From: Bdellovibrionales bacterium
GTDB lineage: Bacteria > Bdellovibrionota > FAC87 > UBA2466 > JACKAF01
Assembly: GCA_020435295.1 (NCBI GenBank)
Contig: JAGQZV010000003.1
Location: forward strand, 1 to 49,093
Reading direction: 5' to 3'
Length of the DNA stretch: 49,093 nucleotides
The notes beneath the pieces were generated by a model. That model had not been told where the DNA came from. It worked only from the letters and a program-made list of their open reading frames with translations, and did not search any database. The position numbers and the translations under genes were made by a program. Positions 1-49,093 of the stretch are shown one piece after another; the stretch's first letter is position 1, and each line of letters opens with the position of its first letter.

Positions 1-535
1 CCCCCGCCCTCAACTTTGGATTGTGGGCCGCGTACATCCACACCACGTTTCCGCCCCAACAAAAGCCGGTAATAGCGGTACGGGAGGTGTCGGCTTTAGG
101 ATTTTTGTCTAGCCATTTCATTGTAGAATCCAGGTCCTCCCATACTTGCTTTTGCGGGACTTTGGAAACTACCTCGGAGATAATCTGTTGGATGTCTTTC
201 ATCTTGGTTACATCGCCGTGCCTAAAGTAAAGGTAAGGAGCGATGGCGACGTAGCCCTCCTTTGCAAGTCGTCGACAAATGTCTTGAATATAAGCGTGGA
301 CTCCAAAAATTTCTTGAATCACAACGATGACCGGAAAGGGACCTTTGCCTTCGGGCATGGCCCAATATCCCGGCATGGACTCGTTGCCGCAGGGGATAGA
401 AACGGTATCATTAACAAGTCCCTTCGAAGGCGTCGTAATTACTTTGGCTGTCGCGGGAGCCACAGCAAGTGCGAACCCTGCGGTAATGCCGTGTTGAAAA
501 AGCTGACGGCGTGTCCAAAGATCTTTTGTGCTCAT
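1..535 (-). CDS. Dienelactone hydrolase family protein, Tat-exported (C-terminus cut by window edge)
   Basis: The visible 178 residues are the N-terminal part of an alpha/beta-hydrolase of the dienelactone hydrolase family, which cleaves ester or lactone substrates. The N-terminus has a twin-arginine signal (TRRQLFQ at residues 8-14, then a hydrophobic stretch ending APATA near residue 30), so the enzyme is probably exported folded to the periplasm. QEIFG (Glu75) and GFCWGG (Cys159) match the family's glutamate and nucleophilic cysteine; the Asp and His of the triad would lie beyond the edge. The ATG is preceded by a good GGAGG. It lies 14 bases after the rRNA methyltransferase gene, likely in one operon. 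The true substrate is unknown. Confidence 0.85.
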   Translation of the reverse strand, partial: MSTKDLWTRRQLFQHGITAGFALAVAPATAKVITTPSKGLVNDTVSIPCGNESMPGYWAMPEGKGPFPVIVVIQEIFGVHAYIQDICRRLAKEGYVAIAPYLYFRHGDVTKMKDIQQIISEVVSKVPQKQVWEDLDSTMKWLDKNPKADTSRTAITGFCWGGNVVWMYAAHNPKLRAG

Positions 536-549
536 GGTTCCTCCGAATC

Positions 550-1725
550 TTAGGAAGTGAGCTTATCAGACTCCTTTGAAGTGAAAATGGCTATTTTCAA
601 GTAGTCTGCTTCTGCAAACCCTACCGGGTGATCGAGCTCCGGCTGAAGTACCGTGCGGAGTTTTAAATTTGGAGAGAGGTCCGTTCGAGCCGAGTCGAGA
701 AAGAGTTGCCGCGGGATACGGGAACTACAACAGCAGCTAATGAGGATACCACCCGGCTTTAGACGGGAAAGGGCGCCCTTATGCAGTGCTGAATACGTAC
801 GCAGCGCTCCCGGAACTTTGCGAACTGAACTAACAACCTGAGGCGGATCGACAATGACGAGATCGTATTGCCTATCCGCTGGCTCTCGCACCCACTGAAA
901 GGCATCAGCCAATTTCCACTCCATGCCAGGGGTGTTATGGAAATGGCTACCGAATTCTACCGCGGCGAGAGAGCTATCCACGTTCAAAACGTGGTTGGCT
1001 CCGGCCTGAAGTGCGGCCAGCCCGAGCGTTCCCGTGTTGGAAAAAAGGTTCAGAACGCTTTTTCCTTCGAGAGTTTGGCGACGGATCCAGCGGCGCAAAC
1101 TGCGCAAATCAAGAAAAGCCCCACCTTTCTGTCCGCTCTTTAGCGGGACCTGCCACTGGAGGCTGCCCTCGTGGACAGGCAAGTTGTCGGGAAGGGTTCC
1201 ATAAAGTGTTCGCAAGCTGCCGTTACTGTGCTTGCGCTTTGCCGGGAGACGCCAGGCAAGGGCTTTTAAGCCAAGTTGCTCTCGTGCGATGGCAGCAACG
1301 TAGCGCCCAAGCGTGTCCACTGCGGCGCTATAGGTTTGCAGCACGGCTACGTCACCGTATCTGTCGAGTACAATTCCGGGTAGGCCGTCGTTTTCACCGT
1401 GGACAAGGCGTAGCGCATCGGTTTGTTCATAGAGAGGCAGGCGGTGCACGAGTGCATTGTGCACTCTCTGCCAGAGCCAATCGCGCGTAGGGGGCAGGGA
1501 GCCAGTCTTTAGAACGCGGATGCCCACCACGGAGTGAGGTTCGTAGATTCCAAAACCGAGGGTTTGGTTGGCGTGGTCAAAAAGACGCAACCACTGTCCG
1601 GCCGAAAACGGGCTAGTGGCGGAACTCAGTTGGGAGCGAAATACCCATGGATGTCGGCGTCTTACAGCCGATGCGGCCGGCTTTTTCAGCTGGTAGCGGC
1701 GGGTTTGGAATCTCGGGGAAAGCAT
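550..1725 (-). CDS. RlmI-like class I SAM-dependent rRNA (cytosine-C5) methyltransferase
   Basis: About 391 residues. The N-terminus has a PUA-like segment (RRRHPWVFRSQL around residue 20), as in the RlmI/YccW family that methylates cytosine in 23S rRNA. A middle domain (YGDVAVLQTYS, then KSGQKGGAFLDLRS) is followed by a Rossmann methyltransferase core with NLFSNTGTLGLAAL as SAM-binding loop, IVDPPQV as the catalytic-loop motif, and a cysteine cluster (SCCCSS) where the family has its catalytic cysteine. The start is uncertain: ATG at 1725 is used because it gives the usual N-terminus, but its upstream GGGG is very close; an in-frame GTG lies at 1740. Family assignment is firm; the exact target base is inferred. 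Confidence 0.85.
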   Translation of the reverse strand: MLSPRFQTRRYQLKKPAASAVRRRHPWVFRSQLSSATSPFSAGQWLRLFDHANQTLGFGIYEPHSVVGIRVLKTGSLPPTRDWLWQRVHNALVHRLPLYEQTDALRLVHGENDGLPGIVLDRYGDVAVLQTYSAAVDTLGRYVAAIAREQLGLKALAWRLPAKRKHSNGSLRTLYGTLPDNLPVHEGSLQWQVPLKSGQKGGAFLDLRSLRRWIRRQTLEGKSVLNLFSNTGTLGLAALQAGANHVLNVDSSLAAVEFGSHFHNTPGMEWKLADAFQWVREPADRQYDLVIVDPPQVVSSVRKVPGALRTYSALHKGALSRLKPGGILISCCCSSRIPRQLFLDSARTDLSPNLKLRTVLQPELDHPVGFAEADYLKIAIFTSKESDKLTS

Positions 1726-1799
1726 GCCCCTAAATAGCACAAATTTTGTCTTTGTGGTGCCTTGTGCTAAACTCCGGCGGTTTTTTCCGGGAGCCTTAC

Positions 1800-2213
1800 T
1801 TGGAGACTTCGAACGACAATTCTTGTGTTTCGGTAGTGGCGGGCGTGATGCTTAGCCGGGGCAAGTTATTTCTTGCACGACGCCTCGGAGGGGACATGCA
1901 CGGATACTGGGAACTTCCCGGGGGAAAAATAGAGTATGGCGAGGTACCCAAAGAGTCTTTGCAACGCGAACTGAGAGAAGAGTTGGGTGTCGACGTAGAA
2001 GTGGGCGACTTCATCGGGCGGTCGGAACATGAAATCCCGGGTAAGCGCATCCGCTTGACTGCGTACCGCGTCTTTCCGCAATCCACTGAGTTTGTTTTGA
2101 GTGCCCATTCGGAATTCAAATGGGTGGGCCCGGAAAGCTGGAAAGAGTACCAGGTGGCTCCCGCGGATCTGCCGCTTCTGGAGAGTGTCCGCGAGTTAAT
2201 TAATGAGGAGTAA
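1800..2213 (+). CDS. NUDIX (MutT-like) hydrolase
   Basis: A protein of about 137 residues with a complete Nudix box (GGKIEYGEVPKESLQRELRE followed by ELGV, residues 41-64) that binds Mg2+ and hydrolyses nucleoside diphosphates linked to another moiety. The small size and MutT-like layout suggest an 8-oxo-dGTP or similar housecleaning pyrophosphatase, but substrate is not readable from sequence. I chose the TTG at 1800 because GGGAG lies six bases upstream and the reading frame then starts just before the first beta strand (VSVVAGVML); an upstream in-frame TTG at 1746 would add an unlikely extension. The next gene starts three bases after its stop, so the two are co-transcribed. Confidence 0.85.
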   Translation: METSNDNSCVSVVAGVMLSRGKLFLARRLGGDMHGYWELPGGKIEYGEVPKESLQRELREELGVDVEVGDFIGRSEHEIPGKRIRLTAYRVFPQSTEFVLSAHSEFKWVGPESWKEYQVAPADLPLLESVRELINEE

Positions 2214-2216
2214 AAC

Positions 2217-3050
2217 ATGCGCCTTCTGTTATTAGTTGCGATTCTGTCCTCGGTGGCTCACGCACAAGATCTGAGTTTCCGTTCTCACGGAAAGGAGATT
2301 CGTTCCCTCTCATTGGCCGAGTTAAAAAAACTAGTGCCTGCCAAGGACATTACGATTTTTGAACCTCACGAAAAACAGAAGGTTACTTATTCTGCGGTGG
2401 CGGCACGCGCGGTATTTGAAGCGGTATTCAAGGACGAATGGAACGAAGCGGACGAGGTTCTCTTTACCTGTGCCGATGGGTATCAACCTTCGGTCCCGGC
2501 TTCGAAGTTCAAAAAATTTGCTGCCTACTTGAGCTTTGCGAAGCCGAACAAAGCCTTTTCGATGGTCAATTCTCTGCAAAATAGCGAGAAGATTGAACTT
2601 GGGCCCTATTACCTTATTTGGGACAACGAAACCTTTCCGGCTCTTAAGGCCGAGGGCGGTTCGGATTTCCCCTACCAAGTGGTGGCCATCGAGCTAGTGA
2701 ATTTCGAGAAGCGTTTTCCAGGAATGACCCCGCCACGAAACCGCAGCCCGCAGGTGGAGCGCGGTTTTTCGGCGTTTAGGAAAAACTGCATGGCGTGCCA
2801 CACGATCAATGGGGATGGAGGGGGCAAGGCAGTAGAACTCAATTACCCGGTGAACATTACAGAAATGGTAAAAACCCCGTGGCTGCGCCGTTGGATATTG
2901 GACCCAACGAGTATACGGTACAACACGACAATGCCCGCCTACAATCCGGCTGATCCGAAAAGGCAGCAGACCGTGAAAGACATTTTGGCCTATCTTCGCC
3001 AGATGCGTAAACATAAGCGCAAACCTGTTCCCCGAGACGAGTCCCCCTGA
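2217..3050 (+). CDS. Exported c-type cytochrome with N-terminal molybdopterin-oxidoreductase-like domain
   Basis: 277 residues. Residues 1-16 are a Sec signal peptide (ending VAHA). Residues 17-165 look like a small oxidoreductase molybdopterin-binding-type fold, with FTCADGY (Cys85) followed by PSVP; this resembles cofactor-contact strands of that fold but no cofactor can be assigned. Residues 180-265 are a mono-haem cytochrome c domain with CMACH (191-195) and a probable axial Met in TTMPAY (Met239). It should act in periplasmic electron transfer. The C-terminus is strongly basic. The cytochrome part is certain; the N-terminal fold is an inference. Confidence 0.8.
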   Translation: MRLLLLVAILSSVAHAQDLSFRSHGKEIRSLSLAELKKLVPAKDITIFEPHEKQKVTYSAVAARAVFEAVFKDEWNEADEVLFTCADGYQPSVPASKFKKFAAYLSFAKPNKAFSMVNSLQNSEKIELGPYYLIWDNETFPALKAEGGSDFPYQVVAIELVNFEKRFPGMTPPRNRSPQVERGFSAFRKNCMACHTINGDGGGKAVELNYPVNITEMVKTPWLRRWILDPTSIRYNTTMPAYNPADPKRQQTVKDILAYLRQMRKHKRKPVPRDESP

Positions 3051-3212
3051 GGCCAGAGGCTGGTCAAGCTGGCACCGTCTGCCTCCTTATATATAGTAAT
3101 TACCCGGTGGGCCCATGTTTTGTGCAGCGGCTCGGTGGCCTTTGCTTTGCAAGTTCCGTGGAACAGGGTAGAAGAATAGGGAGGGGTGCGTCATCGCACA
3201 GGTTGGGGAATA

Positions 3213-4265
3213 ATGCGGTCACGGGAAAAAGAGCATTTTTATTTTATCGATTACTTGCGCGCCATGGCCTGCTATCTCGTGGTACTGCACCACTGTCTGG
3301 GCTACTTTCCTAATGCCTCCTGGGTGGTGTTTTATGTACGCCACTTAAAGCCCTTTTTTCCTACCGTCACGCTTTACCTGCTAATTTCCGGATTTGTGCA
3401 CGCGGGGGTTGTCCAGCGCAAGATCCAGCCTTATGCGGACTACGTGATCGAAAAATTTAAGCGCATCATGGTGCCCTACTTTTGCGTCAGTTTCCTCACA
3501 ATGGTCTTGAGAATTTTCGTTGAACACAACCGCTTGATGCCGCTTGACGAGGTTCAGTACACTCCTTTTGTATGGGGACGAGCCGGATTGCGTTTGCTTT
3601 TCTCTGGAGTCGAGGGGCACTACTACTTCTTGGAAATACTTTTTGTCTATCTTCTTGTGTTCCCAGCCATCGTTCGTCGGTTTAGCTCTGCACGGGCTGC
3701 ATTGCTGGGTTTTCTCTGCCTGTTGGCCGTTGATCCTCTTTTGGCACGACTGTGTGTGTCTCTAAGAACTACTGTCTGGTCCCCAACTACGCTTTTGGTT
3801 GCAACTCTTTCCGGTTTTAAGTTCTTTTTCTTTGGGTTTACCCTCAACCGTTGCTACGCGTGGCTCAAACCCAGACTCTTGGAGCACGGTATTGGGGTGG
3901 GTGTGTCTTGTTTGTTTATTTTCGTGGTGTTGCATCAGCTGCTCCCGCAGGGCAACGAGTACTGGGTCTGCGTGCAGTTGATGGGGTATTTTGCCATTGC
4001 CCGTGCCTTGGTACATGGCCCGCACCCTTTGGTCAGCGAGATATCGGGGCTTTCTTTTGGCGTTTATCTCCTCCACCAGCCGTATTTTATTAAGACGTCG
4101 CGGCTTTTGCTCAATCCGCTCGGCCTTGCTTCAAACCTCGAATTTGTGCTGACGTGGTTGCTTACCATTGCTCTCACGACTGTCGCCATCAAGCTTCTAG
4201 ACGGCAATCGTTTGGCGGCGCGCTTTCTCTTGGGTAAGGCGGTTCCGAGACTCGCTACCACATAA
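3213..4265 (+). CDS. Membrane acyltransferase 3 family protein
   Basis: About 350 residues with roughly ten hydrophobic segments and the acyltransferase-3 signature at the N-terminus (YFIDYLRAMACYLVVLHH, with the conserved His). Such integral inner-membrane enzymes O-acylate extracellular glycans or lipids. Start taken as ATG 3213 after TTGGGGA; an upstream GTG at 3186 is in frame but lies inside a small hairpin (GTGCG/CGCAC). It stands alone on the plus strand and ends at a bidirectional terminator. It could modify the polysaccharide made by the locus a few kb downstream, but nothing in the sequence proves this. Confidence 0.85.
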   Translation: MRSREKEHFYFIDYLRAMACYLVVLHHCLGYFPNASWVVFYVRHLKPFFPTVTLYLLISGFVHAGVVQRKIQPYADYVIEKFKRIMVPYFCVSFLTMVLRIFVEHNRLMPLDEVQYTPFVWGRAGLRLLFSGVEGHYYFLEILFVYLLVFPAIVRRFSSARAALLGFLCLLAVDPLLARLCVSLRTTVWSPTTLLVATLSGFKFFFFGFTLNRCYAWLKPRLLEHGIGVGVSCLFIFVVLHQLLPQGNEYWVCVQLMGYFAIARALVHGPHPLVSEISGLSFGVYLLHQPYFIKTSRLLLNPLGLASNLEFVLTWLLTIALTTVAIKLLDGNRLAARFLLGKAVPRLATT

Positions 4266-4267
4266 AA

Positions 4268-4297
4268 AAAGCGCGGGCCGTTGCCAGCCCGCGCTTT
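4268..4297. terminator. Bidirectional Rho-independent terminator
   Basis: Perfect 11-bp stem AAAGCGCGGGC (4268-4278) / GCCCGCGCTTT (4287-4297) with an 8-base loop, A-rich on the left and T-rich on the right, between the convergent acyltransferase and thioredoxin-fold genes. It can serve both strands. Confidence 0.85.
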
Positions 4298-4313
4298 ACT
4301 TCCACGTTCGGTA

Positions 4314-5297
4314 TTACCGGATGATACGACGGATGTCGTTGATGTCTTCCGGACTGAGTAAGCCACTCTTCTTGAAAAGTACGGTACCGCTCCGATCGAG
4401 CACAAAGGTTGTCGGGAGCACGGTTTCCGCAAACAAGTTTTGAGACACCTGTTCCGTATCATAGACGATGTGATACTGGAAAAAGGCTGGGTACTTGTTC
4501 ATGAAGTCATTTACCGCCTGGATGTTTTTATCTACGGTCACATAACGAACAGTCGTGCTGTGGGCATAGTTGGCGGCAAAGTCGCGGTAGGCCACGGTAT
4601 TGTTGGCAGCGTCCTGCGAATATATCGTGTTCAAGCTAAGCACAGTGAAGCGCTGGCTACCGAACTCAGGAAGACGAATGTCTCCTTCTAGGATGACCCC
4701 ATTTGGTAGATGGCTGCGTAGGACGAGAGCTGGTGCTACATCACCCACTTGCAAGGGTTTGCTGCTTGTCGCATAGCCGATCGCTGACCGAAGTCCATCG
4801 ATTTTGTCTTGGCTCAGTAGACCTTCCGATTTGAAAAGCACTTTGCTATCCTGATCTACAATGAAGACTGTAGGGAGCTTTGCTACTCCGAAGGCCCTCA
4901 TGGCGCTTTGAGTCGGATCGAAGTAGACGGAGTACAGGAAATCCTCTTTGTAGTCTTCCCGAAACTCGCGGACCTTAAGGGTGTCTGCGTCTACGGCAAC
5001 AAGCTGAGTGGTGACATCGTTGATTAAATCTTGTGATTGGGCCGTAACGATAGGCAGGTTCTGAAGGCTAACCGCATCATCCACCGAAAAAAATTCAACC
5101 AGAGTAAACGACTGCTCCGGCTTTTCAGTCGCCGAGACAGGAGAAACAGTGATGTTTCCCTTAGCATCAATCCCTTCGAGGATAACGTACGGGACTGTGT
5201 CCCCGACCTCAAGTGCCAAAAGTGAATTTGCTGAAAAACTGGCGATGAGAGTTACCAGTACTCCCATTTTGTATAGCCAATAGTGTCTAGTTTTCAT
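4314..5297 (-). CDS. Exported tandem thioredoxin-fold protein lacking all cysteines
   Basis: 327 residues with a Sec signal peptide (hydrophobic residues 11-29, cleavage near LLALE). Two thioredoxin/AhpC-TSA-like domains follow, about 30-170 and 180-327. Both keep the cis-proline strand (KLPTVFIVDQDSKVLFKSEG and VLPTTFVLDRSGTVLFKKSG) and similar ends (GLLSQDKIDGLR, GLLSPEDINDIR). At the place where a redox CXXC would sit they have FFSVDDAVS and NTIYSQDAAN. The whole protein has no cysteine, so it cannot be a dithiol oxidoreductase; a structural, chaperone or binding role is more likely. Alone in its transcription unit, reading towards the bidirectional terminator. Confidence 0.75.
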   Translation of the reverse strand: MKTRHYWLYKMGVLVTLIASFSANSLLALEVGDTVPYVILEGIDAKGNITVSPVSATEKPEQSFTLVEFFSVDDAVSLQNLPIVTAQSQDLINDVTTQLVAVDADTLKVREFREDYKEDFLYSVYFDPTQSAMRAFGVAKLPTVFIVDQDSKVLFKSEGLLSQDKIDGLRSAIGYATSSKPLQVGDVAPALVLRSHLPNGVILEGDIRLPEFGSQRFTVLSLNTIYSQDAANNTVAYRDFAANYAHSTTVRYVTVDKNIQAVNDFMNKYPAFFQYHIVYDTEQVSQNLFAETVLPTTFVLDRSGTVLFKKSGLLSPEDINDIRRIIR

Positions 5298-5536
5298 CGT
5301 ATCTCCCTATTTGAAAGTGGTGTCAGTCCGTTGGCTCCATGAATTTTTTTCATCGTTCTAATTTTTTCTGAAAAATACTCGTGCGCCATGACCACTCTTT
5401 CTGAGTTAGCGCCAAAAGACTCTGCAATTCATGCGCCAAGAATAGCGTCTGCGAAAAACGGAGATCGTGACGCGTAGTGAAATGAAGGGGGCTCTGCTTC
5501 TTCTTGTTTTCTTCCGAGAAGAAAGAAGAGGTGTCT
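5298..5536. promoter_or_regulatory. Divergent intergenic region between thioredoxin-fold and GH5-like genes
   Basis: About 240 bases without a credible gene, holding the promoters of two divergent genes. It has an AT-rich T-run segment near 5345-5375. No clear sigma-70 pair or riboswitch could be recognised. AGAAGAGG at 5525-5531 is the ribosome binding site of the plus-strand gene. Confidence 0.4.
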
Positions 5537-6751
5537 ATGTCCAAATGTCTTGCCAGTTTAATCCTGGTTGTCGCAGGCTTTAGCAGTTTGGAAGCCTGCG
5601 AGCTAAAAAAAATAGAGTCGAAGTATGATTTGTGGCGCGGCGCGTTGTGTTTGCGTGGGGCTAATATTTGGCAAAAGCGTCTGGAGCCCGGCGACGATAC
5701 AGCGGCCATCGGAGTGGGCCCGCTTGGGCCTCCTTATTCCGTTGCTGGCCTAAGGCAGCTGGCGCAGTGGGGCGCTAATTTCATCAATATTTCTCACCCG
5801 GGAATCTTTAGCCAGGGCCGGCCCTATGCCCTAGACGCCGCCGCAAAGGATAACTTGGACCTCTTGATCGCGATGGCGGCCGAGGCCGATCTCTTTGTCG
5901 TTATCGGTTTTAGGACTGGTCCTGGCCGGGGCGAAAAAGCGTTCACGGATCAAGGGGGGAAGCAGGATCACCTGGTGTGGAAAAACAAAAAGGCGCAGGA
6001 TGCATGGGTCCGCATGTGGCAGCAGACTGCAAAACTGTACAAAAACCACCCAAACGTAATCGGCTACGAGCTGATGGTCGAGCCCAACAGCAATGGGGCC
6101 CTTCTTAATATCTACGAGCCCGACCCGTTTTTCGCTAAGTATAAGGATACTCTTTATAACTGGTACCCACTTGCAGAACGCATTGTTTCTGCTGTGCGCG
6201 AAGAGGACCCGATGACACCCATTCTAGTCGGTGGCATGAATTGGAGCAGCGTGAATTGGCTCGACAGTATTCCGGAAATGACGGATTCTCGTATCGTCTA
6301 CGTGGCACACCAGTATGAACCCTTCGTTTATACGCACCAGAAGGGAACGCTGACTCGCCAGTACCCTGGCTTCTTTGACGGTGATTACGATGGAGTCGCT
6401 GACCTAGTAAACAAGAGCTTTCTGGCTACACTGATGGATCCCGTAAAACACTTTAAGGAACGGCGAGGCGCTCCGGTTACGGTCAACGAATTTGGCCTAA
6501 TTCGTTACGAACCCGGTGCGGATCAGTTCCTGAAGGACCATTTCGAACTTTTCGAAGAGTGGCAGGTCAGCAGCGCCATCTGGATCTGGGAATCGGATTT
6601 CAAGGGGATCGATTGGAACGAGTTTAATTTCCGCTATGGGAGCGAACTGTCCGCCCCATCAGAAGTTACGAACTCTCCGCTGGAAAAGGTGATCCGCGGC
6701 GCGTGGGCTAAGAATGCAGCACGCCCGTCGTTGGTGAAAGGAAAGTGGTGA
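5537..6751 (+). CDS. Exported GH5-like glycoside hydrolase
   Basis: About 404 residues. The first 20 residues are a signal peptide ending SLEAC, possibly a lipoprotein signal though Glu before the last Ala is atypical. The rest is a TIM-barrel of the cellulase (GH5, clan A) type: LRGANIW near the start, acid/base Glu182 in YELMVEPN, and nucleophile Glu318 in VNEFG. Such enzymes cut or transfer beta-linked hexose chains. Start ATG 5537 follows GAAGAGG; upstream TTG at 5504 would disrupt the signal peptide. Its 3' end overlaps the convergent GT4 gene by 44 bases. Sitting beside polysaccharide biosynthesis genes, it probably trims or releases the polymer made there. Confidence 0.8.
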   Translation: MSKCLASLILVVAGFSSLEACELKKIESKYDLWRGALCLRGANIWQKRLEPGDDTAAIGVGPLGPPYSVAGLRQLAQWGANFINISHPGIFSQGRPYALDAAAKDNLDLLIAMAAEADLFVVIGFRTGPGRGEKAFTDQGGKQDHLVWKNKKAQDAWVRMWQQTAKLYKNHPNVIGYELMVEPNSNGALLNIYEPDPFFAKYKDTLYNWYPLAERIVSAVREEDPMTPILVGGMNWSSVNWLDSIPEMTDSRIVYVAHQYEPFVYTHQKGTLTRQYPGFFDGDYDGVADLVNKSFLATLMDPVKHFKERRGAPVTVNEFGLIRYEPGADQFLKDHFELFEEWQVSSAIWIWESDFKGIDWNEFNFRYGSELSAPSEVTNSPLEKVIRGAWAKNAARPSLVKGKW

Positions 6752-7916
6752 ACGCTGGCAGAACGTTCTTTTGCACCACCAGATCCATGTCACAAAGCGA
6801 CTGGTTTTTGTCAAAGGCCGTCTCAGCCATTCTACCTCTTTCGATCTGAGAGAGTGTGTGCGCTCGCAGAAGCGTTTGTTTTAAAGTACTAAAATCGAAC
6901 CCCAGATAATCCCCATCGTCCAAAATAAAACCTCGCTTGCCAAAATCTGTCGATAGAATGGGGAGTCTGTGGACTAGGTATTCAAACATTTTTACATTTG
7001 TTCCCGAACCGGTCGCAATGGGGTTGAGCGCGAAATCTGCAGCTGCGAAATAAGGCTCAGTACTATCTACAAATCCGGTGACCGTCCAGCCGGGCGCACG
7101 CTGCGGTTTGTCTGATACGGAGCCGACGACAAGAATCTCAATGCCGTTCTGCGCAAGTACGATTTGTTCCTGTTCGGCAAAAGCTTTCAGTCTGGCAAAC
7201 GCCTCGCGGTTGGGACCATACTTGCTGGCCGTGAATAGAAAGACTGTGGCATTTTCCTCTATGCCCCATTGCTGTCTGATTTCTTTCCGTCCACCCCTGG
7301 AAAAACCCCGCGGATCTAAGGCATTAGGAACGGAAACAACGGGAGTGGCAAGCGCCTCATAGAACTCGCGATCTACTTGTCCACATGCGAGAACCAAGTC
7401 CGCCGCTCGTCCGGCTCGAGATTCCACGGACCGAATCCAGCGTCGCAAACGGGGTGCATTTACCAAGCGAGTGCTGTAGGGGATCTCATGCTCGAGATTG
7501 TGGCTGTTGAGAATGCGAGGCTTGCCCTCGAGATATTTTTCAAGCAACGGTAGATGAAATGGAAAATCCACCAGGACTAGATCCGCCCACCCAATACGAT
7601 TGCGCAAGTGCTTCGGGCATTGCAGGGCGCTGAGAGGAAGCGCAAACCAAAGGTTGGGTAGGTGCAGAGCGTAGGTTAGAAACTGTAACCCTGCGCGCAC
7701 GAGTGACCGATCCACGTACTCAACTAAAGTATCACTTATCCGTTGTTCGCCGGACGGAACACGCTTGAGGTAGTCCGGTTTTCTTCCGGTAAAAGAGTAT
7801 ACGTAAACTTCATAGCCCGATCGCGAAAGGCTCTTTGCGAGATTCGAACTGCGCATTTGTCCGCCAGATTGGGCGGGAAATATTTGAATGCCGGTAATGA
7901 ATAGCAGACGTTTCAA
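6708..7916 (-). CDS. GT4 family glycosyltransferase
   Basis: About 402 residues, a GT-B fold transferase. The N-terminal donor-independent half starts KRLLFITGIQIFPAQSGGQMRS with the usual glycine-rich loop; the C-terminal half has ATGSGTNVKMFEYL, the nucleotide-sugar binding segment of GT4-type enzymes. Start is TTG at 7916, overlapping the stop of the upstream GT2 gene as TTGA, so translation is coupled. The frame is open further upstream but that would be within the GT2 gene. It is the last gene of the four-gene minus-strand polysaccharide operon and overlaps the convergent GH5-like gene by 44 bases. The sugar transferred cannot be read. Confidence 0.85.
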   Translation of the reverse strand: MKRLLFITGIQIFPAQSGGQMRSSNLAKSLSRSGYEVYVYSFTGRKPDYLKRVPSGEQRISDTLVEYVDRSLVRAGLQFLTYALHLPNLWFALPLSALQCPKHLRNRIGWADLVLVDFPFHLPLLEKYLEGKPRILNSHNLEHEIPYSTRLVNAPRLRRWIRSVESRAGRAADLVLACGQVDREFYEALATPVVSVPNALDPRGFSRGGRKEIRQQWGIEENATVFLFTASKYGPNREAFARLKAFAEQEQIVLAQNGIEILVVGSVSDKPQRAPGWTVTGFVDSTEPYFAAADFALNPIATGSGTNVKMFEYLVHRLPILSTDFGKRGFILDDGDYLGFDFSTLKQTLLRAHTLSQIERGRMAETAFDKNQSLCDMDLVVQKNVLPAFTTFLSPTTGVLHS

Positions 7917-9079
7917 GTGGCTGCCTTTCCGTGTTGCGTCCGTACCCAGCGTATTTCCTGACGACGCACGCGCAGCTTGAGAGAGGCCAAGGCGCGCCAT
8001 GCCACAAAATAGGGGCCTTTCGCCAGAGCCAAAAACGAGCGGGTAGGTGCTCCGGCCAAAAAGAGAGCGGCCACCGGGTATCCGATGAGAGCGGCAAAAA
8101 ATAGCCCGGCAGCTACCCAGGATGGGGGCGTTCCCCACACGGGCAGGGCCAAGAGTGCAAAAACACCCAACGCGGAAAGCGTGGAGAATGTTGGCAGGTA
8201 GGATTCAAGCCCCGCGTCCACCGCGGCCACGTTGTGCTGACGTATCCCGTAGAGGAGCAGCCGTTTTCGGAAATTTTGACTTACTTCTTTTGCTCCCTGC
8301 ATCCACCGTATTCGTTGCGTTTTTGCCTGTTCCCACGTGGGCGGGGCTTCGCCGAAACCAACCGCTTCCGGGGCGTAACAAATGCGGTACCCTGCAAGTA
8401 GCAGTCGCTGCCTTAACTGGAAGTCTTCTGTCAATCCCTCGCCCCAACCGAGTTCCGCGAGAACACTTCGATGCAAAGCAATGGAATCGCCCATGTTCTT
8501 TGCCGACATTCCCCAATAGCTGCGGCCGAGATTTTGACTGAGATTATCAATGAGAAACTTGGCTTCCGTTAACGCCGCGAACCAGCCGCTTTCAGGATTT
8601 ACGATGCGGTGCTGTCCTTGCACAACCTTGGCTCCATTGCAAAGGTAACGATCCACCGTGCCTAGAAAATCGGGGTCTACCAGTGTGTCCGCGTCAAAAA
8701 CGACGACAGCGTCATAGGAATTTCCTTCCAAAATCTTTCGAAAAAGCCACGTGAGCGCGGCCCCCTTGCCGGTCCGCGGTCCTTCTTGTCGATTGTGAGC
8801 GATGGCGCCGGCCCGGCACGCGAGCGCCACTGTTTGATCCGTGCAGTAGTCTCCAACTACATGGACGTCGTACCGATCCTTTGGGTAGTGCATGGTTAGG
8901 AGTCGCAACACAGTTTCTGCAATGACCGACTCTTCGTTGTGAGCGGCAATGGCAATCGCAAAACGGTGTGCGTGTATTTGGGAGGGCCGAGTGGACGTTC
9001 TTTTCCCGAGCCAACTGCCTAGGAGCAGGAAATAGAAATAGGCAAGAGGTACTGCCAGGAGCAAGAATATGTACGTCAC
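7913..9079 (-). CDS. Membrane GT2 glycosyltransferase, processive-synthase type
   Basis: 388 residues. One N-terminal membrane helix (3-25), a cytoplasmic GT-A domain, and three or so C-terminal membrane helices. The synthase motifs are present in order: AAHNEE, FDAD, TEDFQL and QRIRWMQG (Q-x-x-R-W). This is the pattern of cellulose, chitin or mannan synthase-like enzymes that polymerise and export beta-glycans. It starts with GTG after AAGGAG. Its place between two GT4 enzymes, near GH5- and GH26-like exported hydrolases, fits a beta-linked hexose polymer, although some enzymes with these motifs add only single sugars. Confidence 0.85.
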   Translation of the reverse strand: MTYIFLLLAVPLAYFYFLLLGSWLGKRTSTRPSQIHAHRFAIAIAAHNEESVIAETVLRLLTMHYPKDRYDVHVVGDYCTDQTVALACRAGAIAHNRQEGPRTGKGAALTWLFRKILEGNSYDAVVVFDADTLVDPDFLGTVDRYLCNGAKVVQGQHRIVNPESGWFAALTEAKFLIDNLSQNLGRSYWGMSAKNMGDSIALHRSVLAELGWGEGLTEDFQLRQRLLLAGYRICYAPEAVGFGEAPPTWEQAKTQRIRWMQGAKEVSQNFRKRLLLYGIRQHNVAAVDAGLESYLPTFSTLSALGVFALLALPVWGTPPSWVAAGLFFAALIGYPVAALFLAGAPTRSFLALAKGPYFVAWRALASLKLRVRRQEIRWVRTQHGKAAT

Positions 9080-9091
9080 ACGGTTCTCCTT

Positions 9092-10240
9092 CTAGCCGAC
9101 AAAAGCAAATTCCGGTTTGTAGGCATGTACGCGCTCTAGCGTGAGCACGGCATCAATGAAAAACTTGGCGGCCCAGTTAGGGTATTTAAACCGCTCGTAA
9201 GTTCCGAAGAATGGCGACGATCCAGGTATGCCACCGTGAATGCCGGGAAGTGAGGGGCGCAAGGTTTGGCGGCTCGCCACAAAAGCGAGCGCCCTCTGCG
9301 CGGCTGCAAAGTACTGCGTTCGCCCATCCAACTCAAAGAAGTCCAGCCACAACTTGGCGGCCTGGCAGTTGCCAGTGAGGCAGCTTGAGTGGCTACTTGC
9401 CTTCCAGCCCGCGGCAAACGTGCTGCAAAGGCTTCCGTCGTGTTCTTGGAGGTCTAGTAACGCAGCGGAGGTTATCTTTGCTGCTGACACGTAACGCTCT
9501 TCTCCTAGCAATTTGCCACATTCCAATAATCCCTCTGCTGTGTAGCACAACGTGTGTGTGAAGGGGTCCTCCTGCGTAGTAAAGCTGCACCGGCGAAACC
9601 AACCGTCCAGGTCTTGTTGGGTCAACACCCATTCCAGACACTGTATGGCGCCAGATTGGTATTTGCCTTCAGGAACTTCCGCGTGCAGCCGCAGCAACGC
9701 CCAGGCAACGCGTGTGTCGATTGTTTTTTCTACTCCTAAGTGCTGGCCGCGCTTCCACGAGCCACCGCTATCCTGCACGGAAACCAGCCAATTGCCCGCA
9801 CGGGTCGCGGCCTCCAGAAACACAGGATTACCGGTTGCTTTGTGGGCCGCCAACAAGCCGAAGAGAACCTGGCCTGTGTCAAAAACGATGGGGTTGTGTT
9901 TCTCGCTAGCCCAATGGCTCACACCGCCGTCTTTGCCCATGACTTCCAAAACATAGTCCGCAAGTCTCAGGGCGAGGGCGCGAAGACCGGGGTCTTCTAA
10001 GTACCCGCTTGCGTTGAGAAGGGTGGGAATCGTATATCCGGTGGTTTCGGGATACGGGCTGTTCCAACGCCCTCGTAACGTGTCGTAGCCTTTGGAGAGG
10101 CCGTGTTCGCTTGCCCCGCGGTGTGCGTTCCAAAGCCACTCCACCGCCCCTCGTAGGTGGGGCTCAAACTCCTGTGGGGCTTGTGGCGAATGGCCCTGCG
10201 GAAACAGGCTTTTTCCAAGCGACTGTATCTCGGTCAACAT
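9092..10240 (-). CDS. Alpha/alpha-barrel protein of a polysaccharide locus, function unknown
   Basis: 382 residues, no signal peptide. It contains repeated helix-pair segments with tryptophan and glycine signatures (GGVSHWASEKHNP, GGSWKRGQ, DGWFRRCSF, GNCQAAKLWLDFF), typical of (alpha/alpha)6 toroids such as glycan epimerases, lyases or terpene-cyclase-like proteins. I do not recognise the exact family. Ribosome binding site AGAGGAGC is clear. It lies 12 bases upstream of the GT2 gene in the operon, so it probably handles a cytoplasmic glycan intermediate or regulates the synthase. No catalytic residues can be assigned. Confidence 0.75.
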   Translation of the reverse strand: MLTEIQSLGKSLFPQGHSPQAPQEFEPHLRGAVEWLWNAHRGASEHGLSKGYDTLRGRWNSPYPETTGYTIPTLLNASGYLEDPGLRALALRLADYVLEVMGKDGGVSHWASEKHNPIVFDTGQVLFGLLAAHKATGNPVFLEAATRAGNWLVSVQDSGGSWKRGQHLGVEKTIDTRVAWALLRLHAEVPEGKYQSGAIQCLEWVLTQQDLDGWFRRCSFTTQEDPFTHTLCYTAEGLLECGKLLGEERYVSAAKITSAALLDLQEHDGSLCSTFAAGWKASSHSSCLTGNCQAAKLWLDFFELDGRTQYFAAAQRALAFVASRQTLRPSLPGIHGGIPGSSPFFGTYERFKYPNWAAKFFIDAVLTLERVHAYKPEFAFVG

Positions 10241-10261
10241 TGCGGCTCCTCTGGTGCTGGA

Positions 10262-11338
10262 CTATGCATAGACGACTCCGTACTCGTGGATCATGCGGCC
10301 GAGCGAAAAGGATTGCCGTACGTTCTCTTGCGCTTTTGCCGGAAGTGCCTCGTAGAGTTTGGGCTCTTTAGCGATGGCGCGCAATTTGTCGTACAGATCG
10401 TGCTCGGTCAGTTTGAAAAACAAAATCCCCTCTTGTGAGAGCAAGCGGTGGGCTGGAATGTCGGAGCACAGACAAAGGAGCCCCGCCGCCATGGCTTCAA
10501 GTACCGCGACCGGGTGTCCTTCTGTGAATGACGCGCTTACGAAGATATCGCCCTTAGAGAGCGTACCGCGAATATCTTCCTGAAACCCATGAAAAAACAC
10601 TTTCGATTCCAGGCCCGCCTGGTGCACATAATCGCGCACAGCGCTCTCCTCTTCCGGAGATCCGGAACCGGCATGGTGCAGTTCGAAATCTATTCCGGCC
10701 TTCTGTAGGGCGGAACAGGTTTTAAGCAAATGAATCAAGTTTTTTTCCCTTGAAATCCGCGCGACACTCACCAGTCGCAACCGCCCGATCGGAAGCGCAG
10801 CTCTTTTCTGAGTTTCGAAGGATGCAATGTCGAGGCCATTGTAGATGGTGCAGAGTTTTGGGCGTGCCATTGGACAATGGCGGCGCAACTCATTGGTGAC
10901 GTAATCGGAAACCCCGACCACCTTCGAGTAAAACAGGCTGGCAAACTGAAAAAAGTAGACGTACTTCGGGTAACGAAGAAAATCGTGCAGCGTGTGGTGC
11001 GTGTGAACGAGGCGCAGTCTAGGAAAACGCAGTTTCAGCGCTACGGCGTATTCCATGGGGCCGAAGTCGTGCGTATGAATGACCTCTATCCGGTGTTCTT
11101 TTACGGTTTGGATGAGTTGGGCAAGTAGGGCGAAATCGTAGCCCTTAGGCTTGTTGTAGCAGAACACGGGGGTACCATGCTCGCGCAACTTGAGGCCAAT
11201 TCCTTGGAGCGTTTCAGTCTGATATGCAAAAAAATAAAGAGTGAACTCTTCCTGTGGCGTGTGCTTGGCCAATTGCTCCAGCAGCCGCTCAATACCGCCC
11301 TGGTATAAATGTTCCACCAAGTGCAAGACTCGGCTCAT
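10262..11338 (-). CDS. GT4 family glycosyltransferase
   Basis: About 358 residues, GT-B fold. The N-terminus MSRVLHLVEHLYQGGIERLL carries the GG loop; VHTHHTLHDF, VGVSDYV and IYNGLD mark the acceptor domain; VARISREKN and FTEGHPVAVLEAMAAG are the donor-binding motifs with the GT4 glutamates. Start ATG 11338 has GGGGAGGGG upstream; a longer form beginning at 11371 is unlikely. First gene of the minus-strand operon, reading from a 315-base divergent promoter region shared with the GH26-like genes. Confidence 0.88.
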   Translation of the reverse strand: MSRVLHLVEHLYQGGIERLLEQLAKHTPQEEFTLYFFAYQTETLQGIGLKLREHGTPVFCYNKPKGYDFALLAQLIQTVKEHRIEVIHTHDFGPMEYAVALKLRFPRLRLVHTHHTLHDFLRYPKYVYFFQFASLFYSKVVGVSDYVTNELRRHCPMARPKLCTIYNGLDIASFETQKRAALPIGRLRLVSVARISREKNLIHLLKTCSALQKAGIDFELHHAGSGSPEEESAVRDYVHQAGLESKVFFHGFQEDIRGTLSKGDIFVSASFTEGHPVAVLEAMAAGLLCLCSDIPAHRLLSQEGILFFKLTEHDLYDKLRAIAKEPKLYEALPAKAQENVRQSFSLGRMIHEYGVVYA

Positions 11339-11653
11339 GGGCCACCCCTCCCCAGTAAAAATCTGTAGCATAGTCAGACGCGGCTGCTAAGTGGTTTCCC
11401 GTGCGGCTGTGAATTTTCTTACCGGTAATTATTTCCGAGAAGGGTGGTGCCGAAATAACCTCTTTGTTTCCTTGTGTTTTGCAAAATTTTCTCGATCGCT
11501 TGTGTGGCTCACTGGACGAGAGACTTTTAGGCCCGCTTTTGTGCGTGTTTCACATCCGAAACTTTTGCGTTGAGTCGTGGCACTTCATTTGCAGCCGCTG
11601 AAATCGGTGCCACACATTTTGGTTACCAGTTTAAGATAAAGGAGCTTTGGAAA
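11339..11653. promoter_or_regulatory. Divergent control region of the polysaccharide locus
   Basis: 315 bases without a gene, between the GT4 operon (minus) and the GH26-like genes (plus). It contains a dyad TTATTTC (11429-11435) / GAAATAA (11452-11458) that could be a regulator site. Nearer the plus-strand gene a hairpin GTGGCAC (11577-11583) / GTGCCAC (11607-11613) with an inner short stem lies in the presumed 5' leader, before the AAGGAG at about 11639. No c-di-GMP riboswitch consensus or clear promoter pair was recognised. Confidence 0.45.
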
Positions 11654-12736
11654 ATGAAAACCAAACGCAGATTTCTGCAACGTAGCGTGTACGCAGTCGT
11701 CGCGCTACTCGGTATGGCCGCACAGGCTGCCCCGTTGAAAGTTGTGCCCTCGGAATGGGGGATTTACCATGGAGCTTTTCCGGATCTAACGGCCCCGGCT
11801 TCGCAGTTCTATGAAAGCTCAAAGATCATGCAGCTGGAATCCATGTTGGCCAAACCGCTGGCCTGGGTACAGGTGCAAGATGATTTTGTCGAAGGCATCC
11901 AGTTTCCCTGGCCGGCCGTGGAGGCGATCGAGAAGTTAGGAAAGGTACCCTATATTCGGCTTATGCCACTTTCTCGGCGGGAACAAAACTTTGGTAAGGA
12001 TCCCCTCTATAACTTAGAAAACATTCTTCGCGGGGATTTTGATAGGGACCTGCGCGAGTATGCGCGCAACGCCAAACTAACTGGTTCTCCACTCATCATG
12101 GAGTTTGCGCCCGAAGCCAATGGTCGTTGGTACCCCTGGAACGGACTGTGGAATGGGGGCGGCGAAACTACTGGATATGGAGATCCGGCGTTGGCCGACG
12201 GGCCCGAACGGTACCGTGATGCCTACCGGCGTGTGATCGATATTTTCCGCGTCGAAGGTGTAGAGAACGTTACGTGGGTCTTCCATGTCGACTCTCAGCC
12301 AAAGCCGACAGCCGACTGGAACAAGATGGCGCTGTACTATCCTGGCGACGAATACATCGACTGGATCGGTATCAGCGTTTTTGGCGCCCAATTTCCTTGG
12401 GATTACTGGAACAGTTTTACCCAAGTCATGGATCAAGCGTATGACGAATTTGCGGCTATTTCTCCCAACAAGCCTCTGGCAGTGGTGGAATTTGGCGTGA
12501 TCGAGGATAGTTTCGATCCCAACCGTAAGGCAAACTGGTTGCGCGAAGCCCTTACCGTGATCCGTGATGAACGGTATGCCCGTATCAAGGCGATTAGCTA
12601 CTGGCATGAGAGTAGCTGGATCCCGACACGGGACAACAACTTGCGACTGGATTCCAGCCCACAAGCGCTGGAAATGTACAACCGTCTGCTGCAGGAAGAA
12701 ACCTTCCTCGGCGAACTCGAAGTTACTTGGCCGTAG
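11654..12736 (+). CDS. Exported GH26-like glycoside hydrolase (paralogue 1)
   Basis: 360 residues with an N-terminal signal peptide (RR then hydrophobic residues 12-26, ending AAQAA). The mature protein is a TIM barrel resembling GH26 beta-mannanases: GIYHGAFPD near the start, acid/base Glu154 in FAPEANGRWYPW, nucleophile Glu279 in VVEFG. GH26 enzymes cut beta-1,4-mannan or related beta-glucans with retention. Start ATG 11654 follows AAAGGAG. Closely similar to the next gene over its whole catalytic domain, so a tandem duplication. Likely periplasmic or secreted and acting on the polymer made by the adjacent transferases. Confidence 0.8.
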   Translation: MKTKRRFLQRSVYAVVALLGMAAQAAPLKVVPSEWGIYHGAFPDLTAPASQFYESSKIMQLESMLAKPLAWVQVQDDFVEGIQFPWPAVEAIEKLGKVPYIRLMPLSRREQNFGKDPLYNLENILRGDFDRDLREYARNAKLTGSPLIMEFAPEANGRWYPWNGLWNGGGETTGYGDPALADGPERYRDAYRRVIDIFRVEGVENVTWVFHVDSQPKPTADWNKMALYYPGDEYIDWIGISVFGAQFPWDYWNSFTQVMDQAYDEFAAISPNKPLAVVEFGVIEDSFDPNRKANWLREALTVIRDERYARIKAISYWHESSWIPTRDNNLRLDSSPQALEMYNRLLQEETFLGELEVTWP

Positions 12737-12767
12737 CCTGGTAACTCTGGTAACTAGATCCTAACAG

Positions 12768-12802
12768 CCGGTGCTTCGCCAGGTGGCGGGGCACCGGTTT
12801 TT
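12768..12802 (+). terminator. Rho-independent terminator between the two GH26-like genes
   Basis: Stem CCGGTGC (12768-12774) / GCACCGG (12791-12797), continued inside by CGCC/GGCG with an AGGT loop, followed by five T. It ends about 45 bases before the second paralogue's start, so the second gene either depends on readthrough or has a promoter within the short remaining gap. Confidence 0.75.
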
Positions 12803-12845
12803 GCATCGGCCGCTGTGGCGCAAACACCAAGCCGGGGGGGCGAAA

Positions 12846-14030
12846 ATGAGAAGATTTGGTTGCGGATGGATTCGGCAAAACATACCGGCGTTAGTATCGG
12901 CCGTGGCACTAATGTTGGTACTTGTCGGCTGCGCCAAGCGTCCCAGTAAAACCGAACGGGTGGTACCTCCGGCACCAGAGCGCTTCTCCCTTCGTGCAGG
13001 GGCGCTCCGCCCACCGGAAAAAGGCGTGTATCAGGGCGCTTTCCCCGATCTTCCCAAGGGCGATTTGCAAAACATTGCGTCCAACGTCCGCGCTATGGAA
13101 CGTCTTACCGGCAAGAATCTTACATGGGTGCAGTTCGAAAACGACTGGGCAGAGAGCACGGAATTTCCCTGGCAGGCCGTAGATGAGATTTTGAAGATGG
13201 GGCGTATCCCGTATATCCGCATTCTCCCGCGTAGCCGGACAGACCAAAATTTGGGGGCGGATCCCGTCTACACGATGGAGAATTTCTTGAAAGGCTATTT
13301 CGATGATGTGTTACGGCAGTGGGCGGCACTTGCCAAGACTGTGGATCAGCCAATCATCATTGAGTTTGCACCCGAGGTGAATGGCAACTGGTACCCCTGG
13401 AACGGGCAGTGGAACGGGGGGGCGGAAACAGCACAGTATGGAGATCCCCAGCTTGCAGACGGCCCGGAACGATTCCGAGACGTCTACCGTCGGGTCATTG
13501 ATATCTTCAAGACGGCCCGGGCGGACAAGGTTACCTGGGTCTTCCACGTCGATTCGCAGCCGCAGCCCAAAGAAGAGTGGAACCAAATGGCGCACTACTA
13601 CCCCGGGGATGAGTACATTGACTGGATAGGAGTTAGCGTTTTCGGCGCTCAGGTTCCAGGCGACTATTGGAACTCCTTCACCGCGGTACTCGACAATACG
13701 TACAACGAACTGGTTTCCATTTCACCGCTGAAGCCCGTGGCAATTGTGGAGTTTGCGACAATTGAGCATCCCTCAGATGTGATGGGAAAAGCGCGTTGGA
13801 TTCAGGAAGCCCTGTTCAGCTTGCAGGCCGGCTGGTACCCGCACGTGCGGGCTATCAGCTACTGGCATGAGCGCAGCTGGACCGGGGATCCAGCACAAAA
13901 CTTACGTGTGGATTCTTCACTCAACGCCTTGGACGCGTATCGCAATGGGATACAAAACGACTTTTTCATTGGCGACGCTTTCTTTATGAAACAGGAGCAA
14001 ACTGGAGAAGCTGGCGCACCTTCGCCTTGA
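12846..14030 (+). CDS. GH26-like glycoside hydrolase lipoprotein (paralogue 2)
   Basis: 394 residues. A lipoprotein signal peptide ends LVLVGC (lipidated Cys29), then a short linker and a GH26-like barrel with GVYQGAFPD, acid/base Glu177 in FAPEVNGNWYPW and nucleophile Glu302 in IVEFA (the usual following Gly is Ala). The catalytic domain closely matches the preceding gene, so the pair offers one soluble and one membrane-anchored copy. Start ATG 12846 is preceded by a run of G. The 3' end overlaps the convergent flippase gene by 47 bases. Probable role: trimming, release or remodelling of the nascent polysaccharide at a membrane surface. Confidence 0.8.
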   Translation: MRRFGCGWIRQNIPALVSAVALMLVLVGCAKRPSKTERVVPPAPERFSLRAGALRPPEKGVYQGAFPDLPKGDLQNIASNVRAMERLTGKNLTWVQFENDWAESTEFPWQAVDEILKMGRIPYIRILPRSRTDQNLGADPVYTMENFLKGYFDDVLRQWAALAKTVDQPIIIEFAPEVNGNWYPWNGQWNGGAETAQYGDPQLADGPERFRDVYRRVIDIFKTARADKVTWVFHVDSQPQPKEEWNQMAHYYPGDEYIDWIGVSVFGAQVPGDYWNSFTAVLDNTYNELVSISPLKPVAIVEFATIEHPSDVMGKARWIQEALFSLQAGWYPHVRAISYWHERSWTGDPAQNLRVDSSLNALDAYRNGIQNDFFIGDAFFMKQEQTGEAGAPSP

Positions 14031-15465
14031 GGTAGGCCACTTCGTCCGGCATCACAAGGCCGGTGGGAATGGCCGCCAGGGCGAGATACAGTGCGTACAA
14101 ACTGCCTCCAATGGCAAGCTGCCAAAAAACTCCCAGCGCAAAGGGCGTAGTGGATAGCCATGCTGTTGCCGCCCCAAGAACACTGACAAGTCCGATGCGC
14201 TGAATCTGCGCCCAAGGAAAGTATTCGGTGGCCTTCAATTGAAGTAGCCTGGCGGCATCCCTGGAATATAAGACTTGAGTGAGAACGTCGCACAAGAATT
14301 TGGTGAACAGCGCCCAGAGGGGACCGAAGAAAAAGGCACTGCTGACGACGGCTGCGACGGTGTAAATGGCAGCCACGCTTTGCAGCCGTAACAAACGTCC
14401 CGTGCGAGCGAAAACGCGAAATAGGATTTCTGGAGAAAAACCAGTCAGCAGGAGAATAAGTGTAAAAATCCGGAAATACGGAGCGCTTTGCGCATAGGTA
14501 TCAGAGAACACAAATCGGATAACGGGTTCTGCAAAAAAAACTAGGAACGCCGCCACCGGCATCTGAAAGAGTGCTACTTTTCGCAACGTCGTGTGCCAGA
14601 GATACTTCAGGTGTTCGGGGTTTTTGTGCGACTCCACCATGTCAAAGGACATGAGATCGGTCATGGTATTGGAGACGCTTCCAATAAGCGGGATTTCGAA
14701 GCAGCCTACGGCATAAACGGTGAATTGGCGGACCGAGAAAAGAGTGGAAATCACGAATTTGTCGAGTTTTAGGCAAAAGGAAATAAGGTTCGTAAGGCCT
14801 TGCGGGATACTAAAATAGATTTGCTCGCGCAGGAAACGTTTTGATACCTGCCACTTGTTCGCGGTATGGCGCCATTCGCGGAGATTAAGACCCGCGAGGA
14901 CAGCAAATTTCACTCCAGTCAACACCGCCAAGCCTGCGAATACCTCGCTCATAGAGTTGAATACGTAAAACCCGCCGATGAGTACTACCGCCTTCAGAGT
15001 TTCGTACACGAAACTCACGGCAATCGCCGCCTTAATGTGATCGAGTACTGTCAGGTAATGTTCGAAGTGTTGGGTGGGGATTGAAAAAAACAGGAAAAGT
15101 GCGAAGTAGGGGAGGGGCTTTGCTAGTTCCGGGTTGTTAAATAGCTCGCCAACAAAATTCGGGAACAGACACAGACCGGCACAGAGAACAGCAGCTACCA
15201 AGGAATCAAAAAGCATGACATTTAGCGAGAAGAGGCTGCGGTGCTCTGGATGATTCTTGATGAAATAGAAAAGCCCGTTGTCCATCCCCATGTGGCCGAT
15301 AACCATTGCGAGCAAGTAAACGAGCATGAGTTGTTTGTAGGTGCCGTACATTTCTACAGTCAGCCACCGGCTCAAGAAGATCGGGATGAGGAAACTTGCG
15401 ACGACGACCCCGAGATGGCCGAAGGACAGCAATACCGTTTTTTCAAAGTGCTTCTTATCCGACAT
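13984..15465 (-). CDS. Wzx-like polysaccharide flippase
   Basis: 493 residues with about twelve to fourteen hydrophobic helices spread along the chain, starting KTVLLSFGHLGVVVASFLIPIFLSRWL. The layout fits the MATE/polysaccharide-export superfamily that flips undecaprenyl-linked repeat units across the inner membrane. ATG start with only a weak upstream GGTGG. It is a single gene between two plus-strand units. Together with the Wzy-like and Wzz-like proteins encoded downstream it completes a Wzx/Wzy-dependent set. Confidence 0.85.
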   Translation of the reverse strand: MSDKKHFEKTVLLSFGHLGVVVASFLIPIFLSRWLTVEMYGTYKQLMLVYLLAMVIGHMGMDNGLFYFIKNHPEHRSLFSLNVMLFDSLVAAVLCAGLCLFPNFVGELFNNPELAKPLPYFALFLFFSIPTQHFEHYLTVLDHIKAAIAVSFVYETLKAVVLIGGFYVFNSMSEVFAGLAVLTGVKFAVLAGLNLREWRHTANKWQVSKRFLREQIYFSIPQGLTNLISFCLKLDKFVISTLFSVRQFTVYAVGCFEIPLIGSVSNTMTDLMSFDMVESHKNPEHLKYLWHTTLRKVALFQMPVAAFLVFFAEPVIRFVFSDTYAQSAPYFRIFTLILLLTGFSPEILFRVFARTGRLLRLQSVAAIYTVAAVVSSAFFFGPLWALFTKFLCDVLTQVLYSRDAARLLQLKATEYFPWAQIQRIGLVSVLGAATAWLSTTPFALGVFWQLAIGGSLYALYLALAAIPTGLVMPDEVAYLKAKVRQLLQFAPVS

Positions 15466-15748
15466 AGAATTGCACCACCCGTTGGTGGCGTCTCTCCCCC
15501 AAAGTCTCGATTAACGTAGCGCGGCTATGGCCGGGCAGCAAGGGCCAAACGTTCAAGCAACGGTTGGTATCATTTTGGCGTGGTGGAGAAAAGTTTACCT
15601 GTTTTGGCACTGGAATGGTTTGAGGCGGGGCTGTTTCCCGCTGCAAACGCGGTTTCTCTGAGCTCGTCAAGTGGCACAGTTTCTGCAAACTCAATTCTTA
15701 GACATGGGAAGCCCCGGTGTTGGGAGCCGGGTCCTCTTTGGGGGGAAC
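15466..15748. promoter_or_regulatory. Divergent region upstream of the main polysaccharide operon
   Basis: 283 bases with no convincing gene; small open frames here have no motif or ribosome binding site. It must hold promoters of the flippase and of the long plus-strand operon. TTGGCAC at about 15604 resembles half of a sigma-54 site but the -12 GC is absent. A GGGGGG at about 15740-15745 is the ribosome binding site of the next gene. Confidence 0.35.
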
Positions 15749-16414
15749 ATGGAACAGTACTTTGCAGAAAATGCCGCTGCCATTCGCGCAACTTTTTCTT
15801 TTTCGTTTGAGTTCGAACGCCCTACGTTCGAATCCTTACGCAATTTTGTCGTAGCCTTTGGGGAAACCGCCATTGCGGCCCTGTTGCTACTACTCGCGAG
15901 CCCGGCGATGCTGCTATGCGTAATTGGCATCAAGCTCACGTCCCGCGGTCCGTCGCTCTACAAGCAGGAACGAATTGGAAAAAATGGCAAAGCGTTCACA
16001 ATCTACAAGTTCCGTTCAATGCGGATGGACGCAGAGGAGAAGACCGGGCCCGTCTTGTCTTGGACAGCAGATCCGCGCGTGACAGCCTTTGGCAACTTCC
16101 TGCGCAAGACCCATCTGGATGAGCTCCCGCAACTGTGGAATGTAATGGTGGGAGACATGGGCTTAGTGGGCCCTCGCCCCGAACGCCCGTTCTTCGTCAG
16201 TCGCTTTCGCAATGAAGTGCCTTACTATCACTTGAGAGAGCGGGTGAAGCCAGGTATTACCGGTTTAGCGCAGGTATGTTGTGGCTACAATGCGGGGCCA
16301 GAAGAGAAACTTGAATTTGATCTTCTTTACATCCAGCACCAGCACTCCTGGTCGATGTATTTTCTGATTCTCTATTACACGGCCCGAAAAATCTTACTCG
16401 CGCGAACAGTTTGA
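15749..16414 (+). CDS. Polyprenyl-phosphate sugar-phosphate transferase (initiating enzyme)
   Basis: About 221 residues of the bacterial sugar transferase family (WcaJ/WbaP C-terminal type). A hydrophobic hairpin near residues 30-56 is followed by [50 protein letters not shown] and [11 protein letters not shown]. It moves a sugar-1-phosphate from a UDP-sugar to undecaprenyl phosphate, starting repeat-unit assembly at the inner membrane. Start ATG 15749 has a G-run upstream; an upstream frame from 15671 looks spurious. First gene of an operon extending to the epimerase at 23575. Confidence 0.92.
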
Positions 16415-16438
16415 TACTTGGTATGGGTAGGGGTACCT

Positions 16439-17248
16439 ATGGGAGAGATCGCTCTCAGCATCGATGTGGAAGATTGGTTCTGCGTTCGCAACATGGGCCA
16501 GAAAATTTCTTTCAGCGAGTGGAATCATTGTGAGTTGCGCGTTCGCAAAGGCTTAGACTTCATCCTGGAGGAGCTGGGGCGCCGGCAGGTGCGGGCAACA
16601 TTTTTCATGTTGGGGTGGGTGGCGGAGCGCTGCCCTCTGATTGTAAAAGAACTCGAAAGCGGCGGGCATGAGATTGGTAGTCATGGTTACAATCACCAGC
16701 CTCTCGATTGGGGCAATCCGAATAGCTTCAAAAGAGACGTAGAAAAGTCGCTTGGCGTTCTTTCAGCCCAGGTGCAGTCGCCGATTGAAGGGTACCGGGC
16801 TCCAAGTTTTTCCATCACGCGAGAGACCTACTGGGCGCTTGGAATCCTACGGGATCTAGGCTTTCGCTACGATAGCAGCATTTATCCCGTTCGCCACCCA
16901 GACTATGGAATCCCTGATTTTCCCGCGCACGTCACCCAAGCTGAGGGGATTTGGGAGGTTCCGATGAGCCAGGTGAATGTCATGGGGATGCGCGTGCCGG
17001 TCTCAGGCGGCGGGTACTTCCGGCTGTATCCCTACGCGGTGACTCGCAAACTTCTACAAAAGGCGCAGAAACATGGAGACGTCGTTCTCTATTTTCACCC
17101 TTGGGAGTTTGATGACAGCCAGCCTCGGGTGGCGCTCCCACCTCTGAAGAAGTTTCGCCACTACGTTGGCTTGTCCAAGAACCGCGACAAGTTCCAGCGC
17201 CTCTTGGATGACTTTCCTCTAAAACCGGTACGGGAGTTGCTCCACTAG
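16439..17248 (+). CDS. NodB-type polysaccharide deacetylase (exosortase-locus type)
   Basis: 269 residues. A NodB-homology domain with ALSIDVEDWF (metal Asp pair), TFFMLGWVAERCP, GHEIGSHGYNH (metal His pair), EGYRAPSFS and YFHPWEFD near the C-terminus. This arrangement matches the deacetylases found in exosortase A-associated polysaccharide loci, which remove N- or O-acetyl groups from the glycan. No signal peptide is seen, as is usual for that subgroup. Start ATG 16439 follows TAGGGG. No exosortase or PEP-CTERM protein is visible in the window. Confidence 0.88.
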   Translation: MGEIALSIDVEDWFCVRNMGQKISFSEWNHCELRVRKGLDFILEELGRRQVRATFFMLGWVAERCPLIVKELESGGHEIGSHGYNHQPLDWGNPNSFKRDVEKSLGVLSAQVQSPIEGYRAPSFSITRETYWALGILRDLGFRYDSSIYPVRHPDYGIPDFPAHVTQAEGIWEVPMSQVNVMGMRVPVSGGGYFRLYPYAVTRKLLQKAQKHGDVVLYFHPWEFDDSQPRVALPPLKKFRHYVGLSKNRDKFQRLLDDFPLKPVRELLH

Positions 17249-17327
17249 GCCGGCTTGAAAAGCGCAGGGTGTTAGGGTAGTAAAAAATTTGGGGACGCGG
17301 CGCGTTCTGGGCCGCGCAGGGGGACAG

Positions 17328-18134
17328 ATGGGATTTCTTCGCAAGCACTTTCTTATTGTGATAGCCGTGCTGGCCAGTTTGTCGGTCGCGGTTTTGTATA
17401 GGCTTCTTACACCGAAACAGTACACGGTTTTTGCGCGCGTGGTGGTCAACCGAAGTCAGATAGAAACCCCGAACCTCGCTTTGGAAGACACTAAGAATCG
17501 TTGGGTGTGGGTTCGAGACGGTTATGCCATCAAGGAAGCTCTATTGTCGGGAGAATACCTCGGTCAACTGATTGACGAACTCCCGCTGCTGAAAGAACGC
17601 TATTCCCGATTTCAAGATCGTCAGGGGGCAAGAGTGGACTCCGTCGCGGGAGCCACCCCTGCCGATTTGCGTGCGGAGTTTGTGCGCCAAGTTTCCAAAG
17701 AGTTGAACGTGGACTTTTTAGGCGGGGACTCGTTCACGTACGTGCTTAGTGCACGAGATCCAAACCCGCTGCTAGCAAAACGACTTCTAAGCAAGCTCAT
17801 TGACCGGATCCGGTACTTGGTGGTGGAGGAACCAAAAGCCGTGTATCAAAACGGGCTGCTGCTGTTGCGAAATGAGCGCTTAAAAAAACAGAACCCTACT
17901 ACGCAGCGTTTTTTAGACGAGACCTATCAAAGTCTTTTGGTCGCGAGCCTGTTGTTTGAAGCGCAAGCACCGCGGCGGCTAGAGATCGTGCAGCGCCCGG
18001 CCATTCCGCTCGAGTCCAGTTGGCCTAAGAGCGCGCGTCTATTTCTCCTAGCTCTGGCCATTGGGGTGACGCTGGGACTTGCGCTCGAATATTTGATCCA
18101 CTTGGCGAGGCAAACACGTGTCCAAACTGCATAA
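17328..18134 (+). CDS. Wzz-like chain-length determinant protein
   Basis: About 268 residues with two membrane helices, one at residues 6-26 and one near 235-258, flanking a periplasmic domain with charged helical segments. This is the topology of polysaccharide co-polymerases that set chain length with Wzy. A proline-rich stretch before the second helix (PAIPLESSWPKSARLF) matches the family. There is no attached tyrosine-kinase domain. Start ATG 17328 has AGGGGGA upstream; a GC-rich hairpin CGCGGC/GCCGCG lies at 17296-17316 just before it. The next gene overlaps its 3' end by 17 bases. Confidence 0.82.
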   Translation: MGFLRKHFLIVIAVLASLSVAVLYRLLTPKQYTVFARVVVNRSQIETPNLALEDTKNRWVWVRDGYAIKEALLSGEYLGQLIDELPLLKERYSRFQDRQGARVDSVAGATPADLRAEFVRQVSKELNVDFLGGDSFTYVLSARDPNPLLAKRLLSKLIDRIRYLVVEEPKAVYQNGLLLLRNERLKKQNPTTQRFLDETYQSLLVASLLFEAQAPRRLEIVQRPAIPLESSWPKSARLFLLALAIGVTLGLALEYLIHLARQTRVQTA

Positions 18135-19485
18135 TCCGAAAGTTATCCAACTAGAGTTCAATGAACTCTCGCCGACGCTTCTGGATACATTTATGGCGGA
18201 GGGAGCTCTTCCGAATTTCAAGCGGCTCTACGAATCCTCAGATGTTTTCCATTCTGAAGCAGAGGTTCCCGTAGAATATCTCGAGCCCTGGATTCAGTGG
18301 CCAACGGTGCACTCCGGGTTGCGACACGATGAGCATGGAATTTTCCATCTGGGAGAAGGAAAGAAGCTAGAGGGGCGAACTGTCGGGAACTACCTCTCGG
18401 ATGCAGGGGTCCGAGTGGGCATCTTTGGCAGCATGAATTGCGGTTATGAAAAGGTAAACGGTTATGTGGTGCCCGATCCGTGGGATGAGAGTGGCAAAGC
18501 GCATCCGGAGTTTCTGTCGCCTTTTGTGGATTTTGTTTCGCGACAAGTCCAAGAGTCGTCGCGATCCGAGGGATTTGAGGTGGGGGAACTGTTGCAGTTT
18601 GGATGGTTTCTGGCGCGCCACGGCCTAAGTTCGGATACCGCCTGGAGCGGTGTACGCCAACTTTTCAAGGAATGGGGACATTCGGAGAAGAAGTGGGAAC
18701 GTGCGATGGTGATGGAAAAAATTTGCTACGATCTTTTCCGTTACTTGAACGAGAAGTTTCTGGTCGAATACGCCACCTTCTTTTGCAATAGCACAGCCCA
18801 TTTTCAGCACTACTACTGGCGGCACTTTGAGCCCGAACGCTTTTCATTACCTCCAACCCCAGAGGAAACTGCGACCTATTCCGGAGCGGTTTTGCAAGGG
18901 TACCAGGGGCTTGATAAGCTCGTCGGGAGGGTGCTATCAGACTACCCCAAGTCTACGATTCTTTTTTGTAGTGCGCTCAGCCAGAAACCTTGGGTTGAGA
19001 CAACAAAGTGCCTGTTTCGAGTACGGGACGTGGAGGCTTTTCTTTCCTTTGCCGGACTGCAGGCTAGGCCGCTGCGTGTTCGCCCCGTAATGGCACAACA
19101 ATTTTATTTTGATTTTGAGACTAAGGAGCAGGCGGCGGCGGCGAAGGTCTTGTTGGACGAGCTACGGGTGGAAGAGGAGCCGGCTTGTTGGTTCAACCTT
19201 GAGGAAAATAGCCTTTTTGGTGGCTGCTCTATAGAGGATGCGGCTGCCCTCCAGAAAAAGATCGCAAACGCGTCAGGCGAGTGTAGGGAGTTTTCCGACG
19301 TATTTTACCAAATCCACGGCATGCGAAGTGGGCGTCACGATCCGGTAGGCGCATTATGGATTCGGCACCGTACTCACCGCGTTCATCCCGAAAGCGTACC
19401 ACTTACTCGCATTGCGCCGACGGTGCTGGCCGAGTTTGCCTTGCCCCGTCCGCCCGCAATGACGGGTGAACCCCTGAGGTGTTGA
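18118..19485 (+). CDS. Alkaline phosphatase/phosphodiesterase-superfamily protein with degenerate metal site
   Basis: 455 residues, no signal peptide. The N-terminus (VIQLEFNELSPTLLDTF, then GALPNFKRLYES) and WIQWPTVHSGLRHDEHGIFHLG follow the type I phosphodiesterase/nucleotide pyrophosphatase pattern, with the Thr of WPTVHSG at the nucleophile position. The first metal Asp is Glu here, and the usual later Asp-His-Gly is replaced in ILFCSALSQKPW. It may use metals differently or be inactive as a phosphodiesterase. GTG start with GAGG upstream, inside the Wzz-like gene's end. In this operon it may add or remove a phospho-substituent on the glycan, but that is inference. Confidence 0.7.
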   Translation: MSKLHNPKVIQLEFNELSPTLLDTFMAEGALPNFKRLYESSDVFHSEAEVPVEYLEPWIQWPTVHSGLRHDEHGIFHLGEGKKLEGRTVGNYLSDAGVRVGIFGSMNCGYEKVNGYVVPDPWDESGKAHPEFLSPFVDFVSRQVQESSRSEGFEVGELLQFGWFLARHGLSSDTAWSGVRQLFKEWGHSEKKWERAMVMEKICYDLFRYLNEKFLVEYATFFCNSTAHFQHYYWRHFEPERFSLPPTPEETATYSGAVLQGYQGLDKLVGRVLSDYPKSTILFCSALSQKPWVETTKCLFRVRDVEAFLSFAGLQARPLRVRPVMAQQFYFDFETKEQAAAAKVLLDELRVEEEPACWFNLEENSLFGGCSIEDAAALQKKIANASGECREFSDVFYQIHGMRSGRHDPVGALWIRHRTHRVHPESVPLTRIAPTVLAEFALPRPPAMTGEPLRC

Positions 19486-20717
19486 TGGCAGAGGGGGTTC
19501 AAACGCTACGTACCAAGCCGTCTCAGACGGACCGGATCGGCATCGGGCTACTCAGCGCTTTTGTGTTTTTCACCCTTAGCGCGCTCCATTTGGAGAGCTC
19601 CATCCTTGTCCGATTCAACTTCGAAATGATTTTGTTTTTTTGTGCGGCCGCCCTGTATGTGCCGGCGTTTGTTTTGTCGGACAGTCCACAAATGACCGGT
19701 TGGATGGCTCTGGTGGCTTGCCTTGCGATGTCTCCTCTCCTTACCTCGATGGTGAACCAGCAAGATCTGCGGGTTCTTTTTGACTCCGAATACCGCAGTT
19801 GGGTGAAGGCTTTGTTGCTCCTTCCGCTACTGCCATGGATTTGCCGAAAGAAGCCCGGCCGAGACGTGGTGGTGGATGCGCTTTTGGCAGGGTTATGTAT
19901 CTTTTGCCTAATCGTTCAGTACCGCTTTCATTTTCTTGGTGAAATGCGTCTGCTCGACGATCGGCCCAAAGTGCACGTGAAAAATGGTGACCCCAATTTC
20001 ATCTGTGTGCTCGCCGCGGTGGCCATTCCGTTTGCCCTCCACAAATGGCGTCAGGCCGAAAAGACAAAGTGGGTCTATTTCCTTGTACTCCTACTGTTGA
20101 GCTACACAGTTCTTGTTACTGAATCGCGCATGGGATTGCTATCGGTAGGGGTGGGGCTGGCGGTGGCTGCAGTGTTTGCGCGAAAAGGACTTCGGTTAGC
20201 GGCTGTCGGAGTGCTTGGGCTTCTGATTCTGGGTACTGTGTTCTTGGGCGACGCCGTCGGTCGGTTTAGAAGTCTGAGCGATGCGTCCAATCACCAACGC
20301 TGGCGCTCGATCCAAACGGGGTGGCAACTTGCACAGGAAAAGCCCTTTTTTGGTTTCGGTTGGGGGGAGTCCGCTAAACACTTCTATCGGGTTACCGGGC
20401 ACGATCGACTCATGAGCGAAGCGAGTCCCTTGGCCGTGCACAATACGGCCCTTCAAATGTGGGGGGAGTTAGGTTTTTTTGGACTCGTCCTATTTGGTGC
20501 GCTTTTTTTTGGAGCTCTGGGGGCGGCCTTTCCTGCCGCGAAACGGGGCGATCCGCTGGGGATTGCCGCCTTGAGTGCGCTTACGATCTTGAGTCTTAAT
20601 TTGTTGACCTTGCCGCTTAAGAGCAAGGACTTTGTGATTGTCTACTTAGCGATTATTGTCGCCGTATCCCTGCCGTTAGGCGGGGCAATACCCAACGAAG
20701 GAACAAAACGGTGCTGA
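19485..20717 (+). CDS. Wzy/WaaL-type polysaccharide polymerase or O-antigen ligase
   Basis: 410 residues with about ten to twelve hydrophobic helices. A long periplasmic loop late in the chain contains RWRSIQTGWQLAQEKPFFGFGWG and HNTALQMWGELG, the motifs of the O-antigen ligase/polymerase superfamily with its conserved His-Asn. GDPNFICVLAAVAIP is the matching middle motif. It joins repeat units on the periplasmic side. ATG overlaps the previous stop (TGATG), so translation is coupled. Polymerase is more likely than ligase because it sits with Wzz-like and initiating enzymes. Confidence 0.85.
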   Translation: MAEGVQTLRTKPSQTDRIGIGLLSAFVFFTLSALHLESSILVRFNFEMILFFCAAALYVPAFVLSDSPQMTGWMALVACLAMSPLLTSMVNQQDLRVLFDSEYRSWVKALLLLPLLPWICRKKPGRDVVVDALLAGLCIFCLIVQYRFHFLGEMRLLDDRPKVHVKNGDPNFICVLAAVAIPFALHKWRQAEKTKWVYFLVLLLLSYTVLVTESRMGLLSVGVGLAVAAVFARKGLRLAAVGVLGLLILGTVFLGDAVGRFRSLSDASNHQRWRSIQTGWQLAQEKPFFGFGWGESAKHFYRVTGHDRLMSEASPLAVHNTALQMWGELGFFGLVLFGALFFGALGAAFPAAKRGDPLGIAALSALTILSLNLLTLPLKSKDFVIVYLAIIVAVSLPLGGAIPNEGTKRC

Positions 20718-21859
20718 CCTTCATCTTCTGGTTCTGCTTTGTGCTCGCCTTTGTTCATTACGCTGCGTACCCCGCAGTGGTGATACTTCTTGCGCGAGGC
20801 AAGCGGAGTAGAATTTCACAGCTGCAGCCGCAACCCCCTCTCCCTTCCGTTACATTGATTGTGGCAGCTTACAACGAGGCCGCTGTTATTGAGCAGAAGA
20901 TTCAGAACAGTTTGTCCTTGGAATATCCCAAAGAGTTTTTGGAAGTCATGGTCGTGTCGGATGGGTCTAGCGATTCTACCCCAGAGCGAGTTGCCTGCTA
21001 CGCCCATCAAGGCGTTGTTAGTCTCCACGAGGCAAAGAGAAGAGGGAAGACCGCTGCTCTTAATCGTGCCGTAGGGCGGGCAAAAGGTGAAATCGTATTA
21101 TTCTCAGACGCGAACACTTTCTATGATCCGACCGCGGTTCTAGAACTGGTCAAACACTTTGCCGATCCGAAGATCGGAGGTGTGTGTGGAAGAAAGAGCA
21201 TACTCAAAGAGGAAAAGCGAGACAGCTCTAGGGGGGACGGATTGTTTTGGCAGGTAGAGTCGTTGCTTAAGACTGCGGAGAGCACGTTGGGATCGATTCC
21301 GACAGCCGACGGGGAGATCTTCGCGATCCGCAAGGCACTTTACAAAGAGTTAGCCCAGGACACCATTAACGATGATACTGCGATAACTTTTGAGATCGTG
21401 CGCCAGGGGTATCGGGTGATTTACGAACCAAAGGCGGTTTCACGTGAGTCTGCCTCTATCACTCTAAAAGAGGACATGGCGGTGAAGGCTCGGATGGTCT
21501 ATGGGGGCTACCAGAGCCTGTGGCGCCATCGAGACTGGCTGCTCCCTCCTCGAGATGGGTTCGCCGTGCAGTTTTTACTACACAAAACTCTGCGCCATAC
21601 CATGCCGTTCCTGCTTTTGGGGGTGCTACTGAGCAATCTCACCTTGAACGGTCGATTCTATGATTGGTTCTTGGCTTGTCAGGTGGTTTTGTACCTGGTT
21701 GCGGGTGTGGGAGCGATTGCACGGACTGCCGGAGTGGAGTTCTCCTGGGCGTATATCCCACTGTACTACTGTGCGATGAACATTTCGGCTCTTACGGGGT
21801 TTGCCTATTTTATCAAGGGCAGATCTCTCACTGAAATCTGGACGAAGGCGGAAAGATAG
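20711..21859 (+). CDS. Membrane GT2 glycosyltransferase
   Basis: 382 residues. One N-terminal helix, a GT-A domain with VAAYNEA, VVSDGSSDST, LFSDANTFYDP (metal motif region), TADGEIFAIRK and NDDTAITFEIVRQGYRV, and several C-terminal membrane helices. The Q-x-x-R-W processivity motif is not seen (KARMVYGGYQSLWR is in its place), so it more likely adds one residue to a lipid-linked repeat unit. GTG start overlaps the previous gene by seven bases. Confidence 0.88.
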   Translation: MLTFIFWFCFVLAFVHYAAYPAVVILLARGKRSRISQLQPQPPLPSVTLIVAAYNEAAVIEQKIQNSLSLEYPKEFLEVMVVSDGSSDSTPERVACYAHQGVVSLHEAKRRGKTAALNRAVGRAKGEIVLFSDANTFYDPTAVLELVKHFADPKIGGVCGRKSILKEEKRDSSRGDGLFWQVESLLKTAESTLGSIPTADGEIFAIRKALYKELAQDTINDDTAITFEIVRQGYRVIYEPKAVSRESASITLKEDMAVKARMVYGGYQSLWRHRDWLLPPRDGFAVQFLLHKTLRHTMPFLLLGVLLSNLTLNGRFYDWFLACQVVLYLVAGVGAIARTAGVEFSWAYIPLYYCAMNISALTGFAYFIKGRSLTEIWTKAER

Positions 21860-21860
21860 G

Positions 21861-22625
21861 ATGGATATCAAAAAACTATACAAGGAAACTCTCGGGAATA
21901 CGCGCGTCGATACTCTGGTGAGAAAAACATACGCTCGTCTTTTTGGGAACGACGTACTACGTGTTCTATACTACCGGCAGATGAACGAAATCTTTGAGCG
22001 TGTGCTTAAGCGAGATTCCAACTGTATTGACGTTGGGTGCCACGAAGGAAATGTCCTAGAAAAGATTGTCGCGCTTTCACCCGATGGTTTTCACTGGGCC
22101 TTTGAGCCCATTCCGGAGCGCCACGCACGTTTGCAGCAGCGGTTCCCTGGGGTGCAGGTCATGAATCTGGCACTTAGCGATAGAGAAAAACGAACCGTGT
22201 TTCACTATGTTCCTGATTGCGATGCGCTTAGCGGGTTGAAGCGCCGCGATTACCCGGGCGCATCCGTTGACGTTCAGCAAATCCCTGTCCGCACCGCGGC
22301 CCTCGACCACTTACTCCAGCCTGAGTTCCGAGTGGATCTTCTGAAGATTGACGTAGAAGGGGCGGAATTGGAGGTCCTTCAAGGAGCCTTCCACCTCCTA
22401 AAGCGGTGGCACCCTATCACCATTTTTCAGCATGGTTTGGGATCGGCAGAATACTACGATACGCGGCCCGAACAGCTTTATGATCTCTTCGGAGCGGCCG
22501 GCATGCGCATTTCCCTTATGGACACTTGGTTGTCGGGTCGTTCGGCGCTCAATCGCGAGGCGTTTGTAAAGCAGTTTTATAAGCGTCTGAACTACATCTT
22601 TGTTGCCCACCGGGCTGCAAGTTAA
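21861..22625 (+). CDS. FkbM family methyltransferase
   Basis: 254 residues. A Rossmann SAM-dependent methyltransferase with CIDVGCHEGNVLEKI as SAM loop, FEPIPERHARLQ, NLALSD, and LLKIDVEGAELEVLQGA, which together define the FkbM family. In polysaccharide loci these enzymes O-methylate sugars. Start ATG 21861 is one base after the previous stop, with GATAGG as weak ribosome binding site. Substrate is unknown. Confidence 0.88.
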   Translation: MDIKKLYKETLGNTRVDTLVRKTYARLFGNDVLRVLYYRQMNEIFERVLKRDSNCIDVGCHEGNVLEKIVALSPDGFHWAFEPIPERHARLQQRFPGVQVMNLALSDREKRTVFHYVPDCDALSGLKRRDYPGASVDVQQIPVRTAALDHLLQPEFRVDLLKIDVEGAELEVLQGAFHLLKRWHPITIFQHGLGSAEYYDTRPEQLYDLFGAAGMRISLMDTWLSGRSALNREAFVKQFYKRLNYIFVAHRAAS

Positions 22626-22633
22626 GGATAAGC

Positions 22634-23575
22634 ATGAAAGAGAAATACCTTGTTACGGGCGGGGCAGGTTTTATTGGATCGCACATGGTGGAGTGGCTTC
22701 TTCATGAACGAAAGGCTGTGCGTATTCTTGATAACTTCTCGACGGGAAAACGTGAAAACCTGGCGCCTTTCCTAAATGAGATCGAAGTTGTGGAAGGCGA
22801 TATCGTTGCCCCGGAGGACTGCGCGAAGGCAATGGAGGGGATCACCCATGTGCTACACCTCGCCGCTCAGGCCTCGGTCGTGCGTTCGGTGGAAGCGCCG
22901 ATGGAGACGCACGAAATCAACGCGACGGGAACAGTGCAATTGCTCGAAGTAGCGAGAAAGAAAAAGGTGCGGGCATTTGCCCTCGCGTCCACATGTGCTG
23001 TTTATGGGCAAGAGGCGAAACTGCCAATTGAGGAAACCAGTGTGCCGGCGCCGCTGTCTCCGTACGCCACAAGCAAGTTAGCCGCGGAGGAGTATGTGCG
23101 GCTGTATCGCGCGCTTTTTGACGTGCCAGGCGTAATTTTCCGGCTGTTTAATGTGTATGGGCCACGTCAGGATCCTAGTTCTCCGTACTCCGGGGTAATT
23201 TCAGCTTTTGCCGACAGGCTTTCAAGAAAAGAGCCGGGAACGATCTACGGAGACGGAACGCAGACGAGAGATTTCGTGTTCGTAAAAGATGTCGTTCGGT
23301 TTTTTGGCTTGGCCGCGCAAAAGCCGGCGCTGTTCTCGGGGCGGGTCTACAACGTGGCCAGTGGAAAACAACTTAGCATTCTGAAATTGTATGAGATCTT
23401 GGCGGCGATGTCCGGACAAAGCGTTACCCCGCGTATGGCGCCTGCACGTGCAGGAGAGGTGCGACACTCTTGTGGCTCGGTCGGTAGCTTAGAGGCGGCT
23501 GTGGGAGCTTCGGAAATGGCGCGATGCATCGAATTCGCCCAGGGGATTGCCGAAACGCTCAAAGCTTACAAGTAG
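22634..23575 (+). CDS. NAD-dependent UDP-sugar epimerase (extended SDR)
   Basis: 313 residues. Extended short-chain dehydrogenase with GGAGFIGSH as NAD loop (residues 8-16), the HLAAQASVVRS segment, STCAVYG, and catalytic YATSK. The nearest well-known members are UDP-glucose and UDP-N-acetylglucosamine 4-epimerases. It would provide a nucleotide sugar for the polysaccharide. Last gene of the operon, ending about 130 bases before glmS. Confidence 0.87.
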   Translation: MKEKYLVTGGAGFIGSHMVEWLLHERKAVRILDNFSTGKRENLAPFLNEIEVVEGDIVAPEDCAKAMEGITHVLHLAAQASVVRSVEAPMETHEINATGTVQLLEVARKKKVRAFALASTCAVYGQEAKLPIEETSVPAPLSPYATSKLAAEEYVRLYRALFDVPGVIFRLFNVYGPRQDPSSPYSGVISAFADRLSRKEPGTIYGDGTQTRDFVFVKDVVRFFGLAAQKPALFSGRVYNVASGKQLSILKLYEILAAMSGQSVTPRMAPARAGEVRHSCGSVGSLEAAVGASEMARCIEFAQGIAETLKAYK

Positions 23576-23708
23576 AAACGCCACCGACTTTGGGTTTGGT
23601 TTGAAAAAAATACATGGTTGTGACGAAGAAATACCCGGTGGAAGGCTTTCTTGGGTTGGTACGGAACTTGCTCATTAGAAAAGGGACGAGGGCAAGGGGG
23701 AAAATTCC

Positions 23709-25555
<1,847 letters not shown>

Positions 25556-25559
<4 letters not shown>

Positions 25560-26320
25560 GGCGAATTAGTTTACTTCTTGTTTGTTTTATTGGGGTGTCT
25601 GCGTTCGCAAGTTTCAAGGGGTACTTTTCTGCGGAGGAGAAGTACGATCCGCTGAATTCTGTGCTTCAAAACAGCCTCAAGGCGAAACTGACCAAACAGT
25701 TTGTTCCGATGTTCGACGCCTACCTGGTCGCGGGGAACGAAGGGGCTTCTACCGCTAGAGATCCTTTCGTGTTTCAAATGGGGAGCTTTGCCTATGCGGG
25801 GCCTGGCATCAAGCTAAACTGGAATCAATTTGCTTTGAGTGGCGATTTAAGATTTAGAAAATACTTGTTGGAATCCAACGATCCTTTGGTGGTGCAGCCC
25901 CTTGCCGATGCACAACTGCTTTTTACCTACGAGGACTATTGGGATTTGCCGCTTACAGCCCATTTGAATGGTTTCATCGAGGCCTATAGCGAAACACTTT
26001 TTAGTACCGCAGATTATGGAAACATCACTCATAATAGTCTCGTAAAGCTCGGAACGGAATTGTCTCCAATAAAAGACACCTACTTTGCCGCCTTTCTGGA
26101 GCCGTCAGTGTTGTTAGATACTGTGGGGCACTATTACAACAACCGGGCGGAATTGAGAGTGAGTGGTCGCGTTCGTTACAAACCAAATCCTGCGGAAGTT
26201 GAGCTAACTGTGTCCTATCTGCTAAACGGCTACTTCAATATCAAGTCCTTTGAAGAAAATCCCTATCCGACACGCAACACAGGTGTAGCGGCCAAATTGA
26301 TGCTGAGCTTGAGAGTCTAA
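25556..26320 (+). CDS. Putative outer-membrane protein, family not recognised
   Basis: 254 residues with a Sec signal peptide (1-19, ending SAFA). The mature part alternates hydrophobic and polar residues with many aromatics (FALSGDLRFRKYLLE, DLPLTAHLNGFIEAYSETLF, AELRVSGRVRYKPNPAEVELTVSYL in short strands), suggesting a small beta-barrel, but the chain ends LSLRV rather than with an aromatic. Its ATG overlaps the glmS stop, so it is co-translated. No function can be named; a surface role linked to the polysaccharide is possible. Confidence 0.65.
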
Positions 26321-26400
26321 ATCAAGAAATCACGAAGATTGCTAGGGTTCTTGATGGTTTCATTCGCCAGGCTTTGTTAAGGTAAAAGCCAGACTTTTAC
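26321..26400 (+). promoter_or_regulatory. Two hairpins in the leader of the SulP gene
   Basis: ATCAAGAA (26321-26328) pairs with TTCTTGAT (26348-26355), and GTAAAAG (26382-26388) pairs with CTTTTAC (26394-26400), the second ending just before the GGTTGGGGA ribosome binding site. Neither has a T-run, so they are not ordinary terminators; they may affect mRNA stability or initiation. Confidence 0.4.
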
Positions 26401-26412
26401 AGGTTGGGGATA

Positions 26413-28023
26413 ATGCATCGAGTCACGTCTTCCATTCTGCAGTTAGGAACGCCTGTCTGGCGCTCAGATCTGGTTTCAGGTTTAGTCGTATTTCTGGTCG
26501 CTCTGCCCCTTTGTCTGGGCATCGCGCTGGCTTCGGGTGCGCCTGTTTTTTCGGGGCTCATCACCGGAATTATTGCGGGTCTAGTCGTGTCGTTGATCTC
26601 AGGATCGCAGCTGAGCGTAAGCGGCCCGGCGGCTGGACTAACGGTTATCGTTGCTGCGGGAATTAACAAAGCGGGCGGTTTTGAAAATTTTCTTGCCGCG
26701 GTATTTTTGGCGGGGGCCATGCAGCTGGTATTCGGTCTCGCGCGCTTAGGGGTACTGAGTGGGTTCTTCCCAAATAGCGTGATTCAGGGGATGTTGGCCG
26801 CCATCGGAATCACCATCGTTTTGAAACAAGTTCCCCACGCTCTGGGCCGCGATAGCGACTACGAAGGCGATCTGGACTTTTGGAGTATTACAGACGGGGA
26901 AAACACGCTAAGTGAGATTTGGCTGGCGTTGGAGGCCCTTCACCCTCTCGCCATTCTAATCGCGATTGTTGGCATTACACTTTTGTTTAAATGGCCGGCC
27001 CTTAGCGCCAAGTACTCCGCATTGGCAAACATTCCCGGCCCACTCATTGTGGTGGCGTTGGGTATTTTGTTGAATTCGGGCGCGGGGGCTTTGGTGCCAG
27101 CGTGGGCTCTTGGCGGTTCTCATCTGGTCTCTATTCCAGATGTGAGCTTCGGCTTTATGTGGGAATCCTTGCGCCTGCCAGTCGTGGAGTTATTGTACCG
27201 GCCAGAAGTATGGGTGACGGCTTTTACAATAGCTCTAGTGGGCAGCATTGAGACCTTGCTTTGTCTGGAAGCGACCGATGGCCTGGATCCGAAGGGCCGG
27301 GTGTCAGATGGGAATCGAGAGCTGTTGGCGCAAGGTGTGGGTAATTTGCTGTGTGGCCTAGTGGGCGGGATCCCGATGACGTCGGTAATTGTACGCAGCT
27401 CGGCGAACGTATATTCGGGCGGGCAAACCCGATGGTCCAGTTTTTTTCATGGCCTTTTTCTTTTTCTGTGCGTAGTTTTGCTGGCACCCGTTCTGAATTC
27501 CATACCACTTTCTGCACTGGCTGCTGTGCTCTGCATGGTGGGATACAAACTTGCCAGTCCCGCTGTATTCAAGAAGGTTTTTCAAGGTGGCATAGAGCAG
27601 GGCATTCCATTTGTGATTACTCTACTCGCCATTATCTTTACCAATTTATTGCAAGGCGTGTTGATTGGGGCGGCGGTGGCCGTGCTGGTCGTCTTAATGT
27701 CCAATCTTTACGGTGCTATTGTAATGATCCATGAGGGCGACACCTATTTCATCCACTTCACAAAGGACGTTCCCTTTTCCAACAAGATGCGTATGCGTCA
27801 GTTGCTTAACAGCGTACCTGAGAATTCTATGCTTTACATAGATGGTTCCCGCGCGACATTTATCGATAGTGATATCTACGTGATGCTAGAGGAATTTCGA
27901 CCGCGGGCGGAGCAACGGAAGATCTCGCTGCAGCTAATAGAAGTACACGGCAAAAAATATCGACTCTTGAACCGCAAACGTAGAAAGGTTGACGATGTTC
28001 CCAACAAGACTGCGGCTTTATAA
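26413..28023 (+). CDS. SulP family anion transporter (probable bicarbonate or sulfate)
   Basis: About 536 residues. The N-terminal two thirds has ten or more membrane helices with SulP features (SDLVSGLVVFLVALPLCLGIALASG, SVSGPAAGLTVIVAAG). The C-terminal ~100 residues include a short STAS-like segment (SMLYIDGSRATFIDSD). Start ATG 26413 after GGGGA. It overlaps the carbonic anhydrase gene by 29 bases, so the two products are made together. The pairing argues for bicarbonate as substrate, although SulP proteins also carry sulfate. Confidence 0.88.
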   Translation: MHRVTSSILQLGTPVWRSDLVSGLVVFLVALPLCLGIALASGAPVFSGLITGIIAGLVVSLISGSQLSVSGPAAGLTVIVAAGINKAGGFENFLAAVFLAGAMQLVFGLARLGVLSGFFPNSVIQGMLAAIGITIVLKQVPHALGRDSDYEGDLDFWSITDGENTLSEIWLALEALHPLAILIAIVGITLLFKWPALSAKYSALANIPGPLIVVALGILLNSGAGALVPAWALGGSHLVSIPDVSFGFMWESLRLPVVELLYRPEVWVTAFTIALVGSIETLLCLEATDGLDPKGRVSDGNRELLAQGVGNLLCGLVGGIPMTSVIVRSSANVYSGGQTRWSSFFHGLFLFLCVVLLAPVLNSIPLSALAAVLCMVGYKLASPAVFKKVFQGGIEQGIPFVITLLAIIFTNLLQGVLIGAAVAVLVVLMSNLYGAIVMIHEGDTYFIHFTKDVPFSNKMRMRQLLNSVPENSMLYIDGSRATFIDSDIYVMLEEFRPRAEQRKISLQLIEVHGKKYRLLNRKRRKVDDVPNKTAAL

Positions 28024-28606
28024 CAAGGCATGGGTGGCTAACCGCCTTGAGCTGAATGTCAGATACTTTGAGCGGTTGGCCGAGGGGCAGAGTCCGCAGG
28101 CGCTTTGGATTGGGTGCTGCGACAGCCGCGCGCCTGCCGAGGAAATTACGGGGGCACGTCCCGGGGAGTTATTCGTCCACAGAAATATCGCCAATATTGT
28201 GCGAGCAGACGATCCGAGTTTCGCAGGTGTACTGTTCTATGCTTTGGAAGTCCTCAAAGTGCCACATGTAATTGTCTGTGGGCATTCTAACTGCGGTGGC
28301 GTGAGAGGGGCACTAGACAACCATCCCGAGCCCTGCTTGTCGCAGTGGTTGGGACCTATTCGTTCGCTGCTTACACCAGGGGAATTGACGGATCCGGACA
28401 AAGACGCGGTTTGTCTGGAGCTCGTGAAGAAGAACGTGCGACGCGCAGTGAACGTGCTTTCGGAGATGGCCCCCGTGCAGGCGCGCTGGAAGCAGGCAAG
28501 CCCTTTAGCCATTCACGGTTGGGTGTACCATTTGGATTCGGGCTATCTGGAAGCGTTGGAAGAACGGCGCTCGGCCTCCGAGTCAACCGCAGCGGCCACG
28601 CACTAA
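27995..28606 (+). CDS. Beta-class carbonic anhydrase
   Basis: 203 residues. The zinc ligands are present: Cys and Asp-Arg in CCDSRAPAEE, then His and Cys in VIVCGHSNCGGVRGAL. The enzyme interconverts CO2 and bicarbonate in the cytoplasm. Start ATG 27995 has AGAAAGG upstream, inside the end of the SulP gene; the overlap implies translational coupling and a joint role in inorganic carbon uptake or pH control. It ends eight bases before the convergent tpx stop. Confidence 0.93.
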   Translation: MFPTRLRLYNKAWVANRLELNVRYFERLAEGQSPQALWIGCCDSRAPAEEITGARPGELFVHRNIANIVRADDPSFAGVLFYALEVLKVPHVIVCGHSNCGGVRGALDNHPEPCLSQWLGPIRSLLTPGELTDPDKDAVCLELVKKNVRRAVNVLSEMAPVQARWKQASPLAIHGWVYHLDSGYLEALEERRSASESTAAATH

Positions 28607-28614
28607 GCTCATTT

Positions 28615-29112
28615 TTATGTTAATGAGGCGATCGCCGCGTCGTAGTTGGGTTCGGTCGCAATCTCGGCTACTTGTTCCGAGTATAGAACTTTGTTGTTTT
28701 CATCGAGCACAATTACCGAACGCGAGCACAGGCCCTTCAGAGGACCGTCCACAATTTCCAGATTCCACTCTTTCGAAAAAGCACTTCTGAAGGAGGAAAG
28801 CGCTTCCGCATTCTGAATGCCTTCAACCCCACAAAAACGCTTCAACGCAAAAGGAAGATCTGCAGAAATGTTCAGCACCACTGTGTTGCTCAAATCGGAC
28901 GCGCGCTGGTTAAACTGGCGAACCGACATGGCACAAGTTGGCGTATCGACGCTGGGGAAAATGTTAAGGACTTTACGTTTTCCGGCATAACTGTCTAACG
29001 TGGCTTCGGACAAATCCGTTTTTACCAGTCGAAACCCTGGGGCCAGGCCGCCGGCCGTGGGTAGATCTCCCGATGTGTTGACGGTGTTTCCCTTGAGCGT
29101 AATCTTGGCCAT
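28615..29112 (-). CDS. tpx: Thiol peroxidase
   Basis: 165 residues, the usual Tpx length. The peroxidatic Cys lies in VDTPTCAMSVRQFN and the resolving Cys in FALKRFCGVEGIQ; the N-terminus KITLKGNTVNTSGDLP is typical. It reduces alkyl hydroperoxides and H2O2 using thioredoxin. ATG with strong AAGGAGAG upstream. It stands alone, divergent from the potassium transporter genes. Confidence 0.95.
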   Translation of the reverse strand: MAKITLKGNTVNTSGDLPTAGGLAPGFRLVKTDLSEATLDSYAGKRKVLNIFPSVDTPTCAMSVRQFNQRASDLSNTVVLNISADLPFALKRFCGVEGIQNAEALSSFRSAFSKEWNLEIVDGPLKGLCSRSVIVLDENNKVLYSEQVAEIATEPNYDAAIASLT

Positions 29113-29233
29113 GTGCGTTCTCTCCTTATATGTCTCCGTTTGGACGATCTACCGGAACCCCCCGATAAACGCAAGGCATCTAATTCGTCTGATTTGACAT
29201 TGGTTTACTACTCACAGGAAGATAGAGATTTCC
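29113..29233. promoter_or_regulatory. Divergent promoter region of tpx and the potassium transporter
   Basis: About 120 bases. A consensus-like TTGACA occurs at about 29194-29199, reading towards the transporter, but a matching -10 at proper spacing is unclear. No other element seen. Confidence 0.35.
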
Positions 29234-31270
29234 ATGCGACTACTCGCCAGCCATTTCCTGCGCTCTCGTACGGGGTTGGAATCTCCCGGAATAGAAGCGA
29301 TACAATTGACCTTGGCGCCGGCCTTGTTTGGCGCGTGCACGTTGCTTTATGCAGGAGTCCCAAACCCGCTCTTGCCCCCGCTTCTTGCTGCTGCGGTGGT
29401 GACGCTGGCATGGATCCTAGGTGCACTACGTTTTAGAAGTTCGCCGACTTGGGGGATTACACTACTTTCGGTGTGTACCGCCTGCTTCTCGGCCTTGGTC
29501 GTTTGGCGTTTCAAGGAGCAGCCGACCCTAGCTTTTGTGCTCTTGGGGCTTTCCATTTTTCATCTCGGTTGGGTGTGGCAGGAAACGCAGTGTTCCGCTC
29601 CTATCAAACATTGGCGCACCACTCTAAGCGTTTCCGTAAGAGATTCCGCTATTACTTGTTTGGTGTTGTGGTTTGTACTGGGAATCCTACGCTTACTAGA
29701 TAAGGCCTTATGGTTTCGCCTTCTCATGTCCGCCAATTTGGTTGTGATTGGATTCACTTTGGCGCTTCTTTATTTGGATCGCCGCTCGCCCAAAAAAAGT
29801 GTTTACACGAAGGTCGCAGCCATTGCTCTAGCCGCACTCGTGGGATTTGAAACCTATGTCGCCACTCCGTTCGGGCACTGGCTCGTGCTTCTCGTCCCGC
29901 TTTTTGCCTTTTGGGTGCACTTGCAAACAAAAGAAAAGACTGTAAGGGGGGTACTTGAAAGCATCCTGGTGCGCCCACAACTTGCCATTGTTCTTTTTTT
30001 TGCGAGCCTTTCTTTTTTGGGGGCCTTGTTCTTGCTGGTGCCGGAGGCAGCGACTGGGGATCGGGTTTCCGGGCTTGACGCAGCGTTTACCGCTGTCAGC
30101 GCGGTGTGTGTTACCGGACTCATTGTCCTCGATACCCCCGTTGACTTCAGCTATTTTGGGCAGGGAGTGATACTTTTTCTTATCCAAGTAGGCGGATTGG
30201 GCATCATGGCGTTGTCATCGATTGCCGCCTTCATACTCGGAAGGCGGCTCTCCATCCGACAAGAAGATCTCGTGGCAGGAGCTGCTGGCTACCAGCAGCG
30301 TAGTGAAATCCGCAGCTTGTTGCGGGACATTTTACTTGTGACCTTCGCTTTCGAGGGTATAGGGACGGTGCTCCTTAGCATCGGGTTTAGCTTAGACGGA
30401 ACCCCTTGGATGGAGTCCATATGGCCAGCGCTATTCACGTCGATTTCTGCGTTCTGTAACGCGGGCTTCGCGCTTTTTAGCGACAGTTTAGTGGGCTACC
30501 AGGGGAACAAACTGGTGTTGCACACTGTTGGGCTACTCATTGTGGTAGGCGGGCTATCGCCCGGTTTTTTGCTCGCCCTTTTTCGATTGCGCGCAGAACG
30601 AGCCGCCCGTTTGCAATTAAAGGCGGCCGGAGTGATGACAGTAGGGCTTCTGTGCCTAGGCTTCATACTTATCTTGAGTCTAGAGTGGTCCAATGCTTTG
30701 GCCGGAATGAGTTTTGTAGATCGCCTTGGAAATGCGTGGTTCCAATCGGTGACTACCCGCACCGCGGGCTTCAATTCGATCAGCATGACCGCGCTTCGCC
30801 CGGCCACCCTCTACGTAATGATGGCGTTGATGTTTGTGGGGGGGAGCCCCGGGGGAACCGCGGGCGGAATCAAGACGACTACTCTCTTTGTTTTGGTCGC
30901 CGCCGTGTTGGGTGCGTTTAGGGGAGAGGGGCGCATTCAGGTATTTGGCCGCAGGTTGTCGCCCAAGAACGTGTACAAGGCGGCTGCCGTGGCAACGGCG
31001 GGACTGCTGGTAGGCTTTGTGACTCTGGTGGGTGTTTCCCTCACCCAGGATTTAGAGCCGCTCAGTGCAATCTTTGAAACGGTATCGGCCTTAGGAACAG
31101 TGGGACTTTCAGTCGGCGCTACGACGACGCTCGATCAGGTCGGGAAGATCATTATTATGTTTTGCATGTTTGCCGGGCGCATTGGACCCATTACGGTCTT
31201 TTTGCTTCTGGCCCGTCCGGACAAACGTGAGCCCTGGGAGCTCCCGGAAGAGGAAATCGTTGTGACGTAA
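29234..31270 (+). CDS. TrkH/KtrB-type potassium transporter with long membrane N-extension
   Basis: 678 residues, about 200 more than usual. Residues 1-235 hold about seven additional hydrophobic helices; the conserved pore part follows. The four selectivity loops are all present with their glycines: AVCVTGL, AFCNAGF, TRTAGFNS and ALGTVGLS. It conducts K+ (often with Na+ or H+) across the inner membrane. The partner TrkA/KtrA protein is encoded nine bases downstream. The extra N-terminal membrane region is unassigned. Upstream GGAAG is rather distant from the ATG. Confidence 0.9.
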   Translation: MRLLASHFLRSRTGLESPGIEAIQLTLAPALFGACTLLYAGVPNPLLPPLLAAAVVTLAWILGALRFRSSPTWGITLLSVCTACFSALVVWRFKEQPTLAFVLLGLSIFHLGWVWQETQCSAPIKHWRTTLSVSVRDSAITCLVLWFVLGILRLLDKALWFRLLMSANLVVIGFTLALLYLDRRSPKKSVYTKVAAIALAALVGFETYVATPFGHWLVLLVPLFAFWVHLQTKEKTVRGVLESILVRPQLAIVLFFASLSFLGALFLLVPEAATGDRVSGLDAAFTAVSAVCVTGLIVLDTPVDFSYFGQGVILFLIQVGGLGIMALSSIAAFILGRRLSIRQEDLVAGAAGYQQRSEIRSLLRDILLVTFAFEGIGTVLLSIGFSLDGTPWMESIWPALFTSISAFCNAGFALFSDSLVGYQGNKLVLHTVGLLIVVGGLSPGFLLALFRLRAERAARLQLKAAGVMTVGLLCLGFILILSLEWSNALAGMSFVDRLGNAWFQSVTTRTAGFNSISMTALRPATLYVMMALMFVGGSPGGTAGGIKTTTLFVLVAAVLGAFRGEGRIQVFGRRLSPKNVYKAAAVATAGLLVGFVTLVGVSLTQDLEPLSAIFETVSALGTVGLSVGATTTLDQVGKIIIMFCMFAGRIGPITVFLLLARPDKREPWELPEEEIVVT

Positions 31271-31279
31271 GGAGAGGGA

Positions 31280-31948
31280 ATGAAGAAGCAAGTGCTGGTG
31301 ATTGGACTGGGACAATTTGGAAGCGCGCTCGTAAAAGCTTTGGTCGCCAAACGCGTTGAAGTGGTGGCGGTGGACAACGATCCCAAGCGCGTGCAGTACA
31401 TCGCCTCAGAGGTGGATCAAGCCATGTGTTTTGATGCGACCGACGAAGATGCTCTGGCGCGTCTGTCTCCTGCCACTCGCGACGTGTGCATCTGTGCGAC
31501 GGGAGACCAATCCAAAGAGGCCGCCATCATATGCACAGCGTTGCTCAAACAGATGGGTGCAAAACGGGTCATTGCCCGCGGAAACGATGATCTGCATTCG
31601 CGCATTTTGCGAATGGTAGGAGCCGATGAAGTTATCAACCCCGAGTGGGCGTACGGAGAACGCTACGCAAACCACGTCGTCCACGAGCACATTCTGGAAG
31701 AGATGTCCCTGGGAACGGATCTCGTTGTGACGGAGTTCAAGGTGCCCGAAGTCTATGTCGGCAAGACTCTCGTGGAGCTACAACTGCGTAGAAAATACGG
31801 GATCATTGTAGTGGCGGTTCGAAGCGGGGAACGCGGTACCATCCGTATCCCTGATCCCGAGGATACGATGAGCGCAGGAGATATCTTAGTCGTTGTAGCT
31901 CACGAAGGTGTGGTCCCAAAACTTCTTAGTGAGGAAGGAGACAAGTAG
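31280..31948 (+). CDS. TrkA/KtrA potassium-channel regulatory subunit
   Basis: 222 residues. RCK N-domain with VIGLGQFGSALVKAL (nucleotide loop) and VVAVDNDPKRV (ribose-binding Asp), then a TrkA-C domain ending near AGDILVVVAHEG. It forms the cytoplasmic gating ring that senses ATP/ADP or NAD(H) for the adjacent TrkH/KtrB pore. Strong GGAGAGGG before the ATG. Its TAG stop shares a base with the GTG start of the next gene. Confidence 0.93.
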   Translation: MKKQVLVIGLGQFGSALVKALVAKRVEVVAVDNDPKRVQYIASEVDQAMCFDATDEDALARLSPATRDVCICATGDQSKEAAIICTALLKQMGAKRVIARGNDDLHSRILRMVGADEVINPEWAYGERYANHVVHEHILEEMSLGTDLVVTEFKVPEVYVGKTLVELQLRRKYGIIVVAVRSGERGTIRIPDPEDTMSAGDILVVVAHEGVVPKLLSEEGDK

Positions 31949-32586
31949 TGCCAAGTCTGGGGAACTTCCGTTTCCGTTTATATGGTTTGGTAGCGCTTCA
32001 GCTGATTACCGCTCTTTCCGCCGTAGCTTTACTGGAGCGAATGGCTCCCGCCATGCGGCTGATATTGAGCGAGAATGTGTACTCTCTGGAGGCGTGCGAA
32101 GACATGCTAGCGGTTTTAGCGATTCCAGGAAAAAACTTGGATGCGGAACGCTTCGAAGAGGCTTTTGTTCGAGCGCGAAAAAACACTACGGAGCCGGCGG
32201 AGGTGCCGCTGCTCGATACGATCGAAAAGTTTAAAGGGCCAGCTCTTTCTGGGGACCTAGGTGCCCGCGTTACGGTCGTGCGCACTATACTGGAGTTGGG
32301 GGACGTCAATCGCCAGGCCATGTATGAAAGAGATAAGACAGCCCAACGCTTAGGACTCGGGGGGAGTTGGGCTGTAGTGGTGCTGGGGCTTTTTGGGCTG
32401 ATTTTTGGGATCCTTGTCATCCAGTCTATCACCACACAGCTAATCCTTCCCGTTCAGGAGCTAACCCAGGTGTTGCTGGATTGGCGGCGGGGGGACTTTC
32501 GCAGGCGCTGCACTTTGGGCGCAAAAAGTGGAGATTTGACCCACGCGATGAAGACTGTGAACCAGCTGCTGGACGAGCGCGGGTGA
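31948..32586 (+). CDS. Orphan HAMP-domain membrane protein, no output domain
   Basis: 212 residues. A membrane helix at about 11-29, a periplasmic helical domain of ~105 residues (30-135), a second helix at about 137-158, and a HAMP domain (LILPVQELTQVLLDWRRGDFRRRC then an exposed second helix) to the end. This is the input half of a chemoreceptor or sensor kinase with no kinase, cyclase or methyl-accepting domain after it. The GTG start overlaps the TrkA-like stop, so it is translationally coupled to the potassium system. Probable role: a regulator of that transporter; not demonstrated. Confidence 0.75.
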   Translation: MPSLGNFRFRLYGLVALQLITALSAVALLERMAPAMRLILSENVYSLEACEDMLAVLAIPGKNLDAERFEEAFVRARKNTTEPAEVPLLDTIEKFKGPALSGDLGARVTVVRTILELGDVNRQAMYERDKTAQRLGLGGSWAVVVLGLFGLIFGILVIQSITTQLILPVQELTQVLLDWRRGDFRRRCTLGAKSGDLTHAMKTVNQLLDERG

Positions 32587-32666
32587 ACGAAAAATGTCAG
32601 GACTGTCTAACAGGATTTGTGCTTCACCAAACGCACTGTGGGAATACAAGTTGGGCAAGTGCCTAG
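32583..32666 (+). CDS. Possible 27-residue Cys/His-rich peptide
   Basis: A short frame starting with GTG that overlaps the stop of the HAMP-domain gene. The peptide has CQDC near the N-terminus and HQTHC ten residues later, a spacing that could bind zinc. GGACGAG lies a few bases upstream. No family is recognised and chance origin is quite possible. Confidence 0.2.
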   Translation: MNEKCQDCLTGFVLHQTHCGNTSWASA

Positions 32667-32775
32667 GCCATGCGTTTGATTTGGCATGAGTTCTGCTTTA
32701 CTAATGAGCCGACGGAAATTGCCGAAAGGCTCACTGAGAAGTTTGGAAAAAAGCGTGATGGAGTGCCGAAGGCCG

Positions 32776-33798
32776 ATGATGAAGTTGCTTTGGATAGTGT
32801 GCCTGCTACCCGCGGTCGTGTTGGCAGAAACAGAGAAAGTTAGCCCGTTTAGGGACCAAACACCCCCGTCGGTGGATCGCAGTCACAAGCTCACTCCATC
32901 ACGCACCCCTGAGTCCTCCGAAACCCTGGCGACACAATTTACCAAAGAGGAATTCGAGCGTTGCATACGCCAGTCTCACTTCGCGTGGCTCGATGAAGAC
33001 GCGAGTGGAACGCTTATAGTCCAGGGGCCCAAGAGCGACGGGCGCAACACGGACTATTACGTTGTCTACACAAAGTCCGGTGCGTACCGCCTTAACATGA
33101 AAGATGTTGCCAAAGAGCGGCCGCTTGTATTGAAGCTCAAGGCGGGTTCTGTCGAAAAGTTGGTGAACCTTCCGGCCCCTAAGGGCGAGGCTACCCTTGC
33201 AGACAATAACGCCCTGTACGCCGAATCCGAGCCAGCTAGTGTTGATGGCGCCAAGGAGATGGTCTTGGAGGCGCTTGACTGGAATCGGGAAGTAGAAGCG
33301 TATTTGCTTCTTGCTACAACCGACTACTACCGGGCGTCACTAGCCCAGTCCGTGCGGTCGGCTTCTAGCAAAGTGTACAAGGCGCGCGGTGAAGCTATTG
33401 AAAGCAGTTTGGTGGGTTCCGTACAACGCGCGAAGGTAGCGATGGACGAAGCCAGCGCCTCGTTGGAACAATTAGCGGGTGATTATAAGGAAAAGAAAAT
33501 TGATCTTGAGACGTACGAGCGTCGTCGTGAGTTTTTGCGCCACGAGCATCAATTTTGGATGGACGCCTGGGGCGCGCTCAGCAACCGGAAGTACCTCACC
33601 GAGGCGAATACATTCACTGAGGCCGAACGGCGTTTGGCCATCGAGGATTTGGAGTCCCAGATCCGGCTTGGCTACCTTGTTGCGGGCTTTGCAGCCTGCA
33701 AAGATATTCTCGCACCTGCGCTGAAGTTTCTTTTTCCCGAGGAGGAGAAAAACGAACTTGGCGAATACCTCAAGCAGCGCTTTCTTGAAAAAAAGTAG
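32776..33798 (+). CDS. Exported protein of unknown function with helical C-terminal half
   Basis: About 340 residues. A signal peptide (MMKLLWIVCLLPAVVLA) is followed by a low-complexity Ser/Thr/Pro stretch to ~55, a mixed domain (FAWLDEDASGTLIVQG, TDYYVVYTKSGAYRLN) to ~150, and a long charged helical region (residues ~190-280) likely to form coiled coils. No known family recognised. Start ATG 32776 or 32779 is favoured because the signal peptide begins there and AAGG lies just upstream; the frame is open further upstream. A single gene ending at a terminator. Confidence 0.7.
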   Translation: MMKLLWIVCLLPAVVLAETEKVSPFRDQTPPSVDRSHKLTPSRTPESSETLATQFTKEEFERCIRQSHFAWLDEDASGTLIVQGPKSDGRNTDYYVVYTKSGAYRLNMKDVAKERPLVLKLKAGSVEKLVNLPAPKGEATLADNNALYAESEPASVDGAKEMVLEALDWNREVEAYLLLATTDYYRASLAQSVRSASSKVYKARGEAIESSLVGSVQRAKVAMDEASASLEQLAGDYKEKKIDLETYERRREFLRHEHQFWMDAWGALSNRKYLTEANTFTEAERRLAIEDLESQIRLGYLVAGFAACKDILAPALKFLFPEEEKNELGEYLKQRFLEKK

Positions 33799-33801
33799 AT
33801 A

Positions 33802-33839
33802 GCCTTCGTTTAGTCGAACATTTAATCGAAGCTTTTTTT
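33802..33839 (+). terminator. Rho-independent terminator after the exported unknown protein
   Basis: Imperfect stem GCCTTCG (33802-33808) / CGAAGC (33827-33832) with an 18-base loop, followed by seven T (33833-33839). Confidence 0.6.
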
Positions 33840-33847
33840 GATCCCCG

Positions 33848-33877
33848 TTGAGTTTCCGTGTGCTTCTGGCATACTAT
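33848..33877 (+). promoter_or_regulatory. Promoter of typA giving a near-leaderless mRNA
   Basis: TTGAGT (33848-33853), an 18-base spacer and TACTAT (33872-33877) form a plausible sigma-70 promoter. Transcription would start about 33884, only five or six bases before the typA ATG at 33890, and no ribosome binding site is present. Confidence 0.5.
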
Positions 33878-33889
33878 GGCCTTTTTCAC

Positions 33890-35689
33890 ATGGACCTAAG
33901 AAACCTTGCCATTATTGCTCACGTTGACCACGGTAAAACCACACTTATTGACGGGTTGTTCCGTCAGTCTGGGGTGTTCCAATCCCACAAAGTAGTGGCC
34001 GAACGGGTGATGGATTCCGGGGACCTCGAACGGGAGCGGGGCATTACCATCAGCGCCAAGAATGCCGCGTTCATGTGGAAGGGGACGCGGATCAACATCG
34101 TAGACACCCCTGGCCACTCCGATTTCGGGGGGGAAGTCGAGCGAGCGCTGTTTATGGTCGATGGGGCGTTGTTGCTTGTCGACGCTGCGGAAGGGCCGTT
34201 GCCGCAAACACGTTTTGTACTCCGTAAGGCGCTGCAGCGTGGCATTAAAATCGTGGTTGTCATCAACAAGGTGGATCGCCCCGACTCGCGCATTGAGGAA
34301 GTCGAGGAAAAGGTCCTAGAGCTTTTCTATGACCTTGCTGCGGATGATTCCCAGACTAACTATACAACCCTCTACGCCAGCGCCAAGGAGGGGTGGGCGA
34401 GTTTAGAAAAGCATGAGCGGCGCGAGGATTTCTCCGATCTCCTAAATACGATCGTGAAGGAGATCCCGCCTCCTAGGGTGCAAGCGGACGGCCCTTTCAA
34501 GATGCTGGTTACAAATTTGGGGTACAGCTCCTATCTAGGGCAATTGGCGGTCGGACGTGTGCAGTCGGGAACCGTCACGGAAAACCAGCGAGTGACCTTG
34601 TGGGGCAAGAACGGCAAGCGGGATTTTACCATCGTTGCGCTTGAAAGTTTCGCTGGACTCGGAACCGAACGGGTAAGTTCCTTGGAGGCCGGAGATATCG
34701 CACTTATCTCCGGCGCAGAGTCGCCCACCATCGGTGATACCATCGCCGAGGTTTCGGTGACCGAACCACTACCGCGTATCCAAGTGGACCTTCCTTCCGT
34801 AGCGGTTCGAATCTCTGTCAACACGTCCCCCTTCGCCGGGAAAGACGGCACCTATCTGACCAGTCGACGGCTCGAGGAGTTGCTACAGAAAGCCTGTTTG
34901 AGCAATGTTGCGCTTTCGTTGGAAGATACCGATAGCGCGGAGGTGTTCCTCCTAAAAGCGCGTGGGGAATTGCAGATTGTGGTGGTGCTCGAAGAGCTGC
35001 GGCGGCAGGGCTTCGAGCTCATGGCCGGTCGTCCAGAGATTATTCCCGTCGACGTGGACGGGGAAAAAATGGAGCCTCAGGAAAGCCTCGTCATTGATAT
35101 TCCGGAAAACAAAATGGGGACGGTGACGGAAATAGTGGCGAAGCGAGGCGGCCGGGTGCAGAGCGTGGAGCAACTTGGAGGCTCACAACGGATTCGCCTT
35201 GAGGTGGATATCCCGGCGCGTGGCCTTATCGGGATACGTTCCACCTTACTCACGGAGACGCGCGGTGAGGCTATTTATTCTAGTTCCTTTAAAAGCTACA
35301 TTCCGTATCAGGGTAAACGCTTCAGCCGTACTAACGGGGCGATCGTGGCAGATCGGGACGGAATGAGCACGCAGTACGCCCTGTTTGGGCTGGAATCGCG
35401 AGGGACGCTCTTTATTAAAGAGGGAACTCGCGTCTATGAGGGAATGGTGTTTGGCGAACACAACCGCCAAAACGACATGAACGCGGATGCCACACGGGAG
35501 AAGAAGCTCACCAACATGCGCGCTTCGGGATCGGACGAGTCTACCAAGTTATCTCCGGTGCATGAGTTGTCGCTCGACGAGGCGCTGGAATGGATAGACG
35601 AAGACGAATGGGTCGAAATTACACCAAAAACGGTCCGAATTCGTAAAACTGTGCTGAAGTCCAATCAGCGTCAGATAATCCGTAGTTAG
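33890..35689 (+). CDS. typA: Ribosome-associated GTPase TypA/BipA
   Basis: 599 residues, normal length. Elongation-factor-type GTPase with [12 protein letters not shown] (G1), RGITISAKN (G2), [14 protein letters not shown] (G3), NKVDRPD (G4) and ASAKEGW (G5), then EF-G-like domains and the BipA C-terminal domain ([17 protein letters not shown]). It binds the ribosome and helps late 50S assembly and stress or cold adaptation. ATG 33890 gives the usual N-terminus ([17 protein letters not shown]); an upstream TTG at 33848 is the promoter -35 instead. There is no Shine-Dalgarno. It is followed by a gene for another RNA-related, probably cold-linked protein. Confidence 0.96.
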
Positions 35690-35716
35690 CGCTCCAGAAA
35701 TTCTGGTGCAAGCCCC

Positions 35717-35824
35717 CAGTGAGTGTGCTATGAGGTGTCTTTGTCCGATCTGAAGACCTCTGGGCAGGTGCTCACTGAGATTTTCGCCGGCACCAAACCC
35801 AAACACCTTTTAAGGAGGTCTTTA
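35717..35824 (+). promoter_or_regulatory. Switch-like 5' leader of the RRM gene with anti-Shine-Dalgarno
   Basis: AAGACCTC at 35753-35760 is exactly complementary to GAGGTCTT at 35815-35822, which contains the ribosome binding site; wobble and A-U pairs extend this to 35751-35761 with 35814-35824. The same AAGACCTC can instead pair with GAGG..TCTT at 35732-35741 (two-base bulge). An outer stem CAGTGAG (35717-35723) / CTCACTG (35771-35777) encloses that alternative hairpin. So two exclusive folds exist, one hiding and one freeing the initiation site. Confidence 0.6.
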
Positions 35825-35826
35825 AA

Positions 35827-36171
35827 ATGGGTAAGAAACTATTCGTAGGTAATCTCCCGTATTCCGCCACTAACGCTGAACTCAATGGTTGGTTCGCGCC
35901 GTTTGGAACCGTTGAGTCCGCAAACTTGATCACGGATCGTGCCACTGGCCGCTCCAAGGGATTTGGCTTTGTGGAAATGGCCAATGACGATGAAGCCCAA
36001 GCGGCCATCGATGAACTCAACGGCAAAGAAGTAGAAGGCCGCGCGTTGACCGTGAATGAAGCGCGTCCCAAAGCGCCCGGTCGGTCCGGTGGCTTCGGTG
36101 GCGGTCGTGGAAACTTCCGCGGTGGTTCTTCTCGCTTCGGCGGTGACCGCAGCGGCTCTAGCCGTTACTAG
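35827..36171 (+). CDS. Glycine-rich RRM RNA-binding protein
   Basis: 114 residues. One RNA-recognition motif (residues 3-80) with RNP2 KLFVGNLPY and RNP1 SKGFGFVEM, followed by a Gly/Arg/Ser-rich tail (about 85-114). It resembles the small cold-inducible RNA-binding proteins of cyanobacteria and some proteobacteria that bind single-stranded RNA. Strong AAGGAGG ribosome binding site eight bases before the ATG, within the switch-like leader described separately. Ends before a bidirectional terminator. Regulation by temperature or by its own product is inferred. Confidence 0.93.
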   Translation: MGKKLFVGNLPYSATNAELNGWFAPFGTVESANLITDRATGRSKGFGFVEMANDDEAQAAIDELNGKEVEGRALTVNEARPKAPGRSGGFGGGRGNFRGGSSRFGGDRSGSSRY

Positions 36172-36204
36172 TTCGCTTCCGCGGTGGAGCGTACATTTAA
36201 GAAA

Positions 36205-36240
36205 AACCCTGCTCGTCCTTTGGGTGAGCGGGGTTCTTTT
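36205..36240. terminator. Bidirectional Rho-independent terminator
   Basis: Ten-bp stem AACCCTGCTC (36205-36214) / GAGCGGGGTT (36226-36235) with one G-T pair, followed by CTTTTT on the plus strand and flanked by AAAAA on the left, so it also works for the convergent GT25 gene. Confidence 0.85.
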
Positions 36241-36256
36241 TATTTGGGACTAGACG

Positions 36257-36979
36257 CTATGTTAGATTTCTTAGTATGTGCTTTTTGTAGAGTTTTTCTG
36301 CGTTCCATTTAAGAGCCGTGAGCCATGCTGGGGGGGTGCCTTCGACCCATGAGGGAAAGGTGCCGTTTTCGCTGCCTTGTTCGACGATGGGTTCGCCAAG
36401 CCACATAAATTTAAGCCCCAAGTCCCGATCCATCTGATTGAAGAGGTGATCAATGGGCCAGTGGACGGGATGGCTATGGAGCCACTCTAGCCTTTTCTTA
36501 CAGGCAGTGAGTGTCAAGATGTACGAGTCCGCCGCGCGGCTGGCGTCGTGTTCATAAAGCAGCGTTCCTTTACGAAGACGACTGCGGGGCGTGTACATGT
36601 GGCAGGCGCTACTAAGAAACACCGTGTGGTCCTCGCCTAGACGCCTCGATTCAGCCAAGACGAGCGGGAGTTTTTCTGAGAAGTTCTTAGAAAGAAGAGC
36701 GTCGTCTTCCAAAACAAGACATCTTTCGTAACCGCGTTCATAGGCCAGCTTGTGGGCGATTTGGTGTTTGCATACAACTGACTGAGTGCCGGGCGACAAA
36801 CTTGAAGCAAAGCGCCCTGTATCCTCCGGCGTGAGCTCGTGAGCGTCCTTTTCCAAAATGTACTCGAAGCCCGCGGGAAGCTTGCTAAGTTGCTTTTCGA
36901 TAGAGCGCGCCCGTGCCTCGTACCCCTTTTTACAGTGAATCACAAAGATGCCGTCCAGGCCGGGCAGTCGGGGTTCCAT
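36257..36979 (-). CDS. GT25 family glycosyltransferase (LPS-type)
   Basis: 240 residues. The GT25 fold is shown by IFVIHCKKGYEAR near the N-terminus, the acceptor-side SVVCKHQIAHKLAYE, the metal-binding LVLEDDALL and the later ADSYILT and HWPIDHLFNQ segments. Members transfer galactose or similar sugars to lipooligosaccharide or hydroxylysine-type acceptors. ATG 36979 has no strong ribosome binding site. It follows the interrupted GST gene on the same strand by a short gap and so may share its transcript. Confidence 0.8.
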   Translation of the reverse strand: MEPRLPGLDGIFVIHCKKGYEARARSIEKQLSKLPAGFEYILEKDAHELTPEDTGRFASSLSPGTQSVVCKHQIAHKLAYERGYERCLVLEDDALLSKNFSEKLPLVLAESRRLGEDHTVFLSSACHMYTPRSRLRKGTLLYEHDASRAADSYILTLTACKKRLEWLHSHPVHWPIDHLFNQMDRDLGLKFMWLGEPIVEQGSENGTFPSWVEGTPPAWLTALKWNAEKLYKKHILRNLT

Positions 36980-37011
36980 CCGATTGCTCTACCATACCGG
37001 CGTGCTACGCG

Positions 37012-37089
37012 CTAGCGCGGGCGATCGCGCCTCAGGGTGGCTTTTTGGAAGGCCGGGCGTTGTTGCAACCGTTCTAAGTACAGTTCTTA
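37012..37089 (-). pseudogene. Detached C-terminal tail of the glutathione S-transferase
   Basis: After the TAA at 37089-37087 the same frame continues for 24 codons to a TAG at 37014-37012, encoding ELYLERLQQRPAFQKA and a basic end. This is the usual last helix of GST proteins, giving a total of about 207 codons, the normal family length. The stop therefore looks like a recent nonsense change, a read-through site or a sequence error. Confidence 0.65.
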
Positions 37090-37635
37090 CCGCGGGTAGC
37101 CGAGTGGGACATCAGATCGAACCGCCCAGATCAAACAGTTGCCCGCGATGATGTCGGCGACAGAAAAACGCTCGCCGACCAGAAAATTTCGATCCTTCAA
37201 TCCGATATTGAGCGCTTTGGTGGCTTCTGCGAACTCCCGTTTGCCCTGCTCGCGCATCTGCGGCACGCGCTTGGCTTCAGGCAAAGCGAATGTGTTCTTT
37301 GCCATGGTCCAAAGACCTTGCTCCAACTCGGTCGTAACAAAGGAGACCCATTGGTTGTAGAGCGCTCGTTCTTTGGTATAGGGCTTGGGAGAAAGATGCT
37401 TTTCCGGAAACTTGTCAGCAAGGTACGTGCATATTGCCGAGGACTCGAAAAGCACGAACCCATCATCTTCAATGACGGGGACTTTGCCATACGGATTTTT
37501 GTTTAGAAACTCAGGAGTTCGGCTTTCACCGGTTTTAGGATCGATGGGAATATGCTCATACGGGATTCCCAGCTCCTCCGCCGTCCAAATAGCTCGAAAG
37601 GTTCGGGTTCTGATCGAGCCGTAGATTTTCAGCAT
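37087..37635 (-). CDS. Glutathione S-transferase family protein, shortened by an in-frame TAA
   Basis: 182 residues to the stop. The N-terminal thioredoxin-like domain has LKIYGSIRTRTFRAIWTAEE, NPYGKVPVIED (cis-Pro) and ESSAICTYLA, all GST signatures for glutathione binding; the helical C-domain has FLVGERFSVADIIAGN (N-capping box). It ends GYPR just where the final helix should begin; that helix is encoded in frame after the stop. Good GGAGGG before the ATG. If not read through, it may still fold, as the lost part is peripheral. Divergent from the arsenite methyltransferase gene. Confidence 0.85.
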   Translation of the reverse strand: MLKIYGSIRTRTFRAIWTAEELGIPYEHIPIDPKTGESRTPEFLNKNPYGKVPVIEDDGFVLFESSAICTYLADKFPEKHLSPKPYTKERALYNQWVSFVTTELEQGLWTMAKNTFALPEAKRVPQMREQGKREFAEATKALNIGLKDRNFLVGERFSVADIIAGNCLIWAVRSDVPLGYPR

Positions 37636-37712
37636 AGAGCCCTCCGCTACGCAAAGTCTCTCTCTCGACGTCTTTTGGCAAGGAGCATTGTTCCAAAGCT
37701 GCCCACGTACTT

Positions 37713-37740
37713 TTGGAAGCCGTACATGTTGTGGTAGGAT
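37713..37740 (+). promoter_or_regulatory. Candidate promoter of the arsenite methyltransferase gene
   Basis: TTGGAA (37713-37718), a 16-base spacer and TAGGAT (37735-37740); the start point would be near 37747, just before GGGAGGGGG and the ATG at 37764. No ArsR-type operator recognised. Confidence 0.4.
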
Positions 37741-37763
37741 GCTGCGCTGGGGGAGGGGGTAAG

Positions 37764-38804
37764 ATGGACGCCACGATTGAAAGCGTAAAAGAGTATTATG
37801 GGAAGGTGCTGCAGGGATCTAAAGATCTCAAAACCAGTGCCTGTTGTGCAGTGGAGGCGCTATCGCCGGCACTGCAGAAAATTGTATCGCAAATACACCC
37901 CGAAGTGCGGGATCGCTTCTATGGTTGTGGAGCTCCGTTCCCGGCGCAATTAGAAGGCGCAACTGTCTTAGATTTGGGATGTGGAACAGGAAGAGATTGC
38001 TACGTGCTGTCTCAGTTGGTAGGCGAATCGGGGCACGTAATTGGCGTCGACATGACGCCCCCTCAACTTGAAATTGCTCGAACGCACGCCGAATACCATA
38101 GAAAGCAATTCGGGCACTCCCGATCGAACGTAACCTTTCTCGAGGCATACATCGAAGATCTTCAGTCTGCTGGGATTGCGGACTCTTCCGTGGACGTTGT
38201 GGTGTCGAACTGCGTGACAAATCTATCCCCAGACAAAAAGCGGGTGTTTTCGGAACTGCTTCGCGTTCTTAAACCCGGCGGAGAGCTCTATCTTTCTGAT
38301 GTGTTTTCGTTGCAGCGTCTGCCCAACTACTTCCGCGAAGATCCAGTACTGCTTGGCGAATGCTTGGGGGGGGCGCTCTACGTAGAAGATTTTCGCCGAC
38401 TGCTTCTTGACCTCGGTGTTCGCGACTACCGCGTTATGAACCGTAGCAAGATAGAGTTAGTCAACGACTCCGTGGCCACCAAAGCTGGCGGTTTTGATTT
38501 CTATTCCATAACGGTACGGGCTTTCAAACTTGATTTGGAAGATCGTTGCGAAGACTACGGACAGGTGGCCCACTATTTGGGATCCATTGCGGAAATGCCG
38601 CATGGGTTTCGTCTGGATGATCACCATTATTTTGCGACCGGAAAAAGACTGGCTGTCTGTAGCAATACGGCCTCCATGCTGAGCGCTACCCGTTTTGCTC
38701 CTCACTTCTGCATTGAGGGGAATCTGAAGCGTCACTACGGGTTGTTTGATTGCGGCCCGGCTGCCGCCGCCAGCGCCGATCCGGGCCCGGGGGCGTGTTG
38801 CTAG
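37764..38804 (+). CDS. arsM: Arsenite S-adenosylmethionine methyltransferase
   Basis: 346 residues. SAM-binding VLDLGCGTGRDCY (68-80) and GVDMTPPQLEIA follow the class I fold. The As(III)-binding cysteines fit: Cys55 in FYGCGAP, Cys150 in VSNCVTNLS and Cys200 in LLGECLGGAL. The C-terminal region (HHYFATGKRLAVCSNTASML, RFAPHF) is also typical. It methylates arsenite to volatile or less retained species. The extreme C-terminus is Ala/Gly/Pro-rich and ends CC. Strong G-rich ribosome binding site. No other ars gene lies beside it; the next operon is metabolic. Confidence 0.93.
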   Translation: MDATIESVKEYYGKVLQGSKDLKTSACCAVEALSPALQKIVSQIHPEVRDRFYGCGAPFPAQLEGATVLDLGCGTGRDCYVLSQLVGESGHVIGVDMTPPQLEIARTHAEYHRKQFGHSRSNVTFLEAYIEDLQSAGIADSSVDVVVSNCVTNLSPDKKRVFSELLRVLKPGGELYLSDVFSLQRLPNYFREDPVLLGECLGGALYVEDFRRLLLDLGVRDYRVMNRSKIELVNDSVATKAGGFDFYSITVRAFKLDLEDRCEDYGQVAHYLGSIAEMPHGFRLDDHHYFATGKRLAVCSNTASMLSATRFAPHFCIEGNLKRHYGLFDCGPAAAASADPGPGACC

Positions 38805-38879
38805 TCCAGCCTTGGTAGAAATCTGTTTTCAAATGCCGCTGGTTCCGCCAATCTAGGCGCCATCACGATTGGAGGGGCT

Positions 38880-39740
38880 ATGGTTACCAAATCTTTTCCA
38901 GCTTGGGCAGAAATCATCAATTTAAAGGACTACCCCATTGAAGATTTGAATACGGCGCAGGCGCAGGCTCTGCTCGCGCGCTGCCGCCACTCCTTGCAGC
39001 AAGACGGGAGTTGCGAGATGCCGGGTTTTGTAACCCCACTAGCCTTGGAGCGCCTGGTGCAGGAAGGGCACTGGCTAGAGGGGAGCGCCTTTCACAATTC
39101 TCTTGTCGGCAATGCCTATCTGGACGAATTGGATCCGTCCCTACCCGAGGGAGATCCACGCCGAGCGGTGGACGTGACATCCTTGGGCGCTGTTGCGTAC
39201 GATGAGTTTCCGATGGACTCTTGGCTTCGTAAGATCTACGAGTGGGATCCGGTGATGCGCTTTATAGGCGCGATCTTGGAACTTCCGGAGATCTTTCGGT
39301 ATGGAGATCCGATGAGCGGACTGAATTTGGCCGTCATGAAGGATGGGGACTACCTGCGGTGGCATTTTGACCAGTGCGATTTCGTTACCTCACTGGCCAT
39401 TCAGCTTTCCGATACAGGCGGTGAATTCGAATTCATTCCTAGGCTGCGCTCGGCAGACAACCCGAATTATGAAAAGGTAAGCGAGGTCCTTGCGGGTAGC
39501 CGAGAAGGAGTGGTTACCTTGGCAAACACGCCCGGGACGTTGCTTCTATTTCAAGGGCACAACTCCATCCATCGGGTTACCAAAATAAAAGGGATGACGC
39601 CGCGGTTGATTGCACTGCTGTCCTATGCGGAAAAAGCCGATCTCATGGGAACGGAGTACTTGCGACGCATCCGATATGGGCGGGTCACGAGTCATCAGGC
39701 GCCCCGAAGTTTTGCGGAGGTAGGCCACCGTGCGTCCTAA
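38880..39740 (+). CDS. 2-oxoglutarate/Fe(II)-dependent oxygenase-like protein
   Basis: 286 residues, cytoplasmic. The double-stranded beta-helix signature is seen as WHFDQCDF (His162, Asp164), SIHRV (His231) and PRLIALLSY (Arg242, for 2-oxoglutarate), with TPGTLLLFQG between. Such enzymes hydroxylate or otherwise oxidise small molecules using O2 and 2-oxoglutarate. GGAGGGGC lies before the ATG. It overlaps the aldehyde dehydrogenase gene by 11 bases and heads a three-gene operon with a methylaspartate ammonia-lyase homologue. Substrate unknown. Confidence 0.78.
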   Translation: MVTKSFPAWAEIINLKDYPIEDLNTAQAQALLARCRHSLQQDGSCEMPGFVTPLALERLVQEGHWLEGSAFHNSLVGNAYLDELDPSLPEGDPRRAVDVTSLGAVAYDEFPMDSWLRKIYEWDPVMRFIGAILELPEIFRYGDPMSGLNLAVMKDGDYLRWHFDQCDFVTSLAIQLSDTGGEFEFIPRLRSADNPNYEKVSEVLAGSREGVVTLANTPGTLLLFQGHNSIHRVTKIKGMTPRLIALLSYAEKADLMGTEYLRRIRYGRVTSHQAPRSFAEVGHRAS

Positions 39741-41202
39741 ACTGGAGTGGGCAGAAAACTGGCTAAGCTCCCCCAAGGGGTTGTATGTGGGAGGAGAATG
39801 GGTAAACGGCCAGTCTTACTATGAGAGCGAAAATCCGTTTACACAAAAGGCCCACGCCCAACTCACCGATGCCACGAGTAAGGACGTAGATCGTGCGGTG
39901 GAATGTGCGCGGCAGGCCCTCAAGGGCCCCTGGGCAAAAATCAGTCGGCGAGAGCGTTCCGAGATATTGCGAAAACTCGGCGCCTTGGTGCGCGACAACC
40001 AGGACGAACTTGCGACACTGGAGAGTCTTGACAACGGCAAGACGTTTGAGGAAGCGCTGGGGGGGGATCTTCCGGACTCCGCGGATATCTTTGACTACTA
40101 TGCCGGGTGGACCGACAAGTTCTACGCTGAGAATTGCCCAGTGGAAGCCGGTTTTGTGAATTACACTGTCCACGAACCCATCGGCGTGTGCGGCTTAATC
40201 GTCCCCTGGAATTTTCCCCTGCTTCTCGCGCAATGGAAAGTTGCCCCGGCCCTAAGTATGGGTAACACGGTGATCGTAAAGCCCGCGCCTTTTACGTCGC
40301 TGTCCTACGTTCGATTTGTTGAACTCGTGCATGAGTCCGGTCTTCTGCCTCCCGGGGTGCTCAATCTTGTGACCGGCGATGTGCAAGCAGGCAAAGCGAT
40401 TGCGGAGCACCCTGGAATTGACAAGGTGTCTTTTACCGGCAGTACAGCCGTTGGCAAACAGATCGTCCAGAGTTCGGGTATGACCAATTTAAAAAACGTT
40501 ACGTTGGAACTTGGGGGCAAATCACCCAATATTATTTTCCAGGATACCCCGGACCTAGATAAGGTTATCGACCGTTCGTTTAGTCTGATGTTCTCGCAAA
40601 AGGGTGAGAAGTGCACGGAACCCACGCGGTTTTTAATACACAACGCGGTTTACGATAAGGTTGCCGCTCGCCTCAGGGATTTGGCGCAAGCTGTCCGTTG
40701 CGGGAATCCGCTTGACCCAGAAACTCAGCAAGGGCCGCAATGCCACCGGGCTCATCAAGAGCGCATTTTGACGTACATTGAAGCGGGAAAAAAAGATGGC
40801 GCGAAGTTGCTCTGTGGCGGTGGGCCGGATACCTCGCAAGCGAACGGCTACTTTGTTCGCCCGACGATTTTCGGAGATGTCGACAATCGTTCCAAGATTG
40901 CTCAGGAGGAAATCTTCGGGCCAGTCCTATGCTTGATTCGATTTGAGACGGAAAATGAGGCCATTGGCATAGCCAATGACAGTCCCTACGGACTTGCTGC
41001 CGGCGTTTACACGGCGGATCTGTCACGCGCGCACCGCGTGGCGGGAGCGCTTGAGGCCGGTATGGTTTTTGTAAATCACTACGGGTGTTACCATTTTGCT
41101 AGCCCATTCGGTGGCATCAAGCAGAGTGGTTGGGGGAGAGAAATGGGTGTTCATTCTCTAGCGGAATATACGCGCTTAAAGTCCATTTGGATAAAACACT
41201 GA
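39730..41202 (+). CDS. NAD(P)-dependent aldehyde dehydrogenase
   Basis: 490 residues, full length. Asn161 in PWNFP, Lys184 in VIVKPAP, FTGSTAVGK as NAD contact, Glu260 in LELGGKSPN and catalytic Cys295 in KGEKCTEPTR are all in their expected places. The usual Glu after KPA is replaced by Pro, which may matter for NAD versus NADP. The sequence around Cys295 (KGEKCTEPTR instead of GQxC type) is unusual. GTG start with GGAGGTAGG upstream, overlapping the oxygenase gene. It probably oxidises an aldehyde formed or supplied in the same pathway. Confidence 0.93.
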   Translation: MRPKLEWAENWLSSPKGLYVGGEWVNGQSYYESENPFTQKAHAQLTDATSKDVDRAVECARQALKGPWAKISRRERSEILRKLGALVRDNQDELATLESLDNGKTFEEALGGDLPDSADIFDYYAGWTDKFYAENCPVEAGFVNYTVHEPIGVCGLIVPWNFPLLLAQWKVAPALSMGNTVIVKPAPFTSLSYVRFVELVHESGLLPPGVLNLVTGDVQAGKAIAEHPGIDKVSFTGSTAVGKQIVQSSGMTNLKNVTLELGGKSPNIIFQDTPDLDKVIDRSFSLMFSQKGEKCTEPTRFLIHNAVYDKVAARLRDLAQAVRCGNPLDPETQQGPQCHRAHQERILTYIEAGKKDGAKLLCGGGPDTSQANGYFVRPTIFGDVDNRSKIAQEEIFGPVLCLIRFETENEAIGIANDSPYGLAAGVYTADLSRAHRVAGALEAGMVFVNHYGCYHFASPFGGIKQSGWGREMGVHSLAEYTRLKSIWIKH

Positions 41203-41203
41203 C

Positions 41204-42397
41204 GTGCGCTTTTCCATTCAACACGTGCTCGCCGTACCTGGGCTAGGTGCGTACTACAATGAAGACTTGGCGGGGTTGCAACAAACCCCCATGGCACCTT
41301 CGCTGCGGTACACCGCACCGGCTCGCACAGCGGGCCTGGAAAGGATGCGGCAAGTGGCCGAAGTCTTAAGCGTAGGGCTTCAAGTGCAAACGCACGGCAT
41401 ATTTTGGGGGGACGCCGTGGGTGTGTCCTACGCTGGCAAATCGGGACGTGAGGGCGTTTTTCGAGCTGGTGCAGCTAGCGTTGGGATACTGCAGACGCGT
41501 GTGGGTGAGCTCGGGAGAGATTTTGTCGACGATTGCGAAAGACTTTCGGAGTGGGGAATTTCAAAAGCGTTTGAGTACGGCGTTTCGCAGGCCCTCCTGC
41601 GTGCCCACGCCGCGGTAGCCGGCAAGTCCCTAACCCAGTTCTTATGTGAACGATACTCTCGCCCGCTCCCAACCCAGTCCGTGCCTCTCCACGGATCCTG
41701 CGGTTATGACTGGGAGGACAACGTGGATAAGATGGTGTTCTATCGATTGGCCTCTTTACCGGCGGGGGAGGGCGATGATCTTCCCCATCGTTTGGGGAAA
41801 AACGGGGAAAAACTTCTCAGCTACGTAGGCTGGCTTAAAGAGCGAGTAGCGTTGCAGGAAGGCTACGTACCTGTGTTTCATTTTGATGTACATGGCGGCT
41901 TAGATCTTGTTTTCGATGGGGATCGAGATCGCATCCTTGAGTTCCTGTGCCGCCTTGCCGAAGCTTGTTCGCCGTTTCGAGTGCGGGTGGAAAGCCCACT
42001 GCAGGCAACGTCCCGAGAGGAGATGTTGCAGTCCTATCGCACGCTACATGACGCCCTTAGAAAGGGTCCGGTGGAGCTGGTTGCCGATGAGTGGGCCAAT
42101 ACGCTTGATGACATCAAGGTGTTTGCGGAGGCGGGTGTCGTCGATATGATTCACATTAAGATGCCCGATCTGGGATCGGTCCACAATACAATTCGCGCCA
42201 TCGAGACGTGCCAGAAAAACGCAGTGGCGTCTCTCTTAGGAGGGAGTTGTGTTGAGACATACATGTCGTCGTCAATCGCAGCCCCCATCGCGCTAGCGCT
42301 GCGCCCAACCCTGCTAATGGCGAAATCGGGGATGGGCGTTAATGAAGCGGTGTCTTCTTTAAATAATGAAATGTTACGCGAATTGGCATTGCTGTAG
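41204..42397 (+). CDS. Methylaspartate ammonia-lyase homologue (enolase superfamily)
   Basis: 397 residues. Capping domain followed by an enolase-type barrel. LPHRLGKNGEKLLSYVGWL carries His195; FHFDVHGGL Asp228; RVESPLQ Glu263; LVADEWANTLDDIK Asp295; IHIKMPDLG Lys319; and LLGGSCVET and AKSGMGVNEA complete the family pattern. Methylaspartate ammonia-lyase converts threo-3-methylaspartate to mesaconate. The Gln two residues before the catalytic Lys is His317 here, so the substrate may differ. GTG start one base after the aldehyde dehydrogenase stop. No glutamate mutase genes are visible nearby. Confidence 0.85.
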   Translation: MRFSIQHVLAVPGLGAYYNEDLAGLQQTPMAPSLRYTAPARTAGLERMRQVAEVLSVGLQVQTHGIFWGDAVGVSYAGKSGREGVFRAGAASVGILQTRVGELGRDFVDDCERLSEWGISKAFEYGVSQALLRAHAAVAGKSLTQFLCERYSRPLPTQSVPLHGSCGYDWEDNVDKMVFYRLASLPAGEGDDLPHRLGKNGEKLLSYVGWLKERVALQEGYVPVFHFDVHGGLDLVFDGDRDRILEFLCRLAEACSPFRVRVESPLQATSREEMLQSYRTLHDALRKGPVELVADEWANTLDDIKVFAEAGVVDMIHIKMPDLGSVHNTIRAIETCQKNAVASLLGGSCVETYMSSSIAAPIALALRPTLLMAKSGMGVNEAVSSLNNEMLRELALL

Positions 42398-42482
42398 AAG
42401 ATCCGAAAGCGCGTGTTTTCCGCCCTGCTGAAAGATTTCGAGCATGCTTTAAAAAACTGCCGTCGCTTGTTACAGTACTTTT

Positions 42483-42923
42483 ATGTCCGTTAGAAATACC
42501 CTAATTGTATGGTTTCTTTGTGCCCCTCTGTCTGCTTTTGCGGTATGCGTAACATCTGGCTCGGCAAATCTACGATCCGGGCCGGGGACGAAATACCGAG
42601 TGTCCTGGAAGGTACAGAAGTACATGCCGTTTGACGTAGTGAAGAGTTCCGGTGACTGGTACCGTGTGAAAGATCTCGACGGTGATATTCATTGGATTCA
42701 CAAACAACTTGTGACGTCTCGCTATTATTGTGCCGTCATCAAGTCGACGACGGCCAACATGCGTACCGGGCCAGCAAATCACTACCCGCAAAGCCCAATC
42801 TACCCGGTGGCGAACCACTATGACTCCTTTCGACTCTTGAAGCAAAAGGAGAGCTGGGCGTACGTTGAAGATCCGGATGGGGATAAGTTTTGGGTACACC
42901 GTTCTCTTATTTGGGTGCACTAG
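42483..42923 (+). CDS. Exported protein with two bacterial SH3 (SH3b) repeats
   Basis: 146 residues. Signal peptide 1-20 (ending SAFA), then two SH3b repeats: ANLRSGPGTKYRVSWKV to WIHKQLV, and ANMRTGPANHYPQSPIY to FWVHRSLIWVH. Such repeats bind peptidoglycan or protein partners in the periplasm. No ribosome binding site is visible; TACAGT at about 42470 lies so close to the ATG that the mRNA may be almost leaderless. Single gene. Confidence 0.88.
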   Translation: MSVRNTLIVWFLCAPLSAFAVCVTSGSANLRSGPGTKYRVSWKVQKYMPFDVVKSSGDWYRVKDLDGDIHWIHKQLVTSRYYCAVIKSTTANMRTGPANHYPQSPIYPVANHYDSFRLLKQKESWAYVEDPDGDKFWVHRSLIWVH

Positions 42924-42992
42924 CACTGCTGGCCATTTTCTTTTCTAGCTTGTTCCAGTATGCTACGCGCCACAAGTATTGAGGGTTACGCT

Positions 42993-43241
42993 ATGAAAAA
43001 AACTTTGATCGTTACGGTGCTATCAGTGTTGATGCTTGCACTGGGGTACGTATTGCGACCGACCGAGGCTCCTTATTTGGGCGTGGAAGCTAGTGGTGCA
43101 ACCGATGCCGAAAGCTCCACGGCCGCAGTGCCGGGCGGCGACACGCCAGCCACAGAGGCAGTTGAAAATGCGGCGGGCGACGACGAGCCGACTGGCGAGC
43201 CAGCTCCCGCAGCGGACGCGGAGCCAGAGCCAGAAGATTAA
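42993..43241 (+). CDS. Small membrane-anchored protein with acidic Ala/Glu/Pro tail
   Basis: 82 residues. MKKTLIVTVLSVLMLALGYVL is a signal anchor or uncleaved signal peptide, followed by about 55 residues rich in Ala, Glu, Asp, Pro and Thr with no cysteines and no predicted fold. GAGGG before the ATG supports translation. Function not recognised; possibly a periplasmic linker protein. Confidence 0.6.
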   Translation: MKKTLIVTVLSVLMLALGYVLRPTEAPYLGVEASGATDAESSTAAVPGGDTPATEAVENAAGDDEPTGEPAPAADAEPEPED

Positions 43242-43514
43242 CATTCACCATAAATATTTAATTATACTTATTAATTCCAGGTGCTTGCCGGGTGGCTCAA
43301 AGCTGGCAAGCGGCTCGTGTTTGACAAAAAGCCCAGCCTGCGGATAAGAGGGAAATCTTTGGGTCGGTTCTAGATTGGAGCGGCGCAGGAAGAAAAAGCG
43401 CGTTGCGGCAGATTGTTTTTGGGAAAGTTTATACGAAAAGCGACTTCATTGGTTCGCGTTGAGGGCAACATCGTTTATATTAAGGTATTAACGCTTACGA
43501 GTTTGGATTAAATA
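43242..43514 (+). promoter_or_regulatory. Long leader and promoter region of topA
   Basis: 273 bases without a gene. It begins with a very AT-rich stretch (43250-43277), then a strong hairpin GCTTGCC (43283-43289) / GGCAAGC (43305-43311), then a promoter-like TTGACA (43321-43326) with GATAAG at 43343-43348 (16-base spacer). A transcript from there would carry a leader of about 160 bases. A further TATATT occurs near 43476. Changes in supercoiling often control topA, but nothing specific can be read. Confidence 0.45.
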
Positions 43515-46172
43515 TTGGCTGCTAAGTCTCTCGTCATAGTCGAGTCTCCCACCAAAGCAAAAACGATACGGAAGTTTCTCCCAAAAAACTTTGTAGTCGA
43601 AGCTAGTATGGGACATGTGCGAGATCTCCCACAATCGGCGGCGGATGTACCTCAAAAGTACAAAAAGGAAGCGTGGGCGCGCATCGGCGTCAACATCGAA
43701 CAAAATTTCGAGCCTTTATATGTGGTGGTCAAGGGGAAAGCCAAGGTCATCTCCTCGCTCAAGGATAAGCTAAAAGGGGTGGACGAGCTGTACCTGGCTA
43801 CTGACGAAGACCGCGAAGGGGAAAGTATTTCCTGGCACTTGATTGAGCTTCTGCGGCCGAAGGTCCCGGTAAAGCGCATGGTATTCCATGAAATCACCAA
43901 GGGCGCGATTCAAGAGTCATTACAGCATTGTCGCGAGATCGATAAGCGCCTTGTCCAAGCCCAGGAAACGCGCCGAATTTTGGATCGGTTGGTCGGTTAT
44001 ACCTTATCTCCGCTTATCTGGAAAAAGATCGCTTTTGGTCTTTCTGCCGGGCGCGTGCAGTCCGCTGGTCTAAGGCTTATTGTCCAACGCGAGCGCGAGC
44101 GATTGGAATTCAAAAAAGCCTCCTATTGGGATCTCAAGGCGGAAGTTGAAAAGGATGGCAAGAAGTTTGAAGCGCGTTTGGTGGGAGTGGGCGAGAAGAA
44201 AGTTGCCACCGGAAAAGATTTTGATGAGAAGACGGGTCAGCTTCTCAAGGCCAGTGATGTGCTCTTGGTGGACGAAGCCAAGGCCAACGGTCTTGTGGAA
44301 GCTGTCAAAAGCACGCCTTGGCAGGTAACAAAAGTAGAGGAAAAGATGGTCACGGCGCGGCCATCTCCTCCTTTTATTACGTCCACTTTGCAGCAGGAAG
44401 CGAACCGAAAACTTAATCTGTCTGCGCGGGATACGATGCGGGTGGCGCAAACCCTGTATGAGCAAGGGTTGATTACTTATATGCGTACTGACTCCCCCAA
44501 CCTCAGCAAGGAGGCGTTGGTGGGCTCGCGTAAGGCTGTGGAGCAGTTGTTCGGCAAAGAGTTTCTTTCGGATGAACCCCGTCAGTTTACCGCAAAATCG
44601 AAGTCCGCACAGGAAGCCCATGAGGCCATTCGGCCGGCGGGTGAGGACTTTGTCATTCCTGCCGAGAGCGGCCTAACCGGGAAAGAGCGGGCGCTCTATG
44701 AGCTTATCTGGAAGCGTACCGTGGCTTCTCAGATGGCGGAAACGAAAAAACTTTCGATGAGTATTCGACTGCAGGCGGGAGAATCTGTATTCGCTGCGTC
44801 TGGGATGAAGATTGCGTTTCCGGGCTTTTTGCGTGCCTATGTGGAAGGCAGTGACTCACCCGATGCGGAACTGGAACAACGCGAAGTCATTCTTCCGGAG
44901 CTGAATGAAGGCGACACCGTCAAGCCCGTGAGCGTAGAGGCCCTTTCGCACGAAACCAAACCCCCCGCGCGTTTTACTGAAGCTTCGTTGGTCCAGCGTT
45001 TGGAAAAAGAGGGCATTGGCCGGCCTTCTACCTACGCGAGCATTATCGGAACGATCCAAGAGCGTGGCTATGTAAAAAGGCAAGGCAACGCGCTTAGCCC
45101 GACTTTTACAGGAATGGCTGTGGTGCAACTGCTCGAGCGGCACTTTTCCGAGCTGGTGGATTACAGCTTTACCTCGGAGATGGAACGTTCGCTCGATGAG
45201 ATTGCGCAAGGCGATCGAGAGTGGTTGCCCTATCTGAAGAATTTTTATTTGGGCGATAAGGGCTTGCTGGAGCAAGTTCAGAAAAAAGAAAAGAAGATCG
45301 ATCCCGATGAGTCTCGCCAGGTGGATCTTCTCGATCTCAAGGACATCAGCTTACGAGTGGGGCGCTTTGGAGCCTACCTTGTAAAAGAAGGCAACGGTGG
45401 AGACCCTGTGCGAGCTTCGATCCCCGAGGATCTCGCACCTGCTGATCTCACTGAGGAAATGTTGCAGGAAATTTTGGAGGCCTCGGAAAAAGGGCCTCAG
45501 TCGCTAGGAAAAGATCCTGAGACAGGGAAGGACATATTTTGTTTGTTGGGACGCTATGGTCCATACGTCCAATTGGGCGAAATGATCCCGGATGGACCTA
45601 AGCCCAAAAGAGCTAGCGTGCCAAAGGGCACAGATTACCGGCAGCTTACACTTCCGCAGGCTTTGAAGCTTCTAAGTTTGCCTCGCGAGCTTGGCAAGCA
45701 CCCTGATACAGGAGAAATGATCGTCGCCAACAACGGACGTTTTGGTCCGTATGTGGTACACCAGCGTGATTTCCGGTCGCTTAAAAAGACGGATGATGTG
45801 TACACGGTCGATCTAAAACGAGCTCTAGAAATATTGGCGGAGCCCAAACGCGGACGAGGCGGGGCTAAACTCATTCGCGAAGTGGGAGTGCATCCGGATA
45901 CGGAAAAGGGAATTTACCTCTATGAGGGTAAGTACGGCGTCTACATTAAGTACCGGTCAAAAAACATTGGCTTGCCCAAGGATACCAAGCACGAGACGTT
46001 GACGTTAGAGCAAGCGTTGGAGCTTATTGAGGGTGGGAGCAAAGCCAAAGGCGGCAAGCCGGACAACATGGTAAAAAAGACTGTCAAGGCGAAGCGGGCG
46101 GCAAAGAAAAAGAAAAAAACCGCGGCCGCAGCGGCCTCCGATCCGTCGACAGAAGTCGAGTCCCAGAGTTAG
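43515..46172 (+). CDS. topA: DNA topoisomerase I without zinc fingers
   Basis: 885 residues. The Toprim domain (SLVIVESPTKAKTIRKFL; LATDEDREGE) and type IA core with active Tyr322 in GLITYMRTDSPNLS, plus EAHEAIRP and GIGRPSTYASII, are complete. Instead of the tetracysteine zinc ribbons, the C-terminal part has three topoisomerase C-terminal repeats (GKDPETGKDIFCLLGRYGPY, GKHPDTGEMIVANNGRFGPY, GVHPDTEKGIYLYEGKYGVY), then a Lys/Ala-rich tail. It relaxes negative supercoils. TTG start after a weak GGAT. Its TAG stop abuts the next gene's stop without a spacer. Confidence 0.96.
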   Translation: MAAKSLVIVESPTKAKTIRKFLPKNFVVEASMGHVRDLPQSAADVPQKYKKEAWARIGVNIEQNFEPLYVVVKGKAKVISSLKDKLKGVDELYLATDEDREGESISWHLIELLRPKVPVKRMVFHEITKGAIQESLQHCREIDKRLVQAQETRRILDRLVGYTLSPLIWKKIAFGLSAGRVQSAGLRLIVQRERERLEFKKASYWDLKAEVEKDGKKFEARLVGVGEKKVATGKDFDEKTGQLLKASDVLLVDEAKANGLVEAVKSTPWQVTKVEEKMVTARPSPPFITSTLQQEANRKLNLSARDTMRVAQTLYEQGLITYMRTDSPNLSKEALVGSRKAVEQLFGKEFLSDEPRQFTAKSKSAQEAHEAIRPAGEDFVIPAESGLTGKERALYELIWKRTVASQMAETKKLSMSIRLQAGESVFAASGMKIAFPGFLRAYVEGSDSPDAELEQREVILPELNEGDTVKPVSVEALSHETKPPARFTEASLVQRLEKEGIGRPSTYASIIGTIQERGYVKRQGNALSPTFTGMAVVQLLERHFSELVDYSFTSEMERSLDEIAQGDREWLPYLKNFYLGDKGLLEQVQKKEKKIDPDESRQVDLLDLKDISLRVGRFGAYLVKEGNGGDPVRASIPEDLAPADLTEEMLQEILEASEKGPQSLGKDPETGKDIFCLLGRYGPYVQLGEMIPDGPKPKRASVPKGTDYRQLTLPQALKLLSLPRELGKHPDTGEMIVANNGRFGPYVVHQRDFRSLKKTDDVYTVDLKRALEILAEPKRGRGGAKLIREVGVHPDTEKGIYLYEGKYGVYIKYRSKNIGLPKDTKHETLTLEQALELIEGGSKAKGGKPDNMVKKTVKAKRAAKKKKKTAAAAASDPSTEVESQS

Positions 46173-47057
46173 CTACAGCGTCCAATTGACAAGGGCGGAT
46201 TGCAGGTCCGTCGCCGTATATTTTCCGTTCTCATCGATTTGAACGTGCGATGCGACGGTCTTGGGATCGTGCGTAAAGTAAAGGAGCCACTTTTGAGCAA
46301 CCGCACTTTGGTAAAGTGTTGATTTTTCTTCAACGAGCCGTTCTGGAAAGCGATCGTAGCCCATAGTGATAGGGAGCGGCACCCAAGCTGTCCCCGGTAT
46401 CAAATCTCCACAAAAGACCACCGTTGTTCCCGCTCCTTTGATGCGAGTGTGCATCTGCCCGGGTGTGTGCCCTTCAGAAAAAAAGAACGACAGTTCTTTT
46501 GGGAGGCTGGGGTCGTGTTCTTTATCGACGACAAGTAGTCGCCCCGTACGCTTCAGCTTTTCCGCAAGGCCGGGCACAAAAGAGGCACGATCCCGAAGGT
46601 GCGGGCGCTGGGCACGGCGCAGGGCTTCGGCGCCCACTACGTAACGGGCCTTGGGAAATAGAAGCTCCGGTGTTCCCGGCTCCTGAGCCGCCGCGTAGGG
46701 CGGCAGAATGCCGCCCGCGTGATCAAAATGTAAGTGCGAAAGAATAACGAGATCTACCTGATCCAGAGTTACACCTGCCCCGTTCAAGGAGTCGGGCAGA
46801 ACGTTGCGATCTTTTGGTTCAACACCAAAACGATCGGCCAGTTTGGGATCCATAAAAGCACCGATCCCAGCTTCACACAAAACCCAAAGTCCACCAATTC
46901 GGGCAAGAAGCGCTCGGCACGCGAGCTCAATGCGCCCGCGCGTATCCGGTGGGTTCCAGTTCTGCCAAAGCGCACGCGGGACATTCCCGAACATGGCGCC
47001 CCCATCTAGCCACTGGCGGTTTCCTTCAACGCTCCAAAGATGCACGGGTTCAGACAT
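46173..47057 (-). CDS. Metallo-beta-lactamase-fold hydrolase
   Basis: 294 residues, cytoplasmic. Metal ligands: His108, His110, Asp112 and His113 in SHLHFDHAGG, a later His in SEGHTPGQM, Asp in VFCGDLIPG and a terminal His in YFTHDP. This is a quorum-quenching-lactonase or glyoxalase II-like member of the family; substrate unknown. It overlaps the exonuclease III gene by eight bases, so it is coupled to it. Stop codon directly adjoins the topA stop (TAGCTA). Confidence 0.87.
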   Translation of the reverse strand: MSEPVHLWSVEGNRQWLDGGAMFGNVPRALWQNWNPPDTRGRIELACRALLARIGGLWVLCEAGIGAFMDPKLADRFGVEPKDRNVLPDSLNGAGVTLDQVDLVILSHLHFDHAGGILPPYAAAQEPGTPELLFPKARYVVGAEALRRAQRPHLRDRASFVPGLAEKLKRTGRLLVVDKEHDPSLPKELSFFFSEGHTPGQMHTRIKGAGTTVVFCGDLIPGTAWVPLPITMGYDRFPERLVEEKSTLYQSAVAQKWLLYFTHDPKTVASHVQIDENGKYTATDLQSALVNWTL

Positions 47058-47835
47058 CTACACTCCAATCGTAATCTATGATGAGCGGCGCATGATCGGA
47101 AAATTTTTTCCGACGATAAATCTGCACCGCGCGTACTCGATCCCGCAGCGAGGGAGATACAATTTGGTAATCAATACGCCACCCCACGTTGTTTTCGTAG
47201 GCTCGCCCCCGGTTGGACCACCAGGTGTATTCATCAGCTTGCTGATTCAGCACTCTAAAAGCATCGACGAACTTGCCGGGTTCAAGGAGGCGGTCCATCC
47301 ACGCGCGTTCCTCAGGAAGAAAGCCCGAGTTTTTTTGATTGGATCGCCAATTTCTAATATCGATCTGTTTGTGGGCGATGTTGAAATCTCCGCAGAAAAT
47401 TGCCGGTTTGCCGCATAGCTTTTTGGAGCACCGATCGAAGGCGTCGAGAAAACTGTACTTTGCTTGTTGCCGCTCATCCCCCGAAGTGCCTGACGGGAAG
47501 TATACAGACGCGATGCTCAGGTTCCGAAAGTCCAATTGCAAATAGCGGCCCTCGCTATCGAGTTCCGAGTGGTCCAATCCAGTGTGGGTGGCCTTGGGCT
47601 TTTCGCGGCTCAGTACGGCAACGCCACTATAGCCTGGTTTTTCGGCCGGGTGATAAAACGCATGGAAGCGTTCTTGTTTTTGCAAGATGTGAGGTAAGTC
47701 CGATTCGCGGGATCGGATTTCCTGCAAGCAAATGACGTCGGCCTGCTGCCTCAGCAACCAGGGCCACAGTCCCTTGTTGAAAGCCGAGCGTAGGCCGTTC
47801 ACGTTGCAACTTAAGACGCGCATGTGCTTATTCAT
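47050..47835 (-). CDS. xth: Exodeoxyribonuclease III (AP endonuclease)
   Basis: 261 residues. Exonuclease/endonuclease/phosphatase fold with SCNVNGLRSA, ICLQEIRS (metal Glu), GYSGVAVLSR, GDFNIAH, WRIDYQIVS and the terminal SDHAPLIID (catalytic His). It cleaves DNA at abasic sites and removes 3' blocking groups. Either the first Met or Met5 (MRVLSCNVNG) could be the true start. It lies 21 bases after the 5'-3' exonuclease gene and overlaps the MBL hydrolase, forming a small repair operon. Confidence 0.93.
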   Translation of the reverse strand: MNKHMRVLSCNVNGLRSAFNKGLWPWLLRQQADVICLQEIRSRESDLPHILQKQERFHAFYHPAEKPGYSGVAVLSREKPKATHTGLDHSELDSEGRYLQLDFRNLSIASVYFPSGTSGDERQQAKYSFLDAFDRCSKKLCGKPAIFCGDFNIAHKQIDIRNWRSNQKNSGFLPEERAWMDRLLEPGKFVDAFRVLNQQADEYTWWSNRGRAYENNVGWRIDYQIVSPSLRDRVRAVQIYRRKKFSDHAPLIIDYDWSVDV

Positions 47836-47856
47836 AGCAGACGTGCGTGGGAGAGA

Positions 47857-48729
47857 TCAACTTAGCGATAGCGCGGCTCGGTGCAAGTTGGAGTCGCCCA
47901 GTTCTTCGCAGAACGCCTTCCATGCCCTAGGTTCGGGGCCCGCCCATTTTAGATCCGAGAGCGATTCGCGCAATGGCACATCCGTGCGGAGGGTGGCCAG
48001 TTGCTTGTAGAGAGCGGCTTGTTCGCGTGCGCCGTTCAGCGAGGCTGCAAGTCGGGTAGCCCCACGCACTTTTGGCTTCCATTTTTCGGGATCGGTGGGA
48101 ATCTTTTCCAGATGTATGTAGCAGGAAAGCAGCGTGCTTGCCGATTTCGCTCCCCAACCGGGAATACCCGGGATGCCATCTGCGCTGTCTCCTGTGAGGC
48201 CAAGGTAGTCGGGAATGCTCTTGGGGCCGATCCCAAATTTCTTATGGACTCCTTTTTCGTCGAGAAACTTGTGGCGCATCCTATCCCAACATACGATTCG
48301 TGCTCCGTTTACGCACTGCGCGAGGTCTTTGTCCGGAGAGCACAAAAAAAGGCGGGTTACGTTGCGGTTTCTTGAATACTTGTCTGCCCCCGTTGCCAGA
48401 GCATCGTCTGCCTCAAATTGTCGCATGCCCCATACGGGGATTCCCAGAGCTTGCACCGCTTTTTCAGCGATTGGAAACTGTGCCCACAATGCGGGATCAA
48501 TGCCTTCGCCGGTCTTGTAACCTGAAAAAAGTTGATTGCGGAATGATTCGATTACTGTGTCAAAAGCGCACGCGACATGGGAGACGTCTGGATCTTTGAG
48601 GAGGATCAATAAACTTCGCAGCAAACTTCGTACGGCAGCGCGTTCCCTACCTTGCGGATCTTTGTACGACGGGGCTCCGTAAAAACCTCTAAAAAGCTCA
48701 AATGTACCGTCTACGAGATGTACGTGCAT
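47857..48729 (-). CDS. 5'-3' exonuclease/flap endonuclease domain protein
   Basis: 290 residues, equivalent to the N-terminal domain of DNA polymerase I standing alone. HLVDGTFELFRGFYG, FEADDALAT, CSPDKDLAQ and the helix-three-turn-helix GLTGDSADGIPGIPGWGAKSA are the metal- and DNA-binding motifs. It would remove RNA primers or flaps. The ATG directly follows the T-run of a terminator hairpin; the only purine-rich ribosome binding site (GAGGCGGG, minus strand) is the 3' arm of that hairpin. Confidence 0.9.
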   Translation of the reverse strand: MHVHLVDGTFELFRGFYGAPSYKDPQGRERAAVRSLLRSLLILLKDPDVSHVACAFDTVIESFRNQLFSGYKTGEGIDPALWAQFPIAEKAVQALGIPVWGMRQFEADDALATGADKYSRNRNVTRLFLCSPDKDLAQCVNGARIVCWDRMRHKFLDEKGVHKKFGIGPKSIPDYLGLTGDSADGIPGIPGWGAKSASTLLSCYIHLEKIPTDPEKWKPKVRGATRLAASLNGAREQAALYKQLATLRTDVPLRESLSDLKWAGPEPRAWKAFCEELGDSNLHRAALSLS

Positions 48730-48730
48730 A

Positions 48731-48758
48731 AAAAAAGCCCGCCTCTTGTGAGGCGGGC
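48731..48758 (-). terminator. Rho-independent terminator overlapping a ribosome binding site
   Basis: Perfect nine-bp stem GCCCGCCTC (48737-48745) / GAGGCGGGC (48750-48758), loop TTGT, with TTTTTT on the minus strand at 48736-48731. It ends the right-edge gene and touches the start codon of the exonuclease gene. Confidence 0.85.
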
Positions 48759-48781
48759 CTTCTTAGGAACTACCACACGCT

Positions 48782-49093
48782 TTAGTTTTGCGCGACCAGA
48801 ATCCGGTCACCGTTTCGGGTGATAAGATAGATCTGGTAGGTGGGGTTGTAGCCCACCTTTACTTTTTCGCTGGCAAAATTTTGAGTTGGCAGCTGTGGTT
48901 GCAGTTCTCCGTGGACAGTTTCGCGACCTCCTAAAATGGCCTCGTAGCCGATCGCGCCACGTCCGTATACGGTGCACTCCACGTGCGATTTGGGCGTGAA
49001 GAAATTGCCACCGGTTTTTACGGAGCAAGACGCTGTAAGTGGTGTCCCTTGATCTTGTAGTGCGCGCGTCAGTTGGTTGAGTTCGAACTGAAC
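48782..49093 (-). CDS. Unknown protein, C-terminal part only
   Basis: The last 103 residues of a protein whose start lies beyond the right edge. Visible features: TASCSVKTGGNFF and HVECTVYGRG (two cysteines that may form a disulfide), then GYNPTYQIYLITRNGDRILVAQN at the end in short beta-like strands. It looks like an exported beta-rich protein, but no family was recognised. It ends at the terminator described above. Confidence 0.6.
   Translation of the reverse strand, partial: VQFELNQLTRALQDQGTPLTASCSVKTGGNFFTPKSHVECTVYGRGAIGYEAILGGRETVHGELQPQLPTQNFASEKVKVGYNPTYQIYLITRNGDRILVAQN

Follow-up and report, generated by a model that had tools for sequence, protein, structure and literature searches.

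The leader of the RRM-protein gene in the window (the whole analysed stretch of 49,093 nucleotides, which is contig 263 in a draft genome of 3.44 Mb) is, in the reading to which we give moderate confidence, a cis-acting two-state translation switch that works co-transcriptionally and is tripped by cold or by an RNA-binding protein; it would be a diverged member (type A) of a leader-RNA family of Bdellovibrionota. Conservation, competing helices, covariation and the target set were obtained by computation. To our knowledge, the control of bacterial RRM proteins has been little studied, and a compact leader before RRM genes, occasionally before helicase or desaturase genes, offers a concrete RNA for cold or RRM control. 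The features of the locus are listed in Table 1.

Table 1. Features of the RRM leader and its flanks (window coordinates; SD, Shine-Dalgarno)
Feature	Position	Strand	Remarks
Gene 5' of the RRM gene	33848..35689, likely start 33890	+	presumably a GTPase resembling TypA/BipA, judged by sequence motif
Promoter-like TGTGCTATGAG, extended -10 type	35724..35734	+	motif from related leaders
Nascent hairpin, putative ON state	35742..35792	+	MFE of transcripts from 35742
P1a of nascent hairpin	UG.CCG 35742-35743, 35745-35747 with CGG.CA 35788-35792	+	
P1b of nascent hairpin	35751-35756 with 35781-35786	+	
Anti-SD AAGACCTC	35753..35760	+	one strand of the nascent hairpin (P1b and CUC/GAG), alternatively SD partner
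CUC/GAG pairing of nascent hairpin	CUC 35758-35760 with GAG 35777-35779	+	
P2 within nascent hairpin	UGGGC 35761-35765 with GCUCA 35770-35774	+	MFE
P2 hairpin GGGC-AGGU-GCUC	35762..35773	+	aligned across the 14 type-A leaders of alignment A5
GGUGC	35767..35771	+	partner in SD-hidden fold GCACC 35790-35794; basis strand swaps, MFE
GCACC	35790..35794	+	partner 35767-35771; basis strand swaps, MFE
SD region AAGGAGGTCTT	35812..35822	+	35815-35822 (GAGGTCTT) pairs 35753-35760 in the putative OFF state
RRM-protein gene	35827..36171	+	114 aa, glycine-rich C-terminus; Pfam RRM_1 E 3.4e-26
Terminator-like hairpin 3' of the RRM gene	36205..36235	+	

A first-pass annotation had described two mutually exclusive folds in this leader, one of them hiding the SD. 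Its letters and positions were all correct: AAGACCTC at 35753-35760, GAGGTCTT at 35815-35822, GAGG-TG-TCTT at 35732-35741, CAGTGAG at 35717-35723 and CTCACTG at 35771-35777. As a whole, the observation was partly confirmed and its interpretation partly supported. The anti-SD:SD pairing was upheld: it is shared by the leaders of two RRM paralogs and by relatives, and it does better than strand swaps. Two exclusive folds, one SD-hiding, also stood; as the competitor, the upstream GAGG..TCTT gave way to the better-supported hairpin at 35742-35792. Folded singly, the sequence did not stand out from its shuffles (z -1.47, with 19 of 200 doing as well, and z -1.58, with 14 of 200), so the question was decided by comparison.

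A nucleotide search of the same genome with 35690-35850 yielded two further sites, both on contig 292 and both before paralogous RRM genes. These leaders share AAGACCTC, a GGGC- or GAGC-hairpin, a GCACC- or GCCCC-like stretch downstream and GGAGGTC. The anti-SD:SD pairing was kept at least as GACCTC:GAGGTC in both of them and in relatives of the order. Among the complementary segments of the first-pass annotation, the anti-SD and SD were conserved in the two paralog leaders and the upstream arm was not. The element was present at three of the five RRM matches in this genome and was not shown by those on contigs 122 and 260. By protein search, 57 of 59 genomes, counting the window's own, had RRM matches, and a recurring element was seen in many of the leaders listed.

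The form found in the window's order, type A, carries the anti-SD AAGACCUC on the 5' side. At E<=1, a type-A model (R2), made from 14 hand-chosen leaders (alignment A5), matched 22 sites, which were spread over 12 of 15 genomes; 16 of these sites lay before RRM genes. The other matches comprised one at a contig end, one before an RRM remnant (L239), one orphan adjoining an RRM gene (L244) and three weak matches that had no RRM gene (L240, L243, L245). When strands were swapped between species, using rows that were cut by hand and included the near-identical L021, L022 and L023, the type-A anti-SD:SD pairing gave z -3.6 (0 of 2000 permutations, n = 16), GGUGC:GCACC gave z -2.6 (12 of 2000, n = 15) and P1b gave z -1.9 (80 of 2000, n = 16).

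Two of these copies were observed outside intact RRM leaders. In L239 (G002:C9:14952-15012) the type-A element is well preserved ahead of the broken start of a remnant RRM gene, and L244 (G000:C292:13178-13229), in the window's genome, is a diverged orphan copy that faces away from the RRM gene, with GAAC/GTTC replacing GAGC/GCTC in P2. A third leader type was also seen in the same order (L068, L030, L020), with an AAGGG-loop hairpin (GAGCAAGGGGCTC, AGGCAAGGGGCCT) and a GGGCGATTTCGGAGG-like or GGGGACGATTTCGGAGG stretch ahead of the start.

To follow the window leader by length, transcripts beginning at 35742 were folded. Those ending at 35792, 35796, 35800, 35805 and 35810 were all predicted to form one hairpin, with an MFE of -15.5 to -16.0 kcal/mol, in which the anti-SD is occupied (GAAGA pairs with UUUUC, and CUC with GAG); its loop GGU could pair with ACC 35792-35794 as a candidate pseudoknot. 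By our reading, 8 of 12 type-A leaders were predicted to fold into this nascent hairpin; the exceptions were L033, L009, L053 and L023, of which L033 is a paralog in the window's own genome. As the transcript lengthened, the SD-hidden fold took over from about 35816-35820 and reached -27.2 kcal/mol at 35830. The best SD-open fold lay 11.1 kcal/mol higher at 37°C and 15.0 kcal/mol higher at 5°C.

The first-pass annotation had favored temperature as one of its guesses, and a thermometer that opens by melting was not supported: SD pairing in the equilibrium ensemble of the nearest-neighbor model was 0.98-1.00 across 5-50°C, that is, at least 98% at every temperature, so the leader is no simple thermometer. 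A strict thermometer, in which temperature shifts the equilibrium between the folds, is very unlikely and was rejected as a candidate. Some of the targets are of the cold-acclimation type, which would suit it, but predicted SD pairing was constant in the window and also on average in the related type-B leaders described below (mean 0.84, 0.84, 0.83 and 0.82 at 5, 20, 37 and 50°C). Because opening of the SD costs 11.1-15.0 kcal/mol, the putative ON state could last only through kinetics or with the help of a factor. In this model the window RNA would be bistable at most kinetically, and slow refolding or a factor would have to hold the open form.

The probable transcript start bears on which arms can compete. 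The motif TGTGCTA was found de novo (EM) in 64 type-B upstream regions, and 46 of the 64 best sites lay 24-31 nt before P1a. The best site in the window, TGTGCTATG at 35724-35732, scored 9.3 bits and lay 21 nt before P1a. Type-A leaders were scored only with this motif, trained on type-B leaders: L037 reached 10.9 bits at the same distance as the window, L009 and L053 had sites near by, and the best site was elsewhere or scored poorly in 5 of 12 type-A rows (L035, L002, L005, L038, L022). A -35-like GTGCAA was noted by eye at 35706-35711, 17 nt upstream; a sigma-70 scan of 35400-36400 gave no promoter. From these sequence features, the window transcript would start at about 35741-35743, and the arms at 35717-35741 would therefore not be in that transcript. 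Transcription reading through from the upstream gene is possible, and no terminator was found between that gene and the RRM gene.

The upstream arms GAGG..TCTT and CAGTGAG, which had been named as the competitor of the SD-hiding fold, were seen by eye in neither aligned paralog leader, and they overlap or adjoin the promoter motif; on both grounds they are probably outside the transcript. The form with the outer stem CAGTGAG/CTCACTG had a probability of <=0.04 at each of nine temperatures when 35690-35850 was folded. This stem, closing around GAGG..TCTT/AAGACCTC, was dropped as the biological alternative, given its absence from the two aligned paralog leaders and the promoter overlap.

A related form, type B, was found across Bdellovibrionota. 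The type-B model (R1), made from 25 hand-chosen leaders (alignment A2), matched 119 of 240 Bdellovibrionota genomes at E<=0.01 with strict filtering; genomes of the window's order were not among the 119. An RRM gene was present in all 30 R1 loci examined and in 38 of 40 further regions, the exceptions being L203 and L215. From 5' to 3', the structure runs through P1a (GCU/AGC), P1b (GAG/CUC), an internal loop, P2 (GGGC-AUNGU-GCCC), CGGC.CCC and the SD. Alignment A7 contained 93 matches (90 distinct rows, some also in A2) from 91 of 97 sources; L207 and L096 had two matches each, and L085, L086, L108, L109, L049 and L066 had none at E<=0.01. In L086, which R1 did not match at that threshold, inserted hairpins part the type-B element from the SD, and by eye GCCTCTTTAGC matches GCTAAAGGAGGC fully except for one bulged base.

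In A7, 78.9% of the cells in the type-B helices were paired. Double-change cells numbered 57; shuffling gave 20.5, with no count that high among 500, and the slid controls gave 18-31. The count of pairs with any double change, 9 against 7.3 in shuffles (84 of 500), was unremarkable. P2 contributed 39 of the 57 cells, P1b 11 and P1a 7. Paired cells made up 91.5% of P2, with double changes in all four pairs, and were fewest in P1a (66.5%), which was folded in only 7% of 90 nascent leaders. P1b had a pair probability >0.5 in 84% of the 90 nascent type-B leaders versus 26% of the 90 full ones. Among 47 type-B representatives, an A (81%) and a U (89%) in the P2 loop were conserved and unpaired, and the CGGC/CCC stretch at and after the P1 3' end was likewise conserved.

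The type-B P1 3' strand, CCUCUUUAG, has two possible partners, the P1 5' strand or the SD region. Mean SD pairing was 0.83, versus 0.79 with the upstream parts shuffled; by folding, SD hiding was thus indistinguishable from shuffles, and for this reason the strand-swap test was used. Across 47 rows of <72% identity, a choice by which relatedness was lowered and not eliminated, the duplex of the P1 3' strand with the SD had an energy of -12.20 within species and -11.10 when swapped (z -4.6, 0 of 2000), and the P1 5':3' duplex had energies of -4.94 and -4.37, respectively (z -2.7, 10 of 2000). Three control pairings gave z +1.0, +1.5 and +2.5; because of this scatter, the P1 results near -2.7 here and -1.9 in type A are only modest. 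The covariation supports a predicted hairpin in type B and the pairing of one of its strands with the SD.

These data bear on whether the leader switches at all. In a static leader, the anti-SD:SD pairing would merely lower basal expression and the nascent hairpin would be a by-product or protect the mRNA. We regard this as improbable: the OFF fold is strongly favored at equilibrium and shuffled type-B leaders often hide the SD too, as such a leader would have it, but in the same leaders the P1 strands covary with one another, and one P1 strand covaries with the SD.

RRM leaders of other phyla were also inspected. The core model (R3) matched none of 30 genomes from RRM-bearing records not named Bdellovibrionota (E<=0.01), a control that is blind only for the rest of those genomes, since their RRM leaders had already been inspected, and in which an empty result by itself carries little weight. 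The type-B element was observed before RRM genes in L101, L120 and L122 (44.5, 36.4 and 27.8 bits), whose records are named Rhodospirillaceae, Woeseiaceae and uncultured proteobacterium; these are either misnamed MAGs or cases of transfer. The RRM leaders of Planctomycetota, Lentisphaerae and one Neomarinimicrobiota record (L074, L076, L079, L084, L089, L095, L105, L116, L124, L126) showed another recurrent element about 90 nt before the RRM start, namely CTTTC(N)...(N)GAAAG, the loop of which has a downstream partner (e.g., CGACCC/GGGTCG, CAGCCC/GGGCTG, AGTCC/GGACT). By eye it appears to be an H-type pseudoknot with compensatory changes. Five of its loci were searched against Rfam with no match. 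When leaders from other phyla were scanned for pseudoknots in general, 14 of 30 were positive, versus 41 of 150 shuffled. In Patescibacteria, the RRM leaders L110, L112, L125, L142 and L144 showed, by eye, GTAAGTC-like ... AGAAAG ... GTCG(A)CTTAC, most clearly in L142 and L144.

Types A and B form one family with fair probability. When R2 was run on 43 loci, about 35 of them type B, it gave six matches at E<=1, all six on the type-B element. In the other direction, R1 weakly matched type-A L005 (E 0.007), the own-genome paralog on L035 (E 0.036) and L038, whose alignment was poor. R3 did not find type A (E<=0.1); because R3 and strict R1 miss it, the relation is drawn from the small R1 sets, R2, gene context and the promoter. 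P1 and P2, an anti-SD that is one P1 strand, and a position just 3' of the TGTGCTA promoter were found in the family. The anti-SD lies on opposite P1 strands in the two types and seems to have moved between the strands of the competing helix with the switching logic retained.

To define the target genes, 69 R3 matches were tallied in 27 genomes. These genomes had been picked because their R1 matches were strong or multiple, and the tally was assembled from several analyses. The matches lay before RRM genes (63), DEAD-box helicase genes (3), a CxxC-protein operon (2) and a desaturase gene (1). The DEAD-box targets were recognized by Pfam (L290, L291) or by sequence (L265), and the desaturase target (L281) by Pfam FA_desaturase (1.2e-9), with a weaker element match (28 bits, E 0.005). 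At the two CxxC-operon targets, L292 and L295, the element is followed by a small CxxC zinc-ribbon-like protein and then a basic MxxPGxATQxKRNRE protein; three scanned proteins of this kind had no Pfam match.

Genes for RRM proteins, DEAD-box helicases and desaturases are classically linked to cold acclimation, and cold is for that reason the first guess for the signal. The target set suggests a cold-acclimation regulon, and cold fits the target genes, although the guess depends on few non-RRM copies. Every full copy found in the window genome precedes an RRM gene, with no non-RRM regulon members there, so the cold-regulon argument draws on 4 of the 69 type-B matches, three DEAD-box and one desaturase, in other families. 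A circuit in which the RRM gene regulates only itself seems too narrow an account, because DEAD-box helicase and desaturase genes, too, stand behind the related element.

Bacteria are known to have leaders that bind proteins, and here the RRM protein, not temperature, might bind the hairpin, for example at the conserved loop or the internal loops, and so regulate itself and a few RNA-related genes. We consider this doubtful but worth weighing. RRM genes follow 63 of the 69 matches, and the A and U of the P2 loop and the CGGC/CCC stretch are conserved, as binding would lead one to expect; the desaturase gene and the CxxC operon, on the other hand, are not obvious feedback targets.

In the two-state switch that we prefer, we infer the ON/OFF assignment, kinetic control and cold as the signal. 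Transcription would start at about 35741-35743, and the first 50 nt would fold at once into the P1a/P1b/CUC-GAG/P2 hairpin, taking up the anti-SD AAGACCUC. The SD would then emerge free while the hairpin holds the anti-SD (putative ON). In the thermodynamically better fold (putative OFF), the anti-SD would be paired to the SD, and GGUGC to GCACC; the leader would refold to it unless the hairpin is kept, probably by low temperature, which would slow strand exchange, or by an RNA-binding protein, e.g., the RRM product itself. The function would be more RRM synthesis in cold acclimation and, in relatives, sometimes more DEAD-box helicase or desaturase. A wider proposal, which we put forward tentatively as a possibility, is a phylum-wide RNA regulon of Bdellovibrionota: a short co-transcriptional kinetic switch before RRM genes and some DEAD-box helicase or fatty-acid desaturase genes, whose metastable SD-open fold stays in the cold, possibly held by the encoded RRM protein, making a cold-acclimation circuit independent of CspA-type control.

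Rfam gave no match at the gathering score for the window, none at E<=10 for 35600-35900 and none at the gathering score for 13 related loci. No such leader was described in titles or abstracts among the open-access matches listed. The remark of the first-pass annotation that the element lacked an earlier description agrees with the absence of an Rfam family and of any account among the open-access papers listed, and the leader family is apparently uncatalogued. A word search for RNA-binding in the main text of the HD100 transcriptome paper (PMC3627812) gave no occurrence.

In translational riboswitches, an anti-SD strand is shared between the aptamer helix and the SD. The present element resembles them in that its P1-type helix and its anti-SD:SD helix are mutually exclusive, as found computationally by strand swaps (modest on the P1 side) and by folding at increasing length. 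A small-molecule riboswitch with a translational expression platform is nevertheless a quite unlikely reading. The compact conserved fold, the conserved unpaired letters and the anti-SD swap agree with one, but there was no Rfam match, the targets have no common metabolite pathway, and sequence conservation is moderate. Unlike translational riboswitches, the element matches no Rfam family, and its targets are RNA-binding and cold-type genes.

Among other known systems, autoregulatory ribosomal-protein leaders (PMC7247131) are alike in being structured leaders ahead of an RNA-binding-protein gene; here, the element preceded such a gene in 63 of 69 type-B matches and in 16 of 22 type-A matches at E<=1. 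They differ in that the target here is an RRM protein and a related element also precedes other genes. The cyanobacterial Rbp (RRM) genes, of which Rbp1 is required for cold adaptability (PMC9333190), likewise encode a small RRM protein with a glycine-rich tail, and in the available part of that paper a leader element of this kind is unmentioned for them. The closest known logic is that of the cspA thermosensor and of anti-SD translational riboswitches, neither of which is a family match. The Escherichia coli cspA mRNA thermosensor takes one form in the cold and another at 37°C, and part of the work on it used shorter fragments that stand for folding intermediates (PMC9947658); by that description, the likeness is a leader of a cold-shock RNA-binding-protein gene with two forms. 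For the present leader two forms were predicted, with the open form disfavored by 15.0 kcal/mol at 5°C at equilibrium. Compared to cspA, the present leader is a shorter element with a local anti-SD swap, and it is found in Bdellovibrionota ahead of RRM genes and a few DEAD-box and desaturase genes.

Follow-up and report, generated by a model that had tools for sequence, protein, structure and literature searches.

Amino-acid halogenases and hydroxylases of the BesD, HalB, HalD and Hydrox family act on free amino acids, and BesD attacks C4 of free lysine. BesD is described as an L-lysine 4-chlorinase (PMC10187165). Methylaspartate ammonia-lyase (MAL; EC 4.3.1.2; structures 1KCZ and 1KKO) belongs to the enolase superfamily; the amino group of its substrate is bound by Gln172 and, through water, by Gln73, the C4 carboxylate is liganded by Mg, Gln329 and His194, the C1 carboxylate site consists of Thr360 and Cys361, and Lys331 is the base (PMC7241714). 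In the aspartase AspB (1J3U), Asn142 and His188 contact the substrate amine (PMC11744663). Genes for true MALs are surrounded by those for glmS/E, a CoA transferase and a CoA-ester lyase.

DGTS, a diacylglyceryl ether of homoserine betaine (N,N,N-trimethylhomoserine), is a phosphorus-free membrane lipid that is widespread in algae, fungi and bacteria. Its homoserine betaine headgroup is made by BtaA and BtaB (PMC10685587, PMC3972451), and the same compound is reported to be the main osmolyte of Trichodesmium, a nitrogen-fixing cyanobacterium, and is present in seawater (PMC5864184, PMC13403184). Enzymes that release trimethylamine include CutC, glycine betaine reductase, ergothionase, CntA and BbuA (PMC8364193). 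These are respectively members of radical, reductase, HAL-like, Rieske and flavoenzyme families, none being of the enolase or aspartase superfamily, although they share their product with the reaction proposed below and ergothionase is likewise a beta-eliminating lyase. We found no described breakdown route for homoserine betaine or DGTS, and no pathway of the kind proposed here, in the open-access literature searched, which is weak evidence of absence; this agrees with the initial annotation of the locus, which knew of no pathway combining its three genes.

Results

Gene organization

The window, by which we mean the whole stretch of DNA that was analysed (49,093 nucleotides from a Bdellovibrionales bacterium, GCA_020435295.1 JAGQZV010000003.1:1-49093), is part of a genome of 3.44 Mb that is 96% complete. 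It contains the following three genes.

38880..39740, plus strand: 2OG-Fe(II) oxygenase, 286 aa (ORF call); BesD/HalD/Hydrox fold, triad His162-x-Asp164...His231 intact, Arg242
39730..41202, plus strand: aldehyde dehydrogenase (ALDH), 490 aa (ORF call); betaine-aldehyde-dehydrogenase-like, catalytic Cys295 in an invariant K-x-E-K-C-x-E-P motif
41204..42397, plus strand: MAL homologue, 397 aa (ORF call); enolase-superfamily lyase with a remodelled amine site (Ser75, Ser165, Ala187, His230, His317)

The oxygenase and ALDH reading frames overlap by 11 bp, the gap between ALDH and the MAL homologue is 1 bp, and a Shine-Dalgarno-like GGAGG lies upstream of both the oxygenase and the ALDH frames; the coordinates and the shared strand thus bear out the initial description of an operon of overlapping or abutting genes. 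An arsenite-methyltransferase-like gene upstream was weighed as a possible further member of the operon and rejected, since it adjoins the oxygenase in none of the operon relatives.

Conservation and layout in relatives

The comparison set consisted of 15 genomes of this class, all from one order. Nine of them encode a member of the oxygenase family, which a search of 344 further genomes of the phylum did not turn up, and the operon-type ALDH (above 840 bits, the next-best ALDH scoring 592) occurs in exactly the same nine, an identity of distribution with a chance probability of p = 0.0002 before allowing for shared ancestry. Scans of the genome contigs recovered nothing with a single-protein query and 14 loci with a four-member alignment. 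The layouts in the relatives are as follows.

G014 and G009: oxygenase, ALDH, BCCT transporter, MAL
G012: oxygenase, ALDH, BCCT, then the end of the contig
G005: oxygenase and ALDH at the end of one contig; BCCT and MAL on a second contig
G006 and G007: oxygenase, aspartase-superfamily lyase, ALDH, BCCT
G001: oxygenase, aspartase-superfamily lyase, ALDH, OpuB/ProX-like ABC genes
G003: oxygenase followed by OpuB/ProX-like ABC genes; ALDH on a separate contig

MAL is found in G000, G005, G009 and G014 and the aspartase-type lyase (above 600 bits) in G001, G006 and G007, the two never occurring together; G003 contains neither MAL nor the operon aspartase-type lyase. The same slot can thus be filled by an unrelated lyase, which points to elimination from an aspartate-like substrate, and the conserved co-occurrence in this survey of same-order gene neighbourhoods supports the earlier proposal that the three genes serve one pathway.

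BCCT and OpuB/ProX systems are transporters of betaines, choline and carnitine, mostly of quaternary or sulfonium betaines, and by family membership the transporters in the relatives' operons are predicted to be of betaine type. The operon in the window has no transporter gene, and its own genome has an unlinked OpuB-like ABC system and no BCCT. The same genome carries a btaA-like DUF3419 gene (393 bits) overlapped by a methyltransferase gene in the BtaB position, and it is the only one of the 15 same-order genomes with a DUF3419 gene. This pair is suggestive of synthesis of a trimethylhomoserine betaine lipid, on the strength of a family match for BtaA and of position for BtaB in one genome; an internal lipid source would explain the lack of a BCCT, which as a single case is likewise suggestive.

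The oxygenase

The oxygenase scores 35.8 bits against the HalD family profile PF23169, above the family cut-off, and its AlphaFold2 model (pLDDT 84) finds its best PDB matches by Foldseek in HalB, BesD, HalD and Hydrox (E to 6e-15). While the predicted fold is the same, identity to these enzymes is only 14-16%, and the oxygenase differs from them in its HxD triad combined with betaine-type operon partners. The triad is unvaried across 13 aligned homologues, all of which have His162-Phe-Asp164. The Gly or Ala substitution of the triad carboxylate that distinguishes halogenases, by which space is created for the halide, is not seen, the motif being HxD and not HxG, and hydroxylation rather than halogenation is therefore expected; the enzyme should be of the hydroxylase type within the BesD/HalD family.

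Plasmid-borne relatives of the oxygenase (33-38% identity) were considered as representatives of the same system and rejected, the surroundings examined being devoid of ALDH and lyase. One of these, from Mesorhizobium, has an MttB-family gene and a gene for a Rieske oxygenase as neighbours.

The aldehyde dehydrogenase

The ALDH matches PF00171 (Aldedh) with 555 bits and is 54-63% identical to the versions in seven relatives. Betaine-aldehyde dehydrogenase (Bacillus structure 5GTK) is the nearest named family, but the score of 500.6 bits against the corresponding NCBI equivalog, TIGR01804, is below the cut-off of 668.6, and the catalytic cysteine lies in G-E-K-C in place of the G-Q-N-C of 5GTK.

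The MAL-type lyase

The MAL homologue, the only one in its genome, has the MAL fold (MAAL_C, 246 bits; MAAL_N, 79 bits) and 33% identity to 1KCZ, and at 304.8 bits it exceeds the cut-off (286.15) of the NCBI methylaspartate ammonia-lyase equivalog TIGR01502, so automated annotation would name it accordingly. Using a residue map from solved MAL structures (1KCZ numbering), the metal ligands Asp238, Glu273 and Asp307 correspond to Asp228, Glu263 and Asp295, and the catalytic Lys331 to Lys319; the alpha-carboxylate site (Ser/Thr360, Cys361) is also common to both. The substrate site is different. Gln73, Gln172, His194 and Gln329, all present in 1KCZ and in a glmSE-linked MAL (L030), are replaced by Ser75, Ser165, Ala187 and His317, and Tyr240 and Tyr356 by His230 and Leu344. 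The retained metal ligands and lysine and the histidine in place of glutamine, as first noticed, are thus confirmed by alignment to 1KCZ, and His317 is one of several changes, the others having gone unnoticed at first. The four operon-type MALs have Ser, Ser, Ser and Ala at position 73, Ser at 172, His at 329, His at 240 and Leu at 356, and they keep the metal ligands, Lys331 and Cys361, with Ser at 360.

Gene context likewise separates the MAL homologue from true MALs, whose characteristic partners it lacks. Glutamate mutase (PF06368) was not found anywhere in the genome, which extends to the genome as a whole the earlier remark that no mutase genes are near.

The aspartase-type replacement lyase

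The lyase that takes the place of MAL in three genomes belongs to the aspartase superfamily, is unrelated to MAL and is approximately 390 aa long in the same-order genomes; the operon aspartase-type lyases form a single clade with support of 1.0. Like AspB, they retain the base Ser318 and the residues of both carboxylate sites (Ser140, Thr141, Thr187, Lys324 and Asn326). Unlike AspB, they have Ile for Thr101, which we take to be a further contact of the substrate amine, Ser or Ala for Asn142, Cys for His188 and Phe for Met321. Thr101, Asn142 and Met321 are kept in five ordinary plasmid aspartases; position 188 is either His or Gln among ordinary aspartases and is therefore weaker evidence than positions 101 and 142.

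A Priestia megaterium plasmid encodes a lyase with the same signature together with an ALDH of 55% identity; the plasmid has no oxygenase but carries a gene for a zinc alcohol dehydrogenase. We infer that it would run the same pathway, in which case step one converts an alcohol to an aldehyde, a change that hydroxylation of a carbon bearing the C4-OH would bring about as well, and the presence of the alcohol dehydrogenase is consistent with such a first step.

Other MAL homologues

MttB-family proteins are methyltransferases of trimethylamine and quaternary amines. At all eight of eight loci of Chloroflexi MAL homologues that diverge at position 73 (Ala or Glu), an MttB-family gene lies within 8 kb, where the number of MttB genes in each genome (6-23) would lead one to expect 0.62 in total, although these loci are related and not independent; a zinc alcohol dehydrogenase lies beside MAL in three of them. 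Most of these MALs keep Gln172 and Gln329, so that their link to quaternary amines is contextual and they may have another function. Rhizobial and Gemmobacter MALs are found in gene settings other than that of the operon.

Discussion

In both types of lyase the base and carboxylate residues are intact and the contacts to the substrate amine are gone, leaving in each an amine site without the hydrogen-bonding residues of its ammonia-lyase relatives. Such a shared loss between two unrelated enzymes whose carboxylate sites stay intact is what one would expect if the departing amine carried no hydrogen on nitrogen and was thus quaternary, and we consider it quite probable that the lyase acts on an aspartate-type dicarboxylate and drives off an amine that is bulky or quaternary. 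Substitution on nitrogen is favoured because of the amine-site changes, the betaine-type transporters, and the fact that operon members can be substituted, by an aspartase-type lyase in one case and by an alcohol dehydrogenase in another. Taken together these point to a substrate modified on nitrogen, aspartate betaine, and, of the two positions originally allowed for the oxygenase and dehydrogenase, before or after the lyase, to the former.

In the scheme that we propose, the oxygenase would hydroxylate C4 of homoserine betaine, and as this carbon already carries oxygen the product would collapse to an aldehyde, aspartate-semialdehyde betaine; if C4 is held in the ether of DGTS, glycerol would be freed. 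The ALDH would then convert aspartate-semialdehyde betaine to aspartate betaine (N,N,N-trimethylaspartate), from which Lys319 of the MAL-like lyase would take the C3 proton, trimethylamine leaving and fumarate remaining. It is this succession of alcohol, aldehyde, acid and elimination of a quaternary amine on an aspartate skeleton that gives homoserine betaine as substrate, and the balance of the evidence tilts towards trimethylhomoserine in this role. By a similarly modest preference, we favour an operon that degrades homoserine betaine, whether as the free compound or in the headgroup of DGTS, to fumarate and trimethylamine.

The alternative that fares best is another N-substituted homoserine or aspartate, mono- or dimethylated or with a larger N-substituent, from which a bulky amine other than trimethylamine leaves. 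That both lyases lack the amine contacts says only that ammonia is an unlikely leaving group, and MAL variants at Gln73 in the engineering literature accept a wider scope of amines; the preference of BCCT and OpuB/ProX-type transporters for quaternary or sulfonium betaines and the btaA-btaB-like pair in the genome nevertheless make this reading unlikely.

More doubtful still is release of ammonia from an aspartate with a beta substituent, such as hydroxyaspartate, or from a related amino acid, as initially suggested. The active-site changes uphold the altered specificity for which that suggestion argued, and the MAL fold and catalytic residues are retained; but the changes fall at the amine-binding residues, which are gone from both lyase families, the relatives' operons contain betaine transporters, and the Priestia version has an alcohol dehydrogenase and no beta-modifying enzyme. 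We attach equally little probability to release of trimethylamine by the oxygenase itself, through hydroxylation next to the nitrogen of carnitine or gamma-butyrobetaine, with the ALDH giving malate or succinate and the lyase converting malate (perhaps D-malate) to fumarate. CntA does release trimethylamine from carnitine (PMC8364193), and there are carnitine transporters among the BCCT family, yet a dedicated lyase would be superfluous in such a route, the scores place the lyases with amino-acid lyases and not with fumarases, Thr101 and Asn142 are lost, and the variant with alcohol dehydrogenase would be incapable of the reaction.

A sulfonium version, in which C4 hydroxylation of S-methylmethionine with loss of dimethyl sulfide yields aspartate semialdehyde, then aspartate, then fumarate and ammonia, would suit the order of oxygenase, ALDH and aspartase-type lyase, and some BCCT members carry sulfonium betaines, but we regard it as very improbable given that the ammonium contacts are lost in the lyases and that the part of the oxygenase in this scheme could not be taken over by an alcohol dehydrogenase. 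A divergent MAL engaged in ordinary 3-methylaspartate or mesaconate metabolism is scarcely credible: the TIGR01502 score is set against a genome without glutamate mutase, the absence of glmS/E, CoA transferase and CoA-ester lyase partners, and a changed substrate site.

If homoserine betaine is indeed the substrate, the operon would be a breakdown route for this compound or the DGTS headgroup, and its oxygenase form may in addition be able to split the headgroup's glyceryl ether. The broader proposition, that the enolase/MAL and aspartase/fumarase superfamilies independently became trimethylamine lyases in a homoserine-betaine/DGTS-headgroup pathway, in this Bdellovibrionota-like order and on the Priestia plasmid, we hold to be evenly balanced. 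Were it true, it would add a new source of trimethylamine and two new classes of trimethylamine lyase, and the loss of amine contacts would provide a signature by which such lyases could be separated from enzymes automatically annotated as methylaspartate or aspartate ammonia-lyases.

Variants and relatives of the operon genes

L022:2556-3947, methylaspartate ammonia-lyase (MAL) homologue, Anaerolineae
L031:7995-9251, MAL paralogue, Rhizobium plasmid
L050:7935-10493, aspartase-type lyase joined to a BCCT transporter in a single 852-aa reading frame, Peribacillus sp. R9-11 plasmid pA
L027:4320-8954, oxygenase relative with an MttB-family protein, Ldh-type oxidoreductase and Rieske oxygenase, Mesorhizobium plasmid cluster

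The Rhizobium paralogue, which carries V73/S172/A361/G384 and whose neighbours are an ABC importer and a regulator of the PhnF type, represents another divergent MAL subgroup. Alignment of the Anaerolineae homologue places Ser at metal ligand D307, Asp at Q172 and Ser at C361, changes that may point to an additional function or may be an artefact of the alignment. The lyase part of the Peribacillus frame has the signature I101/S142/C188/F321 and its BCCT part lacks the N-terminus, the whole being either a real fusion or a deletion scar. The oxygenase of the same-order relative G001 is split across two reading frames (L047:7334-7936; G001:C34:29637-30417), through either a frameshift or an assembly error. 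The Mesorhizobium cluster may encode a different quaternary-amine pathway.

Other genes in the window and genome

26404-28606, overlapping genes for a SulP-type transporter and a carbonic-anhydrase-like protein
37713-38804, + strand, arsenite-methyltransferase-like protein
L058:5170-7088, contig C319 of the same genome, BtaA (DUF3419, family match) with a methyltransferase occupying the BtaB position

The SulP-type overlap, read from sequence alone, suggests a bicarbonate uptake pair. The arsenite-methyltransferase-like protein matches several Cys positions of AS3MT-type enzymes; it is encoded on the same strand as the oxygenase, 75 bp upstream of that gene, an arrangement not found in the relatives' operons. 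The BtaA and BtaB-position pair, found in none of the other 14 same-order genomes, probably serves in synthesis of the betaine lipid DGTS.
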